This document shows, piece by piece, positions 1 to 64,000 of a DNA stretch of 64,000 nucleotides. Both the position numbers and the translations under genes were made by a program. The number at the start of each line of letters is the position of its first letter. Position 1 is the stretch's first letter. The notes below the pieces were generated by a model, which worked only from the letters and a program-made list of their open reading frames with translations, searched no databases and was not told the DNA's origin. Origin of the DNA: Litoreibacter meonggei (GTDB lineage: Bacteria > Pseudomonadota > Alphaproteobacteria > Rhodobacterales > Rhodobacteraceae); assembly GCF_003663885.1 (NCBI RefSeq), contig NZ_RCCE01000001.1:1-64000 (forward strand). Reading direction: 5' to 3'.

Positions 1-82
1 CAAGTGGAATCGCTTTCGCGAGAGCCGGTGTATAGTTCGGATCGCGCAGCTGCTCTGCGGTCCCCAATGATGTATCAGCCAT
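1..82 (-). CDS. Uracil-xanthine/nucleobase permease, N-terminal fragment
   Basis: Only the first 27 codons lie in the window; the gene continues beyond base 1. The start is an ATG on the reverse strand at 80-82. The hydrophilic N-terminus (MADTSLGTAEQLRDPNYTP, then ALAKAIPL) resembles the start of roseobacter NCS2-family uracil-xanthine permeases, from memory of the family. It would import purine bases at the inner membrane for the urate/allantoin enzymes encoded just upstream on the same strand. No membrane helix is reached inside the window, so identity rests on this short match and on context. Confidence 0.5.
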   Translation of the reverse strand, partial: MADTSLGTAEQLRDPNYTPALAKAIPL

Positions 83-134
83 GACGTTTCTCCCCTAAGA
101 TATGCGTGGTGCTGGCGTGTCGCCAACCGCGATT

Positions 135-620
135 TTAACGCTCAATAATGTAGCTTGTGTCGAACCAATGCTCTTCAAGATTGGCGCCATCCCCGATGCG
201 GTCGATGACGGCAAACAGACCCGGTTCGGACAGCGGCGCCAGAACGCCGTGCCATGTGCCGCGATGAAAATTGATCGCCTGCCCCGGCGCCGTCAGGAAC
301 GCTTTCGGTTCTGCGGGAACCCCACCCTCGTCGGCGGCAACCACCACCAAAAACGGATCAGCCGACATCGGCACGAAAGCCTGACTGCCTTCGGGGTGGC
401 GCTCTACCAACTCCAAGGCGAGAGGCAGCGTTTCCATTTCCCCTTTGAAAATGCTGATACCCGCCTTGCCATCCGCAAAATCCAGTCGCGCCCGATCATG
501 AAACCGGCCACATTTTCCCTGATTGATCAGCTTGTCAGGTGCGCCCGATGCGTCCAACAGGTCGCCATATGGCGCAAAGGTCTCGGCTGTTAGCGGCTCT
601 GCTTTGATCCGGACGTTCAT
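135..620 (-). CDS. allA: Ureidoglycolate lyase
   Basis: 161 residues, the usual length for AllA, which splits ureidoglycolate into glyoxylate and urea at the end of purine breakdown. Family segments are visible: HPEGSQAFVP at residues 75-84 and NFHRGTWH at 117-124, both part of the cupin active site. The chosen start (ATG at 620) gives a 4-base ATGA overlap with the stop of the upstream PuuE-UraD gene, so the two are translationally coupled. A longer reading frame from 674 would add 18 residues that overlap PuuE-UraD and look non-native. Cytoplasmic enzyme. Confidence 0.9.
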   Translation of the reverse strand: MNVRIKAEPLTAETFAPYGDLLDASGAPDKLINQGKCGRFHDRARLDFADGKAGISIFKGEMETLPLALELVERHPEGSQAFVPMSADPFLVVVAADEGGVPAEPKAFLTAPGQAINFHRGTWHGVLAPLSEPGLFAVIDRIGDGANLEEHWFDTSYIIER

Positions 621-2029
621 GCGGAAAACTTCTCGATGAGGCGCAGCTCTGCGATGCGTTCGACTTGCTTGCATGCCTCTGAAAACTCGGTTGCGCGGTC
701 GCTGTCGATGCGGCGTTGAAAGGCCTCCATGATCGAGGCTTTGGTGTTGTCACGCACGGCAATGATGAAGGGGAACCCGAATTTCGATGTATACGCGTCA
801 TTCATCGCGGTGAGCTTGCTGCGTTCATCATCAGTCAGCGAGTCGAGGCCAACCGACGCCTGCTCAGCGGTGGATTCAGCCGTCAGCCGCTTGGCTTCAG
901 CCAGTTTACCCGCCAAATCAGGGTGTGCGGTCAGCACGCCCAGACGCTGCTCTTCTGACGCCGCACGGAACACCCGTGCCAGCATCTGATGCACACCTTG
1001 CGCGGTATCATGGGTCGGCCCCAGTTCCAGATCATATGCGCCGTCGGCAATCCAAGGGCTATGCTCAAAGATGCCACCAAATTCGGTAACAAAAGTATCG
1101 CGGTCCATCTCGGACGGGCGGGTCTGTGACATGGGGGGATTCTCCTTGGCCCAGTGTTCAGCAATGTCGAGGCGGCTGGCAAACCAAACGCCTTCATGGG
1201 ATTTGAAATGCTCGATCGCGCGCATCAGTGCGGCAGCCCTTCCCGGGCGACCAATCAGACGGCAATGCAACCCGATCGACAGCATTTTCGGCTGACCGGC
1301 GCAGCCTTCTGCATACAGAAAATCGAAACTGTCTTTGAGGTAGGATTCAAACTGCTCGCCATTGGTGAAGCCAGCCTGAATGGCGAAACGCATATCGTTG
1401 CAATCCATCGTGTAGGGCACGATCAATTGGTCCTGCCCATCAAATTTCATCCAATACGGCAAATCATCCGCGTAACTGTCCGCCACATAGGCGAACTGGC
1501 CGGTTTCCGCGGCAAGGCGGATCGTATTGTTGGAGCAGCGGCCAGTGTACCAGCCGCGTGGTGACTCTCCGACGGCTTCTGTGTGCAAGCGGATCGCGTC
1601 GGCAATCTGCGCCCGCTCCTCGTCCTCGGACATATCTTTATGTTCAATCCACTTCAGGCCGTGGCTGGCAATTTCCCAGCCAGATGCCTTCATCGCAGCG
1701 ACCTGTTCCGGTGCCCGCGCAAGTGCTGTGGCCACGCCGTAAACCGTCACCGGAAGATCGCCCAACATACGATGCACCCGCCAGAACCCGGCGCGAGACC
1801 CGTATTCGTAAATTGATTCCATGTTCCAATGGCGCTGATCCGGCCAAGGCTGCGCGCCTGTGATTTCGGACAGGAATGCTTCGGAAGCGGCGTCGCCGTG
1901 CAAGACGTTATTCTCGCCACCCTCTTCATAATTCAGCACAATTTGCACGGCAATCTTCGCCCCGTTTGGCCAATTGGCCGCGGGCGGTGTTTTACCATAA
2001 CCGGTCATGTCGCGTGGATATCGAGTCAC
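617..2029 (-). CDS. puuE: Allantoinase (PuuE type) fused to OHCU decarboxylase (UraD)
   Basis: A 470-residue, two-domain purine catabolic enzyme. Residues 1 to about 300 form a NodB-like polysaccharide-deacetylase fold of the PuuE allantoinase family (NYEEGGE at 33-39, ASHG at 121-124, SIGLHCR at 251-257), which opens allantoin to allantoate. Residues from about 310 to 470 match OHCU decarboxylase: HPDLA at 369-373 with the probable catalytic His, STAEQ at 386-390, and FGFPFIIAVR at 417-426. That domain converts OHCU to S-allantoin, so the fusion joins two consecutive steps. It is followed by allA with a 4-base overlap and preceded by a LysR gene and a perfect palindrome at 2055-2070. Confidence 0.92.
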   Translation of the reverse strand: MTRYPRDMTGYGKTPPAANWPNGAKIAVQIVLNYEEGGENNVLHGDAASEAFLSEITGAQPWPDQRHWNMESIYEYGSRAGFWRVHRMLGDLPVTVYGVATALARAPEQVAAMKASGWEIASHGLKWIEHKDMSEDEERAQIADAIRLHTEAVGESPRGWYTGRCSNNTIRLAAETGQFAYVADSYADDLPYWMKFDGQDQLIVPYTMDCNDMRFAIQAGFTNGEQFESYLKDSFDFLYAEGCAGQPKMLSIGLHCRLIGRPGRAAALMRAIEHFKSHEGVWFASRLDIAEHWAKENPPMSQTRPSEMDRDTFVTEFGGIFEHSPWIADGAYDLELGPTHDTAQGVHQMLARVFRAASEEQRLGVLTAHPDLAGKLAEAKRLTAESTAEQASVGLDSLTDDERSKLTAMNDAYTSKFGFPFIIAVRDNTKASIMEAFQRRIDSDRATEFSEACKQVERIAELRLIEKFSA

Positions 2030-2054
2030 TTGTGGGTCTCCTCAGTCGAGAGGC

Positions 2055-2070
2055 TTGTATTTCAATACAA
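2055..2070. promoter_or_regulatory. Perfect palindrome upstream of puuE, candidate LysR operator
   Basis: TTGTATT-TC-AATACAA is a perfect 7+7 inverted repeat 26 bases upstream of the puuE start, in an AT-rich spacer. An imperfect version of the same arms occurs upstream of puuD (3111-3134). The LysR gene lies between the two sites, so it is the obvious candidate protein. Binding is inferred only. Confidence 0.55.
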
Positions 2071-2155
2071 TGGATTTGTTTTTCAAATAAAACACGAAGG
2101 AGTCTCAGGAAGGTCAGTAATTGCGCTCTATTTATGCGCGCAGACGCCGATCACC

Positions 2156-3088
2156 TTAGCCTGGCGCCTGATCCGGCAGCTTTGTCTCTTTGACCACGCC
2201 GCTTATGCGGTCAAAGACAAACTCCATAAACAAGCGGGTCTTCGGGTCTTGATGTCGACGATGCGTAAACAGACACGCCATTTGAACTGGTTCCGGCGGG
2301 GTTTCCTCCGCCACGATAACAAGATCGCCAGATTTTAAGTGATGGGCGACCTCAAAGACCGGCTTTAGTGTAATGCCATGCCCTGCCAACGCCCAATCCA
2401 GCAAAGTATCGCCATCATCACATTCGTAATGACCCCCAGCACTATACCGTTTTGTGCCTTCTTTAGTCACCAATGGCCACTTGAACTCAGCGGCCCCTGG
2501 AAAGCGCAGGCTTAGGCATTCATGTTTCTCTTTGACGATCTCGTCCCCAGTTCGCGGATGCCCACGTGCGGCGATATATTTTGGAGCGGCACACAGCACG
2601 CGTTGCACATCTGCGATTTTTCTAATTCGCAAAGTGCTATCCTCTGGTTGACCAAGGAAAAACCCAAGATCCAATCCTTCAGTCGTCAGGTCGACCGTTC
2701 TATCCGTCAGCCGCAAACGCACGCTGACGTCAGGATACATCTCCAGAAAAGCGGGGATTTCTGGCGCGATCAATCTACGCCCGACACCTAGTGGGGCCGA
2801 AACATAAAGCGAGCCTCTGGGCTGGTCGGTGATGTCGACCACCTGAGCTTCGGCGGCTTCGACCGATTCCAAAACACTGCATGCACCGCCGTAAAAAACT
2901 TTACCCTGCTCTGTTGGTGCAAGGTTTCTCGTCGTGCGCTGAAACAGCCGGACGCCCAAATGTTGCTCCAGTTGCGAAATGCGCGAGGACGTCACGGCGG
3001 GCGAAATACGCATGTCACGTCCCGCTGCGGACATACTACCGAGTTCATAGACTCGGACAAAAGTGCGTATATTATCTAGATAGGACAT
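2156..3088 (-). CDS. LysR-family transcriptional regulator of the purine catabolism cluster
   Basis: 310 residues from the chosen ATG at 3088, typical for LysR. The N-terminal winged helix-turn-helix is clear (SMSAAGRDMRISPAVTSSRI at about residues 18-37, then the LGVRLFQRTTR wing), followed by a type 2 periplasmic-binding-like effector domain. An upstream alternative start at 3169 would add 27 residues rich in Lys and Ile that lie in the promoter region. It sits between puuE (same strand) and puuD (divergent), and both promoters carry AATACAA half-sites. Regulation of urate/allantoin use is inferred from location; the ligand is unknown. Confidence 0.9.
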   Translation of the reverse strand: MSYLDNIRTFVRVYELGSMSAAGRDMRISPAVTSSRISQLEQHLGVRLFQRTTRNLAPTEQGKVFYGGACSVLESVEAAEAQVVDITDQPRGSLYVSAPLGVGRRLIAPEIPAFLEMYPDVSVRLRLTDRTVDLTTEGLDLGFFLGQPEDSTLRIRKIADVQRVLCAAPKYIAARGHPRTGDEIVKEKHECLSLRFPGAAEFKWPLVTKEGTKRYSAGGHYECDDGDTLLDWALAGHGITLKPVFEVAHHLKSGDLVIVAEETPPEPVQMACLFTHRRHQDPKTRLFMEFVFDRISGVVKETKLPDQAPG

Positions 3089-3110
3089 TGTTTTGTTTTT
3101 TTTGATGCTG

Positions 3111-3134
3111 CTTGGTATTTTGTGACAATACAAG
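3111..3134. promoter_or_regulatory. Imperfect inverted repeat in the LysR-puuD intergenic region
   Basis: CTTGGTATT, eight bases, then AATACAAG. The arms match the perfect palindrome upstream of puuE except for one extra G. The site is 23 bases from the LysR start and 54 from the puuD start, as expected for an autoregulated divergent LysR promoter. Function is inferred. Confidence 0.45.
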
Positions 3135-3187
3135 AATATATCAATTTCGCCTAGGGTGATCTCGAACACGAATCTAGGGAGCTTGTT

Positions 3188-4423
3188 ATGTACGACTTGG
3201 CTATCATGTGGGACTGGATCGCCTTTTCGGTCCGCTGGCTACATCTCATCACCGCAATGGCATGGATCGGCGCGTCCTTCTACTTTATCGCGCTGGACTT
3301 GGGCCTACGCAAAGCCCCCAACATGCCCGCAGGTGCGCATGGCGAGGAATGGCAAGTGCACGGCGGCGGTTTCTACCACATCCAGAAATATCTGGTTGCC
3401 CCAGAGAACATGCCGGAGCATCTGATCTGGCACAAATGGCAAAGCTACATCACATGGGTGTCCGGCGCCGCAATGTTGATGATCGTCTATTGGGTTGGCG
3501 GCGAGTTGTTCCTTCTTGACCCGACCAAAGCCGAATTGAGCTTGTGGCAGGGTATCCTGATCTCTGGCGGCTCCCTGACCATCGGCTGGCTGGCCTACGA
3601 CTTCATGTGCAAATCCAAGCTGAGCGAGCAACCTACCCTGCTTATGCTGCTGCTCTTCGTGATCCTCGTGATCATGTCATGGGGCTACAACCAGATTTTC
3701 ACGGGCCGCGCCGCCCTCCTGCATCTGGGCGCGTTCACCGCCACGATCATGACTGCGAACGTGTTTTTCCAGATCATGCCGAACCAGCGCATCGTCGTGG
3801 CCGACCTTAAGGCAGGCCGCACACCGGATGCCAAGTATGGCAAGATCGCCAAGGTGCGCTCCACCCATAACAACTACCTGACCTTGCCGGTCGTGTTCTT
3901 AATGCTGTCCAACCACTACCCGCTGTCCTTTGGCACACAGTATGCGTGGATCATCGCCAGTCTTATCTTCCTGACGGGTGTCACCATACGCCACTACTTC
4001 AACACCATGCACTCCACTGGCAAAGGCCCGAACTGGACTTGGGGCGTGACGGTGATCTTGATGATCGTGATCGCGTGGCTCTCGACAGTGCGGACAGGCG
4101 AGACATGGGAAGAGGCCGAGGCCCGCCCGCTGACCGCCTACGAGGAGAAATTCGCCTCCGCAGCGTCGTTCGAGGACGCTTACGACACGGTCGTCGGCAA
4201 CTGCTCCATGTGTCACGCACGCGAGCCGGTTTGGGACGGGATGCTTTGGGCGCCTAAGGGCGTTTATCTTGAAACCAAAGGGGATGTCGCGCGGCACGCG
4301 AGCGAGATTTACCTTCACGCAGGGGTCAGCCACGCCATGCCGCCCCCCAACGCGGTCCAAATGGACCTAGACGCCCGTGCAACGATCATCGCTTGGGTTC
4401 GCGAAGTTCGCACAGGCGGATAA
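3188..4423 (+). CDS. puuD: Membrane urate hydroxylase with C-terminal cytochrome c domain
   Basis: 411 residues, matching PuuD, the membrane-bound cytochrome-linked urate oxidase that converts urate to 5-hydroxyisourate. The N-terminal two thirds hold about eight hydrophobic helices with conserved WIGASFYF and HGGGFYHIQKY segments. The C-terminus carries a class I cytochrome c heme site, CSMCH at 339-343, with a likely axial Met near 384 (SHAMPPP). It is transcribed divergently from the LysR gene and feeds the UraD and allantoinase activities encoded to the left. No separate hydroxyisourate hydrolase gene is in the window. Confidence 0.92.
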   Translation: MYDLAIMWDWIAFSVRWLHLITAMAWIGASFYFIALDLGLRKAPNMPAGAHGEEWQVHGGGFYHIQKYLVAPENMPEHLIWHKWQSYITWVSGAAMLMIVYWVGGELFLLDPTKAELSLWQGILISGGSLTIGWLAYDFMCKSKLSEQPTLLMLLLFVILVIMSWGYNQIFTGRAALLHLGAFTATIMTANVFFQIMPNQRIVVADLKAGRTPDAKYGKIAKVRSTHNNYLTLPVVFLMLSNHYPLSFGTQYAWIIASLIFLTGVTIRHYFNTMHSTGKGPNWTWGVTVILMIVIAWLSTVRTGETWEEAEARPLTAYEEKFASAASFEDAYDTVVGNCSMCHAREPVWDGMLWAPKGVYLETKGDVARHASEIYLHAGVSHAMPPPNAVQMDLDARATIIAWVREVRTGG

Positions 4424-4635
4424 CTACACCAACAAGCGCACAAAGCAGCGGTACCACTCCCTCATGCTGTTGGGATGTCGAATTCCTGAGCGCAGTTGCT
4501 CCGAGACCAGAAGACCCCAAGCCTGAGGATGCGGATCAGCATTCTTTCCAAATGGCAACCGGTTGAGCAAAACGCGCACCGCCAAGGACCTGTTTCTGTG
4601 TCCATCCAACCCCGAATTTGGTTGGAAAACCTACC

Positions 4636-5391
4636 TCAGAAACTATCCTTACGCTTGCGTAGCTCTGCAAACACCTCGACGTCACTTGCCCCTTCCATCC
4701 CGAGACCCGCGCGGATCGAAGGATCGTCACAGCGCAAAAAAGGATTGGTCGCAAGCTCTGCCGATATGGTTGACGGCACAGTTGGATCGCCTTGCTCGCG
4801 CAATTGCTCCACCTCGATGGCCCGATTGCGTAGCGCCATGTTGTCAGGGTCTACAGATACCGCAAACTTCGCGTTCGACAATGTGTACTCATGGGAGCAA
4901 TAGACTTGCGTTTGCTCAGGTAATGCCATCAGCTTTTGCATACTGGTCCACATGTCCAATGGCGAGCCTTCAAACAGCCGTCCACAGCCCATCACAAACA
5001 GCGTATCCCCTGTAAAAACAATGCCTTCAGAAGCAATATAGAAGTTAAGCATATCCATCGTGTGGCCGGGAGTGTGGATGACATCTACCTGCCGCCCCGC
5101 AAAGGAAAACCTATCACCATCAGACAAGACGGTATCTACCCCATCAATTCCGGCGGGCCCGTAAACACTGGCACCACTGGCGTTTTTCAGCGCCGCTAGT
5201 CCGGTGATATGATCGTGGTGGTGGTGGGTCACCCAAATCTGCGTTGGCGTCCATCCCGTTGCTTCAACCGCCGCAAAGTAAGAAGGTCCGTCCCCGACGT
5301 CGATCGCAGCCGTCTCACCAGACTCAGGATCGTGGATCAGCACGCCATAGTTTTCGAGCGGTGGATGAGGGAATTGGTGAATTTGCAGCAT
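4636..5391 (-). CDS. gloB: Hydroxyacylglutathione hydrolase (glyoxalase II)
   Basis: 251 residues of metallo-beta-lactamase fold. The dinuclear metal motif THHHHDH is at residues 55-61, with further ligands in HTPGHTMDML and the CSHEYT segment. The C-terminal HAGH domain (NPFLRCDDPSIR) distinguishes it from generic lactamase-fold proteins. It hydrolyses S-lactoylglutathione to lactate and glutathione in methylglyoxal detoxification. The start at 5391 is the only good ATG. The 212 bases between puuD and this gene (4424-4635) hold no convincing gene or RNA. Confidence 0.92.
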   Translation of the reverse strand: MLQIHQFPHPPLENYGVLIHDPESGETAAIDVGDGPSYFAAVEATGWTPTQIWVTHHHHDHITGLAALKNASGASVYGPAGIDGVDTVLSDGDRFSFAGRQVDVIHTPGHTMDMLNFYIASEGIVFTGDTLFVMGCGRLFEGSPLDMWTSMQKLMALPEQTQVYCSHEYTLSNAKFAVSVDPDNMALRNRAIEVEQLREQGDPTVPSTISAELATNPFLRCDDPSIRAGLGMEGASDVEVFAELRKRKDSF

Positions 5392-5409
5392 GGCGCGACC
5401 TCCGAAAGT

Positions 5410-6174
5410 TCAGGTGTCAGGCCTAAAGCCCTTGGTACAGTCGCGCAAGGCACCGCTGAGCAGCGCCACATCGGACGCCACGGCAACCATTGTCGCCCCC
5501 ATCTCTACATAATGCGCCGCGCGATCCGGCTTGAAGCTAAACGCGCCCGCGATCTTGCCCGACGCCACGATCCGGCGCAGTGCGTTGTCGATGGCTGCTT
5601 GAACTTCCGGCGCATCCAGATCGTGCAAATACCCCATGGAGGCCGCCAAATCAGCGGGACCGATAAACGCGCCGTCAACACCCTCCACCGCGCAAATCGC
5701 ATCGAGGTTTTCCAATGCGGTGACGCTTTCGATCTGAACAAACAGACACACGCGATCATTGGCCTGCGTGACGTAGTCGGTGTCATGGTTGTAGCCCGAC
5801 GCCCGCACAAGCGAGGACGCGATCCCGCGGGTGCCTTGCGGGAATTCCTTTGATGGATAGCGCATGGCGCAAGCCATCTCATGTGCTTGCTCGGGCGTAT
5901 CGACCATAGGAACGACCACTGTATGACACCCAAGATCAAGCACTTGCTTGATCATCCAGTCTTCCGCTTTCGGAACCCGCACGCAAGCCTCCGGCCCAAG
6001 TACCCGCGCCTGATCGGCCACTGCCGCGATGTCATAGGGTCCGTGTTCACCATCTATCAAGCACCAGTCGAACCCGGCAGTGGTAGCAATCTCTGCAACT
6101 GCGGCGCTACCAAGGCCAAGCCAAACCCCGTGTTGAACGCTGCCCGCTTGAAGTCTCGATTTCAATGACGCCAT
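5410..6174 (-). CDS. HpcH/HpaI-family class II aldolase
   Basis: 254 residues from the ATG at 6174. The fold is that of 4-hydroxy-2-oxoheptanedioate / 2-keto-3-deoxy-sugar-acid aldolases: GVWLGLGS, then DWCLIDGEHGP with the catalytic region, VQIESVTALEN with a metal-binding Glu, and GAFIGPADLAASMG with the metal-binding Asp. It cleaves a 4-hydroxy-2-oxo acid to pyruvate plus an aldehyde; the natural substrate cannot be read from sequence. It is divergent from a TRAP transporter, with a palindrome between them, so the transporter may import its substrate precursor. The reading frame continues upstream into antisense of dctP, but that extension is not coding. Confidence 0.88.
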   Translation of the reverse strand: MASLKSRLQAGSVQHGVWLGLGSAAVAEIATTAGFDWCLIDGEHGPYDIAAVADQARVLGPEACVRVPKAEDWMIKQVLDLGCHTVVVPMVDTPEQAHEMACAMRYPSKEFPQGTRGIASSLVRASGYNHDTDYVTQANDRVCLFVQIESVTALENLDAICAVEGVDGAFIGPADLAASMGYLHDLDAPEVQAAIDNALRRIVASGKIAGAFSFKPDRAAHYVEMGATMVAVASDVALLSGALRDCTKGFRPDT

Positions 6175-6196
6175 GACACAAACCTTTCGCAACAAA

Positions 6197-6211
6197 ACGG
6201 GTTGAACCCGT
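6197..6211. promoter_or_regulatory. Perfect palindrome between aldolase and TRAP operon
   Basis: ACGGGTT-G-AACCCGT is a perfect 7+7 inverted repeat about 23 bases from the aldolase start and 66 from the dctP start. A second small repeat, GGATG-AAATA-CATCC, is at 6246-6260. The placement fits an operator shared by the divergent units. No regulator gene lies next to it in this window. Confidence 0.5.
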
Positions 6212-6276
6212 GGGCAATTAATCACATGCTCTGTCTCACAAAAATGGATGAAATACATCCTGTCTGGGAGGACTCT

Positions 6277-7290
6277 ATGAATAAACTTTTGAAAACCACC
6301 TCGGTGGTGGCCCTTACCTTTGCATTTGTTGGCGAAGCCGCCGCAACCGAATGGAACGTCTCTGTCTGGGGCAAACGTCGCGCATTTACCGAACATGTGG
6401 AGAAGCTGGCCGAACTGGTTTCCGAGAAGACCGGCGGCGAATTCACCATGAATGTCAGCTATGGCGGGCTGTCCAAGAACCGCGAGAACCTTGACGGTAT
6501 CTCCATCGGCGCGTTCGAGATGGCGCAATTCTGTGCGGGTTATCACCGCGACAAGAACCGTGTTGTGACGGTGTTGGAACTGCCATTCCTTGGGGTTGCG
6601 AACCTCGAAGAAGAGGTTGCGGTGTCCAAAGCTGTCTACGCCCACCCTGCCGCCACGGAAGAAATGGCGCAGTGGAACGCTAAACTGCTGATGACCTCGC
6701 CAATGCCGCAATACAACATCGTTGGCACCGGCGAGCCACGCGACACGCTGGAGAAGATGAACGGCATGCGCGTGCGTGCAACCGGCGGTTTGGGCAAAGC
6801 CTTTGAAGCTGTGGGCGCTGTCCCGACCTCCGTGACCGCAACAGAGGCCTATCAGGCGATGGAATCCGGCGTCGTCGACACCGTGGCCTTCGCCCAACAC
6901 GCCCACCTGTCCTTCGGCACGATCAACCAAGCCGACTGGTGGACCGCCAACCTGAACCCCGGCACGGTGAACTGCCCCGTGGTCGTCAATATCGACGCCT
7001 ACGAGGCGCTGTCTGATGCCGAGCGCGAGGCGCTCGACAGCTCGATCCCCGAGGCGCTGGACCACTACCTCGCCAACTATGGCGAGTTGTTGAAGAAGTG
7101 GGACTCGGTTCTGGAAGAAAAAGGCGTGCAGAAAGTCGAGATCGACCAATCCGTGATCGACGAGTTCCGCGCCAAGGCCGCCGATCCGGCGCGTGATGCG
7201 TGGATCGCCGACATGGAAGCCCAAGGCATTCCGGGCCAGGAGCTGTATGACCTCGTGGTCAAAACGCTCGCCGACACGCGCGGCAGCTAA
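6277..7290 (+). CDS. TRAP transporter solute-binding protein, DctP family
   Basis: 337 residues with a signal peptide (KLLKTTSVVALTFAFVGEAA, cleavage near residue 23). The DctP fold is recognisable, including the conserved GMRVRATGG segment whose Arg normally binds the substrate carboxylate. The start at 6277 is set by a GGGAGGA ribosome-binding site 5 bases upstream; an in-frame start at 6202 would spoil the signal peptide. It heads a dctP-dctQ-dctM operon. The periplasmic ligand is probably an organic acid, but cannot be specified. The divergent HpcH/HpaI aldolase hints at a hydroxy- or keto-acid. Confidence 0.9.
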   Translation: MNKLLKTTSVVALTFAFVGEAAATEWNVSVWGKRRAFTEHVEKLAELVSEKTGGEFTMNVSYGGLSKNRENLDGISIGAFEMAQFCAGYHRDKNRVVTVLELPFLGVANLEEEVAVSKAVYAHPAATEEMAQWNAKLLMTSPMPQYNIVGTGEPRDTLEKMNGMRVRATGGLGKAFEAVGAVPTSVTATEAYQAMESGVVDTVAFAQHAHLSFGTINQADWWTANLNPGTVNCPVVVNIDAYEALSDAEREALDSSIPEALDHYLANYGELLKKWDSVLEEKGVQKVEIDQSVIDEFRAKAADPARDAWIADMEAQGIPGQELYDLVVKTLADTRGS

Positions 7291-7344
7291 AGACAAAGCG
7301 GCGTCCTATCACGGGCGCCGCGACTTTATTCGGGGGAAGTTTAT

Positions 7345-7974
7345 ATGGCCGGATCAGCCGCAGTGCTGGAAGATTCCAGCATTCTAAGCAGGCTCGACCG
7401 CGCATTGGTGCCACTGGAACGCCTGTTCGCGTTGCTGTCGGGGCTCGCGGTCTTTTCCCTGATGTTTCTGGCGGCCTATTCGGTCACTGGGCGCAAGTTC
7501 TTCAACGCGCCGCTGTCGGGCTATGTCGACTACATCGAAGCCGCCATGCCGCTGATCGCCTTCATGGGCGTTTCCTACGTGCAGCGGGTCGGCGGGCATA
7601 TCCGCATGGACATCGTGATTTCGGCCCTGAAAGGCCGCGCGATGTGGTTGTTCGAGCTGATTTCCGTGCTGCTGATCCTTGTTCTTATTCTCGCACTCAT
7701 TTGGGGCAGCTGGTCCCATTTCGACCGCAGCTTCGACATGAGCAAACCGCTCTGGAGCCGGGACAGCTCCATCGACATCGGCATACCGATTTGGCCATCA
7801 AAACTGCTAATTCCCGTGGCGTTTTCGGTATTGGCCCTGCGACTATTCTTGCAGGCATGGGGCTACGCCCGTGCGCTTGTCCTGAACGTCGAAAACCCCG
7901 TCGCTGTGCCGCTGATCCTGACGGTCGCCGAACAGGCCCGTTTGGAAGCCGAGCAGCTTGAGGGGGCAGACTGA
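7345..7974 (+). CDS. TRAP transporter small permease, DctQ family
   Basis: 209 residues with four predicted membrane helices in the usual DctQ order (about residues 33-52, 68-84, 105-127 and 150-170). It pairs with the large permease in the inner membrane to couple sodium to solute uptake. Its stop overlaps the dctM start as TGATG, so the two are translationally coupled. Confidence 0.9.
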   Translation: MAGSAAVLEDSSILSRLDRALVPLERLFALLSGLAVFSLMFLAAYSVTGRKFFNAPLSGYVDYIEAAMPLIAFMGVSYVQRVGGHIRMDIVISALKGRAMWLFELISVLLILVLILALIWGSWSHFDRSFDMSKPLWSRDSSIDIGIPIWPSKLLIPVAFSVLALRLFLQAWGYARALVLNVENPVAVPLILTVAEQARLEAEQLEGAD

Positions 7975-9374
7975 TGGATGAGATCACCATCGGCCTGTGG
8001 GTTTCGGGCTTCATGCTGGCAATGGTCGTTCTGGGCATGCGGGTTGCGTTCGCCGCCGCGATGGCCGGACTGTTCGGGTTAATTTGGCTGCGCTGGAACG
8101 GATTCGATTACGCCCCCGACCGGCTTTGGAAATCCATCGAGATCAGCGTGAAAATCGCGGGGCAAGTGCCCCATTCCAAGGTATCTTCCCAAGCGTTGAG
8201 CCTGATCCCGACCTTCATCCTGATCGGCTATCTGGCCTATTATGCCAAGCTGACCTCGGCCCTGTTCGAGGCCGCGAAACGCTGGATCGCATGGGTTCCG
8301 GGCGGGCTGGCCGTGTCGACCGTATTCGCCACGGCAGGCTTCGCCGCCGTATCCGGCGCCTCGGTTGCGACCGCTGCGGTCTTCGCCCGCATCGCAATCC
8401 CAGAGATGTTGAAGATCGGGTACAACAAACAGTTTGCAGCGGGTGTCGTCGCGGCGGGCGGGACGTTGGCGTCCCTGATCCCGCCCTCGGCCATCCTTGT
8501 GATCTACGCGATCATTGTGGAGCAGGACGTGGGCAAGCTGCTGCTGGCCGGCTTCATTCCCGGGGCGTTTTCGGCGGTGATTTATGCGCTGCTGATTATC
8601 GGAATTGCCGTGGTGTTCAAAAACGTAGGCCCGCCCGTGTCCGGTTTTACATGGCGCGAACGGTTCGAGTCCCTGCCACCTGCCCTGCCCATCGTCGCGG
8701 TGGTCGTGATTATCATCTTCTTCGTCTACAACCCGTTCGGTGACGCGTGGGGTACCCCGACCGAGGGCGGTGCCGTCGGCGCGTTCATCGTGTTCCTGAT
8801 GGCGCTCTACCGCGGGATGCGGATGGCGCAGTTGAAGGAGGCTTTGATCGAGACGGCCAAGCTGACGGTGATGATCTTCACCATCATCTGGGGGGTGCTG
8901 ATTTATGTGCGCTTCCTTGGATTTGCCGATCTGCCGGGCGCATTTTCGGACTGGATCACCTCGCTTGAGACATCGCCAATGTTGATCCTTGTCTGCATCC
9001 TGCTGGCCTATGCCGTGCTTGGGATGTTTATGGACGCGATCGGAATGCTCCTGTTGACCCTGCCGGTGGTCTATCCGGCGGTCATGGCTTTGAATGGTGG
9101 CGAGGCGGTGACGGCGGCAGAGAGCACCTTCGGGATGTCCGGCACTATGTGCGCGATCTGGTTCGGGATTTTGGTGGTGAAGATGGCCGAGTTTTGCCTG
9201 ATAACGCCACCCATCGGTCTGAACTGCTTCGTCGTCGCCGGTGTGCGGGACGATCTGACCGTGCAGGACGTGTTCAAAGGCGTGACGCCGTTTTTCATCG
9301 CCGACGGGTTGACCATCGCCGCTTTGGTGGCCTTTCCGGGGATCGTACTCTGGCTGCCGTCCCTTGCGGGGTGA
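7974..9374 (+). CDS. TRAP transporter large permease, DctM family
   Basis: 466 residues, highly hydrophobic with about 12 helices. Typical segments are SGASVATAAVF and GTLASLIPPSAILVIYA, which form the transport core. It is slightly longer than the usual 425-440 residues owing to a loop near residues 45-75. It is coupled to dctQ by a one-base TGATG overlap. A Rho-independent terminator begins inside the last codons (9354-9385), so the operon ends here. The long reverse-strand frame across this gene is a GC-rich shadow. Confidence 0.93.
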   Translation: MDEITIGLWVSGFMLAMVVLGMRVAFAAAMAGLFGLIWLRWNGFDYAPDRLWKSIEISVKIAGQVPHSKVSSQALSLIPTFILIGYLAYYAKLTSALFEAAKRWIAWVPGGLAVSTVFATAGFAAVSGASVATAAVFARIAIPEMLKIGYNKQFAAGVVAAGGTLASLIPPSAILVIYAIIVEQDVGKLLLAGFIPGAFSAVIYALLIIGIAVVFKNVGPPVSGFTWRERFESLPPALPIVAVVVIIIFFVYNPFGDAWGTPTEGGAVGAFIVFLMALYRGMRMAQLKEALIETAKLTVMIFTIIWGVLIYVRFLGFADLPGAFSDWITSLETSPMLILVCILLAYAVLGMFMDAIGMLLLTLPVVYPAVMALNGGEAVTAAESTFGMSGTMCAIWFGILVVKMAEFCLITPPIGLNCFVVAGVRDDLTVQDVFKGVTPFFIADGLTIAALVAFPGIVLWLPSLAG

Positions 9375-9385
9375 CGGCAGTTTTT
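9354..9385 (+). terminator. Rho-independent terminator overlapping the end of dctM
   Basis: CTGCCGTC (9354-9361) pairs perfectly with GACGGCAG (9373-9380) and is followed by TTTTT. The 5' arm and loop are coding sequence, and the stop codon TGA (9372-9374) overlaps the 3' arm. Confidence 0.85.
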
Positions 9386-9386
9386 G

Positions 9387-9409
9387 AGTATTTGGAACCA
9401 AATGGAGAC
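9387..9409 (+). repeat. Copy A of a dispersed intergenic repeat
   Basis: AGTATTTGGAACCAAATGGA plus GAC. It is the same family as copies at 16351-16372, 22765-22785 and 34181-34200, with loose consensus ARTATTTTTRCCAARATGRA. It lies immediately after the dctM terminator. Confidence 0.6.
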
Positions 9410-9456
9410 ATGGGGTGCGCACTAACATCGGCGCAACCACTAACCTTAAGGTCGGG

Positions 9457-10545
9457 TTACGGAGTGATTTCGTAGAGCGCGCCATTTATCACCGACAGGA
9501 ACCATATCTCTCCGTTTGGGCCTTCGATCACGTCGCGCACGCGGCCTGTTTGTGACGATTGCAGGCGTTCTTCTTTAAGGGTTTTGCCATCAAGCCGCGA
9601 GATCATGTCGAACTTTAGCGAACCGACGAAGATATCGCCCGTCCAGTCCGACCAAAGCTTGCCCGAGTAAATCATCATGCCTGAGGGCGCTATGGACGGG
9701 TCCCAATAGTGCACTGGCTGTTCCATACCGGGCTTAGACGTCCCCTCGCCAATTTTGAACCCTGAGTAATGGCGCCCATAACTGATCACCGGCCACCCGT
9801 AGTTTTTGCCCGCTTTAACCGCATTCACCTCGTCGCCTCCGCGCGCGCCATGTTCAACCACATAGAGGTTGCCATTCAAATCCAGCGCGGCCCCTTGAGG
9901 GTTTCGGTGCCCGTAGGAATAAATCTCCGGCTCCGCGCCCGGCATGCCGATGAAGGGATTATCGGGAGGCACCACGCCGGACCGGCGCAAACGCACTACA
10001 GTGCCGTTGTGATTTCGCAGGTCTTGCGCCTTGGCCCGATCACCGCGTTCCCCAATCGTCAGAAAGATAGTGCCATCGCGGGCCTCCACGATGCGGGAGC
10101 CGAAATGCTTGGCCTGATCGCTGCCGCGCGCCTGTTGAAAGATGCGCTTGAAGCCAGTCAGGCTTGTCCCGTCAGAGCTAAGCTTGCCACGGCCAATGGC
10201 CGTGCCGTAACTGTTACCCCTGCGATTTGCGTAGCTGAGAAATACCTCACGGCTTCGCGCGAAGTCACGCGGGATCATAATATCCAACAGCCCGCCCTGC
10301 CCACGGTCAACGACCTTCGGCACGCCTTTTACGTTGATGCGACGTCCGTCCGGGCGCAGATTTGTGAGCGTTCCACCCCGCTCACTCACCAATATTCCGC
10401 CATCCGGTAGGGATTCCACGGCCCAAGGTTCGTCGAACCCGTCGGCAATCTTGGACACCTGAAGCGTGCCGACGCTACTTTCTAAAGCGTGGACCGGTGG
10501 GCCAAAAGTTAAAATGGCCGAAACTGCGATTGTTTTCAGGATCAT
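9457..10545 (-). CDS. PQQ-dependent soluble aldose sugar dehydrogenase-like protein
   Basis: 362 residues with an N-terminal signal peptide (residues 1 to about 20, ending PVHALES), so it should be periplasmic. The six-bladed beta-propeller signature of the Asd/YliI group is visible: DEPWAVESLPDGGILVSERG, GQGGLLDIMI, HFGSRIVEARDGTIFLTIGERGD (with the PQQ-region His), YSYGHRNPQGAALD, and VEHGARGGDEVN. It would oxidise aldoses with PQQ as cofactor. No pqq genes are in the window. A palindrome (10554-10567) sits just upstream of its start, and it is divergent from the Liv operon. Confidence 0.88.
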   Translation of the reverse strand: MILKTIAVSAILTFGPPVHALESSVGTLQVSKIADGFDEPWAVESLPDGGILVSERGGTLTNLRPDGRRINVKGVPKVVDRGQGGLLDIMIPRDFARSREVFLSYANRRGNSYGTAIGRGKLSSDGTSLTGFKRIFQQARGSDQAKHFGSRIVEARDGTIFLTIGERGDRAKAQDLRNHNGTVVRLRRSGVVPPDNPFIGMPGAEPEIYSYGHRNPQGAALDLNGNLYVVEHGARGGDEVNAVKAGKNYGWPVISYGRHYSGFKIGEGTSKPGMEQPVHYWDPSIAPSGMMIYSGKLWSDWTGDIFVGSLKFDMISRLDGKTLKEERLQSSQTGRVRDVIEGPNGEIWFLSVINGALYEITP

Positions 10546-10553
10546 TGCTCACT

Positions 10554-10567
10554 CCAAACTGGTTTGG
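10554..10567. promoter_or_regulatory. Palindrome upstream of the PQQ dehydrogenase
   Basis: CCAAAC-TG-GTTTGG is a perfect 6+6 inverted repeat 8 bases from the dehydrogenase start, in the 196-base divergent spacer shared with the Liv operon. It could be an operator; no cognate regulator is nearby. Confidence 0.35.
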
Positions 10568-10741
10568 AAGGAAGATAGCACAAGGCTGCGAAGCTTCTAC
10601 GCCGCTAACCGGATCGTGAAGCGCATAACGACATCCGTGAGATTGGAGTGCCGTAGAGGAAGGCCCTGCAAGCCCCCTTTTCTTTTGGGGAATCGCTGCG
10701 TAAAGTTCAGCAATAAAAAGTTAAGATCAGGGAGATCACTC

Positions 10742-11935
10742 ATGAAAAAACTACTTTTAGCTACGACTGCCACCGCATTGATGGCAGGGGCGGCTTTCGC
10801 CGACGGCCACGCGAAAGACGTGAAAATCGGCATCATTCTAGGCTTCACCGGCCCACTTGAATCACTCGCCCAACAAATGGCTGGTGGTGCTGAGGCGGCT
10901 ATCAAGGAAGTTACAGACTCCGGCATGCTGCTGGACGGCGCGACCGTAACAGGCATCCGCGCGGATAGTACCTGCATCGACGCAGCGGCTGCAACCTCCG
11001 CAGCGGAACGTCTGGTCACATCCGACAAAGTTAATGCCATCATGGGCGCAGACTGCTCCGGCGTGACCGGCGCAATCCTGTCCAACGTGGCATTGGCCAA
11101 CGGCACGGTGATGATTTCGCCATCCGCAACTTCCCCCGGCCTGTCCACCGCCGAGGATAACGGCCTGTTCTTCCGCACGGCCCCATCCGACGCGCGTCAA
11201 GGCGTAGTGATGACCGAAGTGCTGATGGAAGAGGGCATCAAATCCGTCGCACTAACCTATACTAACAACGATTACGGTAAGGGTTTGGCAGATGCGTTCC
11301 AGACCGCCTACGAGGCTGCTGGCGGGACCGTCACAATTTCTGCGGCACATGAAGACGGCAAAGCCGACTACTCTGCCGAAGTTGGTGCGCTGGCTTCCGC
11401 TGGTGGGGACCGTCTGGTCGTCGCAGGTTACGTGGATCAAGGCGGCTCTGGCATCGTGCGTGCATCGCTGGATTCAGGCGCGTTTGATACGTTCCACTTC
11501 CCTGACGGCATGATCTCGGACAAACTGGTCGAGAACTTTGGCGCGGAAATCGACGGCTCCACCGGCCAGAACCCGGGCACCGACAGCCCCGGCGCAAAAG
11601 CATATCAGGACCTGATCGGCGATGCGTTCAACGCGACCTCGCCTTTCTCGGCTGAAAGCTACGATGCTGCTGCGTTGATCATGCTGGCGATGCAAGCTGC
11701 CGGCTCTGCTGACTCCTCCGACTTCAAAGACAAGGTCATGGACGTTGCCAACGCACCCGGTGAGAAAATCTACCCAGGTGAGTTGGGCAAAGCGCTGGAG
11801 ATGATCAAAGCCGGCACTGATGTCGACTATGTCGGCGCCTCTGCCGTTGAATTGATCGGCGGCGGCGAGTCTGCTGGCAACTACCGCCAAGTCACCTTCA
11901 CCGACGGCAAATTGGACGTGGTCAAGTACCGCTAA
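10742..11935 (+). CDS. ABC transporter substrate-binding protein, LivK/type I periplasmic family
   Basis: 397 residues with a signal peptide (MKKLLLATTATALMAGAAFA, about 20 residues). The mature part is a Leu/Ile/Val-binding-type fold: VKIGIILGFTGPLE at the first strand, then the conserved SPSATSPGLS and TNNDYGKGLADAF segments. It captures the substrate in the periplasm for the permeases encoded downstream. The start is set by a GGGAG site 10 bases upstream; the longer frame from 10466 runs back into the dehydrogenase promoter. The specificity (amino acid, amide or other) cannot be read. A hairpin terminator follows directly, which should make this the most abundant product of the operon. Confidence 0.92.
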   Translation: MKKLLLATTATALMAGAAFADGHAKDVKIGIILGFTGPLESLAQQMAGGAEAAIKEVTDSGMLLDGATVTGIRADSTCIDAAAATSAAERLVTSDKVNAIMGADCSGVTGAILSNVALANGTVMISPSATSPGLSTAEDNGLFFRTAPSDARQGVVMTEVLMEEGIKSVALTYTNNDYGKGLADAFQTAYEAAGGTVTISAAHEDGKADYSAEVGALASAGGDRLVVAGYVDQGGSGIVRASLDSGAFDTFHFPDGMISDKLVENFGAEIDGSTGQNPGTDSPGAKAYQDLIGDAFNATSPFSAESYDAAALIMLAMQAAGSADSSDFKDKVMDVANAPGEKIYPGELGKALEMIKAGTDVDYVGASAVELIGGGESAGNYRQVTFTDGKLDVVKYR

Positions 11936-11955
11936 GTTGCGATGACGAAAAACTG

Positions 11956-11987
11956 AAAACAGCCCGGATCAAATTCCGGGCTGTTTT
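11956..11987 (+). terminator. Intercistronic terminator/attenuator between binding protein and livG
   Basis: AAAACAGCCCGGA (11956-11968) pairs perfectly over 13 bases with TCCGGGCTGTTTT (11975-11987) around a 6-base loop. The terminal TTTT is part of the stem. It lies 20 bases after the binding-protein stop and 17 before livG, so it probably lets only part of the transcripts continue into the ABC genes. Confidence 0.8.
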
Positions 11988-12004
11988 GCTAGGGGGAGAC
12001 AACA

Positions 12005-12784
12005 ATGATCGTCGTAGACGACTTACATAAACATTTCGGTGGATTTCATGCGGTTGATGGCGCAAGCCTGACCATCCAGGAAGGCTCCATCACTGGATTG
12101 ATCGGGCCGAACGGGGCTGGAAAGACAACTCTTTTCAATGTAATAGCTGGCGTTCTTAAACCAACATCCGGCAAAGTTACCATGGGTGGTGAAGACATCA
12201 CCGGCCTGCCGCCGCACACCTTGTTTTCCAAAGGGCTGCTGCGCACGTTCCAAATCGCGCATGAATTCTCGTCGATGACATTACGCGAGAACCTGATGAT
12301 GGTTCCCGGCGACCAGACGGGCGAACGTCTATGGAACACATGGTTTGGTCGCAAGCGTATCGCCGATGAAGAACGCGCGCTGGCCGCAAAGGCCGATGAG
12401 GTTCTGGAGTTTCTGACGATCGACCATATCCGCGACGAGCGGGCTGGAAACATCTCGGGCGGACAGAAGAAGCTGTTGGAACTGGGTCGCACCATGATGG
12501 TCGACGCAAAAATCGTGTTTCTGGACGAGGTCGGAGCAGGCGTGAACCGCACCCTGCTCAACACGATTGGCGACGCGATTATCCGGCTGAACAAAGAACG
12601 CGGCTACACCTTCGTGGTGATCGAGCACGACATGGATTTCATTGGCCGCCTCTGCGACCCCGTGATCTGCATGGCCGAAGGCCGCGTATTGGCCGAAGGC
12701 ACGCTGGACGAGATCAAAGCCAACGAGCAAGTGATCGAGGCCTATCTAGGCACCGGACTAAAGAACAAGGTGGCCAGCGCATGA
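12005..12784 (+). CDS. ABC transporter ATP-binding protein, LivG type
   Basis: 259 residues. Walker A is GPNGAGKTT (34-42), the signature is ISGGQ (150-154), Walker B is VFLDE (171-175), and the switch His lies in IEHDMDF. After the catalytic Glu it reads VGAGVN rather than the usual PAAGMN, a mild departure. The LivG-type C-terminal helix (VIEAYLGTG) is present. It overlaps livF by 4 bases (ATGA). A cytoplasmic ATPase that powers the importer with LivF. Confidence 0.93.
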   Translation: MIVVDDLHKHFGGFHAVDGASLTIQEGSITGLIGPNGAGKTTLFNVIAGVLKPTSGKVTMGGEDITGLPPHTLFSKGLLRTFQIAHEFSSMTLRENLMMVPGDQTGERLWNTWFGRKRIADEERALAAKADEVLEFLTIDHIRDERAGNISGGQKKLLELGRTMMVDAKIVFLDEVGAGVNRTLLNTIGDAIIRLNKERGYTFVVIEHDMDFIGRLCDPVICMAEGRVLAEGTLDEIKANEQVIEAYLGTGLKNKVASA

Positions 12785-13617
12785 GTAACGACAGCTATGA
12801 TGGCCGCGGCAACAAGGATGCGTCCTTGGGCAAGAATCCAACAAAAGCAGTTGGCGGCACAATCGAGACCCAAAAGACCAAACATGCCCCGACCAAAGGC
12901 ACCGCCGACGAGCCCTATCTGATCGGCGACGCCATGTTCGGCGGCTACGGTCAAGGCCCCGACATTCTGCATGACTGTACAATCGCAGTAAACAAAGGCG
13001 AGATCGCAGTGATTGTTGGCCCCAATGGCGCGGGGAAATCGACTGCGATGAAAGCCGTATTTGGCATGTTGAACGTCCGCCAAGGGGCGGTGCGTTTGAA
13101 TGGCGAGGACATCACGGCCCTGACCCCGCAAGCCCGCGTGGCCAAGGGGATGGCGTTCGTGCCGCAAACCTCTAACATCTTCACCTCGATGACCGTCGAA
13201 GAAAACCTTGAAATGGGCGCGTTCCTACGCCGCGACGATATTCAGGCCACGATTGAGCAAGTCTACGAGCTATTCCCGATCCTGCGCGAGAAGCGCAACC
13301 AGGCGGCGGGTGAGCTGTCCGGCGGGCAGCGCCAGCAAGTGGCCGTAGGCCGCGCGCTGATGACCCAGCCGCAAGTCTTAATGCTGGATGAGCCGACTGC
13401 CGGCGTATCACCTATCGTGATGGACGAACTGTTTGACCGGATTATCGAGGTCGCTCGCACTGGTATCTCGATCCTCATGGTGGAACAAAACGCACGACAA
13501 GCACTTGAAATTGCAGATAAAGGATATGTTTTGGTGCAAGGTCGAAACCGCTTCACCGATACAGGACAAGCGTTGCTGAACGACCCCGAAGTTCGCAAAA
13601 GCTTCTTGGGAGGTTAA
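12781..13617 (+). CDS. ABC transporter ATP-binding protein, LivF type, with N-terminal extension
   Basis: 278 residues, about 40 longer than common LivF proteins. The extra residues 1 to about 45 are polar and low in complexity (many Lys, Gly, Thr, Asp) and precede the ATPase core. Walker A is GPNGAGKST (80-88), the signature LSGGQRQQ, Walker B VLMLDEP, and the H-loop lies in MVEQNARQAL. The start is fixed by the ATGA overlap with livG. The next gene, an exported protein, begins one base after its stop codon. Confidence 0.92.
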   Translation: MSNDSYDGRGNKDASLGKNPTKAVGGTIETQKTKHAPTKGTADEPYLIGDAMFGGYGQGPDILHDCTIAVNKGEIAVIVGPNGAGKSTAMKAVFGMLNVRQGAVRLNGEDITALTPQARVAKGMAFVPQTSNIFTSMTVEENLEMGAFLRRDDIQATIEQVYELFPILREKRNQAAGELSGGQRQQVAVGRALMTQPQVLMLDEPTAGVSPIVMDELFDRIIEVARTGISILMVEQNARQALEIADKGYVLVQGRNRFTDTGQALLNDPEVRKSFLGG

Positions 13618-13618
13618 G

Positions 13619-13981
13619 ATGGCACTTACACTCTCACACACGACCAAAATCGCTGCACTCGCATTGATCCTGTCGCCGATGAGCGCTCATGCAATCGAGT
13701 GCACCTTCACAACGGAATGCTTCGAGTCAGAAAGCTGCGGCGAAAGCGCCTTCAACATCTCCATCGAAGAACGGGACGGTCAAACCGTGCTTGTTGGCGA
13801 CGCTGAAACCATCCCTGTCAGCGTCGGCGGCAATGACACCGTGCGCATCTATGTCGGCGTCACCGAAAGCGCCTTTCATCTGATGAGCCGCGCCGCCAAC
13901 GGTGTCGCACGCTACTCCACTCATATCTACGACGGACCGATCATGGTGAACTATCTCGGCAACTGCGAAGGGGCAGAGTAA
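13619..13981 (+). CDS. Small exported protein of unknown function inside the Liv operon
   Basis: 120 residues. A signal peptide is clear (KIAALALILSPMSAHA, cleavage near residue 25). The mature part is about 95 residues and acidic, with four Cys in its first 20 residues or so (IECTFTTECFESESCGES) and one near the C-terminus (LGNCEGAE), so disulfides are likely in the periplasm. No family is recognised. It starts one base after livF ends, and its stop overlaps the livH start (TAATG), so it is a true member of the operon. A role accessory to the importer is inferred from position only. Confidence 0.8.
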   Translation: MALTLSHTTKIAALALILSPMSAHAIECTFTTECFESESCGESAFNISIEERDGQTVLVGDAETIPVSVGGNDTVRIYVGVTESAFHLMSRAANGVARYSTHIYDGPIMVNYLGNCEGAE

Positions 13982-14991
13982 TGGATTTTCTGAACGCCAT
14001 TGTGGCCTTCGCCAACTTCGTGCTGGTTCCCGGCACCGCCTATGGCGCCCAGCTTGCGCTCGGCGCGCTAGGGGTGACGCTGATTTACGGCATCCTGCGC
14101 TTCTCCAATTTCGCCCATGGCGATACCATGGCGTTTGGCACGATGTATGTCATCCTGATCACTTGGGGCTTCCAGAGCCTTGGTATCGGTTTCGGCCCTC
14201 TCCCCACGGCCCTGCTCGCGTTGCCATTCGGCATCGTTCTGACCGGCTTGACACTGGTTGGTACAGACAAGCTCGTCTATCAATTCTACCGACAGCGAAA
14301 GGTAAAACCCGTGGTGTTGGTGATGGTATCACTTGGCGTCATGTTCATTATGAACGGCCTGACCCGCTTCATCATCGGCCCCGACGACCAACGTTTTTCC
14401 GACGGCGAGCGCTTTATCATTTCCGCCCGTGACTTCAAAACCATGACAGGGCTGGATGAAGGTCTGGCAATCAAAACCACCCAAGGCATTACCTTGGTCA
14501 CTGCGGTGATCGTCGTGGCATTCCTGTTCTGGTTTCTCAACAAAACCCGCACCGGAAAATCCATGCGGGCCTATTCCGACAACGAGGATCTGGCACTGCT
14601 CTCTGGCATTAACCCGGAGCGCGTCGTCCTTTACACTTGGTTAATCGTGGCCGCATTGGCGACCGTTGCGGGTACGCTCTATGGTCTCGACAAGTCCTTC
14701 AAGCCATTCACCTATTTCCAACTTCTCTTACCCATCTTCGCGGCGGCTATCGTCGGTGGGCTCGGCAATCCGCTGGGGGCCATCGCGGGCGGCTTTGTCA
14801 TCGCATTCTCCGAAGTGACGGTAACCTACGCCTTCAAGAAAGTGGCCAATTACGCGTTGCCAGAGGCATTGGCACCGGACGGCCTCGCCCAGTTGATGAG
14901 CACGGATTACAAGTTCGCCGTCTCGTTTTCGATCCTGATCATTGTGCTGCTGTTCAAACCGACCGGCCTGTTTAAAGGACAATCCGTATGA
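13981..14991 (+). CDS. ABC transporter permease, LivH type
   Basis: 336 residues with about eight membrane helices. The LivH hallmarks are present: GALGVTLIYGILRFSNFAHGD near residues 28-48 and the GGLGNPLGAIAGG coupling-loop region near the C-terminus. It forms the inner-membrane channel with LivM. Its start overlaps the stop of the small exported protein and its stop overlaps livM by four bases. Confidence 0.93.
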   Translation: MDFLNAIVAFANFVLVPGTAYGAQLALGALGVTLIYGILRFSNFAHGDTMAFGTMYVILITWGFQSLGIGFGPLPTALLALPFGIVLTGLTLVGTDKLVYQFYRQRKVKPVVLVMVSLGVMFIMNGLTRFIIGPDDQRFSDGERFIISARDFKTMTGLDEGLAIKTTQGITLVTAVIVVAFLFWFLNKTRTGKSMRAYSDNEDLALLSGINPERVVLYTWLIVAALATVAGTLYGLDKSFKPFTYFQLLLPIFAAAIVGGLGNPLGAIAGGFVIAFSEVTVTYAFKKVANYALPEALAPDGLAQLMSTDYKFAVSFSILIIVLLFKPTGLFKGQSV

Positions 14992-16292
14992 CCCGCCGCG
15001 ACTCTCTTCTCTTCGTATTCGTCGGTTTCCTGATCCTTGGCACTGGCTTCGCGCAATCTTGGAATTCAGCCCTGCTGATCCTGAACATGGGGCTGATCTC
15101 GGCGATCATGGCTTTGGGGGTCAACTTGCAATGGGGCCTTGCGGGTCTATTCAACGTCGGGGTGATGGGCTTCGTCGCCCTTGGCGGCCTTGCTACGGTT
15201 ATCACCTCCATGCCCGCCAACACGGAAGAATGGAGCGTTGGCGGTGTCCGTGTGATCTTCGGTTTGTTGCTTGGCGCAGGCACGATCATTGCGGCTATTA
15301 TGGTCCACCAACGGCTACCCGCAGGGCGCAACCGTGTCCTCGCTATGCTGGCAGTTCTGATCGGTGGTTTCTTCCTGTTCCGCTACGTGTTTGATGGCGG
15401 CGTGGAGGCTATCGAAGCTGTCAACCCGGCGGCAACCGGCTATCTGGGGGGGCTTGGCCTGCCGATCCTCGTTGCATGGCCCGTAGGTGGATTGCTGGCC
15501 GCCGGTGCCGCGTGGATCATTGGCAAAACTGCCCTTGGACTACGCTCCGATTATCTGGCGATTGCAACTCTTGGCATCGCCGAGATCATCATCGCAGTCA
15601 TGAAGAACGAGGATTGGTTGTCGCGTGGCGTCAAAAACGTCGTTGGCCTGAAGCGTCCAACGGGAGTACCCTACGAGATCGATTTGCAAAACAGTGCAAG
15701 CTTCGTCGAAAAAGCGGCGGGGCTCGGCTTTGACCCTGCCACCGCGTCGACGATCTACGTTAAACTTGGCTATGCTGTTCTGTTCACCATCGTGCTGCTC
15801 ATCTTGCTATGGCTTTCTCAAAAGGCTCTCAACTCGCCTTGGGGCCGCATGATGCGCGCAATCCGGGACAACGAGGTCGCCGCGGAAGCCATGGGCAAAG
15901 ACGTCACCGCGCGCCACTTGCAGGTATTCATCCTCGGCTCTGCCATATGCGGTATCGCGGGGGCGATGATGACCACGCTGGACGGCCAGCTCACCCCAAC
16001 CAGCTACCAGCCGTTACGCTATACATTCCTGATCTGGGTCATGGTGATCGTCGGCGGCTCCGGCAACAATTTCGGCTCGGTGCTGGGTGGCTTCCTGATC
16101 TGGTTCTTATGGGTTCAGGTGGAGCCTATGGGCCTTGCCCTGATGCAGCTGATCACGGCGGGCATGTCCGACGGCTTCTGGCTGAAGCAACACCTCATCG
16201 ACAGCGCCGCACATATGCGCCTGCTGACAATGGGCGTCGTGCTGTTGCTGGTGCTCCGGTTCAGCCCACGCGGCCTGATCCCTGAAAGATGA
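14988..16292 (+). CDS. ABC transporter permease, LivM type
   Basis: 434 residues, the second membrane subunit of the importer. It has about ten helices, including GLAGLFNVGVMGF and LRSDYLAIATLGIAEI, which are LivM signatures, and VGGSGNNFGSVLGG near the C-terminus. It is longer than minimal LivM (about 320-420 residues) because of extra helices around residues 85-150. It is the last gene of the operon; a terminator hairpin follows 28 bases downstream. Confidence 0.93.
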   Translation: MTRRDSLLFVFVGFLILGTGFAQSWNSALLILNMGLISAIMALGVNLQWGLAGLFNVGVMGFVALGGLATVITSMPANTEEWSVGGVRVIFGLLLGAGTIIAAIMVHQRLPAGRNRVLAMLAVLIGGFFLFRYVFDGGVEAIEAVNPAATGYLGGLGLPILVAWPVGGLLAAGAAWIIGKTALGLRSDYLAIATLGIAEIIIAVMKNEDWLSRGVKNVVGLKRPTGVPYEIDLQNSASFVEKAAGLGFDPATASTIYVKLGYAVLFTIVLLILLWLSQKALNSPWGRMMRAIRDNEVAAEAMGKDVTARHLQVFILGSAICGIAGAMMTTLDGQLTPTSYQPLRYTFLIWVMVIVGGSGNNFGSVLGGFLIWFLWVQVEPMGLALMQLITAGMSDGFWLKQHLIDSAAHMRLLTMGVVLLLVLRFSPRGLIPER

Positions 16293-16320
16293 CACCGGTC
16301 TTCACTCGCCATTAAGGTTA

Positions 16321-16353
16321 ACGCGCCCCCGACTCAATCAGGGGCGCGTGTTT
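16321..16353 (+). terminator. Terminator after livM
   Basis: ACGCGCCCC (16321-16329) pairs with GGGGCGCGT (16341-16349) around an 11-base loop, followed by GTTTCC. It lies between the convergent livM and the FAD oxidoreductase gene. Confidence 0.7.
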
Positions 16354-16372
16354 CCATTTGGTTAAAAATACT
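16351..16372 (-). repeat. Copy B of a dispersed intergenic repeat
   Basis: On the reverse strand it reads AGTATTTTTAACCAAATGGA plus AA, which matches copy A (9387-9409) closely. It sits between the livM terminator and the 3' end of the oxidoreductase gene. Confidence 0.6.
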
Positions 16373-16397
16373 CAAAAATCCGACCGGCAAACATATG

Positions 16398-18809
16398 TTA
16401 AGCCCGCAGTTTTTTCCCTTCCGGATCAAACGGAGGCTCGGCCAGAACCACACCGCGATGCGGGCGTCCAAGGATCATAACATCTACCTCCGCACCGGCC
16501 GGCACGCCCTTTAAAAACCCGAGCGCCAGAGATTTGCCAACCGTGTAGCCATAGGTCCCCGAGCTGACGCGCCCAACAGGCGTTCCATCCGGCAGAAAAA
16601 CCGGCTCCCCGCCTGTCGCGTCAGCCTCCTCCACTTCCAAAACTTCGATGATGCTCAACATCTCTCGCGGTGCGTTGTCGTTCAGGGCGGCGTAGGCCTC
16701 TTTGTTCAGGAAGTCTTTGTCCATCTTGATCAACCCGTCCAGCCCCACTTCCTGCGGCCAGTATTCCGGGCTGTATTCCCGCGACCAGCTGCCATAGCCC
16801 TTTTCGACACGCAGAGACATCAGCGCGCGCGACCCGACAGGTCCGGCCCCGAAGGCGCGGCCCGTCTCGATCAACGCGTCATACAACCGCTGCTGGTCTT
16901 CGCTCTTGCAATGCAACTCCCATCCCAAATCACCGGTGAATGACACCCGCAACGCAATCACATCTACCCCTGCAAGGGAGATCTTCTGGGACCGCATGAA
17001 CGGAAAATCTTCTGTCGCCAGTGACGCGTTGGTCAGGCGTTCCAACATCGCACGGCTTTCCGGTCCCGCGACGTTGAAGCCGCACATTGCCTCGGTCAGG
17101 CTCTCGAAACTGACCGTGTCGGGGCGCTCCACCATGTTGAAGAAGCGCAGGTGATACCGCTCTGCCATGCCGGAGCCGATGATCAGGAAGTCCTCGTCGC
17201 CCAGCTTGGTCACGGTGAAATCCCCCGCGATCCCGCCCCGCACCCCAATCAATGGTGTCAGGCAGGAGCGGCCCACGGCTTTGGGCATATTGTTGGCAAA
17301 AATCGCGTTCAACCAGTCCGACGCCCCCTGCCCTTTGACGCTGTATTTCGCGAAGTTGGAGATGTCGATGATCCCCGCCCGTTCCCGCAGCATCCGACAC
17401 TCTGCGCCGACGGGTTCGAACCAGTTCTGACGGGTGAACCCGTTGGTATCCTTGGTGCCGGGCGTGTTGGCAAACCACAAAGGATGTTCCCAGCCGTAGT
17501 TCAGTCCGAACACCGCGCCCATGGCTTTCTGCGTCTCGTAGATCGGGCGCACCCGTGCGGGACGTCCGGCCGATCGCTCCTCGTTCGGGAAGTGGATCGA
17601 AAAGCGGTTGGCATATTGATCTCCGACTTTCGCCTTGGTGAATTTCTTGTCCGCCCAAGCCCCGAAACGCGCCATGTCCCACGGGAACATGTCCAGATGC
17701 GGCTCGCCTGTGACAATCCATTCCGCCGTCAAAGACCCGAGCCCGCCCGATTGCGAGAACCCCGGAATGATCCCGTTGCAACAAAAATAGCCTTTCAACT
17801 CCGGCGCCGGACCGAACAGCGCATTCGCATCCGGCGACCAGATCATCGGGCCGTTGATCACCCGTTTGATCCCTGCGGTGCCGACGACCGGCACGCGGTC
17901 GATGGCGCGCATCATGTTGTCCTCGATCCGCTCCAGATCGTCAGCGAACAACTCGTGCCCGAACCCTTGTGGTGTGCCGTCCTCAGCCCAAAACCGCACG
18001 TCTTTTTCATAAGCCCCTACCAATAGTCCCTGCCCCTCTTGGCGCAGATAGTATTCCCCGTCTCGATCCGCGACCGAGGGCAAGCGACGGTCCAGTGCGG
18101 CGACCTCCGGAATGGTTTCGGTCACGAAATACTGATGCTCCGTCGGCTGCAACGGCAACGCGATGCCCGCCATCGCGGCAACTTCGCGCCCCCAAAGGCC
18201 TGCCGCGTTAACCACAACGGGCGTCACGATATTACCCTTCGGCGTTTTCACGACCCATGTGCCATCAGACTGCTGGTCGGTCGCCGTCACAGGCGTGAAG
18301 CGGTATATCTCCGCTCCGTTTTGCCGAGCGCCGGAGGCATAGGCGTTGGTCACGCCCGACGGGTCCACATTACCGCCGGACGGCTCATACATAATGCAAC
18401 GGATGCCGTCGTAGTTAACCAACGGATGCAGTCGCTCCGCCTCGGCGCGGTCCACCTCATAGAAGTTCAGCCCGTAATATTTCGCCTTCGCCGCCTGCAA
18501 GCGCAGTTGGTGTTCGCGCGCTTCGGTCTGCGCCAGATACAGCGATCCGGGCTGGAACACGCCGCAGGACTGCCCTGTCTCGGCCTCCAACGCGTTATAC
18601 AGATCCATCGTGTAGTTCTGGATGCGGGTGATGTTGTTGTTGTCATGCAGCCCGTGAATATTGGCCGCCGCATGCCATGTGGAGCCGGAGGTCAATTCGT
18701 CCCGTTCCAAAAGCACCACATCGGTCCAACCCAGCTTCGTCAGGTGGTACAGGATCGAGCAGCCAATGACGCCGCCCCCGATAACAACGGCTTGTGCGTG
18801 GGTCTTCAT
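16398..18809 (-). CDS. FAD-dependent oxidoreductase with GcvT domain, dimethylglycine/sarcosine dehydrogenase family (paralogue 1)
   Basis: 803 residues. The N-terminal half is a DAO-type FAD domain with VVIGGGVIGCSILYHL (8-23) and GSTWHAA near residue 42, whose His carries covalent FAD in characterised dimethylglycine and sarcosine dehydrogenases. The C-terminal half is a GcvT/aminomethyltransferase fold that binds tetrahydrofolate (ISNFAKYSVKGQGA, VSFTGDLGWELH). Such enzymes remove N-methyl groups and pass the carbon to folate. The exact substrate is unknown. A divergent paralogue lies at 20354, with a DUF2254 gene between them, and a Liv-type importer sits upstream of the cluster. Confidence 0.88.
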   Translation of the reverse strand: MKTHAQAVVIGGGVIGCSILYHLTKLGWTDVVLLERDELTSGSTWHAAANIHGLHDNNNITRIQNYTMDLYNALEAETGQSCGVFQPGSLYLAQTEAREHQLRLQAAKAKYYGLNFYEVDRAEAERLHPLVNYDGIRCIMYEPSGGNVDPSGVTNAYASGARQNGAEIYRFTPVTATDQQSDGTWVVKTPKGNIVTPVVVNAAGLWGREVAAMAGIALPLQPTEHQYFVTETIPEVAALDRRLPSVADRDGEYYLRQEGQGLLVGAYEKDVRFWAEDGTPQGFGHELFADDLERIEDNMMRAIDRVPVVGTAGIKRVINGPMIWSPDANALFGPAPELKGYFCCNGIIPGFSQSGGLGSLTAEWIVTGEPHLDMFPWDMARFGAWADKKFTKAKVGDQYANRFSIHFPNEERSAGRPARVRPIYETQKAMGAVFGLNYGWEHPLWFANTPGTKDTNGFTRQNWFEPVGAECRMLRERAGIIDISNFAKYSVKGQGASDWLNAIFANNMPKAVGRSCLTPLIGVRGGIAGDFTVTKLGDEDFLIIGSGMAERYHLRFFNMVERPDTVSFESLTEAMCGFNVAGPESRAMLERLTNASLATEDFPFMRSQKISLAGVDVIALRVSFTGDLGWELHCKSEDQQRLYDALIETGRAFGAGPVGSRALMSLRVEKGYGSWSREYSPEYWPQEVGLDGLIKMDKDFLNKEAYAALNDNAPREMLSIIEVLEVEEADATGGEPVFLPDGTPVGRVSSGTYGYTVGKSLALGFLKGVPAGAEVDVMILGRPHRGVVLAEPPFDPEGKKLRA

Positions 18810-18921
18810 GGGTCCAAATCCTTATCCGGTTCCTGCAAGAGTGGCGGTTCGGGTCGGGTTGGTCATCCCTCCAAGACGACAAAACTTTTCTCACTGCGAC
18901 AAATCACACATAAGTGCAGCG

Positions 18922-20253
18922 CTATTCGTCGCCCTCAACCTCTTGCAGAACCACACGCGCGGTGGAGCGGCGCAGACGCTCAACATCCGGCTCGAACTCC
19001 AGTGATGCTGCCGCACGCCGAAACTCGAGACAGGCCGCAATCCGCGCGGCTTTGGCCATTTCGGGGCAATCATGTTCCATCAAACGCGACAGGGCAGATT
19101 GCAGCCGTTGCTGCACCTCAATGAGCTTCGCACCATCGCGCGCAAGCGCGCCAAACCCGTCCTCGACCAAATCCGTGGGATCCAAGGGGCGCACCCACAG
19201 GCGGTCATGTTCGGGCGGGTCTTCCGATTTCGTCTCGTCCTGATACAGCGATAACACCCGCGCGACGCGGGTGATGACGTCAATCGCCGTTCCCGGATCG
19301 TTAATCCCCGTTGATAAGGCCTTGGACGCGATTTCCCCCAAAACCATCAAGCCAAACCGGGGGTCTTGGTCGTACGTTCGAACATCCCCGATCTGGATAT
19401 GCGAGCGGACGATGTCGAGCAGATCACCGTCTTCGGAGCTGTCTGCGTCCCCCTTGGGAACGCAATACGCAATCGCATCGCCCTTCATGACAAAGCTGCC
19501 AACGGCGGCGCAAATGTAGACATCCACCCCACACGCCCGCGCCGCCTGATCCAGCGATTCCTCGTAATATTGCTGTATATAGCCAGTCTCGGACGCGCGA
19601 ACCGTATCGGCAGTCTCCGGCACCTGATCCTCCGCCGTCCACGGGTTCGCCCCAAGGCACGGCTTGGACAGGCGCGCCTCGAACTGCTGGCGCGTAATGC
19701 CTTCGACCTGACGGGTTGTATCCATCAAGCTGCCAAAGGTTTGCAGATGCAGCACCCAACGGATCATAGACACCACCACATAGGCCAGCACGATAACCGT
19801 TGTGGCAAACAACACAGCCGCCCGTTCATCGGCGAAAACGCCAAGCTCACGCAAAATTATCGCGATCAACGCGTAAACATAGGCCCCGATGAAGGCCGCC
19901 AGCGTGTTTTGGGTGGTCGGGTCCTGAATGATCAGCCGGTGCAAGCGCGGGGTAAACTGCGTCGACGAGCTGCGGTAGACCGTCACCATCACGGTGAGCG
20001 AGAACGTGGTCACCGCCAGCATCGCGTTGGCGATGATGCTCAATAACCGGTCCGCAGCTTTGCCCGAAACATATCCGTTAAGTTCACTTGGCAGGAAATG
20101 ACCGATTGCCTGCGCCAACCCCAAAGCCACAATCGCAAAGCAGCCCATTACCACGACGCGCACCCAAAGCTCGCGCCACAACTCCCCTGCAAACCGCAGC
20201 AACGTCTTCGGCCACGCCGTGAAATTGCTGATAATTGACTTTAATTGGTCCAT
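18922..20253 (-). CDS. DUF2254 membrane protein
   Basis: 443 residues. Four hydrophobic helices occupy the first third (about residues 30-52, 70-92, 115-135 and 145-165), with the family segment LAVTTFSLTVMVTVYRSSS. The rest is a soluble, probably cytoplasmic domain. The arrangement matches DUF2254, whose function is not known. It lies between the two FAD/GcvT oxidoreductases on the same strand as the first, 112 bases upstream of it. Whether it works with them is untested. Confidence 0.85.
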   Translation of the reverse strand: MDQLKSIISNFTAWPKTLLRFAGELWRELWVRVVVMGCFAIVALGLAQAIGHFLPSELNGYVSGKAADRLLSIIANAMLAVTTFSLTVMVTVYRSSSTQFTPRLHRLIIQDPTTQNTLAAFIGAYVYALIAIILRELGVFADERAAVLFATTVIVLAYVVVSMIRWVLHLQTFGSLMDTTRQVEGITRQQFEARLSKPCLGANPWTAEDQVPETADTVRASETGYIQQYYEESLDQAARACGVDVYICAAVGSFVMKGDAIAYCVPKGDADSSEDGDLLDIVRSHIQIGDVRTYDQDPRFGLMVLGEIASKALSTGINDPGTAIDVITRVARVLSLYQDETKSEDPPEHDRLWVRPLDPTDLVEDGFGALARDGAKLIEVQQRLQSALSRLMEHDCPEMAKAARIAACLEFRRAAASLEFEPDVERLRRSTARVVLQEVEGDE

Positions 20254-20353
20254 ATCGGAGCCTCGGCCTTAATCGACATTGAGCGTCGCTTTCATGCAAT
20301 TCAACGGGTCGTTAATTCTTACAGTAGTTCAAAACGAATAGTGAGGAACTTCC

Positions 20354-22762
20354 ATGCAAACTACCACCCGTGTCTGTATCATTGGCGGCGGTGTCGTCGG
20401 ATGTTCCGTCTTGTATCACCTCACGAAGCTTGGCTGGTCCGATGTCATGCTTGTAGAACGCTCCGAGCTGACTTCCGGTTCCACATGGCACGCGGCGGGC
20501 GGGTTCCACACGCTGAACGGCGACACCAACATGGCGGCGCTGCAAGGCTATACCATCAAGCTCTACCGCGAGTTGGAAGAGATCACCGGCATGTCCTGCG
20601 GGCTGCACCACGTCGGCGGCGTGACACTGGCCGACAACAAAGACCGCTTCGACATGCTCGTGGCCGAGCGCGCCAAGCACCGCTACATGGGGCTGGAGAC
20701 CGAGATTGTGTCGCCCGAGCAGATCGCCAAGATCGCACCGATCACCAATCTGGATGGCATTGTCGGCGGGTTGTATGACCCGCTTGATGGCCACCTTGAC
20801 CCGTCCGGCACAACGCACGCCTACGCCAAAGCGGCCCGCATGGGCGGCGCGACCATCGAAACACATGTGAAGGTAGAGGCCACAACGCAGCGCCCTGACG
20901 GCACATGGGATGTGGTGACCAACAAAGGCACGATCCACGCCGAGCATGTGGTGAATGCAGGCGGCCTTTGGGCGCGCGAGGTTGGGGCCATGGCGGGTGT
21001 CTACCTGCCGCTTCATCCGATGGAGCACCAGTATCTGGTGACCGAAGAAACCCCTGAAATCTACGAGCGCGACACCGAACATCCGCATGTGATGGACCCC
21101 GCAGGCGAAAGCTACTTGCGCCAGGAAGGCCGCGGGCTGTGCATAGGGTTCTACGAGCAGCCCTGCCGCCCGTGGGCGGTGGACGGCACGCCATGGGATT
21201 TCGGCCACGAGCTGCTGCCTGACGATTTCGACAAGATTGAAGACAGCATTACCTTCGCCTTCAAACGCTTTCCGGTTCTGGAACGCGCCGGTGTCAAAAC
21301 CGTCGTTCACGGCCCTTTCACCTTCGCCCCCGACGGTAATCCACTGGTCGGTCCCGTACCCGGCCTGCGCAACTATTGGTCCGCCTGCGGTGTCATGGCA
21401 GGCTTCTCGCAAGGCGGCGGTGTCGGCCTGATGCTGGCGCAATGGATGATCGAGGGCGAGACCGAACGCGACACCTTCGCCATGGACGTCTCGCGCTTCG
21501 GTAACTGGATCACACCGGGCTACACGCGCCCCAAGGTGATCGAAAACTACCAACGCCGCTTCTCGGTCAGCTACCCGAACGAAGAATTGCATGCCGCACG
21601 CCCCCATCGCACCACCCCGATGTACGACATCTTTACGGAAATGGGCGCCGTCTGGGGCCAACAATTCGGGCTCGAGGTCGCCAATTACTTCGCCCAAGGC
21701 GACGAGCCAACATTCGAAACCCCCAGCTTCCGCCGCTCCGACGCCTTCGACGCCACCGCGCGCGAGGTCAAAGCCGTGCGCAGCAAGGCGGGCATCAACG
21801 AGCTGCAAAACTTCGGCAAATTCCGTGTCACCGGCGAAGGTGCGCGGCCATGGCTCGACCGCATCATGGCAGGTCGCATCCCGACCCAAGGTCGCTTGTC
21901 GCTCACCCCTATGCTGTCCCACAAGGGCCGCCTGATCGGGGATTTCACTGTCTCCTGCGCGTCGGAAACCGAGTTCTACCTCACGGCGTCATACGGCTCG
22001 CAATCCTACCATATGCGATGGTTCGAACAGAATGCGCTGGATGATGTGCGGGTCGAAAACATCTCCGACACACTCACCGGCTTCCAGATCGCAGGGCCCC
22101 TGTCGCGCGACATTCTTCAGGCCTGCACCCGCGATGATGTCGCTTCCATGCGCTTCATGGATGTGCGCGAGATGACCGTGGGGCAAGTTGCCTGCCGCGT
22201 GCAACGCGTCAGCTATACCGGTGATCTGGGCTTCGAGATTTACTGCAACCCGATGGATCAGCGCCAGCTTTGGCAAACGCTCTGGTCTGAGGGCCAACCC
22301 AAAGGCCTGACCCCGTTCGGCATGCGCGCAATGATGTCGCTCCGTCTCGACAAGTTCTTTGGCTCATGGTTGTCGGAATTTTCCCCCGACTACACCGCCG
22401 CCGAAACCGGCATGGACCGGTTTATCAGCTTCAAGAAAAACACGAATTTCATCGGTCGCAAAGCGGCCGAAGCCGAGCGCGCAACACCGCCACACCGCCA
22501 GCTCTGCGCCTTCGAAGTTGACGCGGATGATGCCGATGTCGTGGCCTACGAGCCGGTCTTTATTGACGGCACGGTGCAAGGCTTCTGCACCTCAGGCGGA
22601 TACGCGCACCATTCGGCCAAATCCATCGCGCTCGCGCTCATTCCACGCGATAAGGCAAAAGACGGATTAAAAGTAGAGATCGAGATCTTAGGATCCCTGC
22701 GCCCTGCAACGCTTATCTCAACGCCGCCATTCGACGCGGACGGCTCTCGGATGCGCGGCTAG
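20354..22762 (+). CDS. FAD-dependent oxidoreductase with GcvT domain, dimethylglycine/sarcosine dehydrogenase family (paralogue 2)
   Basis: 802 residues with the same architecture as the gene at 16398: CIIGGGVVGCSVLYHL (8-23), the covalent-FAD motif GSTWHAAGGFH near 42, and a GcvT-like C-terminal half (NELQNFGKFRVTGEGA, VSYTGDLGFEIY). The two proteins align end to end but have diverged widely, including the region after the FAD His (GGFHTLNGD here, NIHGLHDNN there), so they probably act on different N-methyl substrates. A large frame antisense to its first half is a shadow. The 100 bases upstream hold its promoter region shared with DUF2254. Confidence 0.88.
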   Translation: MQTTTRVCIIGGGVVGCSVLYHLTKLGWSDVMLVERSELTSGSTWHAAGGFHTLNGDTNMAALQGYTIKLYRELEEITGMSCGLHHVGGVTLADNKDRFDMLVAERAKHRYMGLETEIVSPEQIAKIAPITNLDGIVGGLYDPLDGHLDPSGTTHAYAKAARMGGATIETHVKVEATTQRPDGTWDVVTNKGTIHAEHVVNAGGLWAREVGAMAGVYLPLHPMEHQYLVTEETPEIYERDTEHPHVMDPAGESYLRQEGRGLCIGFYEQPCRPWAVDGTPWDFGHELLPDDFDKIEDSITFAFKRFPVLERAGVKTVVHGPFTFAPDGNPLVGPVPGLRNYWSACGVMAGFSQGGGVGLMLAQWMIEGETERDTFAMDVSRFGNWITPGYTRPKVIENYQRRFSVSYPNEELHAARPHRTTPMYDIFTEMGAVWGQQFGLEVANYFAQGDEPTFETPSFRRSDAFDATAREVKAVRSKAGINELQNFGKFRVTGEGARPWLDRIMAGRIPTQGRLSLTPMLSHKGRLIGDFTVSCASETEFYLTASYGSQSYHMRWFEQNALDDVRVENISDTLTGFQIAGPLSRDILQACTRDDVASMRFMDVREMTVGQVACRVQRVSYTGDLGFEIYCNPMDQRQLWQTLWSEGQPKGLTPFGMRAMMSLRLDKFFGSWLSEFSPDYTAAETGMDRFISFKKNTNFIGRKAAEAERATPPHRQLCAFEVDADDADVVAYEPVFIDGTVQGFCTSGGYAHHSAKSIALALIPRDKAKDGLKVEIEILGSLRPATLISTPPFDADGSRMRG

Positions 22763-22764
22763 GG

Positions 22765-22785
22765 TTTCATCTTGGCAAAAATATT
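22765..22785 (-). repeat. Copy C of a dispersed intergenic repeat
   Basis: On the reverse strand it reads AATATTTTTGCCAAGATGAA plus A. It supplies the T-rich tail of the terminator at 22777-22809 and is nearly identical to copy D at 34181-34200. Confidence 0.65.
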
Positions 22786-22809
22786 CCCGCCGGAGGCATC
22801 CCCGGCGGG
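22777..22809 (-). terminator. Rho-independent terminator of the alaS-DUF1330 unit
   Basis: Reading the reverse strand, CCCGCCGG (22802-22809) pairs with CCGGCGGG (22786-22793) and is followed by AATATTTTT. It lies 25 bases after the DUF1330 stop codon. Confidence 0.8.
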
Positions 22810-22834
22810 CCCCGAAGAACAATTCTTTCTGGCG

Positions 22835-23125
22835 CTAGTCCAACTCTTCAACGATCATCAAATCCCGCTCCGCGGCACCTTCAGCGAACTTCAAGGCCGC
22901 CTGATAAGCCTCTGAATAATAACATTCATGTGCCCGCTGCAATGACGGAAACCGCGCGACGACATTGCGCGCACGGTCGTTTCCTTCAAGCTGCTCATAC
23001 GCCCCGTTGCGCGCCAAAAACACGCCCTGATGATCCGCAATCGCCGCCGTGGCACCCGCCGCATATTTGGCATAGCGCTCCGCGTCAGTGACCTTCACAT
23101 GGGCGATCCATAAAGCTGTTGGCAT
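22835..23125 (-). CDS. DUF1330 family protein
   Basis: 96 residues from the ATG at 23125 (MPTALWIAHVKVTDAERYAKYA). It matches the small ferredoxin-like DUF1330 family, with the typical FPSLQRAHECYYSEAYQAALKF segment. Function is unknown; proteins of this fold are dimeric alpha-beta barrels, some of which act as monooxygenases or isomerases. It follows alaS with one base between them and ends the transcription unit at a strong terminator. A longer in-frame start at 23266 overlaps alaS and is unlikely. Confidence 0.85.
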   Translation of the reverse strand: MPTALWIAHVKVTDAERYAKYAAGATAAIADHQGVFLARNGAYEQLEGNDRARNVVARFPSLQRAHECYYSEAYQAALKFAEGAAERDLMIVEELD

Positions 23126-23126
23126 T

Positions 23127-25775
23127 CTATCCTCCAATGACGGCCTTGGCCGCGCTGATTGCTGCGTCTGAGTTCTCGGCACTCGCACCGCCGCCTTGTG
23201 CCATGGCCGGACGGCCACCGCCACCTTTGCCACCCAGCTCGGCAACCGCAGCACGGACCAGATCAACAGCTGAAATACGGTCAGTCAAGTCATCGGTAAC
23301 CCCTGCGGCAACCGCAGCTTTTCCCTCGGCATCTGCGATCAACAAGACAGCACCGGAACCAATGCGAGCTTTATGCTCATCAATCAACGAAGGCAGATCC
23401 TTACCCGAAACACCTGACAAAACCTGCGCAAAAAATGGTGTGCCGTTCACGTCCTCGTCCGCGACCTGCGTAGCCCCACCGCTCATCGCCAATTCACGAC
23501 GTAGTTGGGCAACTTCGTTACTAAGGGATTTGCGCTCATCAAGCAGCGCTTTAACACGTGTGGGAACATCCTCCGCGGACGCTTTCAACATCAGCGCAGT
23601 CTCCGCCAAACGGGTATCCTGCGCGCTTAGATAGTCGAACGCCGCTTGGCCGGTCAGCGCCTCAATCCGGCGCACACCTGCACTGGATGCGCTATCGCCC
23701 AGCGTCACAAACATCCCGATATCACCGGTTTGCTTCACATGTGTCCCGCCGCAAAGCTCCAACGAATAGGTCTGCCCATCGGCGCCTTTGCCGGTCGGGT
23801 CTTTCCCCATAGAGACCACGCGGACCTCGTCACCATATTTCTCGCCGAACAGCGCTTGGGCACCGATCGCACGCGCATCGTCCGGCGTCATGATCCGTGT
23901 CTCGACCTTGCTGTTTTGACGGATGAAGCGGTTCACATCTGCCTCGATCTGCCGCAATTGCTCTAAAGTCAGCGCGTTGTTGTGGCTAAAGTCAAACCGC
24001 AAGCGGTCATCTGCATTCAACGAGCCGCGTTGGGCAACATGATCACCCAATGCAACCCGCAAAGCTTCGTGCAACAGGTGCGTTGCAGAGTGGTTTGCAC
24101 GGATTGCACTGCGACGGTCATGATCGACAACCAGTTCCGTGCCCGCGCCCGTACGCAATTCACCCTCTGAGATATCCGCAAAGTGGATAAACACACCCGC
24201 AGATTTCCGCGTCTCGGTCACAACGCCTGCACCTGAATCGGTTCTCACCGTCCCACGGTCGCCAACCTGCCCGCCGCTTTCAGCGTAAAAAGGCGACTGA
24301 TTAAAGACAAGTTGAACAGACTCGCCCGTTTTCGCAACGTCCACCCGTTGGCCATCTTTCAATATCGCCAGCAATTGGCCCTCGGCCTTCTCGGTATCAT
24401 AGCCGAGAAAATCGGTGGTCCCGTGCTGGTCGGCAATGTCAAACCAAACCCTGCTATCCGCGGCTTCACCCGTGCCAGCCCAAGAGGCGCGCGCCTTGGC
24501 TTTTTGCTCAGCCATCGCAGCATCAAACCCGTCCACATCGAGAGTGCGACCTTTTTCGCGCAGCGCATCCTGCGTCAAATCAAGCGGGAAGCCGAATGTG
24601 TCATAGAGCTTAAACGCGGCCTTACCCGGCAACTCAGCGCCTTCGGCCAGTCCGTCCAGTTCATCGTCCAACAAACGAAGGCCACGCTCAAGCGTCTGCT
24701 TAAAGCGGGTTTCCTCGGCACGGAGTGTTTCTTCAATCAGTGACTGGGCCTGTCCCAATTCCGGATATGCCGCGCCCATTTTACCAACCAAAGACGGAAC
24801 CAACTGATACATCACAGGGTCTTTCGCACCAAGCAAATGCGCGTGACGCATCGCGCGGCGCATGATCCGGCGTAGCACATAGCCGCGCCCATCATTGGAC
24901 GGCATAACACCGTCTGCGATCAAAAAAGAGGTCGAGCGCAGGTGATCTGCGATCACACGGTGATGCACATTTTGATCCCCGAACGGGTCCGTCGATGTCG
25001 CATTGGCCGAGGCTTCGATCAGTGCCTTGAACAGGTCAGTATCATAGTTGTCGTGGCTGCCTTGAAGCAACGCGGCAATCCGCTCCAGCCCCATACCGGT
25101 GTCGATGCTTTGCATGTCCAGCGCGCGCATGGAGCCGTCCTCGAACTGCTCGTTCTGCATGAACACGATGTTCCAGATTTCAATAAACCGGTCGCCATCT
25201 TCCTCGGGGCTGCCGGGAGGGCCTCCCCAGATATGCGCGCCGTGATCGTAGAAAATTTCGGTGCAAGGACCGCAGGGTCCAGTCGGCCCCATTTGCCAGA
25301 AGTTATCCGACGTCGCGATCCGGATGATCCGCTCTTCCGGCACTCCAAGTTTCTTCCAAATGTCGTAGGCCTCATCATCGGTATGATAAACGGTGACCGA
25401 CAACCGATCCTTGTCGATGCCAAAATCCTTGGTGATCAACTCCCAAGCAAATGCAATCGCCTCATCTTTGAAGTAATCACCGAAGCTGAAGTTCCCCAGC
25501 ATTTCAAAAAATGTGTGGTGCCGCGCGGTATAGCCGACATTGTCCAGATCATTGTGCTTACCACCTGCACGCACGCATTTCTGCGCCGTCGTGGCGCGTT
25601 TGTAATCACGAGTTTCAGCGCCGGTGAACAGGTTCTTGAACTGAACCATCCCGGAGTTCACAAACATCAATGTAGGATCGTTGCGTGGCACCAATGGGCT
25701 GGATGGTTGCACGGAATGGCCCTGCTTTTCGAAATATCGCAGGAAGGTAGAGCGGATGTCGTTCAGGCTGGGCAT
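23127..25775 (-). CDS. alaS: Alanyl-tRNA synthetase
   Basis: 882 residues from the ATG at 25775 ([20 protein letters not shown]). A GTG three codons earlier is possible but less likely. All AlaRS parts are visible: the class II catalytic core ([39 protein letters not shown]), the editing domain with HSATHLLH and LELCGGTHV zinc ligands, and the C-terminal DHHA1-type domain ([16 protein letters not shown]). It charges tRNA-Ala. It is followed by the DUF1330 gene and preceded by recA on the same strand, which is separated by recA's own terminator. Confidence 0.98.
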
Positions 25776-25863
25776 GAGGATCACTTTGCGTTGTTTGCAT
25801 CAGCAAATATCCCTCCACGCCGTGCAGGTAAAGCCATCCCCTGACAATTGGCGAAGGGAAACG

Positions 25864-25892
25864 AAAAAGGACGGCTCGAAAGCCGTCCTTTT
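25864..25892 (-). terminator. Rho-independent terminator of recA
   Basis: On the reverse strand AAAAGGACGGCT, loop TTCG, then AGCCGTCCTTTTT: a perfect 12-base stem with a T-run, 39 bases after the recA stop. Confidence 0.9.
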
Positions 25893-25931
25893 GAAAAATA
25901 TATTAACGCGGAACGCCGCCCGAACGCCTTG

Positions 25932-27044
25932 TTAGCCTTCGATCAAGCCGTCCTTGTCATCTTCGGACACGGCGTCCTTCGCGGCTGCGGCTTCCTTCTC
26001 AACTTCCGGCATGTCGAAATCTAACCCATGCGCCGCGCGGATCTTGTCTTCGATTTCTAGCGCAATACGGGTGTTTTCCTTCAGGAAGGTTTTCGCGTTT
26101 TCGCGACCTTGCCCAATGCGATCGTCACCGTAGCTGAACCAGGAACCCGACTTCTCAACCACGCCAGCTTTTACACCAAGGTCAAGCAATTCGCCCATCT
26201 TGGAGATACCTTCGCCATACATGATATCAAATTCCACCTGCTTGAACGGCGGCGCAACTTTGTTCTTCACCACTTTCACACGGGTCTGGTTGCCAACAAC
26301 TTCGTCACGGTCTTTCAGCGCGCCTATGCGGCGGATGTCGAGACGGACCGAAGAGTAGAACTTCAACGCATTGCCACCGGTTGTGGTCTCCGGGCTGCCA
26401 AACATCACGCCGATTTTCATCCGGATTTGGTTAATGAAAATCACCATACAATTCGAGCGTGAGATCGAACTGGTCAACTTCCGCATAGCTTGGCTCATAA
26501 GGCGCGCATGCACCCCAACCGAGCTGTCGCCCATATCGCCTTCCAATTCCGATTTCGGAGTCAGTGCCGCCACCGAGTCGACAACGACCATGCTCACAGC
26601 ACCTGAGCGTACCAGCGTATCTACAATTTCCAGCGCTTGCTCACCTGTGTCGGGCTGCGAGATCAACAACTCGTCAAGATCAACGCCAAGCTTGCGGGCA
26701 TATTGCGGGTCCAAAGCATGTTCCGCGTCTACAAATGCACAAACGCCACCCTTTTTCTGCGCCTCAGCCACGCAATGAAGCGTCAGCGTTGTCTTCCCAG
26801 ACGATTCCGGCCCATAGATTTCAATAACTCGCCCCTTGGGCAAGCCACCAATGCCAAGCGCAATATCCAGCCCCAGCGATCCGGTTGAAATAGATTCGAT
26901 TTGTTGAATGGAGTTCTCACCACCCAACTTCATGATGGAGCCCTTACCGAACTGACGTTCAATCTGCGCCAGCGCCGAATCCAACGCTTTTTGTTTGTTG
27001 CTCTGATCTTTAGGGTTCATTTTCATGAGTTCTGCTGTTGCCAT
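25932..27044 (-). CDS. recA: Recombinase A
   Basis: 370 residues from the ATG at 27044 ([14 protein letters not shown]). Walker A is GPESSGKTT, Walker B is VVVDSVAAL, and the loop 2 region [16 protein letters not shown] is present. RecA forms the filament on single-stranded DNA for recombination and activates LexA cleavage. An upstream in-frame start at 27143 adds 33 residues that cover the SOS box, so it is rejected. Regulation by LexA is supported by the box at 27095-27109, and a terminator follows at 25864-25892. Confidence 0.98.
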
Positions 27045-27094
27045 GGTTTCGTCCCTTATTTCACACCGCTTAAACTGCGGCAATGACTGCTTAT

Positions 27095-27109
27095 GTTCGC
27101 CTCTTGTTC
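27095..27109 (-). promoter_or_regulatory. Alphaproteobacterial SOS (LexA) box of recA
   Basis: On the reverse strand the site reads GAAC-AAGAGGC-GAAC, an exact match to the alphaproteobacterial LexA consensus GAAC-N7-GAAC. It is 50 bases upstream of the recA start. Confidence 0.9.
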
Positions 27110-27223
27110 CCATACGTATGAGCACAAAAAGAGAACACTTCAAGTAAAAACTTTGATCATCTTTTCAGCAGCAAGGTTAAGGACTAGTTTAAAACACAAT
27201 AAAAACAGGCAGGCAGCCCTAAG

Positions 27224-27838
27224 ATGATGATTTTCTTTCGAGAACGGCTGGCGTTTCTTGCTGTTCCTAAAACGGGAACATCGGCGATTGAGAATGCTTT
27301 GGGGCCCAAGGCCTCCGCTATTTTTCGCGATCCGCCGGGAATCAAGCACACGAATGCGCGTAACTTTGAAGCCAAATACCGCAACCTGTTCGAACGCGGA
27401 AACCTACCGCCGCTAGAAACCATGGCTGTTATACGCGAGCCGGTTGATTGGCTAGGCAGCTGGTTTCGCTACCGTCAGCGCCCCGCATTAGACAGGCACC
27501 CAAACAGCACGGCTGACGTCACCTTCAACGAATTTGTGGCAGCTTATCTGCTAGACGATCAACCGCCCTATGCCAATGTAGGTCGTCAAGCCAGATTTGT
27601 TACAGATCAGAGCGGCGACCTTCTGATCAATCACCTTTTTTCCTATCACGACCTTGCCGCGGCTATCCGGTTTCTCGAGCAAAGGCTGGAGCGCGAGATC
27701 ATCCTGAAATCAGTCAATCGGTCCCCAACGAAAGAGCTGGCGCTATCACCAGAGCTATCGACCGAGCTACATAAAGCATGTGCGCTTGATTTTGAAATCT
27801 ACCATGCGTTGCAAGACGGACCATTGTCCGTCTCCTGA
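27224..27838 (+). CDS. Sulfotransferase-like protein (often mislabelled gamma-glutamyl kinase)
   Basis: 204 residues. It has a PAPS-type 5'-phosphosulfate loop, PKTGTSAIE at 15-23, and a 3'-phosphate-binding segment, AVIREPVDWLGSWFRYR, near residues 67-83. These are the sulfotransferase hallmarks. Close roseobacter homologues are, from memory, labelled gamma-glutamyl kinase in databases, but nothing here resembles an amino-acid kinase. The acceptor is unknown. It is divergent from recA; two adjacent ATGs (27224, 27227) are possible starts. Cytoplasmic, no signal peptide. Confidence 0.75.
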   Translation: MMIFFRERLAFLAVPKTGTSAIENALGPKASAIFRDPPGIKHTNARNFEAKYRNLFERGNLPPLETMAVIREPVDWLGSWFRYRQRPALDRHPNSTADVTFNEFVAAYLLDDQPPYANVGRQARFVTDQSGDLLINHLFSYHDLAAAIRFLEQRLEREIILKSVNRSPTKELALSPELSTELHKACALDFEIYHALQDGPLSVS

Positions 27839-27852
27839 GCCGGCAACTTCAC

Positions 27853-30195
27853 CTACGCTGCAGAACTCAGATGTCTGCGAACCGTAGATGTCAGCTCGTC
27901 CAGCGAGAACGGTTTTGGCAAAAAGGCAGATTCAGGAATGGTAAGCTGCTCCTCCACAGTGCTGCCATCGGCATATCCCGACATGAAGACCACCCTTAAA
28001 CGTGGCCGCGATTTTCGTGCTTCGTTAACCCAGGTAGGCCCGTCCATGCCGGGCATAATGACATCTGTCAAAACGATGTCGATATCTAACGACGCGTCTT
28101 CGAGTAGGTCCAACGCGGTTTCTCCGCAATCTGCTTCGACAACCTGAAAACCCCGATATTGAAGCGCACGGCTTGCGAACGCACGCACCGGCGCCTCATC
28201 TTCAACCAGAAGCACAACGCCATCCATCGGACCAGTTTCGACCGCAATCGGCGCGGGTTCGGACGCATTTTCAGCTACGACGGGTTTGTCATGAGTTGGA
28301 AAATATATCGTAAACACAGTCCCTTGACCCAATTCACTATCCGCAAAAATGAACCCGCCCGACTGCTTGATAATCCCATATGCCGTGGACAGCCCTAGTC
28401 CAGTCCCTTCACCGGTCTTTTTGGTTGTGTAAAACGGCTCGAAGATTTTGGGCAGTTTCTCGACAGGTATGCCGCTCCCGTCATCACTGACTTTGACGAG
28501 AACGTAGTCCCCCGCAGGAACAACAGCGCGGTCGCGGCGCAACTCGGACGTCAATTTGACATTGCGAGTTTCGATTCCAATCTGTCCTTGCCCGTCCAAC
28601 GCATCGCGCGCGTTCACGACGAGGTTCATCAACACTTGCTCCAACTGTCGGCGATCGGCGCGAACAGACATCAAATTCGGGTCATGGGTTAGCTTGAGCG
28701 ATATCTGAGCACCCACCAGCCGGTTTAGCAGATGCGTCAAATCAGAAATTGTGTCCCGCATATCCAACACTTCAAGCTGCAAGTTTTGCTTGCGCGAAAA
28801 TGCAAGAAGCTGGCCAACAAGCGAAGCCGCACGATTGGCATTCTGGTTAATCTGCTCCAAGTCCGCATAGTCTGCGTCTCCGGAATCATGTCGGATCATA
28901 AGCAAATCACAATGCCCGGAAATTGCTGTCAGCAGGTTGTTGAAATCATGCGCGACCCCCCCCGCCAACTGGCCAATGGCTTGCATTTTCTGGCTTTGTA
29001 CAAACTGCTTCTCAAGAGATTTCAATTCAGTGGCATCATTGATCAAAACAATCAAAGAGACCTCACCGTTATTGATCACGCGGCCCAAGGTAACCTGAAC
29101 GTACATCTCGTCAGAGCCACGCCGACATTTCAGCACTTCCGGTCGATGAAGGCCCTTGCCCTCAACCGCCTCGGCCAGCCAGTCATTCACCGGCCGTCCC
29201 AGACCTTCTATAAGATCACTCATGGTTTCTGCTGGTTCATCCTCAAGCGCCAGAAGCGATTTGGCGATGCGGTTGGAATCCGTCACCCGACCGTCGCGAT
29301 CGAGTTCAAGCAATGCAATCGGGAAATCTTCAAGCTGTGCCATTGTCGTTTTGGCGGCAATAGCGTCAACAACCGGTGCCAGGAAATACTCACATCGCCC
29401 CAAAGACCCATCCAAAATCACGACCATCACGTCAACAGGGCCATCTGGACCGTTCACGACTGAGTGCTGACCGGAGGTTTCTGGAACGTCGACAAATATC
29501 GAACTCAGCGTCTTGGCCCGCCCGCCGACAAGCTTTCGCATCGCTTCATTCATGAAAAGTACAGACCCCGAACCACCGATTGTGAACATTGGCAGCGACA
29601 ACCGATCAGCGGCATGGCCTCCGCCGGATTGCTCGGTTTGACATTGTATCCGCCAAATCAGGTCTTCCGAATTGGCAATCCTATGCGCTGAGATGCGGAA
29701 GTTCCCGCGCCGCGTCACAACATCTTCATGCGCGAAATCGGCCTTCTGCGCCTTGGTCTGCAGGCGAAACACGATTGCGCTGGCGTTGCTCATCATTTGT
29801 CCAAGCGCCTGCTCCAGCGCCTCGCCCTCCGGCACTGAGAGTAGCTTTTTTGCGGCTGCGTTTTTCGATAGGACAAGGCCACTGGCGTCAGTGACGAAGA
29901 CCGCTCTTTCGTCATGGGCGATCACGTCATCAATCGATACCGCGGGTGCCCCTTTACCCGCCGAAAAACGCCGCATGGTGACCGCCCCAAGGCCAACCAC
30001 CCCACATATTGCGGCCACGATCAGGAATATCCGAAGATCCGAGATAGTCAGAAAAGACATGACAAGAATAACTACAAGAGCTGCAGGAATCCCAATGCGC
30101 GATGCCAGCCCCTCACTTGCACGACTTATGGCACTGCCTGCCTCCACCAGTTGGTTCAAACCCGCGCTCCCAATAGAATCACTCCTCAAAACCAT
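27853..30195 (-). CDS. cckA: Hybrid histidine kinase CckA
   Basis: 780 residues. Two membrane helices lie at about 37-54 and 56-74, followed by PAS-like sensor regions. The HisKA box GGVAHDFNN has the phospho-acceptor His416. The ATP-binding domain follows (NLVVNARDA, DDGSGIP, EGTGLGLSTAYG), then a receiver domain with Asp711 in VLTDVIMPGMDG. This order is that of CckA, which phosphorylates CtrA and CpdR through ChpT to control motility, gene transfer agents or cell cycle in alphaproteobacteria. ChpT and CtrA are not in the window. Confidence 0.95.
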   Translation of the reverse strand: MVLRSDSIGSAGLNQLVEAGSAISRASEGLASRIGIPAALVVILVMSFLTISDLRIFLIVAAICGVVGLGAVTMRRFSAGKGAPAVSIDDVIAHDERAVFVTDASGLVLSKNAAAKKLLSVPEGEALEQALGQMMSNASAIVFRLQTKAQKADFAHEDVVTRRGNFRISAHRIANSEDLIWRIQCQTEQSGGGHAADRLSLPMFTIGGSGSVLFMNEAMRKLVGGRAKTLSSIFVDVPETSGQHSVVNGPDGPVDVMVVILDGSLGRCEYFLAPVVDAIAAKTTMAQLEDFPIALLELDRDGRVTDSNRIAKSLLALEDEPAETMSDLIEGLGRPVNDWLAEAVEGKGLHRPEVLKCRRGSDEMYVQVTLGRVINNGEVSLIVLINDATELKSLEKQFVQSQKMQAIGQLAGGVAHDFNNLLTAISGHCDLLMIRHDSGDADYADLEQINQNANRAASLVGQLLAFSRKQNLQLEVLDMRDTISDLTHLLNRLVGAQISLKLTHDPNLMSVRADRRQLEQVLMNLVVNARDALDGQGQIGIETRNVKLTSELRRDRAVVPAGDYVLVKVSDDGSGIPVEKLPKIFEPFYTTKKTGEGTGLGLSTAYGIIKQSGGFIFADSELGQGTVFTIYFPTHDKPVVAENASEPAPIAVETGPMDGVVLLVEDEAPVRAFASRALQYRGFQVVEADCGETALDLLEDASLDIDIVLTDVIMPGMDGPTWVNEARKSRPRLRVVFMSGYADGSTVEEQLTIPESAFLPKPFSLDELTSTVRRHLSSAA

Positions 30196-30243
30196 CCCCG
30201 AGAACTATTAACTGGCTCTTAACGGATGGCGTGAAGCGACCTA

Positions 30244-31416
30244 TTAAGTCGGCGTATCTCTCGTCAAGTAAGCGATATAGAACCCGTCCCCGCCCTCAAG
30301 CGGGGAAAAGCGGCGGTCAAACGAGCAGTGCCAGCCGTTGTTTTCCGCGCAAAACTGCGCAATCTGATCCTCATTCTCACTCTGAAACAACGAGCACGTG
30401 GCGAAAGCCAGCACGCCGTTCATAGCAACCAGCGGAGCCGCTTCGCGCAAAATTTCCTGCTGAACTGCAAGCAATTTCTCGAATGACTCACGGGTCAATG
30501 ACCACTTGCCTTCGGGTGATCGACGCCATGCCCCGCTCCCAGAACATGGAACGTCGCACAGTACCAAATCAAACGGCTCGGCCTTCTGGCAGGCATCCGT
30601 GGTCAGAACCTGTACCTTCAACCCTGCCCGTTTCGCGCGCGGCTGTAGGTCGCGTAGACGTTGTGGGTTAGCATCATGGGCAAACAGTTTCGCGCCGCTC
30701 TGATCGCCATAGGCCAGCACCTTGCCGCCGCCGCCGGCGCAATAATCCAGCATACGCTCCGCAACGGGAAGCCCCGCACACAAGGCTTGGGACGCCGCAT
30801 CCTGCAGTTCGACCAATCCAGACGTATAGGCCACGCTGGACGCGACTTTCCTTGGATTTTCTATAACTTCCAATGCTGTCTTCGCTAAATTATGCGGAAC
30901 GGCGACTATACCGTCGGTGGCCAACGAGGAGATCGCAGTGTCCAGAGAACCGCGTGACAGGTTAACCCGCAGGTAAACAACTGCACGCTCTGTCAAAACG
31001 GTGGCTATCGCCAAAGCATCCTCGCCGACCGATACTTCCAATTCAGACGCAAGCCAAGCTGGCAGGTTGTATACGTTTTGCTGAGGCAAGCTAAGCCGCG
31101 TCTGTTCATCGGCACCCAACACATCCGGCGCATGCCCTTCGCCGGTAAACATCGCCCGCAGGTCGTCCAGGCCGTGTGTAACATTCGCAGCATGTGCCAC
31201 GACAAGCCCGCGGCCAGTTAAACCGCCTGCTGAACGGCTGTAGCTTTCACGCTTCCGCAAGCAATCAAACACGATGTCGCGTACCGCGGCCCGATCCTTC
31301 GATCCTGCAAACCGCGAACGCCGCGCCCAGTTGGTCAATGCCTTCTCGGCGGCGGTGCCTGACAGATATTGGTCAAGAACCTCAATTGCCGCCGACAGGC
31401 GCGCCGCAGGGGTCAT
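30244..31416 (-). CDS. RsmB/NOP-family RNA (cytosine-5) methyltransferase
   Basis: 390 residues. The N-terminal NusB-like region (LDQYLSGTAAEKALTNWARRSRFAG) precedes a Rossmann methyltransferase domain. SAM-binding motif: MLDYCAGGGGKVLAYG. The two catalytic cysteines lie in LCDVPCSGSGAWRRSPEG and FATCSLFQSENEDQ, as in m5C RNA methyltransferases. The target is probably rRNA. It follows guaB with no gap: the guaB stop TAG at 31417-31419 abuts its ATG, so the two are coupled. Confidence 0.88.
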   Translation of the reverse strand: MTPAARLSAAIEVLDQYLSGTAAEKALTNWARRSRFAGSKDRAAVRDIVFDCLRKRESYSRSAGGLTGRGLVVAHAANVTHGLDDLRAMFTGEGHAPDVLGADEQTRLSLPQQNVYNLPAWLASELEVSVGEDALAIATVLTERAVVYLRVNLSRGSLDTAISSLATDGIVAVPHNLAKTALEVIENPRKVASSVAYTSGLVELQDAASQALCAGLPVAERMLDYCAGGGGKVLAYGDQSGAKLFAHDANPQRLRDLQPRAKRAGLKVQVLTTDACQKAEPFDLVLCDVPCSGSGAWRRSPEGKWSLTRESFEKLLAVQQEILREAAPLVAMNGVLAFATCSLFQSENEDQIAQFCAENNGWHCSFDRRFSPLEGGDGFYIAYLTRDTPT

Positions 31417-32907
<1,491 letters not shown>

Positions 32908-32978
32908 TCATGGATTTCTCGGATGCGAAAGGGCAGATTTTGTGGCAAAGGGACGCAAACACCCTCGGAGCACCAAAT

Positions 32979-33434
32979 ATGCCCTCTATCCTCGTCGATG
33001 CAGACGCCTGCCCCGTGAAAGAGGAGATCTTCAAGGTCGCCTATCGCCTGAACACGCCCGTGACCTTGGTCGCCAACAGTTACCTACGCACACCGAACCA
33101 TCCGCTGATCTCCATGCAGGTGGTCTCCGACGGGTTCGATGCGGCCGACGACTGGATCGCCGAGAACGCCACGCCGTCCTGCGTGGTGATCACCGCCGAC
33201 ATCTTGCTGGCGGGTCGCTGCATCGAGGTCGGCGCTACGGTGCTGGGGCCAACGGGCAAGCCGTTCAACTCGTCCAATATCGGCGGGGCTATTGCGACCC
33301 GCGCGATCATGGCGGACCTGCGCGCGGGGCTGGAGCAAACCTCCGGCCCCGCGCCGTTCTCCAACAAGGACCGCTCGCAATTTCTCAACGCGCTGGACCG
33401 CGAGTTGCAACGGCTCAAGCGTGAAGGGCTTTAA
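32979..33434 (+). CDS. YaiI/YqxD family protein (DUF188)
   Basis: 151 residues from the ATG at 32979. It matches the PIN-like DUF188 family: [18 protein letters not shown] at the N-terminus, then [16 protein letters not shown] and the C-terminal [17 protein letters not shown]. Family members are predicted nucleases of unknown role. A longer frame starting at 32877 overlaps the guaB promoter and lacks similarity, so it is excluded. Its 3' end overlaps the convergent rlmE gene by four bases. Confidence 0.88.
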
Positions 33435-34171
33435 TCTCGCCCCTTGAACCCTTGGGCCACGACAAACTTCTCCGAACTGTCGGACCGGCTCGCACCGGGT
33501 TTGAAATTCGCCACCTTTTTAAAGCGCTGCTTCAGGATGTGCTGCAACTCGCCCTCCGCGCCACCGGCCAGAACTTTGGCGACGAAAACGCCGCCCTCTT
33601 CCAGCACGTCAAAGGCGAAATAGGCCGCCGCCTCGCACAGCGCGATGATGCGCATGTGGTCGGTTTGCTTATGTCCGCAGGACGCCGCCGCCATATCGCT
33701 CATCACGACATCAGCAGGGCCGCCAAGCCATTCTTTCACTTTGTCATCAGCGCCTTCGTCCAGAAAGTCCAGAACATGCAGCTCGCAACCTAGGATCGGC
33801 TCGACTTCTTGGATGTCGACCCCAAGCACATAACCTTGCGCCTTGCCTGCGCGGTCGCCCAACGCGTTCACACGTTTGGCGGCGATTTGACACCACCCCC
33901 CCGGCGCACAGCCAAGGTCGACCACCCGCTTGCCCGGCGTCAGGAAGCGGTACTTGTCGTCAATTTCGGAAATCTTGAACGCCGCCCGCCCGCGCAGCCC
34001 TTCGGCCTTGGCGCGTTTGACGTAAGGGTCGTTCAACTGGCGCTGCAGCCACAACGTCGAAGACATGGTGCGCCCGCGCGCGGACTTCACCTTCACCTTC
34101 AGATCGCGCTGCCCGCGCCCCGAGGTATTTCCAGCCTTACTGCCGTTTGGTCCGGTTGGTGATTTGGCCAT
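33431..34171 (-). CDS. rlmE: 23S rRNA 2'-O-ribose U2552 methyltransferase
   Basis: 246 residues. The RrmJ/FtsJ fold is clear: a Lys in the [16 protein letters not shown] segment, SAM motif [15 protein letters not shown], catalytic Asp in DVVMSDMA, and [14 protein letters not shown] carrying the second catalytic Lys. The N-terminal 35 residues are basic and Gly-rich, longer than in E. coli. It methylates the ribosomal A-loop late in 50S assembly. Copy D of the dispersed repeat lies just upstream, between it and ppx. Confidence 0.95.
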
Positions 34172-34180
34172 GCTCTCAAC

Positions 34181-34200
34181 TTCATCTTGGTAAAAATATT
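34181..34200 (-). repeat. Copy D of a dispersed intergenic repeat
   Basis: On the reverse strand it reads AATATTTTTACCAAGATGAA, preceded by GCCTCCGGCGGG, as in copy C (22765-22785). Here the second GC-rich arm is missing, so no full terminator hairpin forms. It lies 10 bases upstream of the rlmE start. Confidence 0.65.
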
Positions 34201-34244
34201 CCCGCCGGAGGCTTCCCTACCCCTACTGACGCGCAAAGGCCAGC

Positions 34245-35387
34245 TTAGTAAGGCCCTTCCTCCAACACCCCGTCACTCGACATCTGCGCATAGAGGAGCC
34301 CTTCACGTAAGCCCCGATCCGCCACAGACAAGCGGTCGGTGGGCCAGACCCGCAGCAAAGCCTGCAAAATGGCAGCCCCAGACATGATCAGCGCGTGACG
34401 GTCCTTGCCAATGCGCGGATCGGTGCGGCGGCCCTCAGGCCCCATATGCAGGTAGCTCTGGATCACGTGGTCAATCTGGTCCGACGTCATCCGAAGACCG
34501 TCCACCTTGTTGCGGTCATAACGCTTCAATCCCAGATGGGACGCAGCCACAGTCGTCACAGTCCCCGACGTGCCGACGATCTGGAATCCTGCCCTGACCT
34601 GATCCGCGTCGATATAGGGTGTAAATTCGGCCAGATTTTCCTCGAAAAACCACGACATCAACGCGAAACGCGCCCCGTCGTCATCCACATCGTTGAACTG
34701 GTCGCGCAACGTGGCAACGCCCAACGGCACCGAAATCCAGTCCACAACCTTGGCCGCCGGAAACTCGCTGTTCTTGCTGTCAAACCCTGTGTGCAGCCGC
34801 ATGATCGCACGGGGGCGGTCCACTTTGGGAACACGGCTCAGGTCGATCCACACCAGTTCCGTCGAACCGCCACCGATGTCGACCACCAACAATTGCTCCG
34901 TGTTCACCGACACCAAAGGCGCGCAAGAAATCACAGCAAAGCGGGCTTCTTCCTCCGGCTTGATAATCTCCAGATCCAGCCCCGTCTCACGGGTCACGAG
35001 CTTCAGGAACTCTTCAGAATTGGTCGCGCGCCGACAGGCTTCGGTGGCCACCAGCCGCATCCGCTTTACCTCATGGTGGCGCAGTTTCTTCTGGCAAATC
35101 TTCAATGCCCCAACCGTGCGTGCCATAGAATTGCGCGACAGCTTGCCGGTGCTCTCAAGCCCCGCCCCAAGCTGCACGGATTTGGAAAAGCTGTCGACGA
35201 CGTGGAACTGGCTGCCCTTGGGCTGAGCGATTAACATGCGGCATGAATTGGTGCCAAGATCCAGCGCCGCATAGAGGTCAGCCGGGTCTGGTTTGCCTGC
35301 GGGTGCAGGCTGGGTCGCGGGCCGCGCGGTCGGCACAAGGGCCGGTTTGACGAACGGGCCCGCACTGTGCGGCGGACGTTTCGCCAT
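34245..35387 (-). CDS. Exopolyphosphatase / guanosine pentaphosphatase family protein
   Basis: 380 residues from the ATG at 35387, which has a GAGG site 9 bases upstream. The ASKHA phosphate loops are intact: YAALDLGTNSCRMLIA near residue 45 and LLVVDIGGGSTELVWID near 170, with the catalytic Glu in VATEACRRATNSEEF. The Ppx/GppA family degrades polyphosphate or pppGpp; which one cannot be told. The N-terminus before residue 43 is Pro/Ala-rich and probably disordered. The 264 bases upstream (35388-35651) hold no convincing gene. Confidence 0.9.
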   Translation of the reverse strand: MAKRPPHSAGPFVKPALVPTARPATQPAPAGKPDPADLYAALDLGTNSCRMLIAQPKGSQFHVVDSFSKSVQLGAGLESTGKLSRNSMARTVGALKICQKKLRHHEVKRMRLVATEACRRATNSEEFLKLVTRETGLDLEIIKPEEEARFAVISCAPLVSVNTEQLLVVDIGGGSTELVWIDLSRVPKVDRPRAIMRLHTGFDSKNSEFPAAKVVDWISVPLGVATLRDQFNDVDDDGARFALMSWFFEENLAEFTPYIDADQVRAGFQIVGTSGTVTTVAASHLGLKRYDRNKVDGLRMTSDQIDHVIQSYLHMGPEGRRTDPRIGKDRHALIMSGAAILQALLRVWPTDRLSVADRGLREGLLYAQMSSDGVLEEGPY

Positions 35388-35651
35388 GGCGCAGGGCCTC
35401 CTAAACTCAGGGTTACCCTCAACGTAGGAGCGCAAACGCTTTGAAGCAAGCAAGACCTTGTCCCAACCTCATAAAAACCATGAGAAATATGAGACGGGTG
35501 ATAGCTGGCTCCTACGCGCAAAGCCCCTTAGCTATGGGTGCGACAGGTCAGGGTCGCTCCGCCTTGTTCAAATGTCGAAAACGCACCTCGGCTACCGTCA
35601 ACAGACGCATAGAGTCGATAAAACGGCGCGCAATACGAAGGATTCGACCCC

Positions 35652-35951
35652 ATGCCCGATGTGACAATAGTTTACTGGCGCGACATCCCCGCTCAGGTCA
35701 TCGTGGGCAAGGGCCGCCGTGGCCATAAAGTCCAGCTAGAAGAACGCTTCGAGCAGGCCATTGACCGCGCGGCGATGAAGGTTGGGGCCAAGGATGCCGA
35801 TGCCTATCTGGCCGATTGGCGCAAGGCCGCGCCTTACGAAGTCGATGGCGACCCTCAAGAGGTCGCAAAAGCCGAAGCGGCGCGGCTAGAGGCCGAATAC
35901 GACACCGACAGGATCAAGCAGCTGATCGCGAATGACGGCAATGCCGCCTGA
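35652..35951 (+). CDS. Virulence-factor family small protein next to one-carbon genes
   Basis: 99 residues, recognised as the small family labelled virulence factor in databases (MPDVTIVYWRDIPAQVIVG start). The name is historical and no activity is established. In roseobacters, from memory, it regularly sits beside the MetF-like and methyltetrahydrofolate methyltransferase genes, as here, so a role in one-carbon or corrinoid chemistry is more plausible than virulence. It ends 31 bases before the MetF-like start and is probably the first gene of that operon. Confidence 0.75.
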   Translation: MPDVTIVYWRDIPAQVIVGKGRRGHKVQLEERFEQAIDRAAMKVGAKDADAYLADWRKAAPYEVDGDPQEVAKAEAARLEAEYDTDRIKQLIANDGNAA

Positions 35952-35982
35952 CACGATCACGACGCGCATTAGGGAGGGGCTC

Positions 35983-36906
35983 ATGGCCTTGCTAAACTTC
36001 AAACGCACCGCACCGGCTCAAGAGGTCACGGTGAACCCGCAGGTAGAGACCTTCCTGAAGGATTACTCCATCGAGGTGATGCCCCGCACCGCCGAGAAGG
36101 TCGAAGACTTCCGCGAGTTGCTGCCCGAAGGCACCCGCGTCTACATCGCCCACATCGAAGGCACACCAATTGACGAGATGGTCGCCACCGCCGCGCGCTT
36201 GAACCGCGACGGCTACAAAGTGATGCCCCACTTCCCCGCGCGCATTATCAAAGACAAAGCCACGCTATCCGACTGGATTGCCCGCTACCAAGGTGAAGCA
36301 GACGTTAAGCAAGCGTTGCTGCTGGCTGGCGGCGTCGCCCAGCCGCATGGTGAGTTCGACAGTTCCATGCAGCTGCTGGAAACCGGCCTGTTCGGTGACT
36401 TCGACCGCCTGCACGTCGCAGGCCACCCCGAAGGCAACCGCGACATCGACACTGATGGCAGCATGAAGAACGTCTCGGATGCACTTGCATGGAAACAGAA
36501 ATTCTCCGAAACAACTGACGCCAAGATGGCGCTGGCCACGCAGTTTGCTTTCGAGGCTGGTCCGATCATCGAATGGGCCAACTCCATCAAGGCGGCAGGC
36601 ATCGACCTGCCCGTTCATATCGGCATCGCCGGCCCTGCCAAGCTGCAAACGCTGATCAAGTTCGCCATCGCCTGCGGCGTCGGCCCGTCGCTGAAAGTGC
36701 TGCAAAAGCGCGCCATGGACGTCACCAAACTGCTGCTGCCCTACGAGCCTACCGAGGTGATCAACACCCTTGCCGCGCACAAGGCAGCGAACCCTGACTT
36801 CAACATCGAATCCGTTCACTTCTTCCCGCTTGGCGGCATCAAGACCAACGCCAACTGGGCCATCGCCAATGGCGGCGCCTCCGGCGTTCCGGCAGACCAA
36901 GCATAA
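35983..36906 (+). CDS. MetF-like methylenetetrahydrofolate reductase
   Basis: 307 residues from the ATG at 35983, which has a strong GGGAGGGG site. It is a divergent MetF-type barrel: RVYIAHIEGTPIDEM near the N-terminus, LLLAGGVAQPHGEF (the equivalent of the folate/FAD loop), HVAGHPEGNRD, and ATQFAFEAGPIIEW. It should reduce methylene-THF to methyl-THF, the methyl donor for the next gene. Cofactor use cannot be told. Thirteen bases separate it from the methyltransferase gene, so they are co-transcribed. Confidence 0.85.
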   Translation: MALLNFKRTAPAQEVTVNPQVETFLKDYSIEVMPRTAEKVEDFRELLPEGTRVYIAHIEGTPIDEMVATAARLNRDGYKVMPHFPARIIKDKATLSDWIARYQGEADVKQALLLAGGVAQPHGEFDSSMQLLETGLFGDFDRLHVAGHPEGNRDIDTDGSMKNVSDALAWKQKFSETTDAKMALATQFAFEAGPIIEWANSIKAAGIDLPVHIGIAGPAKLQTLIKFAIACGVGPSLKVLQKRAMDVTKLLLPYEPTEVINTLAAHKAANPDFNIESVHFFPLGGIKTNANWAIANGGASGVPADQA

Positions 36907-36919
36907 GAGAGATCAGTTA

Positions 36920-38002
36920 ATGACCCGCACGATCGTCGAATCCAAAACCAAAACCGCCATTATCGGCTTTGACCAACCGTTCTGCGTGATCGGAGAGCGG
37001 ATCAACCCGACAGGGCGTAAGATCCTCAACGAGGAGCTGGAAAAAGGCGACTTCTCCCGCGTTGAAGCCGATGCGATTGCCCAAACGCTGGCGGGCGCGA
37101 ACATTCTCGATATCAACTCGGGTGCGGTCTTCTCCAACAAAATGGCCGAAGACCCGCGTTATGCCGACAACAACTTCGTCGAGCCGACCTTGATGAAAGA
37201 ACTTGTTGAGCGTGTTCAGAAGGTTACCGACATTCCTTTGTGCATCGACAGCTCGGTCCCGGGCGCGTTGGAAAACGGTCTTGCGGCTGCCGAAGGCCGC
37301 CCATTGTTGAACTCCGTCACGGGTGAAGAAGAGCGCCTTGAGCTGGTTCTGCCATTGGTCAAGAAATACAACGTTCCTGTGGTTGCGATTTCGAACGATG
37401 ACACCGGCATTTCCGAAGACCCCGACGTGCGATTTGCCGTCGCTAAGAAGATCGTGGAGCGTGCCGCCGACTTCGGCATCCCCGCACATGACATCGTCGT
37501 TGACCCACTGGTCATGCCCATCGGCGCGATGGGCACCGCGGGCTTGCAGGTGTTCACCCTTGTACGCCGCCTGCGCGAAGAATTGGGCGTGAACACCACC
37601 TGCGGCGCATCCAACATCTCGTTCGGCCTGCCCAACCGCCACGGCGTCAACAACGCCTTTCTGCCCATGGCGATGGCTGCTGGCATGACGTCCGCTATTA
37701 TGAACCCTGTCGCCTTGCCCGTCGGGCCTATCAAGATGCAAGAAAAGCTCGATGCTCTTGCTGCTGCGGGCATCGTCGTTCCAGACGATATTGATCCAGA
37801 ACTGCTGGCGCAACTGACCGGCCTCGGCTCCACCAAGCCGCAACCCGGCAAGGAGATGGAGGCTATCCGCGCCGCCAACTTCCTGATGAACCAAGACCCG
37901 TCCGGTGGTGCTTGGATCAACTTCAACAAGCCAAAGAACGCAGACGGCTCTGCCGCTGCCGCCCGTGGTGGACGCGCGGGCGGGCGTCGCCGTCGGGGCT
38001 AA
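36920..38002 (+). CDS. Methyltetrahydrofolate:corrinoid methyltransferase, pterin-binding domain protein
   Basis: 360 residues. It is a DHPS-like pterin-binding barrel: CVIGERINPTGRK near residue 21, NILDINSG, CIDSS, and NTTCGASNISFGLPNRHGVN, as in the folate domain of MetH and in AcsE/MtgA-type enzymes. It would move the methyl group of methyl-THF to a corrinoid protein, so it can serve as one piece of a split methionine synthase. After residue 345 the tail becomes Gly/Arg-rich, ending GGRAGGRRRRG, which these domains normally lack. The start at 36920 is chosen by homology; a longer frame from 36770 overlaps the MetF-like gene. Confidence 0.88.
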   Translation: MTRTIVESKTKTAIIGFDQPFCVIGERINPTGRKILNEELEKGDFSRVEADAIAQTLAGANILDINSGAVFSNKMAEDPRYADNNFVEPTLMKELVERVQKVTDIPLCIDSSVPGALENGLAAAEGRPLLNSVTGEEERLELVLPLVKKYNVPVVAISNDDTGISEDPDVRFAVAKKIVERAADFGIPAHDIVVDPLVMPIGAMGTAGLQVFTLVRRLREELGVNTTCGASNISFGLPNRHGVNNAFLPMAMAAGMTSAIMNPVALPVGPIKMQEKLDALAAAGIVVPDDIDPELLAQLTGLGSTKPQPGKEMEAIRAANFLMNQDPSGGAWINFNKPKNADGSAAAARGGRAGGRRRRG

Positions 38003-38017
38003 TACACGCTAAACAAA

Positions 38018-38045
38018 AGGCAAAGCGGTATATTTCGCTTTGCCT
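38018..38045 (+). terminator. Hairpin after the methyltransferase gene, probable terminator
   Basis: AGGCAAAGCG (38018-38027) pairs perfectly with CGCTTTGCCT (38036-38045) around an 8-base loop. There is no T-run after it, so it may instead stabilise the 3' end of the one-carbon mRNA. It is 16 bases past the stop. Confidence 0.5.
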
Positions 38046-38098
38046 GATCAGGAAGATGCGGCAAAACGCTGATATATTTCAGTCAGGAGATTTGCCCA

Positions 38099-39241
38099 GT
38101 GTCTTTTATCCGCCGCTTAAAGGCCCAACTCGAACGCCCGCGCGAAGACCGTCCTTTTGGTAGCGGCTGGTTATCCGGTGGCGGCGCGCTTTTGGCGGGC
38201 CTCACCGCGGCGGCAATTCTTGCAGTAATGTATTTCCCCGGCCTGTTCTCAACGCCCGATCTGGCGACGGTCATCACGCCAGCGCATCTCCAACTCCTGC
38301 TCCAAGTGGTGCTCCTGCTTGGCTACGCCTTTGCACTCGTATCGTTGCTGCTATCGCGTGACAAAATTCTGGGCTGGACGGCGCTGTTCATGATCGTCAT
38401 CGTCTCCCTCATCGGGACACCGGATGACGGATCTACTCTAACGGCGCCACTGTATTTTGGTCTCGATTTCTTCATTCTGAACGTGGTTTTCCTGGGCTTC
38501 CTCTTTGTCCCGCTCGAGCGATACTTCCCACAAGACAACGACCAAACCGTTTTCCGCCCCGAGTGGCAGGAAGACATGTTTTACTACCTTGTGTCCTCCC
38601 TCATGGTGCAAATCCTGACATTCCTGACATTGATGCCATCGAACCTAATCACCGGCTACATCAACATGGGGCCGATACAGGAGTGGGTTTTCGCCCTGCC
38701 CTTCCTTGTTCAGCTATTCGCCATTTTGGTGTTCTCGGATTTCGTGCAATATTGGGTCCACCGCACGTTCCACACGATACCGGCGCTGTGGCGTTTCCAT
38801 GCCGTTCACCACTCCGCCAAACATCTGGACTGGCTGGCAGGCTCTCGTATGCACTTTATTGAAATCGCGATACTGCGCGGCTTCACCGCGATCCCGATGT
38901 TTACCCTTGGCTTCGATCCGGCTGCTATTCAGGCCTATGTGCTGATCGTGTATTTCTACTCGCACTTCATCCATTCCAATATCGGCTGGAACCTGAAAGC
39001 AATCGAGAGCACCTTCGCCACGCCCCGCTTCCACCATTGGCACCACGGCGCGGAGCGCGAGGCGATCGACGTCAACTACGCCATCCACTTCCCGATTTTG
39101 GACCGCTTGTTCGGCACCTACCATATGCCCGAAGGCCGCTGGCCCAAGCGCTACGGCGTGGCGGGCGAGCAGGTTCCACGTGGCTTCGTGAAGCAGTTTC
39201 TGCACCCGTTCACCAAGAAGAAGTTGCCTGAGCCGAAGTAA
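38099..39241 (+). CDS. Sterol desaturase / fatty acid hydroxylase family membrane protein
   Basis: 380 residues from a GTG start with an AGGAGA site 8 bases upstream. It has several membrane helices and the di-iron His clusters of the family: HRTFHTIPALWRFHAVHHS (about residues 220-238) and FHHWHHG (about 312-318). Members hydroxylate or desaturate lipids using oxygen. The substrate is unknown. It lies between the pterin methyltransferase and the corrinoid activator, all on the same strand, although a hairpin upstream suggests separate transcription. Confidence 0.85.
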   Translation: MSFIRRLKAQLERPREDRPFGSGWLSGGGALLAGLTAAAILAVMYFPGLFSTPDLATVITPAHLQLLLQVVLLLGYAFALVSLLLSRDKILGWTALFMIVIVSLIGTPDDGSTLTAPLYFGLDFFILNVVFLGFLFVPLERYFPQDNDQTVFRPEWQEDMFYYLVSSLMVQILTFLTLMPSNLITGYINMGPIQEWVFALPFLVQLFAILVFSDFVQYWVHRTFHTIPALWRFHAVHHSAKHLDWLAGSRMHFIEIAILRGFTAIPMFTLGFDPAAIQAYVLIVYFYSHFIHSNIGWNLKAIESTFATPRFHHWHHGAEREAIDVNYAIHFPILDRLFGTYHMPEGRWPKRYGVAGEQVPRGFVKQFLHPFTKKKLPEPK

Positions 39242-39367
39242 CGGGGGGAACTTGATCTCATTCATGAAAACCATGCGTATTCTTGCAAGATCAGGTCGCA
39301 GACGGCCATTGCGCATGGGGGTGAAAGTCCTACAACTTCAGGAAGAAACAACTGCTTCGGTGCCCCT

Positions 39368-41401
39368 ATGTCCGACCATGACCCGCTCGTTATCTTCACG
39401 CCCTCTGGCAAACGCGGCCATTTCCCCAAGGGCACGCCTGTCCTGACAGCTGCGCGTCAACTTGGTGTTGATCTTGATAGCGTCTGTGGTGGGCGCGGCA
39501 TATGCTCCAAATGCCAGATTACCCCGTCATACGGCGAATTCCCCAAGCACGGCGTCACGGTTCGCGATGGTGCGCTTTCCGACTGGAACAGCGTCGAGCA
39601 GCGCTATGACGACAAGCGCGGGCTGACCAAAGGTCGTCGCCTTGGGTGTCAGGCTCAAGTGCAAGGCGACATCGTCATCGACGTCCCCGAAAGCAGCCAA
39701 GTTCACAAACAAGTCGTTCGCAAGCGTGTCGAAGCGCGTGATATTACCCTGAACCCATCCACCAAGCTGTACTATGTCGAAGTAGAGCAGCCCGACATGC
39801 ATGAACCCTCCGGTGATCTGGAGCGGTTGATTAAAGCCCTGCGCCACGACTGGGACCTGCCCGCGCTGGAGGTTGATCTGGGCCTGCTCAAAACGCTTCA
39901 ACCGACCTTGCGTAAGGGGGAATGGAAGGTGACTTGCGCCGTCCACCTTGGCGACAACATGTTCGGCCCACGTATCATGCATATCTGGCCCGGATTCTAT
40001 GATGGGACGGTTTATGGCCTTGCTGTCGATCTCGGCTCCACGACAATCGCGGGGCATCTATGCGATTTGGCGACGGGCGAAGTCGTGGCATCATCCGGCA
40101 TCATGAACCCGCAAATCCGCTTTGGTGAAGACCTGATGAGCCGCGTCAGTTATTCGATGATGAACCCCGGCGGGGCCGAGGAAATGACCCGTGCGGTCCG
40201 CGAAGGCATGAACTCGCTCTTTGTGCAGATCGCCTCCGAAGCCGAGATTGATCGCGACCTGATCGTGGATGCGGTCTTCGTGTGCAACCCAGTCATGCAC
40301 CACCTGTTCCTTGGTATTGACCCGTTCGAGCTGGGCCAAGCCCCCTTCGCGCTTGCCACATCCGAAGCGCTGTCCCTGCGCGCCATTGAGTTGGAGTTAA
40401 ACCTACACCCCGCCGCCCGCGTCTATATCCTGCCTTGCATTGCGGGTCACGTGGGCGCAGACGCCGCCGCAGTTGCACTGTCGGAGGCCCCTGATAAATC
40501 CGAGGACCTTGTGTTGGTTGTGGACGTCGGCACCAACGCCGAAATCCTGCTTGGCAACAAAGACAAAGTCCTTGCCTGCTCTTCGCCCACCGGTCCCGCC
40601 TTCGAGGGTGCGCAAATCAGCTCCGGTCAACGCGCGGCCCCCGGCGCGATCGAGCGCGTGGAAATCGACCCCGTGACCAAAGAGCCACGCTTCCGCGTGA
40701 TCGGCTCTGACGTTTGGTCCGACGAAGATGGCTTTGACGAAGTTATCGCGAGTACGGGCATAACAGGCATCTGTGGATCTGGCATCATCGAGATGGTGGC
40801 CGAAATGCGCATGGCAGGCATCGTCGACGGTCCCGGCCTGATCGGATCACCTGAACAAACTGGTACAAGCCGTTGTTTTCAGGATGGAAGAACTTATAGC
40901 TATATGGTCTATGACGACCCAGAGCGCCCGATCACTGTTACCAACCGCGACATCCGCGAAATCCAGATGGCAAAGGCCGCGCTCTACTCTGGCGCGCGCC
41001 TGCTGATGGACAAATTCGGTGTCGACACCGTTGACCGCGTCGTGTTGGCCGGTGCGTTCGGTGCGCATATCTCGCCCAAACACGCCATGGTCTTGGGCAT
41101 GATCCCTGACGCACCGCTTGATAAGGTTACATCCGCCGGCAACGCCGCAGGAACTGGCGCGCGGATCGCATTGTTGAACACCAAGGCCCGCGCCGAGATC
41201 GAGCAGACCGTGCATGACATCCACAAGATTGAAACCGCCATCGAGCCACGCTTTCAGGAACATTTTGTCAACGCCTCCAACATCCCCAACGCGGTTGAAT
41301 CATTCCCGAACCTGTTCGCCATTCTCACCTTGCCAGATGTAAACTTTAACACAGGTGGCGGAGACAAAGACGGCGGTCGCAGGCGACGCAGGCGCTCTTG
41401 A
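39368..41401 (+). CDS. ASKHA-domain corrinoid activator (RACo/RamA-like, DUF4445)
   Basis: 677 residues. The N-terminal plant-type [2Fe-2S] ferredoxin domain has Cys40, Cys46, Cys49 and Cys94 (CGGRGICSKCQ, then GCQAQV). The rest is an ASKHA ATPase with GLAVDLGSTTIAG, VLVVDVGTNAEIL and GAFGAHI, as in RACo and RamA, which use ATP to reduce Co(II) corrinoids back to Co(I). From memory, a homologue in Phaeobacter inhibens is needed for methionine synthesis with a split MetH. The C-terminus ends GGDKDGGRRRRRRS, echoing the tail of the pterin methyltransferase. The 126-base leader (39242-39367) has no recognised RNA. Confidence 0.88.
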   Translation: MSDHDPLVIFTPSGKRGHFPKGTPVLTAARQLGVDLDSVCGGRGICSKCQITPSYGEFPKHGVTVRDGALSDWNSVEQRYDDKRGLTKGRRLGCQAQVQGDIVIDVPESSQVHKQVVRKRVEARDITLNPSTKLYYVEVEQPDMHEPSGDLERLIKALRHDWDLPALEVDLGLLKTLQPTLRKGEWKVTCAVHLGDNMFGPRIMHIWPGFYDGTVYGLAVDLGSTTIAGHLCDLATGEVVASSGIMNPQIRFGEDLMSRVSYSMMNPGGAEEMTRAVREGMNSLFVQIASEAEIDRDLIVDAVFVCNPVMHHLFLGIDPFELGQAPFALATSEALSLRAIELELNLHPAARVYILPCIAGHVGADAAAVALSEAPDKSEDLVLVVDVGTNAEILLGNKDKVLACSSPTGPAFEGAQISSGQRAAPGAIERVEIDPVTKEPRFRVIGSDVWSDEDGFDEVIASTGITGICGSGIIEMVAEMRMAGIVDGPGLIGSPEQTGTSRCFQDGRTYSYMVYDDPERPITVTNRDIREIQMAKAALYSGARLLMDKFGVDTVDRVVLAGAFGAHISPKHAMVLGMIPDAPLDKVTSAGNAAGTGARIALLNTKARAEIEQTVHDIHKIETAIEPRFQEHFVNASNIPNAVESFPNLFAILTLPDVNFNTGGGDKDGGRRRRRRS

Positions 41402-41435
41402 CGTCACCGCGCGGCTCACTTAATTCAAAGCCAAG

Positions 41436-41509
41436 GCGGGTATGGTGAAAAGGTATCACGGCAGCTTCCCAAGCTTTAGTTACGAGTTCGATTCTCGTTA
41501 CCCGCTCCA
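41436..41509 (+). tRNA. tRNA-Gly (anticodon CCC), CCA encoded
   Basis: The acceptor stem GCGGGTA (41436-41442) pairs with TACCCGC (41499-41505), followed by discriminator T and CCA. The D stem is GTGA/TCAC. The T stem and loop are ACGAG-TTCGATT-CTCGT. The anticodon loop TTCCCAA reads CCC, decoding GGG. The anticodon stem GCAGC/GCTTT has one C-U mismatch and a G-U pair. The thioesterase ATG begins only six bases after CCA. Confidence 0.9.
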
Positions 41510-41515
41510 AATATT

Positions 41516-41989
41516 ATGAAAACACTCCCCTATCATACGCCCCTAGACGCCGACACGCTTCGCGCATTTGGCATCCCCGAGCCCTGGAGGTTTGGCGTCG
41601 CTGACCGCACGCGCTTCGGCGAGCTTGACCCGCTGGGACACATCAACAATGCGGCCTATCTTGGCTGGTTCGAGAGCTTTCGCATTCAATACATGCAGGC
41701 TTACGGCATTGGCTACATTGGCGAAGACGCACCACAATTGGTGCTGCGTCAGGTCCAGGTGGATTACCTCGCCGAGATGAAGTTGGCCGAGGACTATATC
41801 GTCACGGGTCGTTCAAGTGTGCTCCGTAAGTCGAGTTTCAAGATGGACTACGCCGTATGGTCCGGCGGGAAGCTGCGCACCACGTCACATGCCGTGATCG
41901 TGCAGCTGAATGCAGATGGCACAAAACGTCCGATGAGCCCCGAATTGCGCGATCTACTGAAGTCACGCGACGGGGCGGTGGACGCCTAG
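41516..41989 (+). CDS. Acyl-CoA thioesterase, hotdog fold (4HBT family)
   Basis: 157 residues. The catalytic region RTRFGELDPLGHINNAAYLGWFE (residues 32-54) includes the Asp of YbgC-like 4-hydroxybenzoyl-CoA thioesterases, and the pattern VQVDYLAEMKLAEDYIV follows. It hydrolyses an acyl-CoA of unknown identity. The ATG lies six bases after the encoded CCA of tRNA-Gly, with no Shine-Dalgarno sequence and no alternative start upstream. Translation may therefore be nearly leaderless, after tRNA processing. The 3' end overlaps the convergent pgi gene by four bases. Confidence 0.85.
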   Translation: MKTLPYHTPLDADTLRAFGIPEPWRFGVADRTRFGELDPLGHINNAAYLGWFESFRIQYMQAYGIGYIGEDAPQLVLRQVQVDYLAEMKLAEDYIVTGRSSVLRKSSFKMDYAVWSGGKLRTTSHAVIVQLNADGTKRPMSPELRDLLKSRDGAVDA

Positions 41990-43587
41990 TCGCGCTGACG
42001 CAAATAATCCAACAGCAGACGGGTCGAGCTATCCTTGCCTTTGTCAGACGTCTCGCCACGAAGCACCGGCGTCAGCGCATTGGCCAGCTCTTTGCCAAGC
42101 TCAACGCCCCATTGGTCGTAGGAATTAATCCCAAGCATCACGCCTTCAACAAACACGCGGTGCTCGTACAGGGCGATGATCTGGCCTAACACGAACGGGG
42201 TCAACTTGGGGTAAACCAGCGTCGTCGAAGGCCGGTCGCCGGGGAACACCCGATGGCGCGCTTGGCGGTCCAACTCAGCACCCGTTAGCCCACGCTTCGC
42301 CATAATCGCAGTTGCTTGTTCAAGGCCGCGACCCACCATCAATGCCTCGGACTGCGCCAGACAGTTGGCCACCAACAACTCGTGCTGATGCGCAAGCTCC
42401 GGCTCGTGACCTTCCCGCGCCACCATAAATTCGCACGGAACAACTCGCGTGCCTTGGTGGATCAATTGATAGAACGCATGTTGTCCATTCGTGCCGGGCT
42501 CACCCCAGACCACAGGGCCTGAATTCACGTCCAATGCAGAACCGTCCATCGCCACGGATTTGCCGTTGCTTTCCATTTCCAGCTGCTGAAAATACGCCGG
42601 AAGCCGTGTCAGGCGTTGATCATAGGGCAGCACCGCGCGGGTCGCATGGCCGCAGCCTTGGTTGTTCCAAACTCCAACCAAAGCAAGCATCACTGGCAGG
42701 TTCTGATCCAGCGGTGCATCGCGGAAATGGCAATCCATGTCATAGGCACCGCGCAGGAAGGCATCAAAGTCATCCGCGCCGATGGCAATCATCAGAGACA
42801 AACCAATCGGCCCCCACAAGGAATAGCGTCCGCCGACCCAATCCTCGAACCCGAACACACGCTCCGGCGCGATGCCCAACTCGGCGGTCTTGTCTTCAGC
42901 GGTAGACAACGCTGCAAACTGCGCGCCCGTGTCCGTTACACGTTCGGCCATCCACTCTTGCGCGGTGCGCGCGTTGGTCATGGTCTCAATCGTGGTAAAC
43001 GTCTTGGACGCCACAATCACCAGCGTCGTCGTAGGGTCCAGCCCGCGTAGCGTGTCAGCAACATCCGCGCCGTCTACGTTGGAAACAAAATGAACCCGTG
43101 GCCCATCATGATACGGCGCCAGTGCCAACACAGCCATTGCAGGGCCAAGATCAGAGCCGCCAATGCCAATATTAACCACATCCGTGATCGCACCGCCCTG
43201 CCCTTTGACAGCGCCAGATCGCACAGCTTCGGAAAAATCAGCCATCCGCGCGCGGGTCTCGCGCACGCCCGGCATGACGTCTACACCATCGACCAACACC
43301 GAGCGGTCACCCATTTCGCGCAACGCCGTGTGGAGCACCGCGCGGTCCTCGGTCTCGTTGATTTTCTCGCCTGAAAACATGGCCTCGCGCCGCGCCTCAA
43401 CACCAGCGTTCGCAGCCATTGATAAAAGCAACGCACGGTCGTCCGCGCCAATCTGGGTTTTGGAGTAGTCGAACAGCATGTCGCCATGCTGCACGGAATA
43501 TTCGTGCGCACGGTTGGGATTTTCCCCGAAAAGAGCTGCGAGCGTTGCGCGCTGTTCGGCACTGGTTTTCAGGTCGGTCCAATTCAT
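41986..43587 (-). CDS. pgi: Glucose-6-phosphate isomerase
   Basis: 533 residues. The SIS-fold signatures are present: VNIGIGGSDLGPAM, FVSNVDGADV, VIVASKTFTT with its phosphate-binding loop, and GGRYSLWGPIGL. It interconverts glucose-6-P and fructose-6-P. The start at 43587 forms a TGATG overlap with pgl; a TTG start four codons upstream is less likely. It is the third gene of the zwf-pgl-pgi operon, the entry into the Entner-Doudoroff and pentose phosphate pathways. Confidence 0.97.
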   Translation of the reverse strand: MNWTDLKTSAEQRATLAALFGENPNRAHEYSVQHGDMLFDYSKTQIGADDRALLLSMAANAGVEARREAMFSGEKINETEDRAVLHTALREMGDRSVLVDGVDVMPGVRETRARMADFSEAVRSGAVKGQGGAITDVVNIGIGGSDLGPAMAVLALAPYHDGPRVHFVSNVDGADVADTLRGLDPTTTLVIVASKTFTTIETMTNARTAQEWMAERVTDTGAQFAALSTAEDKTAELGIAPERVFGFEDWVGGRYSLWGPIGLSLMIAIGADDFDAFLRGAYDMDCHFRDAPLDQNLPVMLALVGVWNNQGCGHATRAVLPYDQRLTRLPAYFQQLEMESNGKSVAMDGSALDVNSGPVVWGEPGTNGQHAFYQLIHQGTRVVPCEFMVAREGHEPELAHQHELLVANCLAQSEALMVGRGLEQATAIMAKRGLTGAELDRQARHRVFPGDRPSTTLVYPKLTPFVLGQIIALYEHRVFVEGVMLGINSYDQWGVELGKELANALTPVLRGETSDKGKDSSTRLLLDYLRQRD

Positions 43588-44234
43588 CACGGCGCCCAAT
43601 GTACGGTTGCATTCGCAAGGACGGTCCGGATTGGGGCTTCCATGCGGGTTGCGTGGGTAGCACGATCCAGTGCTTCGCGCTTTTCTTTGCCCGCGATCAG
43701 AACATGGCTGCTCATGGCTTCCTCCAACACGCGACCGCTTAGGGTAACGCGCGGCTCCAACCCGTCGGAAGCTTCTACCATCATCAGATCCGGCGCATCA
43801 GAGGCCAACGCGGCCTCCAAATCGGGGGAGCCCGGAAACAGCGATGCGGTATGCATATCCGCCCCCATCCCCACAACCAGCACCGACAGTGGCAGATGTG
43901 CGGATATATCGGGCAACGCATCGCCATCCGGCCTGATCGACACATAGTTCGCCGCCGCAGCCCGCGACGTCAGAAGACGCGCGCGGATCATACGCTCGTT
44001 GGACCGCTCATGGTCCGCCGGCACCCGCCGCTCGTCCCCGACCAAAACGGTCACGCGACTCCAATCAAGATCGGCCGCGCACAGGGCATCAAACACCGGA
44101 CCGGGTGTCGAGCCACCCGGCACAGCAAAGCTGACCTGATCATGGGTCATCAACGCCTCGTTCAGCTCCCCTGCCAGTTCGTTGGCGAGGTCGATCATCA
44201 TCAGATCGCGGTCCGGATATTCGATAAGTTCCAT
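43587..44234 (-). CDS. pgl: 6-phosphogluconolactonase
   Basis: 215 residues, DevB/SOL family: FAVPGGSTPGPVFDAL near residue 37, VTVLVGDERRVP, and LVVGMGADMHTASLFPGS with the catalytic His. It hydrolyses 6-phosphogluconolactone made by the upstream Zwf. It is coupled on both sides, TAATG with zwf and TGATG with pgi. Confidence 0.95.
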   Translation of the reverse strand: MELIEYPDRDLMMIDLANELAGELNEALMTHDQVSFAVPGGSTPGPVFDALCAADLDWSRVTVLVGDERRVPADHERSNERMIRARLLTSRAAAANYVSIRPDGDALPDISAHLPLSVLVVGMGADMHTASLFPGSPDLEAALASDAPDLMMVEASDGLEPRVTLSGRVLEEAMSSHVLIAGKEKREALDRATHATRMEAPIRTVLANATVHWAP

Positions 44235-45685
44235 TATTTAATCTCCCGCCAGCGCCGCCCGTCGCGGTGCAACAGCATCAACGCATCTTCAGGGCCCGTT
44301 GTTCCCGGCTCGTATTGAACCGGTTTATCGCCACGGTTCTGCCAGCCCTCGATAATCGGATCGGTCCACGCCCAAGCCGCTTCGACCTCGTCGCCGCGCA
44401 TGAACAACGTCTGATTACCACGGATCACATCCATAATCAGCCGCTCGTAGGCGTCCGGCACATCCGCGCCTTCCGGCCCAAGTGCTTCGGCAAATGTCAT
44501 GTCCAGCGGTACGTCGATCAAGCGCATACCGCCTGGGCCCGGTTCCTTGATGGTCACACGAAGGTCCATGCCCTCGTCCGGTTGCAGCCGGATCGCCAGC
44601 ACATTTGCCTTGCTTCCGGCATCTTCTTCAAAGATCGAGTGCGGCACGTCTTTGAACTGGATCACGATCTCTGACATCCGCCCTTTCATGCGCTTGCCGG
44701 TACGCAGATAGAACGGTGTGCCTTTCCAACGCCAGTTAGAGATGTCGACCTTCATCGCGATAAAGCTCTCGGTCTTGCTCGAAGGGTTCTCGGAATGCTC
44801 GATATAGGACGCCTGACCCTCATCTGCCGCATATTGACCACGTACGATATTCTCGGACGGCACGGGGTCCAGCGCGCGGATCACTTTCAGCTTCTCGTCG
44901 CGCACCGCGTCGGGATCAAACCGCGACGGGGGTTCCATAGCCGTCAAACAAAGCAACTGCATCAGATGGTTCTGGATCATATCCCGCATCGCGCCGGATT
45001 TGTCGTAGTAGCCCCCGCGTCCACCGACGCTCACCGTTTCAGCCACCGTGATCTGTACATGGTCGATATATTGGGCGTTCCAAAGCGGCTCGAACAGCAT
45101 GTTGGCGAAGCGTACGGCCATGAGGTTCTGCACGGTTTCCTTGCCCAAATAGTGGTCAATGCGGTAAATCTGGTGCTCGTCAAAGCTGGCTGCAAGCACG
45201 GCATTTAAGGCCTTGGCGCTTTCCAGATCACGACCAAACGGCTTTTCAACGACAATACGACTCTCGGGATTGGCGATCTTGTGTTTATGCAATCGCGTGG
45301 CCAGATCGCCAAACAAACTTGGCCCAACCGAGAAGTAAAACGCCTGAACTACGTCCTTGCGCACCAGTTTGGCAAGGGTATCCCAGCCGCCCGAACCTTT
45401 GGCGTCAATTGACGTGTAATGCAATTGAGCCAAAAACGCGTCCACGACCTTAGGCTTGCGCTTTTTCTCGGAAACGAACTCGCCAATGGACTCGCGCACG
45501 AGCGCCCGATACCCGTCGTCGTCCAAATCGCTTCGCGCTGCACCAATGATCCGGGCATCCTCGGGCATCTGTCCCGCCAAAAAGCGCCGATACAGCCCCG
45601 GCAAAATCTTGCGACGGGCCAAATCACCGGTGCCGCCAAAGATTACAAGATCAAAGCTCTCTACAGGAATGACGCGTGAGACCAT
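44234..45685 (-). CDS. zwf: Glucose-6-phosphate 1-dehydrogenase
   Basis: 483 residues from the ATG at 45685. The NADP loop is VIFGGTGDLARRKILPGLY near residues 11-29, and the substrate/catalytic segment is RIDHYLGKE. It is the first enzyme of the Entner-Doudoroff route, the main glycolytic path in roseobacters. The longer frame from 45895 would absorb the promoter and is rejected. A perfect LacI-type palindrome at 45723-45734 lies 38 bases upstream and probably controls the whole zwf-pgl-pgi unit. Confidence 0.97.
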   Translation of the reverse strand: MVSRVIPVESFDLVIFGGTGDLARRKILPGLYRRFLAGQMPEDARIIGAARSDLDDDGYRALVRESIGEFVSEKKRKPKVVDAFLAQLHYTSIDAKGSGGWDTLAKLVRKDVVQAFYFSVGPSLFGDLATRLHKHKIANPESRIVVEKPFGRDLESAKALNAVLAASFDEHQIYRIDHYLGKETVQNLMAVRFANMLFEPLWNAQYIDHVQITVAETVSVGGRGGYYDKSGAMRDMIQNHLMQLLCLTAMEPPSRFDPDAVRDEKLKVIRALDPVPSENIVRGQYAADEGQASYIEHSENPSSKTESFIAMKVDISNWRWKGTPFYLRTGKRMKGRMSEIVIQFKDVPHSIFEEDAGSKANVLAIRLQPDEGMDLRVTIKEPGPGGMRLIDVPLDMTFAEALGPEGADVPDAYERLIMDVIRGNQTLFMRGDEVEAAWAWTDPIIEGWQNRGDKPVQYEPGTTGPEDALMLLHRDGRRWREIK

Positions 45686-45722
45686 GGGGCTACCCTTTTT
45701 TCTGGCGTGACATTGCCGCATT

Positions 45723-45734
45723 GTTAGCGCTAAC
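45723..45734. promoter_or_regulatory. LacI-family-type palindrome upstream of zwf
   Basis: GTTAGCGCTAAC is a perfect 12-base palindrome with the central CG typical of LacI-family operators. It is 38 bases upstream of the zwf start and about 140 bases from the divergent radical SAM gene. No LacI-type gene is in the window. Confidence 0.65.
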
Positions 45735-45875
45735 GACGCTGCACTTCCAGTGCAAATTTCTCTATGAACCCTAACACTCCCTACGTCGGTCACAAGCGTG
45801 TCAGAAGATACACAGGAGACTTTCTCTTCGCACCGCAACACGATAGCCAAGATCAACAGGCAACGGAGAAGACCG

Positions 45876-46835
45876 ATGAAAGACCAACTCGACACCGTAT
45901 TGCAGGCAAATGCGGGTAAATTCTCGGATCCTTACGTGACTGCGAAGGGTGAAACCCGTGCATCAGTTGCCCTGTCAAATCCACAAACGCTTTGGTTCAA
46001 CACTGGAACCCTGTGCAACATCGAATGCGAAAACTGCTATATTTTGTCATCGCCCTCCAATGACGCCTTGGTCTATCTGACGACTGCGGAGGTCGAGGAC
46101 TATCTCGACCAGCTCGAAACCCGCAAATGGGGCGTACGCGAAATTGCCTTTACCGGCGGTGAGCCTTTCATGAACCCTGATATGTGCAGTATGGCGCGCG
46201 CGGCGTTGGATCGCGGCTACGACGTTCTGATCCTGACCAACGCCATGCGCCCAATGATGCGCAAATCTGTGCGTGCAGACCTATCCGCGCTGATAAGTGA
46301 ATATGGTGACCAACTCACTTTGCGCATATCGCTCGATCATTGGTCACCGGACGTACATGACAAAGAACGCGGCAAAGACGCGTTTTCCAAGACAATCGAC
46401 GGCATGCAATGGCTGAGCGATCAAGGCGCAAGAATGGCCGTTGCAGGCAGGTCGGTTTGGGCCGAAAGCGACGCCTCCGCACGTGAAGGTTACGCCCGTA
46501 TATTCGCCAATTTCAACTTTAATATCGATGCACAAGACCCTGCCATGACAGTTCTTTTCCCTGAAATGGACGAAAACGTAGAGGTTCCCGAAATCACCAC
46601 TGACTGCTGGAGCATTTTGGACAAATCGCCAGATGCGGTTATGTGTTCGTCGTCGCGGATGGTCGTCAAACGCAAAGGGGCGGACAAGCCCGCAGTGCTC
46701 GCCTGCACGCTACTGGCATACACCCCCGAGTTCGAGCTGGGCGAGACGCTGGAAGAGGCCGAAAAGGACGTGCAGCTAAACCACCCGCATTGCGCAAAAT
46801 TCTGCGTCCTAGGCGGGGCCAGCTGCTCGGCATAG
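45876..46835 (+). CDS. Radical SAM protein of unknown function
   Basis: 319 residues from the ATG at 45876 (GGAG site 10 bases upstream). The radical SAM cluster is CNIECENC (about residues 49-56), followed by EIAFTGGEPFMNPDM, the usual GGEP motif. Residues near the C-terminus contain more Cys (HCAKFCVLGGASCSA), which could hold an auxiliary cluster like SPASM/twitch. The product or substrate cannot be named. It is alone, between divergent zwf and convergent HNH genes; a longer frame starting at 45798 is not needed. Confidence 0.85.
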   Translation: MKDQLDTVLQANAGKFSDPYVTAKGETRASVALSNPQTLWFNTGTLCNIECENCYILSSPSNDALVYLTTAEVEDYLDQLETRKWGVREIAFTGGEPFMNPDMCSMARAALDRGYDVLILTNAMRPMMRKSVRADLSALISEYGDQLTLRISLDHWSPDVHDKERGKDAFSKTIDGMQWLSDQGARMAVAGRSVWAESDASAREGYARIFANFNFNIDAQDPAMTVLFPEMDENVEVPEITTDCWSILDKSPDAVMCSSSRMVVKRKGADKPAVLACTLLAYTPEFELGETLEEAEKDVQLNHPHCAKFCVLGGASCSA

Positions 46836-46860
46836 GCCTATTCCGGTTTACGCATGATGA

Positions 46861-47445
46861 TTAGCGCTCCAGCTCAGCGTCCCAATATAGGAAATCGATC
46901 CAGCTTTCATGCAGATGGTTCGGCGGGAACTTGCGCCCGATGTTCAGCAACTGGCCCGCACCGGGGCGCACGGGCGCCTTGCGCAAGGACATGCCCGAAC
47001 GATGCAACCACTGCGACCCTTTGCGCAGATTGCATTTGGAACACGCAGCCACGACATTTTCCCATGATGTGATCCCGCCATGCGCGCGCGGCACAACGTG
47101 GTCAAAGGTCAAATCCCCCCGCGCGCCGCAGTACTGACAACAAAACTCGTCGCGCAGGAACAGGTTGAATCGCGTAAATGCCACTTGTTTTTGGGGCCTC
47201 ACGTAGTCTTTCAGCACCACAACGCTAGGGATGCGAATTTCCATAGATGGCGAACGGACGACATCGTCGTACTCGCTCAGTATCGTGACACGGTCCAGAA
47301 AGGCCGCTTTCACGGCCTCCTGCCACGTCCACAATGACAGCGGAAGGTAGGATAACGGCCGGTAATCTGCGTTTAGAACCAATGCCGGATTGTGTTTCAA
47401 ACACCCCGGTTCACGTACAAAATCGTTCCTGAAGTCGCCGTCCAT
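46861..47445 (-). CDS. HNH endonuclease family protein
   Basis: 194 residues. The HNH core is complete: FCCQYCGARGDLTFDHVVPRAHGG, ENVVAACSKCNLRKG, with two CxxC zinc pairs. The N-terminal half (ALVLNADYRPLSYLPLSLWTWQEAVKAA) is the conserved region of a widespread chromosomal HNH group that is not part of a restriction or mobile system. The in vivo role is unknown. The 230 bases upstream (47446-47675) hold no evident gene. Confidence 0.88.
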   Translation of the reverse strand: MDGDFRNDFVREPGCLKHNPALVLNADYRPLSYLPLSLWTWQEAVKAAFLDRVTILSEYDDVVRSPSMEIRIPSVVVLKDYVRPQKQVAFTRFNLFLRDEFCCQYCGARGDLTFDHVVPRAHGGITSWENVVAACSKCNLRKGSQWLHRSGMSLRKAPVRPGAGQLLNIGRKFPPNHLHESWIDFLYWDAELER

Positions 47446-47675
47446 AGAGAAGAAGTCTCCTGCTCTGTAGTGCCGTTGCGAACACCAGAGCGGGGAGCCC
47501 CGCCCCAGTTCTAAAAAAACTATATATCGTTATTCTCACCTGACAAGCCCCGCTATATGGCGGCTCTTGCAACAAACATGGCCTGTCTGAGTAACGGGCA
47601 TGTGACGATTATCCGCAGGGGCATCACCGCAGTCAGGTTGCTAGGTTCGTTGAAATACGTGAAAGGGATCAAGCT

Positions 47676-48191
47676 ATGCTGAAAGTCTCTACTCCGCCGC
47701 TGCCTGACGACGCGCTTTTGCGCCTCTATGCTGATGGCTCGGGCCACTATACGGATTGCTTCGCTGTGACTATGCCTCAACAGGTCAGTCTGCCCGAGTT
47801 CGTCGAAGCCTTCTACACCGCGCCTTTGTTTCGTTGCGAGCGTGTTGTGCTGAAACTGGCCGCCAGACGTCCCTCAAGCGATACCGATGCTGCTGACATT
47901 GCGAATGGCAAAACAACGCGCTTCGCCGGGTGGGATGTAGAAGATCGTAGCGAAAACCAGCTACTGATGAGCGACATGGCATCAAGGACAAGGTCGTGGT
48001 TCATGACGCGCGAAGCGAGCGGTGGCACTCGGTTGTATTTCGGCTCCGCCGTCACTGCCGATCAAAAAACTGGCAAATTAGGTTTCCTGTTCAACGCCTT
48101 GTTACCAATACACCAATTGTATTCCTACGCGCTACTCAAAGGCGCAGTTAGGCGCGTTAGCCAAGGTCCAGCCCAAGCTGTTGCCCGATAA
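47676..48191 (+). CDS. Hypothetical protein
   Basis: 171 residues with no signal peptide or membrane helix. I recognise no family with certainty. The layout suggests a small alpha-beta ligand-binding or cyclase-like fold: a Trp-rich middle (TRFAGWDVEDRSENQLLM, then RTRSWFMTREA) and a C-terminal hydrophobic helix (LGFLFNALLPIHQLYSYALLKG). It starts at an ATG with a GGGA site 11 bases upstream. Its last 35 bases overlap the convergent esterase gene, which is unusual here and is the main doubt about the exact 3' end. Confidence 0.65.
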   Translation: MLKVSTPPLPDDALLRLYADGSGHYTDCFAVTMPQQVSLPEFVEAFYTAPLFRCERVVLKLAARRPSSDTDAADIANGKTTRFAGWDVEDRSENQLLMSDMASRTRSWFMTREASGGTRLYFGSAVTADQKTGKLGFLFNALLPIHQLYSYALLKGAVRRVSQGPAQAVAR

Positions 48192-48828
48192 ACGACAACG
48201 CAACCCCAAGGCCATCCGGCGCGATCCCGTGACCGGTGCCCTTCATGACGTGACCATATACAGGGAAGCCAGCTTCTTGCAGCGCATCTCCTGCTTCCGG
48301 CATTGAAATTGGCGGCACAACATCGTCCTGATCCCCATGGATCAACACCACGGGCGGCTTCGACTTGGCCTCATCGGCCAGCAATTCAGGTCGTAACAAT
48401 CGCCCCGAAAACGCAACGACACCCGCGAACTGATCCGCACGGCGCGGAGCAATGTGCAAGGCCATCATGGTCCCTTGCGAAAATCCGACCAGAATAGTTT
48501 CCGCCTCGGACACGCCCTCTTCTTCCATCGTGGCGTCGATATAGGCGTTCAAATCATCAACCGCCTGAATCATCCCACGCTCCGATTCTTCCTCGGATGA
48601 GCCATCAATCCATGGAATGGGAAACCACTGAAACCCCATAGGGTTGCCTGTACATTGCTCGGGCGCGTTTGGCGCAACGAAAACCGTATCCGGTAAATGC
48701 TCCGCCAAAGGGTCAGCCAACCCCAGCAAATCCGCACCATCCGCACCATAACCGTGCAAGAAGATCACCAACGAGCTGTCTTCGCCCGATTTCGATGCCT
48801 TGCGGCTGCTTTCCAAAACACGTGTCAT
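48157..48828 (-). CDS. Carboxylesterase/phospholipase-family alpha-beta hydrolase
   Basis: 223 residues from the ATG at 48828. The catalytic triad of the YpfH/EstB group is visible: Ser in GFSQGTMMAL, Asp in HGDQDDVVP, His in GTGHGIAPDG, plus the FLHGYGADG oxyanion loop. It hydrolyses short esters of unknown identity in the cytoplasm. Its start overlaps the stop of the AlkA-like gene by four bases. Its 3' end overlaps the convergent hypothetical gene by 35 bases. Confidence 0.9.
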   Translation of the reverse strand: MTRVLESSRKASKSGEDSSLVIFLHGYGADGADLLGLADPLAEHLPDTVFVAPNAPEQCTGNPMGFQWFPIPWIDGSSEEESERGMIQAVDDLNAYIDATMEEEGVSEAETILVGFSQGTMMALHIAPRRADQFAGVVAFSGRLLRPELLADEAKSKPPVVLIHGDQDDVVPPISMPEAGDALQEAGFPVYGHVMKGTGHGIAPDGLGVALSFIGQQLGLDLG

Positions 48829-49448
48829 GTGATCCCTTCTCGATCTTTTGCCACCCGGTAATAGGCCCACAAGATGCGGGCGGCAACGCTTTGCCACGGG
48901 GACCAGTCCAACGCCATCTGGCGCATCTCTTTTTCCTTCGGCCTGTCTGGTAATTCAAACAAAATGCGAGCCGCTTCTTGCAACGCCAAATCACCGGATG
49001 CGAACACGTCCGCATGGCCAAGGGAAAACATCGCATATATCTCCGCGGTCCACGATCCGACGCCCGGCACAGCAGTCAATGTCTTGATGACTTCTGGCGT
49101 GTTTTTTGCCCGCAGCGCATCGAAGTCGATGCCAGAGCTCGCCAATGCGTGAGCATAGCGGATTTTTTGCCGCGAAAGACCGCAAGCCCGCAGATCATCT
49201 TCCGTAGCGGCCAAAACCGAGGCTTCATCCACCAGCCCGGCATCGCGCAATCGACCGTTAATCGCCGCAGCCGAGGCGATAGAGACCTGCTGCCCCATGA
49301 TTGCAGACAACAACTCCGAAAACCCCTCCGGCTTCAATCGTAGCGGCAAGGGTCCGACTTGCGTCAATGCCAGCGCAAAGCGCGGCTCGCGCGCGGCCAG
49401 CCATGCGGCCCCCTCGGACACGCAAGGGTCACCCTTGATAATGCGCAT
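48825..49448 (-). CDS. DNA-3-methyladenine glycosylase II-like protein
   Basis: 207 residues. HhH-GPD base-excision fold: FSELLSAIMGQQVSIASA, then the hairpin LTAVPGVGSWTAEIYAMFSLG and the catalytic Asp in DVFASGDLAL. It removes alkylated purines from DNA. It lacks the N-terminal Ada or TBP-like domain of E. coli AlkA, as many alphaproteobacterial forms do. Its start overlaps the end of cobK by 20 bases, which places a repair gene in the cobalamin operon. Confidence 0.9.
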   Translation of the reverse strand: MRIIKGDPCVSEGAAWLAAREPRFALALTQVGPLPLRLKPEGFSELLSAIMGQQVSIASAAAINGRLRDAGLVDEASVLAATEDDLRACGLSRQKIRYAHALASSGIDFDALRAKNTPEVIKTLTAVPGVGSWTAEIYAMFSLGHADVFASGDLALQEAARILFELPDRPKEKEMRQMALDWSPWQSVAARILWAYYRVAKDREGIT

Positions 49449-50166
49449 CAAGCCACTCCAGTGCTGCTTCAACCGTCGTGACCATTGGCCCATCCGGTGG
49501 GGGCATTCGGTTAATCATCAGAACCGGCATTCGCATCTGCCGCGCCGCATCCAGCTTGGAGCGTGACATCTGCCCGCCTGCGTTTTTCACCACAAGCCAG
49601 TCGACACCCAGTTCGGTAAACAGCTGAACCTCGTCTTCTATGGAAAAAGGGGGCCGTCCGACCAAAAACTTGCCGTTCTCGAACGGAAAAGGACCATCCG
49701 GCGGATCAATCTGACGGCAAATCAGATAGCACGACGACAAACCCTCGAACTGCTCCAAAGTCTGACGTCCTGTCGCGAGGAATACAGTTGATCCCGCGGC
49801 GATAATGTCAGGCGCCTGATTTGGGTGGTCAATAAAAACCCAATTATCTTCGCCGCTTGGACTCCAAGGCTCACGCAGAACTTGCAGGTTTACAATCTGT
49901 TCATCATCGCAAATCCGCGCCGTGCGTTCGGAAATTCTAGTTGCAAACGGATGGGTCGCGTCGATCACCAAATCGACGGGATGGCTCGCCAGCCAGTCAC
50001 GAAAGCCCTGCTCTCCGCCAAACCCGCCTATGCGCGTGTCGCAGCCAAGATTGCGCGGCGCGCGGGTCGCACCAGCCAATGAGGCGGTAACGGCGTGGCC
50101 ACGCGCAACCAAAGCCTGCGCCAAATCCCGTGCCTCGCTTGTGCCGGCCAGCAAAAGTATATTCAT
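49429..50166 (-). CDS. cobK: Precorrin-6A reductase
   Basis: 245 residues, CobK/CbiJ family: ILLLAGTSEARDLAQALVARG at the N-terminus, VIDATHPFATRISERTARIC, and the C-terminal LVVKNAGGQMSRSKLDAARQM. It reduces precorrin-6A with NADPH in corrin synthesis. Its ATG overlaps the cbiD stop by four bases, so the two are coupled, and alkA overlaps its 3' end. Confidence 0.93.
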   Translation of the reverse strand: MNILLLAGTSEARDLAQALVARGHAVTASLAGATRAPRNLGCDTRIGGFGGEQGFRDWLASHPVDLVIDATHPFATRISERTARICDDEQIVNLQVLREPWSPSGEDNWVFIDHPNQAPDIIAAGSTVFLATGRQTLEQFEGLSSCYLICRQIDPPDGPFPFENGKFLVGRPPFSIEDEVQLFTELGVDWLVVKNAGGQMSRSKLDAARQMRMPVLMINRMPPPDGPMVTTVEAALEWLDAHYQG

Positions 50167-51206
50167 AGCCCCGCCGTCGCCAACACGGTGCCCGCACGAT
50201 CAATGATCACGATGCTCGGCTCTACCGGTGCGTCCTTCAAGATGAGCTTCACTTGTTGTAACGCTTCCACAGCGACACGCGCCGCCAATTCTGGTGCGAT
50301 GGTGACGGCTTCCAGTGCGGTGTTGCAGGATGCGATATCCAGTTCAACCCATTCGTTCAAAGCGATAAAGTCGACTTGAGACCGCTTGGAATGTAAGTCC
50401 CGCGCACCTTGCGCCAGCTTGGTTATTTTTCCAATTCCACCGCCAATTGTGATCCGGTCTACAGGATGTCGGGACAAGTATTTAAGCACCCCGCCAGCGA
50501 AATCCCCCATGTCGAGCATCGCGTGATCCGGCAAGCCCAGCATCTGCTGCACCACGCGCTCCGAGGTTGACCCAGTGCAGCCCGCCACATGGGTTATCCC
50601 TACCGCCCGTGCAACGTCTATCCCGCGATGTATCGAGGCGATCCACGCAGAACACGAAAACGGGCGCACCACGCCAGTCGTCCCCAAAATCGACAACCCA
50701 CCTTCAATACCCAAACGCGGGTTCCAGGTTTTCTTGGCGATCTCCGCCCCGTTCTCAACCGAAACGGTGATCTCAATATCAGGACTTTTTCCATATTCGC
50801 TGGCCATCTCGGCAACAATTTCGTCCATCATCGCGCGTGGAACAGGGTTGATCGCAGGTTCCCCAACGCCGATGGGCAGCCCAGGTTTGGTGACTGTCCC
50901 CACGCCTTCACCGGCACGGAACACGACGCCACCGTCTGACACGGCAACCCGCGCCTTGATAATCGCCCCATGCGTCACGTCAGGATCGTCGCCTGCATCC
51001 TTCTCGATGCCCACTTCGGCCCAGCCATCGCCCTGTGCCACCGAGGCCAGTGCAAACACCGGTGTTTCCCCCTTTGGCAAAGTAATGGTCACCGCTGACG
51101 GCACGTCCCCACCCCACAATATCTGCAGGCCTGCTTTTGTGGCAGCCGTGGCACAAGCGCCGGTCGTCCAGCCGCGGCGCAATTTGGGAAGGGTGTCCTC
51201 ACTCAT
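50163..51206 (-). CDS. cbiD: Cobalt-precorrin-5B C1-methyltransferase
   Basis: 347 residues from the ATG at 51206. The CbiD start is clear (LRRGWTTGACATAATKAG), followed by VTKPGLPIGVGEPAINPVPR and HVAGCTGSTSE. It methylates C1 of the corrin ring. This is the anaerobic-route type enzyme, here beside CobK and CobB; in oxygen-dependent producers it can stand in for CobF. It is divergent from cobA with 97 bases between them, and no cobalamin riboswitch fits that spacer. Confidence 0.93.
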   Translation of the reverse strand: MSEDTLPKLRRGWTTGACATAATKAGLQILWGGDVPSAVTITLPKGETPVFALASVAQGDGWAEVGIEKDAGDDPDVTHGAIIKARVAVSDGGVVFRAGEGVGTVTKPGLPIGVGEPAINPVPRAMMDEIVAEMASEYGKSPDIEITVSVENGAEIAKKTWNPRLGIEGGLSILGTTGVVRPFSCSAWIASIHRGIDVARAVGITHVAGCTGSTSERVVQQMLGLPDHAMLDMGDFAGGVLKYLSRHPVDRITIGGGIGKITKLAQGARDLHSKRSQVDFIALNEWVELDIASCNTALEAVTIAPELAARVAVEALQQVKLILKDAPVEPSIVIIDRAGTVLATAGL

Positions 51207-51303
51207 AAGCGCGACCTTAACGTCACGCCACCGCGCCGCCAATGGCGATTGCGGCGTCGCTCTTTCGCTTTTGCACGGGCAGCTTACAGGTCATAAAGGG
51301 ACC

Positions 51304-52155
51304 ATGAGCGACTCGATGCCCCTTCCCCAAGGCCAATGGCCCGTGCTTGAAAAAGGCTGGGTCTGGCTATGCGGCGCAGGCCCCGGTGATCCCGGCCTGC
51401 TAACCCTGCACGCGCTGAACGCACTCCGGCAGTCGGATGTGGTGATATACGACGCGCTAGTGCAAGAGGCCATTCTGGACTGGGCCCCGCAGGCCGAGCA
51501 TATTTATGCGGGCAAACGCGGTGGCAAACCCTCCGCCAAGCAGCGCGACATTTCCTTGCGGCTGGTCGATCTGGCGCGAGAAGGCAAACGCGTTTTGCGC
51601 CTCAAAGGCGGCGATCCGTTCGTGTTCGGGCGCGGCGGCGAAGAAGCCCAGACGTTAGTGCAACACGGCGTCCCTATCCGCATCATACCCGGCATCAGTG
51701 CGGGCATCGGCGGGCTGGCCTATGCCGGCATCCCCGTCACCCACCGCGATGTTAACCAGTCTGTTACCTTCGTGACCGGTCACGATCAATCGGGCAACGC
51801 CACGGGCAGCCTTGATTGGCAGGCGATTTCCAAAGGCTCGCAGGTCATCGTGATCTACATGGGCATGAAGCACATCGCCCATATCACCGCGCAACTGTTG
51901 GACGCAGGCCGCCCCGCAACCGAGCCTGTCGCGATTGTCATCACCGCCACGACCGTGCATCAGCAAGTGTTGGAAACAACGCTTGGCACCTGCGTCGCAG
52001 ACATCGAAGCCTCCGGTGCCGAGCCGCCAGCAATTATCTGCGTCGGGCGCGCCGTTGCCATGCGGCAGGTACTGGACTGGCAGGGGCAAATCGCCGGTGT
52101 TGCCCCCCGCAATCTGGACCCACTTGGCCGAGGCCGCCCGGCCGAAAGCGCATGA
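51304..52155 (+). CDS. cobA: Uroporphyrinogen-III C-methyltransferase
   Basis: 283 residues from the ATG at 51304. SUMT signatures: VWLCGAGPGDPGLLTLHAL near residue 20, RLKGGDPFVFGRGGEEA, IPGISAGIGGLAYAGIPVTHR. It makes precorrin-2, the branch point to siroheme and cobalamin. There is no CysG oxidase domain. Its stop overlaps the cobB start as ATGA. A longer frame from 50575 is antisense to cbiD and not coding. Confidence 0.95.
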   Translation: MSDSMPLPQGQWPVLEKGWVWLCGAGPGDPGLLTLHALNALRQSDVVIYDALVQEAILDWAPQAEHIYAGKRGGKPSAKQRDISLRLVDLAREGKRVLRLKGGDPFVFGRGGEEAQTLVQHGVPIRIIPGISAGIGGLAYAGIPVTHRDVNQSVTFVTGHDQSGNATGSLDWQAISKGSQVIVIYMGMKHIAHITAQLLDAGRPATEPVAIVITATTVHQQVLETTLGTCVADIEASGAEPPAIICVGRAVAMRQVLDWQGQIAGVAPRNLDPLGRGRPAESA

Positions 52156-53435
52156 TCCCCGGTCACGGGCTGCTCATCGCCGCGCCTTCGTCCGGCTCTG
52201 GAAAAACCACCGTGACACTGGGACTTCTGCGCGCTTTGTCGCGCCGTGGCGTGGTGCGTGGCGCGAAGTCCGGCCCTGACTACATCGACCCCCGCTTTCA
52301 CGAGGCCGCCTGTGGACAGCCTTGCCCCAACCTTGATGCCTGGGCGATGAGTGCGCCACGCATCCGCGGGTTGGCGCAAGGGGCTGGTGACGGGTTTCTG
52401 GTGGTCGAAGGCGCCATGGGTCTGTTCGATGGCGCACTGCCGGACGGCAAAGGCTCCGCTGCGGATGTCGCCGAAATTCTGGGGATTCCGGTTGTACTGG
52501 TGATTGATGGCTCCGGCATGGGGCAAAGCGCGGCTGCAATTGCCGAAGGGTTTACGCGCCACCGCAAGGGCGTGCATGTGGCGGGTGTCATTTTGAACAA
52601 AGTGGCCAGCCCACGCCACGAGGCAATGTTGCGACGTCACTTTCCTGACCATCTACCGGTTCTGGGGGCCCTGCCACGGCGCGCCGATCTGGCCCACCCC
52701 TCGCGGCATCTGGGGTTGGTTCAGGCGTCCGAGCGGCCCGATCTGGACACATGGCTGGATCAGGTGGCCGATCTGGTCGAGGCGCATGTCGATCTGGATG
52801 CTCTGCCCTCAAGCGTCGTCGCGCGCACCCAAAGGCAATCAGGAGTAACACTCCCTTACGCGCGCATCTCTGTTGCGCAAGACGAGGCATTTGCCTTCGC
52901 CTACCCCCATTTACTTGACGACTGGAAAGCGGGCGGCTCACCGATCAGCACCTTCTCTCCATTGAAAAACGAGCCTGTCCCCCCGTGCGATCTTGTGTTC
53001 TTACCCGGTGGTTATCCCGAACTGCACGCAGCCCGTATCGCGGGTAATTCCATTTTTATGGATAGCTTGAGAAGTGCCGCGGAAACGATTGATATATATG
53101 GAGAATGTGGTGGATACATGGTTCTTGGCGAAACCCTGATCGACGCCGACGGCACCCCTCATGAGATGGCCGGATTGCTCGACCTGCAGACCAGTTTTGC
53201 GGAACGGAAACTGCATCTAGGCTATCGAAACCTGTCCGCCAAAGCACACCCGTTCGAAGGCACGTTCAAAGGCCATGAATTTCACTATGCCACCACGCTA
53301 AAAGCCGAGGGCGAGCCGTTGTTCAAGGCCACTGATGCTGAAGGCACCGCGCTGCCCCCGATGGGCCTGCGCAAGGGGCAGGTCTGCGGTTCCTTCGCGC
53401 ACATCATTGACCATCTGGACACCCCCGTTAACTAG
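52152..53435 (+). CDS. cobB: Cobyrinic acid a,c-diamide synthase (hydrogenobyrinate type)
   Basis: 427 residues. The N-terminal ATP-dependent domain has APSSGSGKTTVTLGLLRAL near residue 9 and KSGPDYIDPRFHEAA. The C-terminal glutamine amidotransferase domain has VFLPGGYPELHAARI and YGECGGYMVLGE with the nucleophilic Cys. It amidates the a and c side chains of the corrin ring. It is coupled to cobA by four bases and followed after 15 bases by an MFS carrier gene. Confidence 0.94.
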   Translation: MIPGHGLLIAAPSSGSGKTTVTLGLLRALSRRGVVRGAKSGPDYIDPRFHEAACGQPCPNLDAWAMSAPRIRGLAQGAGDGFLVVEGAMGLFDGALPDGKGSAADVAEILGIPVVLVIDGSGMGQSAAAIAEGFTRHRKGVHVAGVILNKVASPRHEAMLRRHFPDHLPVLGALPRRADLAHPSRHLGLVQASERPDLDTWLDQVADLVEAHVDLDALPSSVVARTQRQSGVTLPYARISVAQDEAFAFAYPHLLDDWKAGGSPISTFSPLKNEPVPPCDLVFLPGGYPELHAARIAGNSIFMDSLRSAAETIDIYGECGGYMVLGETLIDADGTPHEMAGLLDLQTSFAERKLHLGYRNLSAKAHPFEGTFKGHEFHYATTLKAEGEPLFKATDAEGTALPPMGLRKGQVCGSFAHIIDHLDTPVN

Positions 53436-53450
53436 GCGTAGCGATAGCGC

Positions 53451-54692
53451 ATGAACGACGCAGCTACAGCCCCCGCCCGATCCGATCCTCGCACCCGCCG
53501 CAACGTGGCGGTGCTGGTCGCAGCACAAGCCATTCTTGGCAGCCAGATGCCGATGCTGTTCGTGGTGGGCGGATTGGTCGGGAACACGCTGACCCCGAAC
53601 CCCTGCCTTGCCACGCTACCGATTTCGATGATCGTGTTCGGCTCCATGACCACCGCCCCTTGGATCAGCCCGCTGATGCAACGTCGCGGGCGGCGCACGG
53701 GGTTTGTCATCGGTGCGCTCGCAGGGGCTCTGGGTGCGGCAGTGGCAGGGTTCGGCCTCTATTTCGGCTCCTTCCTGTTGCTGCTATTGGGCAGCTACAT
53801 TAGCGGCATCTACATGTCCGCGCAGGGGTTTTACCGCTTCGCAGCTGCCGACGGCGCCTCCGAGCAGTTCCGTGCCAAAGCGATTTCCTATGTCATGGCA
53901 GGTGGACTCTTGTCTGCAATCGTCGGGCCACAACTCAACAAGCTGATGTTTGATTTCAGCGTTATTCCCTTCCTTGGGAGCTATGTCGCAATCGTAGTGC
54001 TAAACTTGGCAGGCTTGTTTCTGTTCTTTCTGCTGGACCTGCCAAATGCCGCAGCCATGGCCGCGGCCAAGGCAAAAACCACTGAAGCCGTTCGCACCAA
54101 GATGGAGTTGCTAAAAACACCGCGCGTTGCTGTTGCAGTCATCTGCGGTATGGTCTCCTACGCGTTGATGAACCTCGTAATGACCTCGACCCCCTTGGCC
54201 GTTATGGGCTGTGGATACACCTCCGCCAATGCCAACGATATCGTGTCCGCACATGTTTTGGCGATGTTTATCCCGTCCTTCTTCACCGGCCACCTGATCA
54301 ACCGCTTCGGCGTCGAACGTATCATGGCAACCGGCCTCGCCATTCTGGGGCTTGCTGGCGTCGTTGCGTTGACTGGTGTGACGCTAGGCAACTTCTTCGC
54401 GGCCCTGATCTTGCTGGGCATCGGCTGGAATTTCGGGTTCATCGGGGCCACCACAATGCTGGCTTCCTCGCACACAGTTGCCGAACGCGGCGTGGTTCAA
54501 GGCCTCAATGACTCCATCGTTTTCGGTTGTGTCACGCTGGCCTCTCTGGCCTCTGGCGGATTGATGAACTGCTCCGGTGGATCGCCCATCGAGGGCTGGA
54601 ATGCTGTGAATATTGCGATGGTGCCGTTCCTGACCCTCGCGGGTGGGGCGCTGATCTGGCTGGCCCTACGGCCCAAACAGGCCTCTAGCTGA
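53451..54692 (+). CDS. MFS transporter downstream of cobB
   Basis: 413 residues with 12 hydrophobic helices and the MFS loop 2-3 pattern (MQRRGRRTGFVIGALAGALGA). It lies 15 bases after cobB, so it is probably co-transcribed with cobA-cobB. Its substrate cannot be deduced. Transport of a corrinoid, cobalt or precursor is only a guess from location. The 3' end overlaps the convergent squalene/phytoene synthase-like gene by eight bases. Confidence 0.85.
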   Translation: MNDAATAPARSDPRTRRNVAVLVAAQAILGSQMPMLFVVGGLVGNTLTPNPCLATLPISMIVFGSMTTAPWISPLMQRRGRRTGFVIGALAGALGAAVAGFGLYFGSFLLLLLGSYISGIYMSAQGFYRFAAADGASEQFRAKAISYVMAGGLLSAIVGPQLNKLMFDFSVIPFLGSYVAIVVLNLAGLFLFFLLDLPNAAAMAAAKAKTTEAVRTKMELLKTPRVAVAVICGMVSYALMNLVMTSTPLAVMGCGYTSANANDIVSAHVLAMFIPSFFTGHLINRFGVERIMATGLAILGLAGVVALTGVTLGNFFAALILLGIGWNFGFIGATTMLASSHTVAERGVVQGLNDSIVFGCVTLASLASGGLMNCSGGSPIEGWNAVNIAMVPFLTLAGGALIWLALRPKQASS

Positions 54693-55437
54693 GCAACAAA
54701 CGCCAACGCTTTCCAAACTCGCTTAGGCCCAAAGCCCCGTCCGCCACACGCGTGGGGTTAGCGATGACTTGCTTCAACAACGCGCGCGTCTGCCAGCCTT
54801 CGGTAAGCGCCGATGCGGCGTAAGGCCCCAATTTTCGCTTCAATGCAGCGTGTGACGGCATAGCCGCCAGCACGCGCATACACAGGTCAGCGATGGCCTG
54901 CGGCCGGCCGTCAACTAAAGGACGTCGCCCTCGGGCTTCCAGCTCCGGCGCGGCCTGCAGAAAACGGGCCAAGCCTACAGCACGCCCATACGCGATAACA
55001 TCATCTTTGGCATCGACGGGCCCGCCAAGGGTGCAGGCAGCTGCCCACATCAGACCACCAGCGGTGTCGTCCAGATAGGTCAGCAAATCAACCTCATCTT
55101 CAAAAGCTTCTTTGTAGATGTCCCAACGGCGCGCCTGGACCAATCGATCAAGCTGCGCTGCCTCGGCGGCCCCTAAAGATGCAGCCAGCGCAGTGGTGAC
55201 CTCATGCCCGCGTACCGGCTTGCCCTCGGCGATCTCTTCCAACGCGTCGCGCCACCATTGCAGGCGCATTTCGGCGATCATCGGCTCCTGGGTCACCCAT
55301 GGCGCGCGGCTGACCTCGACATTCATCGCATAGAGCGGCCAGAGCACCTTTTGCGCCGCCTCAGTACCCAGTTGGGCGGCTGCAAACCTGTCGGGGTCCG
55401 CGCGCTCCACCAAGGCGCGGCACGCCTCAAGAGACAT
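54685..55437 (-). CDS. Squalene/phytoene synthase-like protein (NDUFAF6-related)
   Basis: 250 residues from the ATG at 55437. The squalene/phytoene synthase fold is suggested by LQWWRDALEEIAEGKPVRGHEVTTAL and DLLTYLDDTAGGLMWAAACTLG. The two Asp-rich DxxxD motifs needed for prenyl condensation are incomplete (YLDDTAGG only partly matches). This is typical of the NDUFAF6-like branch found near metabolic genes in alphaproteobacteria, so real synthase activity is doubtful. It overlaps the end of cimA by 11 bases. Confidence 0.78.
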   Translation of the reverse strand: MSLEACRALVERADPDRFAAAQLGTEAAQKVLWPLYAMNVEVSRAPWVTQEPMIAEMRLQWWRDALEEIAEGKPVRGHEVTTALAASLGAAEAAQLDRLVQARRWDIYKEAFEDEVDLLTYLDDTAGGLMWAAACTLGGPVDAKDDVIAYGRAVGLARFLQAAPELEARGRRPLVDGRPQAIADLCMRVLAAMPSHAALKRKLGPYAASALTEGWQTRALLKQVIANPTRVADGALGLSEFGKRWRLLLS

Positions 55438-57046
55438 GCGCGCCCTCTTGCACCAGCTTCCAGTTGATCGCGTCCAAAAGCGCCTCGAACGAGGCGTCCA
55501 CGATGTTGGGCGACACGCCAACTGTCGACCAGCGGCGGCCCTTGCTGTCGGCGCTGTCGATAATGACGCGGGTCACGGCCTCTGTGCCGCCTTGGGTGAT
55601 GCGGACCTTGAAATCGACCAAGCGCATGTCATCGATCATGGCGCTATACGGCCCCAAATCCTTGGCCAGCGCCTTGGACAAGGCGTTCACAGGACCGCGG
55701 TCGGAGCCGGTCTCGTCCATGCTCTCCGACACCGACAACATCTTGTCTTTGCCCACTTTTACCACGACAACGGCCTCGGACAGGCTGATCATCTTGTCAT
55801 ATTTGTTCTTCCGACGCTCCACGGTGACCTTGTAACGCTTCACCTCGAAGAACTTTGGCAGAAGGCCAAGCTCACGGCGGGCCAGAAGCTCGAACGAGGC
55901 TTGGGCGGTGTCGTAGGAATAGCCGTCATCCTCGCGCTGCTTAATTACATCAAGAATGCGCGGCAAAGCACTGGTATCAATGTCTTTCAATCCCATCTCC
56001 GCCAGACGTTTGCGCAAGTTGGACTGCCCCGCCTGATTGCTCATCGGGATGATGCGGGAATTACCGACCAAATCTGGGTCGATATGCTCGTAAGTCGCTG
56101 GATCCTTTAGGATTGCCGAGGCGTGAAGACCTGCTTTATGCGCAAACGCCGAGGCGCCCACATAGGGCGCGTGTTTGTTGGGAACGCGGTTCAGGATGTC
56201 GTCCAACTTGCGGGACGCCAAGGTCAACAGGTTCAAGTTTTCTGCTTTGACACCAATTGCATAGCGGGACTTGTAAGGCTCTTTCAGCAGCAAGGTCGGG
56301 ATCAGGGAGGTCAGGTTGGCATTGCCACACCGCTCCCCCAACCCGTTCAGGGTGCCTTGGATGTGCCGCGCGCCTGCATCGACGGCGGCCAAGGAGCCTG
56401 CGACGGCGTTGTCTGTGTCGTTGTGGGTGTGGATACCAAGACGGTCGCCGGGGATACCGCTGGCGATGACTTTCCCAACGATTTCAGTAATTTCCGCAGG
56501 AAGTGTGCCGCCGTTGGTGTCGCACAGAACAACCAGCGCACCCGCATTAAAAGCGGCGTGGATGCAGGACAGGGCGTAATCGGGATTGGACTTGTAGCCG
56601 TCGAAGAAATGCTCGGCGTCGAACAGCGCTTCGCGGGATTGGCTGATGATATGCTGAAAACTTTTCTCAATGTTTTCAAGGTTTTCGTCGAGGGTGATGC
56701 CAAGCGCCGTTTTGACGTGGAAGTCATGGGTCTTGCCGACAAGGCACACGGCGGGGGTATTGGCGTTCAGAACGGCGGCCAGAACGTCGTCATTCTCCGC
56801 CGAGCGGCCCGCGCGTTTGGTCATGCCGAACGCGGTCATGGTGGCCTTCGTCTTCGGCGCGTTCGAGAAAAACTCACTGTCGGTCGGGTTAGCACCGGGC
56901 CAGCCGCCTTCGATATAGTCGACGCCAAGCTGGTCGAGCATCTTGGCGATCTCGATCTTTTCAGGGGTCGAGAACTGCACCCCTTGCGTCTGCTGTCCGT
57001 CACGCAAGGTGGTGTCGAACAGGGTGAGGCGCTCGCGAGAGCTCAT
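55427..57046 (-). CDS. cimA: (R)-citramalate synthase
   Basis: 539 residues, the length of LeuA-like citramalate synthases. The HMGL barrel begins [18 protein letters not shown] (residues 9-26), followed by the metal-binding [14 protein letters not shown] and [14 protein letters not shown]-terminal allosteric LeuA-type domain (from about residue 400) is present. It condenses pyruvate with acetyl-CoA on the isoleucine route that bypasses threonine. It overlaps cysS by four bases (ATGA) upstream and the squalene synthase-like gene downstream. Confidence 0.92.
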
Positions 57047-58455
57047 TTGAGGGATTCCCGCAAATCACGCAACTTATCCGTGGAAAGTATCAATGGATTC
57101 ACCGCATCCTCTCCGTTGATACTAACTAGCCACTTTTGAAGATCGAGGCCCATTTCTGTCGCCTGCTTGCGTATCAAATCAGCGGCTTCAAAGTTTTTCT
57201 CTTTTTTCAAACCATTCCAATGAGTGAAAATCGCTTCAATTGTCTCCCTGTCGCCTGAGGTCAATCCGTAACCAACTTGTGGCTCTTCATCAAACGGGTC
57301 CACACTAGGCAACGCTGGGTCAATTCCCATGAAACGAAGTGATGCAGCCATGGAATCTAAGTCGCTTTGCTGCCCGCTCTTCCAAAGCGCGTGGAGGCGA
57401 ACGAGCGCCAAAGGCGTATTCAGATCATTGGATAATGCTGAAACAATTTCAGGATCAATTGTGCCCGCAGTTCGTTGGGAAAGCGAAGCTCGCCATCTAG
57501 TTAAATGAGACACAGCCTCCTCCCGCTTCTTCTCCGTCCAGTCCATCGGCTTGCGGTAATGCGTGCTCAGCATCACAAAGCGAATCACCTCGCCCGGCAC
57601 GCCTTGCTCAAGCAAATCGCGGACGGTGAAGAAGTTGCCAAGAGACTTGGACATTTTCTTACCCTCGACCTGTAGCATCTCATTATGCATCCAGACATTT
57701 GCGAAATCGTGGCCTGCGCATTTGCTTTGCGCGATTTCGTTTTCGTGGTGCGGGAAGGTCAGGTCGTTGCCGCCGCCGTGGATGTCGAAAGCCGCGCCCA
57801 AAAGCTTATAGGCCATGGCGGAGCATTCGATATGCCAACCAGGGCGGCCCCTGCCCCATGGGCTGTCCCAGCCGGGCAGATCGTCGGAGGATGGCTTCCA
57901 CAGGACGAAGTCCATCGGGTCCTCTTTATAGGGTGCAACCTCTACCCGTGCGCCCGCGATCATGTCGTCGACGGAGCGGCCGGACAGTTTGCCGTAGTCC
58001 TTGTAGCTGCGCACCTTGAACAACACGTGACCCTCGGCGGCATAGGCGTGGCCGTTGGCGATCAGGTCTTCGATCATCGCGATCATCGGGGCGATGTAGG
58101 CGGTGGCGCGGGGCATGTCGGTGGGCTCCAGCGCGCCAAGTGCGCCCATGTCGTCGAGGAACCACCCGATCGTCTCGTCGGTGATCTCGGAGATTGGGCG
58201 GCCTGTCTGCGCCGCGCGGGCGTTGATCTTGTCGTCCACGTCAGTGAAATTGCGCACGTATTGGACGTTCTCCGCCCCGTATTCATGGCGCAGCAAGCGG
58301 TAAAGCATGTCGAAGACCAGCACGGGGCGGGCATTGCCCAGATGGGCGCGCTCGTAGACGGTGGGGCCGCAGACATACATCGACGCCTTGCCGTCAACGA
58401 GTGGTTTGAAGACCTCTTTTTGCCGTGTCTTGGTGTTGTAGAGCTTGATCGTCAT
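57043..58455 (-). CDS. cysS: Cysteinyl-tRNA synthetase
   Basis: 470 residues from the ATG at 58455. Class I motifs: zinc-binding Cys29 in [18 protein letters not shown] (the HIGH box reads HLGN), further zinc ligands in HIECSAM and FPHHENE, and KKMSKSLGN for KMSKS. It charges tRNA-Cys. A GAGG site precedes the start. Upstream, 126 bases hold a 13-residue ORF with three consecutive Cys codons and alternative hairpins, a candidate attenuator. It is co-transcribed with cimA. The reading frame from 58968 merely extends through this leader. Confidence 0.97.
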
Positions 58456-58479
58456 TTTGGCCTCGCGCGCGGGTGTTGC

Positions 58480-58577
58480 GGCGGGTTTAGCGAAACTGAC
58501 CAAAGATGGAAAACGCAAAACGACCCGCCTGAGAAATCTCAGATGGTAATGCAGCAACAAATGATGGTGCGTGTCGT
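58480..58577 (-). promoter_or_regulatory. Candidate cysteine attenuator in the cysS leader
   Basis: On the reverse strand, ACGACACGC (58569-58577, leader codons 2-4) can pair 8 of 9 bases with GCGGGTCGT (58520-58528), which is followed by the U-rich TTTTGCGTTTT. The GGCGGGT of the same arm can instead pair perfectly with ACCCGCC (58480-58486). A small hairpin CTGAG-ATTT-CTCAG (58529-58542) spans the leader stop. The two long pairings exclude each other, as in ribosome-mediated attenuation. Confidence 0.5.
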
Positions 58578-58580
58578 CAT
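58539..58580 (-). CDS. Cysteine-rich leader peptide upstream of cysS
   Basis: A 13-codon [16 protein letters not shown] followed by TGA, with the three cysteines at positions 8-10 read by TGT TGC TGC. It ends 83 bases before the cysS start. There is no Shine-Dalgarno sequence, but a leaderless start is possible, as is known for the Sinorhizobium trp leader. Its position, length and Cys run fit a sensor of charged tRNA-Cys for the gene that makes it. It is too short to judge by coding statistics, and function is inferred. Confidence 0.5.
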
Positions 58581-58701
58581 GGGGCGTTGGTAACAGGTCG
58601 GGCCGCGTCGGTCGAGCGTGGTTTTGTCCGCAATCACAAATTTCGATTTGACACGGGGCGCGCGGGCTGGCCCTGTCTGCGGACTTTCGAAGGAGGCGCA
58701 C

Positions 58702-59874
58702 ATGGAATTGTCGAACAGGATACAGGGGCTGACGGGTGGCGGCTCTGACGGGTGGGACGTGTTTTACAAAGCGCGGCGGATGATCGGCGCAGGCGTCGGC
58801 GTGACGGAGCTGACGCAGGGCGAGCATGACATCCGCACGGATCAGAGCATTCTGGACGCCATGCACCGGAGCGCAAGCGGCGGGAATACGGGATACGCCA
58901 CCGTGCCCGGTACGGATTCGCTGCGTGACGCGGTGGCGGCACGGCTGACCGCGCGGACGGGCGTGCATACCACGCGCGACAATGTGCTGATAACGCCCGG
59001 CGGGCAGTCAGCGTTGTTTGCGTCGCATCATGCGGTCTGCGACGAGGGCGACTTGGCGCTGTATTGCGACCCTTATTATGCCACCTACCCCGGCACCTTG
59101 CGGGGCGTAGGCGCCGTGCCGCGTGCCGTGCCGTGCCTGCCGGAGAACGCGTTCCAGCCAGTATTTGCGGACATTGCAGCGAAGTCTGCGGGCGCGAAAT
59201 CGCTGCTGGTGAACACGCCGAACAACCCGACCGGTGTGGTCTATTCGCGGGAGACCGTGGAGGGCATCGCGCGGGCGTGTTGCGAGTATGATATGTGGTG
59301 CATCTCTGACGAGGTGTATGACACGCAGGTGTGGGACGGCACCCATATCAGCCCGCGCACGCTGGACGGGATGGCGGAACGGACCTTGGTGGTCGGCTCC
59401 ATGTCGAAGAGCCACGCGATGACGGGCAGCCGGATCGGCTGGGTTGTGGCACCGGAAGACGTGGTGGAGAACCTGTTCAATCTGGCGACCCACACGACCT
59501 ACGGCGTGCCGGGCTATATTCAGGACGCGGCGGTGTTTGCCTTGGGCGAAGGGCTGGCGCTGGAGGAGAAGGTGGCGGAACCGTTCCGACGCCGCCGCGC
59601 CATCGGCCAGAACATTCTGGCGGAGCAGAATGTGGTTGGCTTGGTCCCGTCCGAAGGGGCCATGTATATGATGCTGGACGTGCGCAGCACGGGGCTGAGC
59701 GGCGAGGCGTTCGCGGACAAGTTGCTGGAGGCGCACCATATCGCCGTGATGCCGGGCGAGAGCTTCGGCGCATCAGCAGCGGGGCATGTGCGGGTGGCAA
59801 TGACGGTTGAAGACAGCGCATTCGAAGCGTCGCTGAAGACGCTGGTGGGCTTTGCCAAGGAGATACAGCCATGA
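58702..59874 (+). CDS. Pyridoxal-phosphate aminotransferase, class I/II
   Basis: 390 residues from the ATG at 58702, set by an AAGGAGG site 9 bases upstream. Fold type I signatures: [50 protein letters not shown], and the PLP-binding Lys in [15 protein letters not shown]. The substrate is probably an aspartate- or aromatic-type amino acid, but is not defined by sequence. It overlaps the next gene, a PEP mutase/isocitrate lyase family member, by four bases (ATGA), so the two are likely to act on one pathway. Confidence 0.9.
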
Positions 59875-60665
59875 CTTTTCGTGAAATGCACAAGAAGGGC
59901 GATCCGTTCATTCTGGCGAATGCGTGGGATATAGGCTCGGCCAAGATGCTCGCGGCTTTGGGGGCGCAGGCAATCGGCACCTCTTCCTTGGCCCATGCGT
60001 TCACCTTGGGACGGAGCGATGGTGGACAAGTCAGCCGCGATGAAGCGCTGGCCCATGCGCAGGATTTGATGGCTGCCGTGGATGTTCCCGTTTCGGGCGA
60101 CTTCGAGGACGGCTTCGGCGAAGCGCCGGAGACCTGCGCGGAGACGGTGCGTTTGTCAGGGGAGATCGGGCTGGCGGGGATCTGCATCGAGGACACGATC
60201 GAGGCATCCGACCGCGTCTATGACTTCGATCTGGCGGTCGAGCGAGTGCGGGCTGCGTCCAGCGCGGCAGGGGCGTTGAAGAACGACTTCTTTTTCGTGG
60301 CGCGGGCTGATGGCGTGATGACCGGGGCCTACGACATTGACGAAGCGATCCGGCGCATCCGCGCCTTTGACGACGCGGGCGCGGGCGGGCTGTATGTACC
60401 GATGCCCAAGAGCTTGGACGATTTAAAGCGGGTGATCGACGCCACGGACAAACCGGTGAACGTGCTTGCGGCGGGTCCGTATTCGAAACACTCGCTTAAG
60501 GAATACGCCGCCCTCGGAGTAGCGCGCATCTCGCTTGGCTCGGCATTGGCGCGAGCGACGCATCGAGTTATCCATGACGCTGGCCTGTCGATGTTCGGGG
60601 ATGGTGATTTCACCGCCTTGGGCACAGGAATCTCGGGCGCAGAGGTGGACAAGCTGATGCGTTAA
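59871..60665 (+). CDS. Isocitrate lyase / PEP mutase family protein
   Basis: 264 residues. ICL/PEPM barrel: FILANAWDIGSAKMLAALGAQAIGTSS near residue 12, VPVSGDFEDGFGEAPE with the metal-binding acidic residues, LAGICIEDT, and FVARADGV. It lacks the KKCGH catalytic loop of isocitrate lyase, so it is more like the oxaloacetate hydrolase/decarboxylase or uncharacterised branch. It is coupled to the upstream aminotransferase; a keto acid product of that enzyme could be its substrate. Confidence 0.85.
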   Translation: MTFREMHKKGDPFILANAWDIGSAKMLAALGAQAIGTSSLAHAFTLGRSDGGQVSRDEALAHAQDLMAAVDVPVSGDFEDGFGEAPETCAETVRLSGEIGLAGICIEDTIEASDRVYDFDLAVERVRAASSAAGALKNDFFFVARADGVMTGAYDIDEAIRRIRAFDDAGAGGLYVPMPKSLDDLKRVIDATDKPVNVLAAGPYSKHSLKEYAALGVARISLGSALARATHRVIHDAGLSMFGDGDFTALGTGISGAEVDKLMR

Positions 60666-60706
60666 CGGGCATCACATCGTCTAAGGTTTTTAGACGAGGA
60701 TGAGTG

Positions 60707-61840
60707 ATGGGTCGGTTTCTTATTGTACTTGTAATGGCGTTTCTGCCGGGGCTTGGCTTTGCGCAGGACAAACTGCCCTACCCGCAGCACTACACCGTTC
60801 TTACCAATGATTTTGCGGACATCCTAAGCCCGGAAGCCGAAGCTTTGATCAACGCAGAGCTTCAGGCCGCCCGCGATCATCGGGGCCGCGAGATGACGGT
60901 GGTGACCATCCGTTCGCGCGATGATTATCTACCATCCAGCGATATCGCCAGCTTCTCCAAAACCTTGTTCAACGCTTGGGGCATCGGCAATGCCGAGCGA
61001 AATGACGGGTTGCTGCTTCTGGTGGCAATTGACGACCGAGAAGTGCGGATCGCTCTAGGGGCCGGCTACCCAGCCCGCCAAGACGGCGTTGCGGCCCGCA
61101 TTATTCAAAGCGAAATCATTCCCGCCTTCAAAGAGGGCCGTGTGGCGGATGGCATTTTGGCGGGCACCCGTGCCGCGCTGAGCCGCATCAAACTTCCAGA
61201 GGAAGCGGCTGCAACCGGTAGCCAACCACAATCCTCAAGCCCGCTGACACCACGCGCGCTTGAGCAAGCACCAGAACCGCGCGTCGTGGGCCTTGTGGAC
61301 CGGATATTGGCGTTTTTCGAAAGCAGCCCGTTTTTCGCGACAATCCTCGCTGCCGTTACGGCGGTCGCGGGGTTCTTTGGTTTTCAAGGCTTCCAACGCA
61401 ACCGGCCCCGCAAATGCCCACAATGCGGGAAGATGATGATGCGGTTGGGAGACGCGCAGGAGGACCAATATCTGGATCATGGCCAGTTGATCGAGGAGCA
61501 AGTCAAATCAAAGGACTATGGCGTCTGGTTTTGCCCTAGGGATGAGCACGTCACGGTGATTGGCTACCCTAAGTGGTTCTCCAAACACGCCGCCTGCCCC
61601 GAATGCAAATACCATACCTACGAGACCACACGGACCGTGCTGAGCCCTGCAACCACCGCCAGCACGGGCATCGCGCAGTTGGATCATGCCTGCAAAAATT
61701 GCGGACACACTGCCACTGAGACGACCACAATCCCGCGCGTGACCCAGAGCAGTAGCTCGAGCTCGTCCAGTTCGGGCTCCTCATCCTCCTCCTTCGGCGG
61801 CGGCAGTTCTTCCGGTGGCGGATCATCGGGCAGTTGGTAG
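60707..61840 (+). CDS. TPM-domain protein with zinc ribbons and Ser/Gly tail
   Basis: 377 residues from the ATG at 60707; a GTG one codon earlier is possible. It has a signal peptide (residues 1 to about 20), then a TPM_phosphatase domain (VLTNDFADILSPEAEALINAEL to about residue 165), and one membrane helix near residues 205-225. The domain after the helix, probably cytoplasmic, has paired Cys motifs: CPQC, CPEC and CKNC, each fit to bind zinc. The end is almost only Ser and Gly. Ordinary YgcG-like proteins have the TPM domain and Gly-rich tail, but the zinc ribbons are less usual. Function is unknown. Confidence 0.82.
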   Translation: MGRFLIVLVMAFLPGLGFAQDKLPYPQHYTVLTNDFADILSPEAEALINAELQAARDHRGREMTVVTIRSRDDYLPSSDIASFSKTLFNAWGIGNAERNDGLLLLVAIDDREVRIALGAGYPARQDGVAARIIQSEIIPAFKEGRVADGILAGTRAALSRIKLPEEAAATGSQPQSSSPLTPRALEQAPEPRVVGLVDRILAFFESSPFFATILAAVTAVAGFFGFQGFQRNRPRKCPQCGKMMMRLGDAQEDQYLDHGQLIEEQVKSKDYGVWFCPRDEHVTVIGYPKWFSKHAACPECKYHTYETTRTVLSPATTASTGIAQLDHACKNCGHTATETTTIPRVTQSSSSSSSSSGSSSSSFGGGSSSGGGSSGSW

Positions 61841-61929
61841 CGTTTTGATGACGCAAACAGACCCGTTTGGCGCAAACAGGACAGAATGACGCACTTCTGA
61901 CACCAAAACTGGCGTCCAGGAGGACATAT

Positions 61930-62022
61930 ATGCAGCAACACGGATGCATAGACGTTCTGGTGGTGCGCACGATTGGCGCCCGCCGAGGACGCGCCGCGCG
62001 AGGGCGCCCAGTGCAGGTTTGA
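61930..62022 (+). CDS. Possible 30-residue upstream ORF before the MttB-family gene
   Basis: A short ORF with a perfect AGGAGG ribosome-binding site six bases before its ATG. The peptide starts MQQHGCIDVLVV and ends in a basic GARRGRAARGRPVQV. It ends 42 bases before the MttB-family start, which itself has no Shine-Dalgarno sequence. A 9-pair hairpin (CTGACACCA ... TGGCGTCCAG) stands just before the site. It may be a translated leader. The remainder of the 224-base spacer 61841-62064 holds nothing else recognised. Confidence 0.35.
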   Translation: MQQHGCIDVLVVRTIGARRGRAARGRPVQV

Positions 62023-62064
62023 CCGCAAGCCATGCCCTGACATTCCCCCGCGAAAGCTCCTGAT

Positions 62065-63627
62065 ATGAACGACCAGTCCCCAAGCTCTCCCCGCCGCGCC
62101 GGAGGCCGCGCCGCGCGCCGTGCCATGCGCGCAGCCCCCCTTGCCACTGACAAACGCCCCATTCGCGCCGGTATGGAAGGCGGGCAATTGCGCGTTCTGT
62201 CCGACATCGACATCGCCAATATCCACGAAGCCGCATTGACGGCGCTGGAGCAAATCGGACTGGCGGATGCGCCGGAAAGCGGCGTTGAAATTTTGACCGG
62301 CGCAGGGGCAATTCTAGGCAAAGATGGGCGTATCCGCTTCCCCCGCGCATTGGTAGAGGACATGCTGGCGGTCGCCTGCAAGGACATGACGTTATGCGGA
62401 CGCGATCCCGAGAACGACCTACATTTGGGCGACAGGAAGGTGCATTTCGGCACGGCTGGCGCTGCGGTCCATGTGGTGGACGTGGCAGGCCGTGACTACC
62501 GCGAAAGCACCGTTCAAGATTTGTTTGACGCCGCCCGAATTGCCGACCAGTTGGACAACATCCACTTTCTGCAACGGCCCATGGTGTGCCGCGACATTGC
62601 CGACAATTACGAAATGGACCTGAACACCATCTACGCCTGCACCCGCGGCACCACCAAGCATGTCGGCGTGTCTTTCACCGAGCCGGACTACGTCGCGGGC
62701 GCGCTGGAGATGTTGCACATGATCGCAGGGGGTGAGGATGCGTGGCGGTCGCGGCCCTTCGTGTCGAACACCAATTGCTTTGTCGTGCCGCCAATGAAAT
62801 TCGCCACCGAGGCCTGCCGTGTGATGGAGGAATGCATCGCAGGTGGCATGCCGGTGCTGCTGCTGTCGGCGGGCATGGCGGGTGCCACGGCGCCCTCGCC
62901 GGTTGCTGGTGCGATAGTGCAGGCGGTGGCGGAATGTCTGGCGGGCGTGGTCTATGTGAACGCCATCAAGCCGGGTCATCCCGCGGTGTTCGGCACGTGG
63001 CCCTTCGGTTTGGACCTTCGTACCGGGGCGATGTCGGTCGGCTCTGGCGAGCAGGCTTTGCTGACTGCTGGCTGCGCGCAGATGCACCAGTTCTACGGCA
63101 TTCCGGGCGGGGCCGCCGCAGGCGCGTCCGATTCCAAACTGCCGGACATGCAGGCGGGGTGGGAGCAGATGTGCTCCAACGTCATGGCCGGATTGTCAGG
63201 GCTGAACATGGTCTACGAGGCGGCAGGAATGCATGCATCTTTGCTGGGATTTTGCCACGAGAGCTTGATCTTGGGCAATGATCTGATCGGTCAGGCGCTG
63301 CGTTGTGTACGCGGAATCGAGGTCAATGACGAAACGCTCGCATTAGATGTAATGCGCGCCACCTGTCTGGGCGTAGATGGGGCCAAGGGTGTGGGGCACT
63401 ATTTGGGCGCGGATCAAACGCTGAGCCGGATGGAAACCGACTACGTCTACCCTGAGCTTGGCGACCGGACGTCACCCAAGGAATGGGCCGAGAAGGACAA
63501 ACCGGATTTGCTGAAAAACGCCACCGCTAAGAAAGAAGCGATATTGGCACAGCGGTCAAATGCGGAGTTTGATCCGGTAGTGGATCGGGCAATCCGCAAC
63601 AGGTTTGCGATCCACTTGGCCGATTAG
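62065..63627 (+). CDS. MttB-family (trimethylamine methyltransferase-like) protein without pyrrolysine
   Basis: 520 residues, the usual length. It is the TIM-barrel corrinoid methyltransferase family: VHFGTAGAAVHVVD, YACTRGTTKHVGVSF, FVSNTNCFVVPPMKF, GAMSVGSGEQALL. The frame has no in-frame UAG, so it is the non-pyrrolysine branch, whose characterised members (MtgB type) demethylate glycine betaine and related quaternary amines and pass the methyl to a corrinoid protein. The partner corrinoid protein is not in the window. The first 25 residues are Arg/Gly/Ala-rich (RRAGGRAARRAMR). The substrate is not determined. Confidence 0.88.
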   Translation: MNDQSPSSPRRAGGRAARRAMRAAPLATDKRPIRAGMEGGQLRVLSDIDIANIHEAALTALEQIGLADAPESGVEILTGAGAILGKDGRIRFPRALVEDMLAVACKDMTLCGRDPENDLHLGDRKVHFGTAGAAVHVVDVAGRDYRESTVQDLFDAARIADQLDNIHFLQRPMVCRDIADNYEMDLNTIYACTRGTTKHVGVSFTEPDYVAGALEMLHMIAGGEDAWRSRPFVSNTNCFVVPPMKFATEACRVMEECIAGGMPVLLLSAGMAGATAPSPVAGAIVQAVAECLAGVVYVNAIKPGHPAVFGTWPFGLDLRTGAMSVGSGEQALLTAGCAQMHQFYGIPGGAAAGASDSKLPDMQAGWEQMCSNVMAGLSGLNMVYEAAGMHASLLGFCHESLILGNDLIGQALRCVRGIEVNDETLALDVMRATCLGVDGAKGVGHYLGADQTLSRMETDYVYPELGDRTSPKEWAEKDKPDLLKNATAKKEAILAQRSNAEFDPVVDRAIRNRFAIHLAD

Positions 63628-63701
63628 CACGGTGATGGAATCGTGTTTAACTGCGTAAACCATCGAGTATGATAGTCGCCTGAGCGGACCAGACAACCCG
63701 C

Positions 63702-64000
63702 TCAACGCGCGGATCGACCTGATGGTGGAACAAAAAAGGAGACCATCAACGCGGCAAGAGTGATCGCAACTGCGCCAGCAATTCCGACACCGCCGGGAAC
63801 GGTCGAGAAGATAAGCAGATCGAACCCCAAGGCCCAGATCAGCCCTGTAAATTCGAACGGGGCAAGCGCGCCAACCGGAGCCCGAGCAACGGCTTCGTTG
63901 GAGACGATATGGCCGACTCCACCAAGGAGACCGGCGATCATGAGCCAGCCAAACAGGCGCCCATCCAAGGGAATCCAGCCAAGTGGCAACGTACCCAATC
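63702..64000 (-). CDS. EamA/DMT-superfamily transporter, C-terminal fragment
   Basis: The last 99 or so codons of a membrane protein that begins beyond base 64000. The visible part has three hydrophobic helices and the EamA-type pattern GGVGHIVSNEAVARAPVGALAPFEFTGLIWALGFD. Members export or import small metabolites. Substrate unknown. It converges with the MttB-family gene; 74 bases separate them. Confidence 0.8.
   Translation of the reverse strand, partial: LGTLPLGWIPLDGRLFGWLMIAGLLGGVGHIVSNEAVARAPVGALAPFEFTGLIWALGFDLLIFSTVPGGVGIAGAVAITLAALMVSFFVPPSGRSAR

Follow-up and report, generated by a model that had tools for sequence, protein, structure and literature searches.

The window, the whole 64,000-nucleotide stretch of Litoreibacter meonggei DNA analyzed here, carries a cysteine–tRNA ligase gene (cysS) and, downstream of it, a citramalate synthase gene (cimA), whose start shares 4 bases with the end of cysS (Table 1). 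A short upstream open reading frame (uORF) precedes cysS on the same strand. Its consecutive cysteine codons, TGT TGC TGC, are codons 8–10, and its stop codon lies 83 nt before the cysS ATG. A sequence-only reading of this DNA had described a 13-residue leader with three successive Cys codons and a stop at this distance, and had proposed it as part of a cysteine attenuator of cysS; the translation of the window agrees with the description in every particular. The leader gave no match in an Rfam search. The observation is confirmed as real and far beyond chance.

The beginning of the leader can pair with RNA downstream of its stop codon. Arm 1, GACGACACGC, which extends from the start-codon G to the end of codon 4, pairs with the arm 2 segment 58528–58519, GCGGGTCGTT. 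The predicted pairing of leader codons 2–4 with 58520–58528 is right (8 of 9 pairs), and the U-rich run placed after arm 2 is present at the coordinates given for it. The alternative partner proposed for arm 2 also holds, as its segment 58529–58523 (GGCGGGT) is perfectly complementary to arm 3 (ACCCGCC). Because arm 2 is used in both, pairings 1:2 and 2:3 are mutually exclusive. A small hairpin over the uORF stop codon, the 1:2 helix and the U-rich run are all present in the element. On its own, the window sequence proves little. Single-sequence folding of the leader is ordinary compared with shuffles (z −1.0 and 0.0), and a consensus scan of the window returned neither a promoter nor a canonical terminator, the U-rich run being non-canonical. 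Comparison with relatives carries the case.

Table 1. Coordinates in the window of the cysS–cimA genes and of the predicted leader features.
Feature	Position	Strand	Basis
P1 position, TCGACC-N17-TACCAA (weak in the window)	58587..58615	minus	family logo and spacing
Leader uORF, 13 codons (4 Ile, 3 Cys)	58580-58539	minus	ORF translation; Cys/Ile uORF at the same place in family upstream regions
Arm 1, GACGACACGC	58578-58569	minus	pairing with arm 2; family swap test
Small hairpin over the uORF stop codon, CTGAGATTTCTCAG	58529..58542	minus	family covariation; double-changed cells
Arm 2, common to both exclusive pairings	58519..58529	minus	pairing and covariation tests
U-rich run TTTTGCGTTTT, presumed termination point	58510..58520	minus	directly after the 1:2 helix; pyrimidine/U-rich in family logo
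P2, probable second promoter, TTTCCA-N17-TAAACC	58484..58512	minus	motif conservation
Arm 3, ACCCGCC, alternative partner of arm 2	58480..58486	minus	swapped-partner test; double-changed cells
cysS, cysteine--tRNA ligase	57043..58455	minus	TIGR00435, 442.5 bits (cut-off 340)
cimA, citramalate synthase	55427..57046	minus	TIGR00977, 582.9 bits (cut-off 450)

The sequence-only reading knew of polycysteine leaders in actinobacteria, but of none like this at cysS in roseobacters. The leader was in fact published in 2021, with the same mechanism, as the uORFC-8-2 motif (Brewer et al., RNA Biol, PMC8632094), of which 145 examples are reported, exclusively upstream of cysS in Rhodobacterales. In the motif, a uORF carrying a tandem pair of Cys codons is combined with stems and a U-run; ribosome-mediated attenuation responding to Cys-tRNA was proposed for it. 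The gene, the order of the parts, the tandem-Cys uORF and the proposed attenuation are the same in the window, the stems followed by a U-run appear to correspond, and the window's element is evidently a member of uORFC-8-2. Given this description, the finding of a cysteine attenuator is that of a known element. The Cys codons are usually at positions 14 and 15 in the published motif, whereas they are at 8–10 in the window and mostly at 8–11 in the 143 family leaders described below; we take this mismatch to mean that the start was chosen, or the codons counted, differently. In the accessible text of that account, Cys is the only amino acid considered, and isoleucine, cimA, a leaderless start, an arm 3 pairing and a second promoter do not appear. 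The open-access literature yielded no other paper on uORFC-8-2, nor any that deals with Ile or cimA in this motif. As far as searched, reading the leader for both Cys and Ile is new, and so is the broader distribution described here. The relation of dual leaders to cimA linkage outside the family, and the Cys-only and Ile-only leaders of a genome with the two genes apart, were likewise absent from the papers searched.

The gene cysS is present in 193 of 198 sampled genomes of Rhodobacteraceae, and we examined the upstream regions of 160 of these 198. A uORF was accepted if it started with ATG, had 8–18 codons and ended 62–130 nt before cysS, the candidate with the best Cys+Ile content being taken. 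Any such uORF was found in 146/160 regions, and one with at least three Cys+Ile in 143/160. Controls were needed because the rule favors Cys+Ile: when shifted 110 and 200 nt upstream it gave 1/160 and 0/160, and on the antisense strand, where position was constrained less tightly, 11/160. The leader of one locus (L116) falls outside the position rule, so the count of 143 is slightly low. At least one Cys is present in 142 of the 143 leaders, and the Cys codons are conserved across the family; at least two Ile are present in 141.

After the Met, the 143 leaders consist of 31.0% Ile and 21.9% Cys, compared with 4.7% and 1.6% in seven genes of the window. The leader is as much an isoleucine leader as a cysteine leader, which we did not find in print. 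Phe (0.9%), Tyr (0.2%), Leu (1.8%), Lys (2.5%) and Asn (3.5%), whose codons are also A/U-rich, are seldom used; the scarcity of Phe, Tyr, Leu and Lys means that the Ile content does not reflect general A/U richness. Composition lends the Ile codons themselves strong support. The typical family leader has the form MKSICIICCIIPC, with a fairly constant IICCII core, and a tandem CC occurs in 92/143. TGC accounts for 356 of the 387 Cys codons; the Ile codons are ATT (300), ATC (241) and ATA (6). The most conserved Ile codon (alignment A1 columns 42–44), usually the third codon ahead of the stop, is ATT almost without exception (third base T 59, C 2), whereas ATC is commoner in the seven window genes. 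A nucleotide-level constraint at this codon is possible. In three loci (L043, L069 and L144) a further hairpin-like segment appears, by eye, to be inserted past the stop codon and ahead of arm 2.

The helices were assessed with an alignment-free test in which each leader's own arms were compared with arms exchanged among genomes. Own arms pair better for 1:2 (z 12.3), 2:3 (z 7.3) and the stop hairpin (z 6.2) in the 143 family leaders, with the reservation that swapping among genomes does not fully remove shared ancestry. In the same test, the uORF body against arm 2 gave z 0.2, and three control pairings gave z −0.5, 0.8 and 1.8. Contiguous 1:2 helices of at least 6 pairs are formed by 82/143 leaders (mean 44.5 and maximum 56 in 200 swaps), and 34 different arm 1 hexamers occur among them. 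Both pairings that the sequence-only reading had proposed show compensatory changes in Rhodobacteraceae.

An alignment-based analysis was less uniform. RNAalifold found no structure in a 129-sequence MAFFT alignment, probably because of alignment gaps. A second MAFFT alignment comprised 62 leaders, chosen by eye for regular spacing from 109 listed. Its top-scoring pairs, 30–36 and 31–37, join neighboring codons and score highest because TGC and ATT codons alternate. The next best are 64–123 (arm 2 with arm 3; 21 C-G, 21 G-C) and 8–73 (arm 1 with arm 2). Double-changed cells numbered 26 for 2:3 (11.4 shuffled), 33 for 1:2 (20.5 shuffled) and 8 for the stop hairpin (2.3 shuffled; all 8 in one of its four pairs), and in each case none of 500 shuffles reached the observed value. 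For 1:2, 52% of cells pair and slid versions reach up to 56%, the registers being mixed, and the number of 1:2 pairs with double changes is unexceptional (reached in 212/500 shuffles). As the alignment mixes registers, the swap test is the better evidence for 1:2.

A covariance model built from the Rhodobacteraceae element was searched in 240 genomes of the class. There were three strong matches, all within Rhodobacteraceae, and the outside matches were weak (9e-5 or worse); one of these, in G302 (0.0019), lies directly before a cysS. A second match in the L. meonggei genome (C1:695125-695234) is without a Cys/Ile leader and was taken as chance.

Upstream of the uORF, the family shows a promoter consensus TTGGCa-N17-TATGAc (P1), whose −10 T is 12–13 nt before the uORF ATG in 84/143 leaders. 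A genome of the same genus (L018) has TTGACG-N18-TATGCC with the −10 T 12 nt before the ATG. From this spacing, transcription would be expected to start at the uORF AUG or no more than a few nucleotides away from it. A second motif of the family, TTTCCA-N17-TAAGCC with the string TTGCTAAGCCC, lies between the U-run and arm 3. The string is found at 8 or more of 11 bases in 99/143 leaders, compared with 8/143 in a control region, and the motif is retained in four leaderless regions (L029, L102, L135 and L137). P2 is probably a basal, unattenuated promoter of cysS. A cysS transcription start downstream of 58569 had been named as evidence against the attenuator; P2, if real, would provide such a start, but beside the attenuator and not in its place. 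The same GCTAAACC element was seen by eye at a tRNA gene of the same genome (L209), where scoring did not rank it first. A G+C-rich stretch follows P2.

The leader can be read as an Ile sensor too because cimA, a gene of isoleucine synthesis, shares the operon. For Roseobacter denitrificans, the accessible part of PMC2749216 reports citramalate synthase activity, together with an isoleucine route of the citramalate type in addition to the threonine route. We defined a dual leader strictly, as one with at least 3 Ile and at least 1 Cys, together making up 30%, and judged linkage in 152 family genomes. The cimA gene directly follows cysS in 146 of them, lies 1.9 kb behind it in G170 and is distant in G045; in the remaining four (G105, G150, G047 and G011) no cimA was found. 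Dual leaders are present in 116/146 genomes with adjacent cimA, the other 30 failing the rule, in 0/5 with cimA far or absent and in 0/1 at 1.9 kb. Five of the six non-adjacent genomes have no Cys/Ile leader, and the sixth (G105) has MDWICCLCRA. A search for Ile leaders in front of the G045 and G170 cimA genes found none.

Eight further family genomes, in which linkage is unclear because contigs end, were left out of these counts; seven have a dual leader. In six of the eight (G102, G114, G158, G068, G195 and G182) no cimA was found anywhere, and all six carry the dual leader. Their assemblies consist of 110–870 contigs, and the contig with cysS breaks off within the gene or a short way past it. 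If the six are counted as unlinked, the contrast has p 0.03, and 0.13 if G170 is also moved to linked. That the Ile codons follow linkage to cimA is moderately supported by these comparisons, and the support depends on how linkage is defined.

Linkage of cysS and cimA is widespread in the class. The sample outside the family comprised 40 further genomes and 46 usable named loci. From the 80 named loci we had left out 14 of Rhodobacteraceae (10 with a dual leader by the strict rule), 10 of Gammaproteobacteria (none dual), two Rhodobacteraceae-like loci (L307 without and L314 with a dual leader) and eight with little flank or unclear linkage (none dual). G302 is outside the counts, as it came from the model search and not from sampling. 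Dual leaders were found in 8/42 cases with cimA adjacent and in 8/12 with cimA 0.9–3.5 kb downstream on the same strand, and were absent in 32/32 with cimA elsewhere or not found. All 16 thus have cimA downstream within 3.5 kb, a linkage limit set after the Rhizobiales data had been seen. The contrast between adjacent and unlinked (8/42 vs 0/32) has a Fisher value of 0.0085. When only direct adjacency is counted as linked, there is no association outside the family (8/42 vs 8/44), and 34/42 adjacent cases fail the dual rule. About half of the 16 are from Rhizobiales or Roseibium and two pairs have identical peptides; owing to shared ancestry, all Fisher values are optimistic. For Ensifer and Roseibium, cimA was placed on the same contig by matching coordinates only, because contig numbers differ between the two sources. 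Moving these to unlinked and dropping L284, which starts with GTG, gives 13/52 vs 2/34 (p 0.04). L284 and the 26-codon L237 are borderline among the 16. The shuffle expectation for ATG-started dual leaders, 0.03 of 28 and 0.15 of 25, is so low that the outside leaders are not due to chance.

Cys+Ile leaders before cysS are present in Rhizobium, Ensifer, Mesorhizobium, Devosia, Stappia and others, which we did not find in print. The sequence-only reading had spoken of roseobacters; these dual leaders in other Alphaproteobacteria show that such leaders are not confined to them. The peptides are MKTVICIICRKIIR in R. leguminosarum and E. adhaerens, MKTSFAICGICIIG in Mesorhizobium, MKTKCTIIACIITC in Devosia, MKTSSVTIITCRIIIS in Phyllobacterium, MTTATRNRISILIICS in Stappia, MTATRNIISITIICS in Roseibium and MKTAATIWCICCTIIIS in G318. 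In Stappia, cimA directly follows cysS; in the other named genera it is 1.1–3.2 kb downstream (distances worked out by hand), and in Rhizobium BK196 the interval is filled by same-strand frames. In the nine leaders of these genera, arm 1 at the AUG can pair with a post-stop arm 2 over 7–13 positions (the swap test covered the 143 family leaders), and TTGAC lies about 35 nt before the ATG in 8/9. This layout is weakly present in G254, G337 and G249. Relatives within the order numbered 4 for G318 and 1 for G254, L276 having been dropped as it has cysS sequence before the match. In the genus of G318, the end CICCTIIIS is kept and the start of the peptide varies. Outside the family, Cys+Ile content is kept and the peptide sequence is not. 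The cysS–cimA interval of one Rhizobium locus (L316 3727-6243) contains several same-strand frames with a GGCQCGA motif, which we take to be of the GFA family, and another frame there presumably resembles a prolyl iminopeptidase.

A few leaders are of a single-residue type. In G206, cysS and cimA are about 0.9 Mb apart; the cysS leader is Cys-only (MTCRCCRKNTTESLA, shuffle frequency 0.005) and the cimA leader (L358) is Ile-only (MNIINAIITKGLIISG, 0/400 shuffles). Over the 20 cimA regions examined, 0.017 Ile-only leaders are expected and one was observed; the other 19 of these unlinked cimA genes are without an Ile-rich leader. Hyphomonas has a Cys-only cysS leader (shuffle frequency 0.015), and no cimA was found there. 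The leader at the unlinked cysS of G105 is short, of the Cys type, with a single Ile. G014 (L156), where the pair is linked, has the Ile-only leader MNAPNRIIGIIIGG; the G302 leader is Ile-rich with one Cys near the middle. The cases of G206, Hyphomonas and G014 are few and lie in the predicted direction; the split-leader case is one genome.

We consider it likely, from these comparisons, that the element is a multivalent Cys/Ile ribosome-stalling attenuator of cysS–cimA with a near-leaderless transcript and a probable second, unattenuated promoter. P1 would start the RNA at or near the leader AUG. With Cys-tRNA and Ile-tRNA plentiful, the ribosome would pass the Cys/Ile codons fast and leave; arm 1 would then pair with arm 2 before the U-run, a pairing that the covariation shows, and transcription would presumably terminate early. 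If either charged tRNA is short, the ribosome would wait at the Cys/Ile codons, mostly codons 5–12, and cover arm 1, so that no 1:2 helix would form and RNA polymerase would read on. Arm 2 could then pair with arm 3, for which there is also covariation, and would be withheld from arm 1. Read-through would raise cysS and cimA together, restoring Cys-tRNA and the isoleucine precursor, respectively, and P2 probably supplies a basal transcript. The earlier stalling model had relied on the second pairing to favor read-through. This pairing does covary, but arm 3 lies past the U-run and cannot serve as an antiterminator at the moment of the termination decision; the 2:3 helix may hold the read-through form. 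The earlier idea of a Cys-responsive attenuator at cysS–cimA likewise stands as regards the conserved Cys codons and the compensatory changes in both pairings, but is probably incomplete, as the Ile codons are as conserved as the Cys codons.

The leader codons match the operon genes, Cys with cysS and Ile with cimA. We lean toward the view that one leader reads two unrelated amino acids, as the unrelated genes cysS and cimA share an operon, and that its codons follow gene content (Cys+Ile before linked pairs, Cys-only before a lone cysS and Ile-only before a lone cimA), a pattern that appears to recur in several groups of Alphaproteobacteria. The main competitor, which we regard as unlikely, is a Cys-only attenuator as published for uORFC-8-2, in which the Ile codons would serve as filler, keeping the RNA unstructured and rich in A and U. 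In its favor, no motif stands out more than the Cys pair, the operon begins with cysS and, in its accessible text, the published model (PMC8632094) names Cys codons only; moreover, ATT is used almost throughout at the most conserved Ile codon, and the six family genomes without a detected cimA retain their Ile codons. However, filler should include Phe, Tyr, Lys, Asn and Leu, all of which are rare, and the Ile-rich part does not pair with arm 2 (z 0.2). Cys+Ile leaders also recur outside the family in other residue orders, with 0/32 where cimA is unlinked or not found. The Ile-only leader before a linked pair (G014), the Ile-rich, single-Cys leader of G302, the Cys-only leaders at the unlinked cysS of G206 and Hyphomonas and the short single-Ile leader of G105 are further points against filler.

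It is improbable that the arms act on translation, governing access to the cysS ribosome-binding site. Arm 3 ends 20–29 nt before the cysS start in 88/143 leaders and is made after the U-run, so a 2:3 helix fits a finished transcript better. However, covariation does not support pairing of arm 3 with the region around the cysS start (z 1.4 in the swap test), and a U-rich run straight after the 1:2 helix fits termination. That the nascent Cys/Ile peptide itself senses, say, metal or redox state, or acts by arresting the ribosome, seems very improbable: the peptide is hydrophobic and Cys-rich, and its IICCII core is fairly constant in Rhodobacteraceae, but outside the family it is the content and not the sequence that is kept. 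The notion that conservation here reflects nothing but the cysS promoter P2, with a functionless leader, is barely tenable: the P2-like motif is conserved, even in four leaderless regions, but the uORF composition and three covarying helices speak against it.

Among known systems, the ilvGMEDA and thr leaders of enteric bacteria each contain codons of several amino acids that match the operon products, and these amino acids belong to one linked pathway. The window leader, in contrast, is common to a tRNA-synthetase gene and an unrelated biosynthetic gene. We know of no Ile component in the mycobacterial polycysteine leaders. The trpL/peTrpL system serves trp genes through Trp codons. In Sinorhizobium meliloti, also an alphaproteobacterium, it is described in the accessible part of PMC10117765 as a leaderless 14-codon attenuator uORF with ribosome-profiling support. 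The mycobacterial polycysteine ORFs (Canestrari et al. 2020, as given in the accessible part of PMC9031893) are likewise short and leaderless, with contiguous Cys codons and Cys-responsive attenuation; they belong to another phylum and other operons, and the covarying terminator-like helix is that of the window element.

If the dual Cys/Ile reading is true, a catalogued RNA motif of one order would gain a fuller logic and a wider range. It would suggest why cysS and an isoleucine gene stay together, would provide a case in which the splitting of an operon may go along with a change of leader codons, and would be a natural test bed for two-input attenuation. A further prediction is that laboratory symbionts related to Rhizobium and Ensifer, for which ribosome-profiling data exist, have a short gene in front of cysS.

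Elsewhere in the window, positions 63124-63223 (plus strand) match Rfam PYLIS_3, the pyrrolysine insertion element of mttB, with 44 bits. The match lies inside a 520-codon ORF (62065-63627) that is open by the standard code and presumably encodes a non-pyrrolysine MttB-like methyltransferase.
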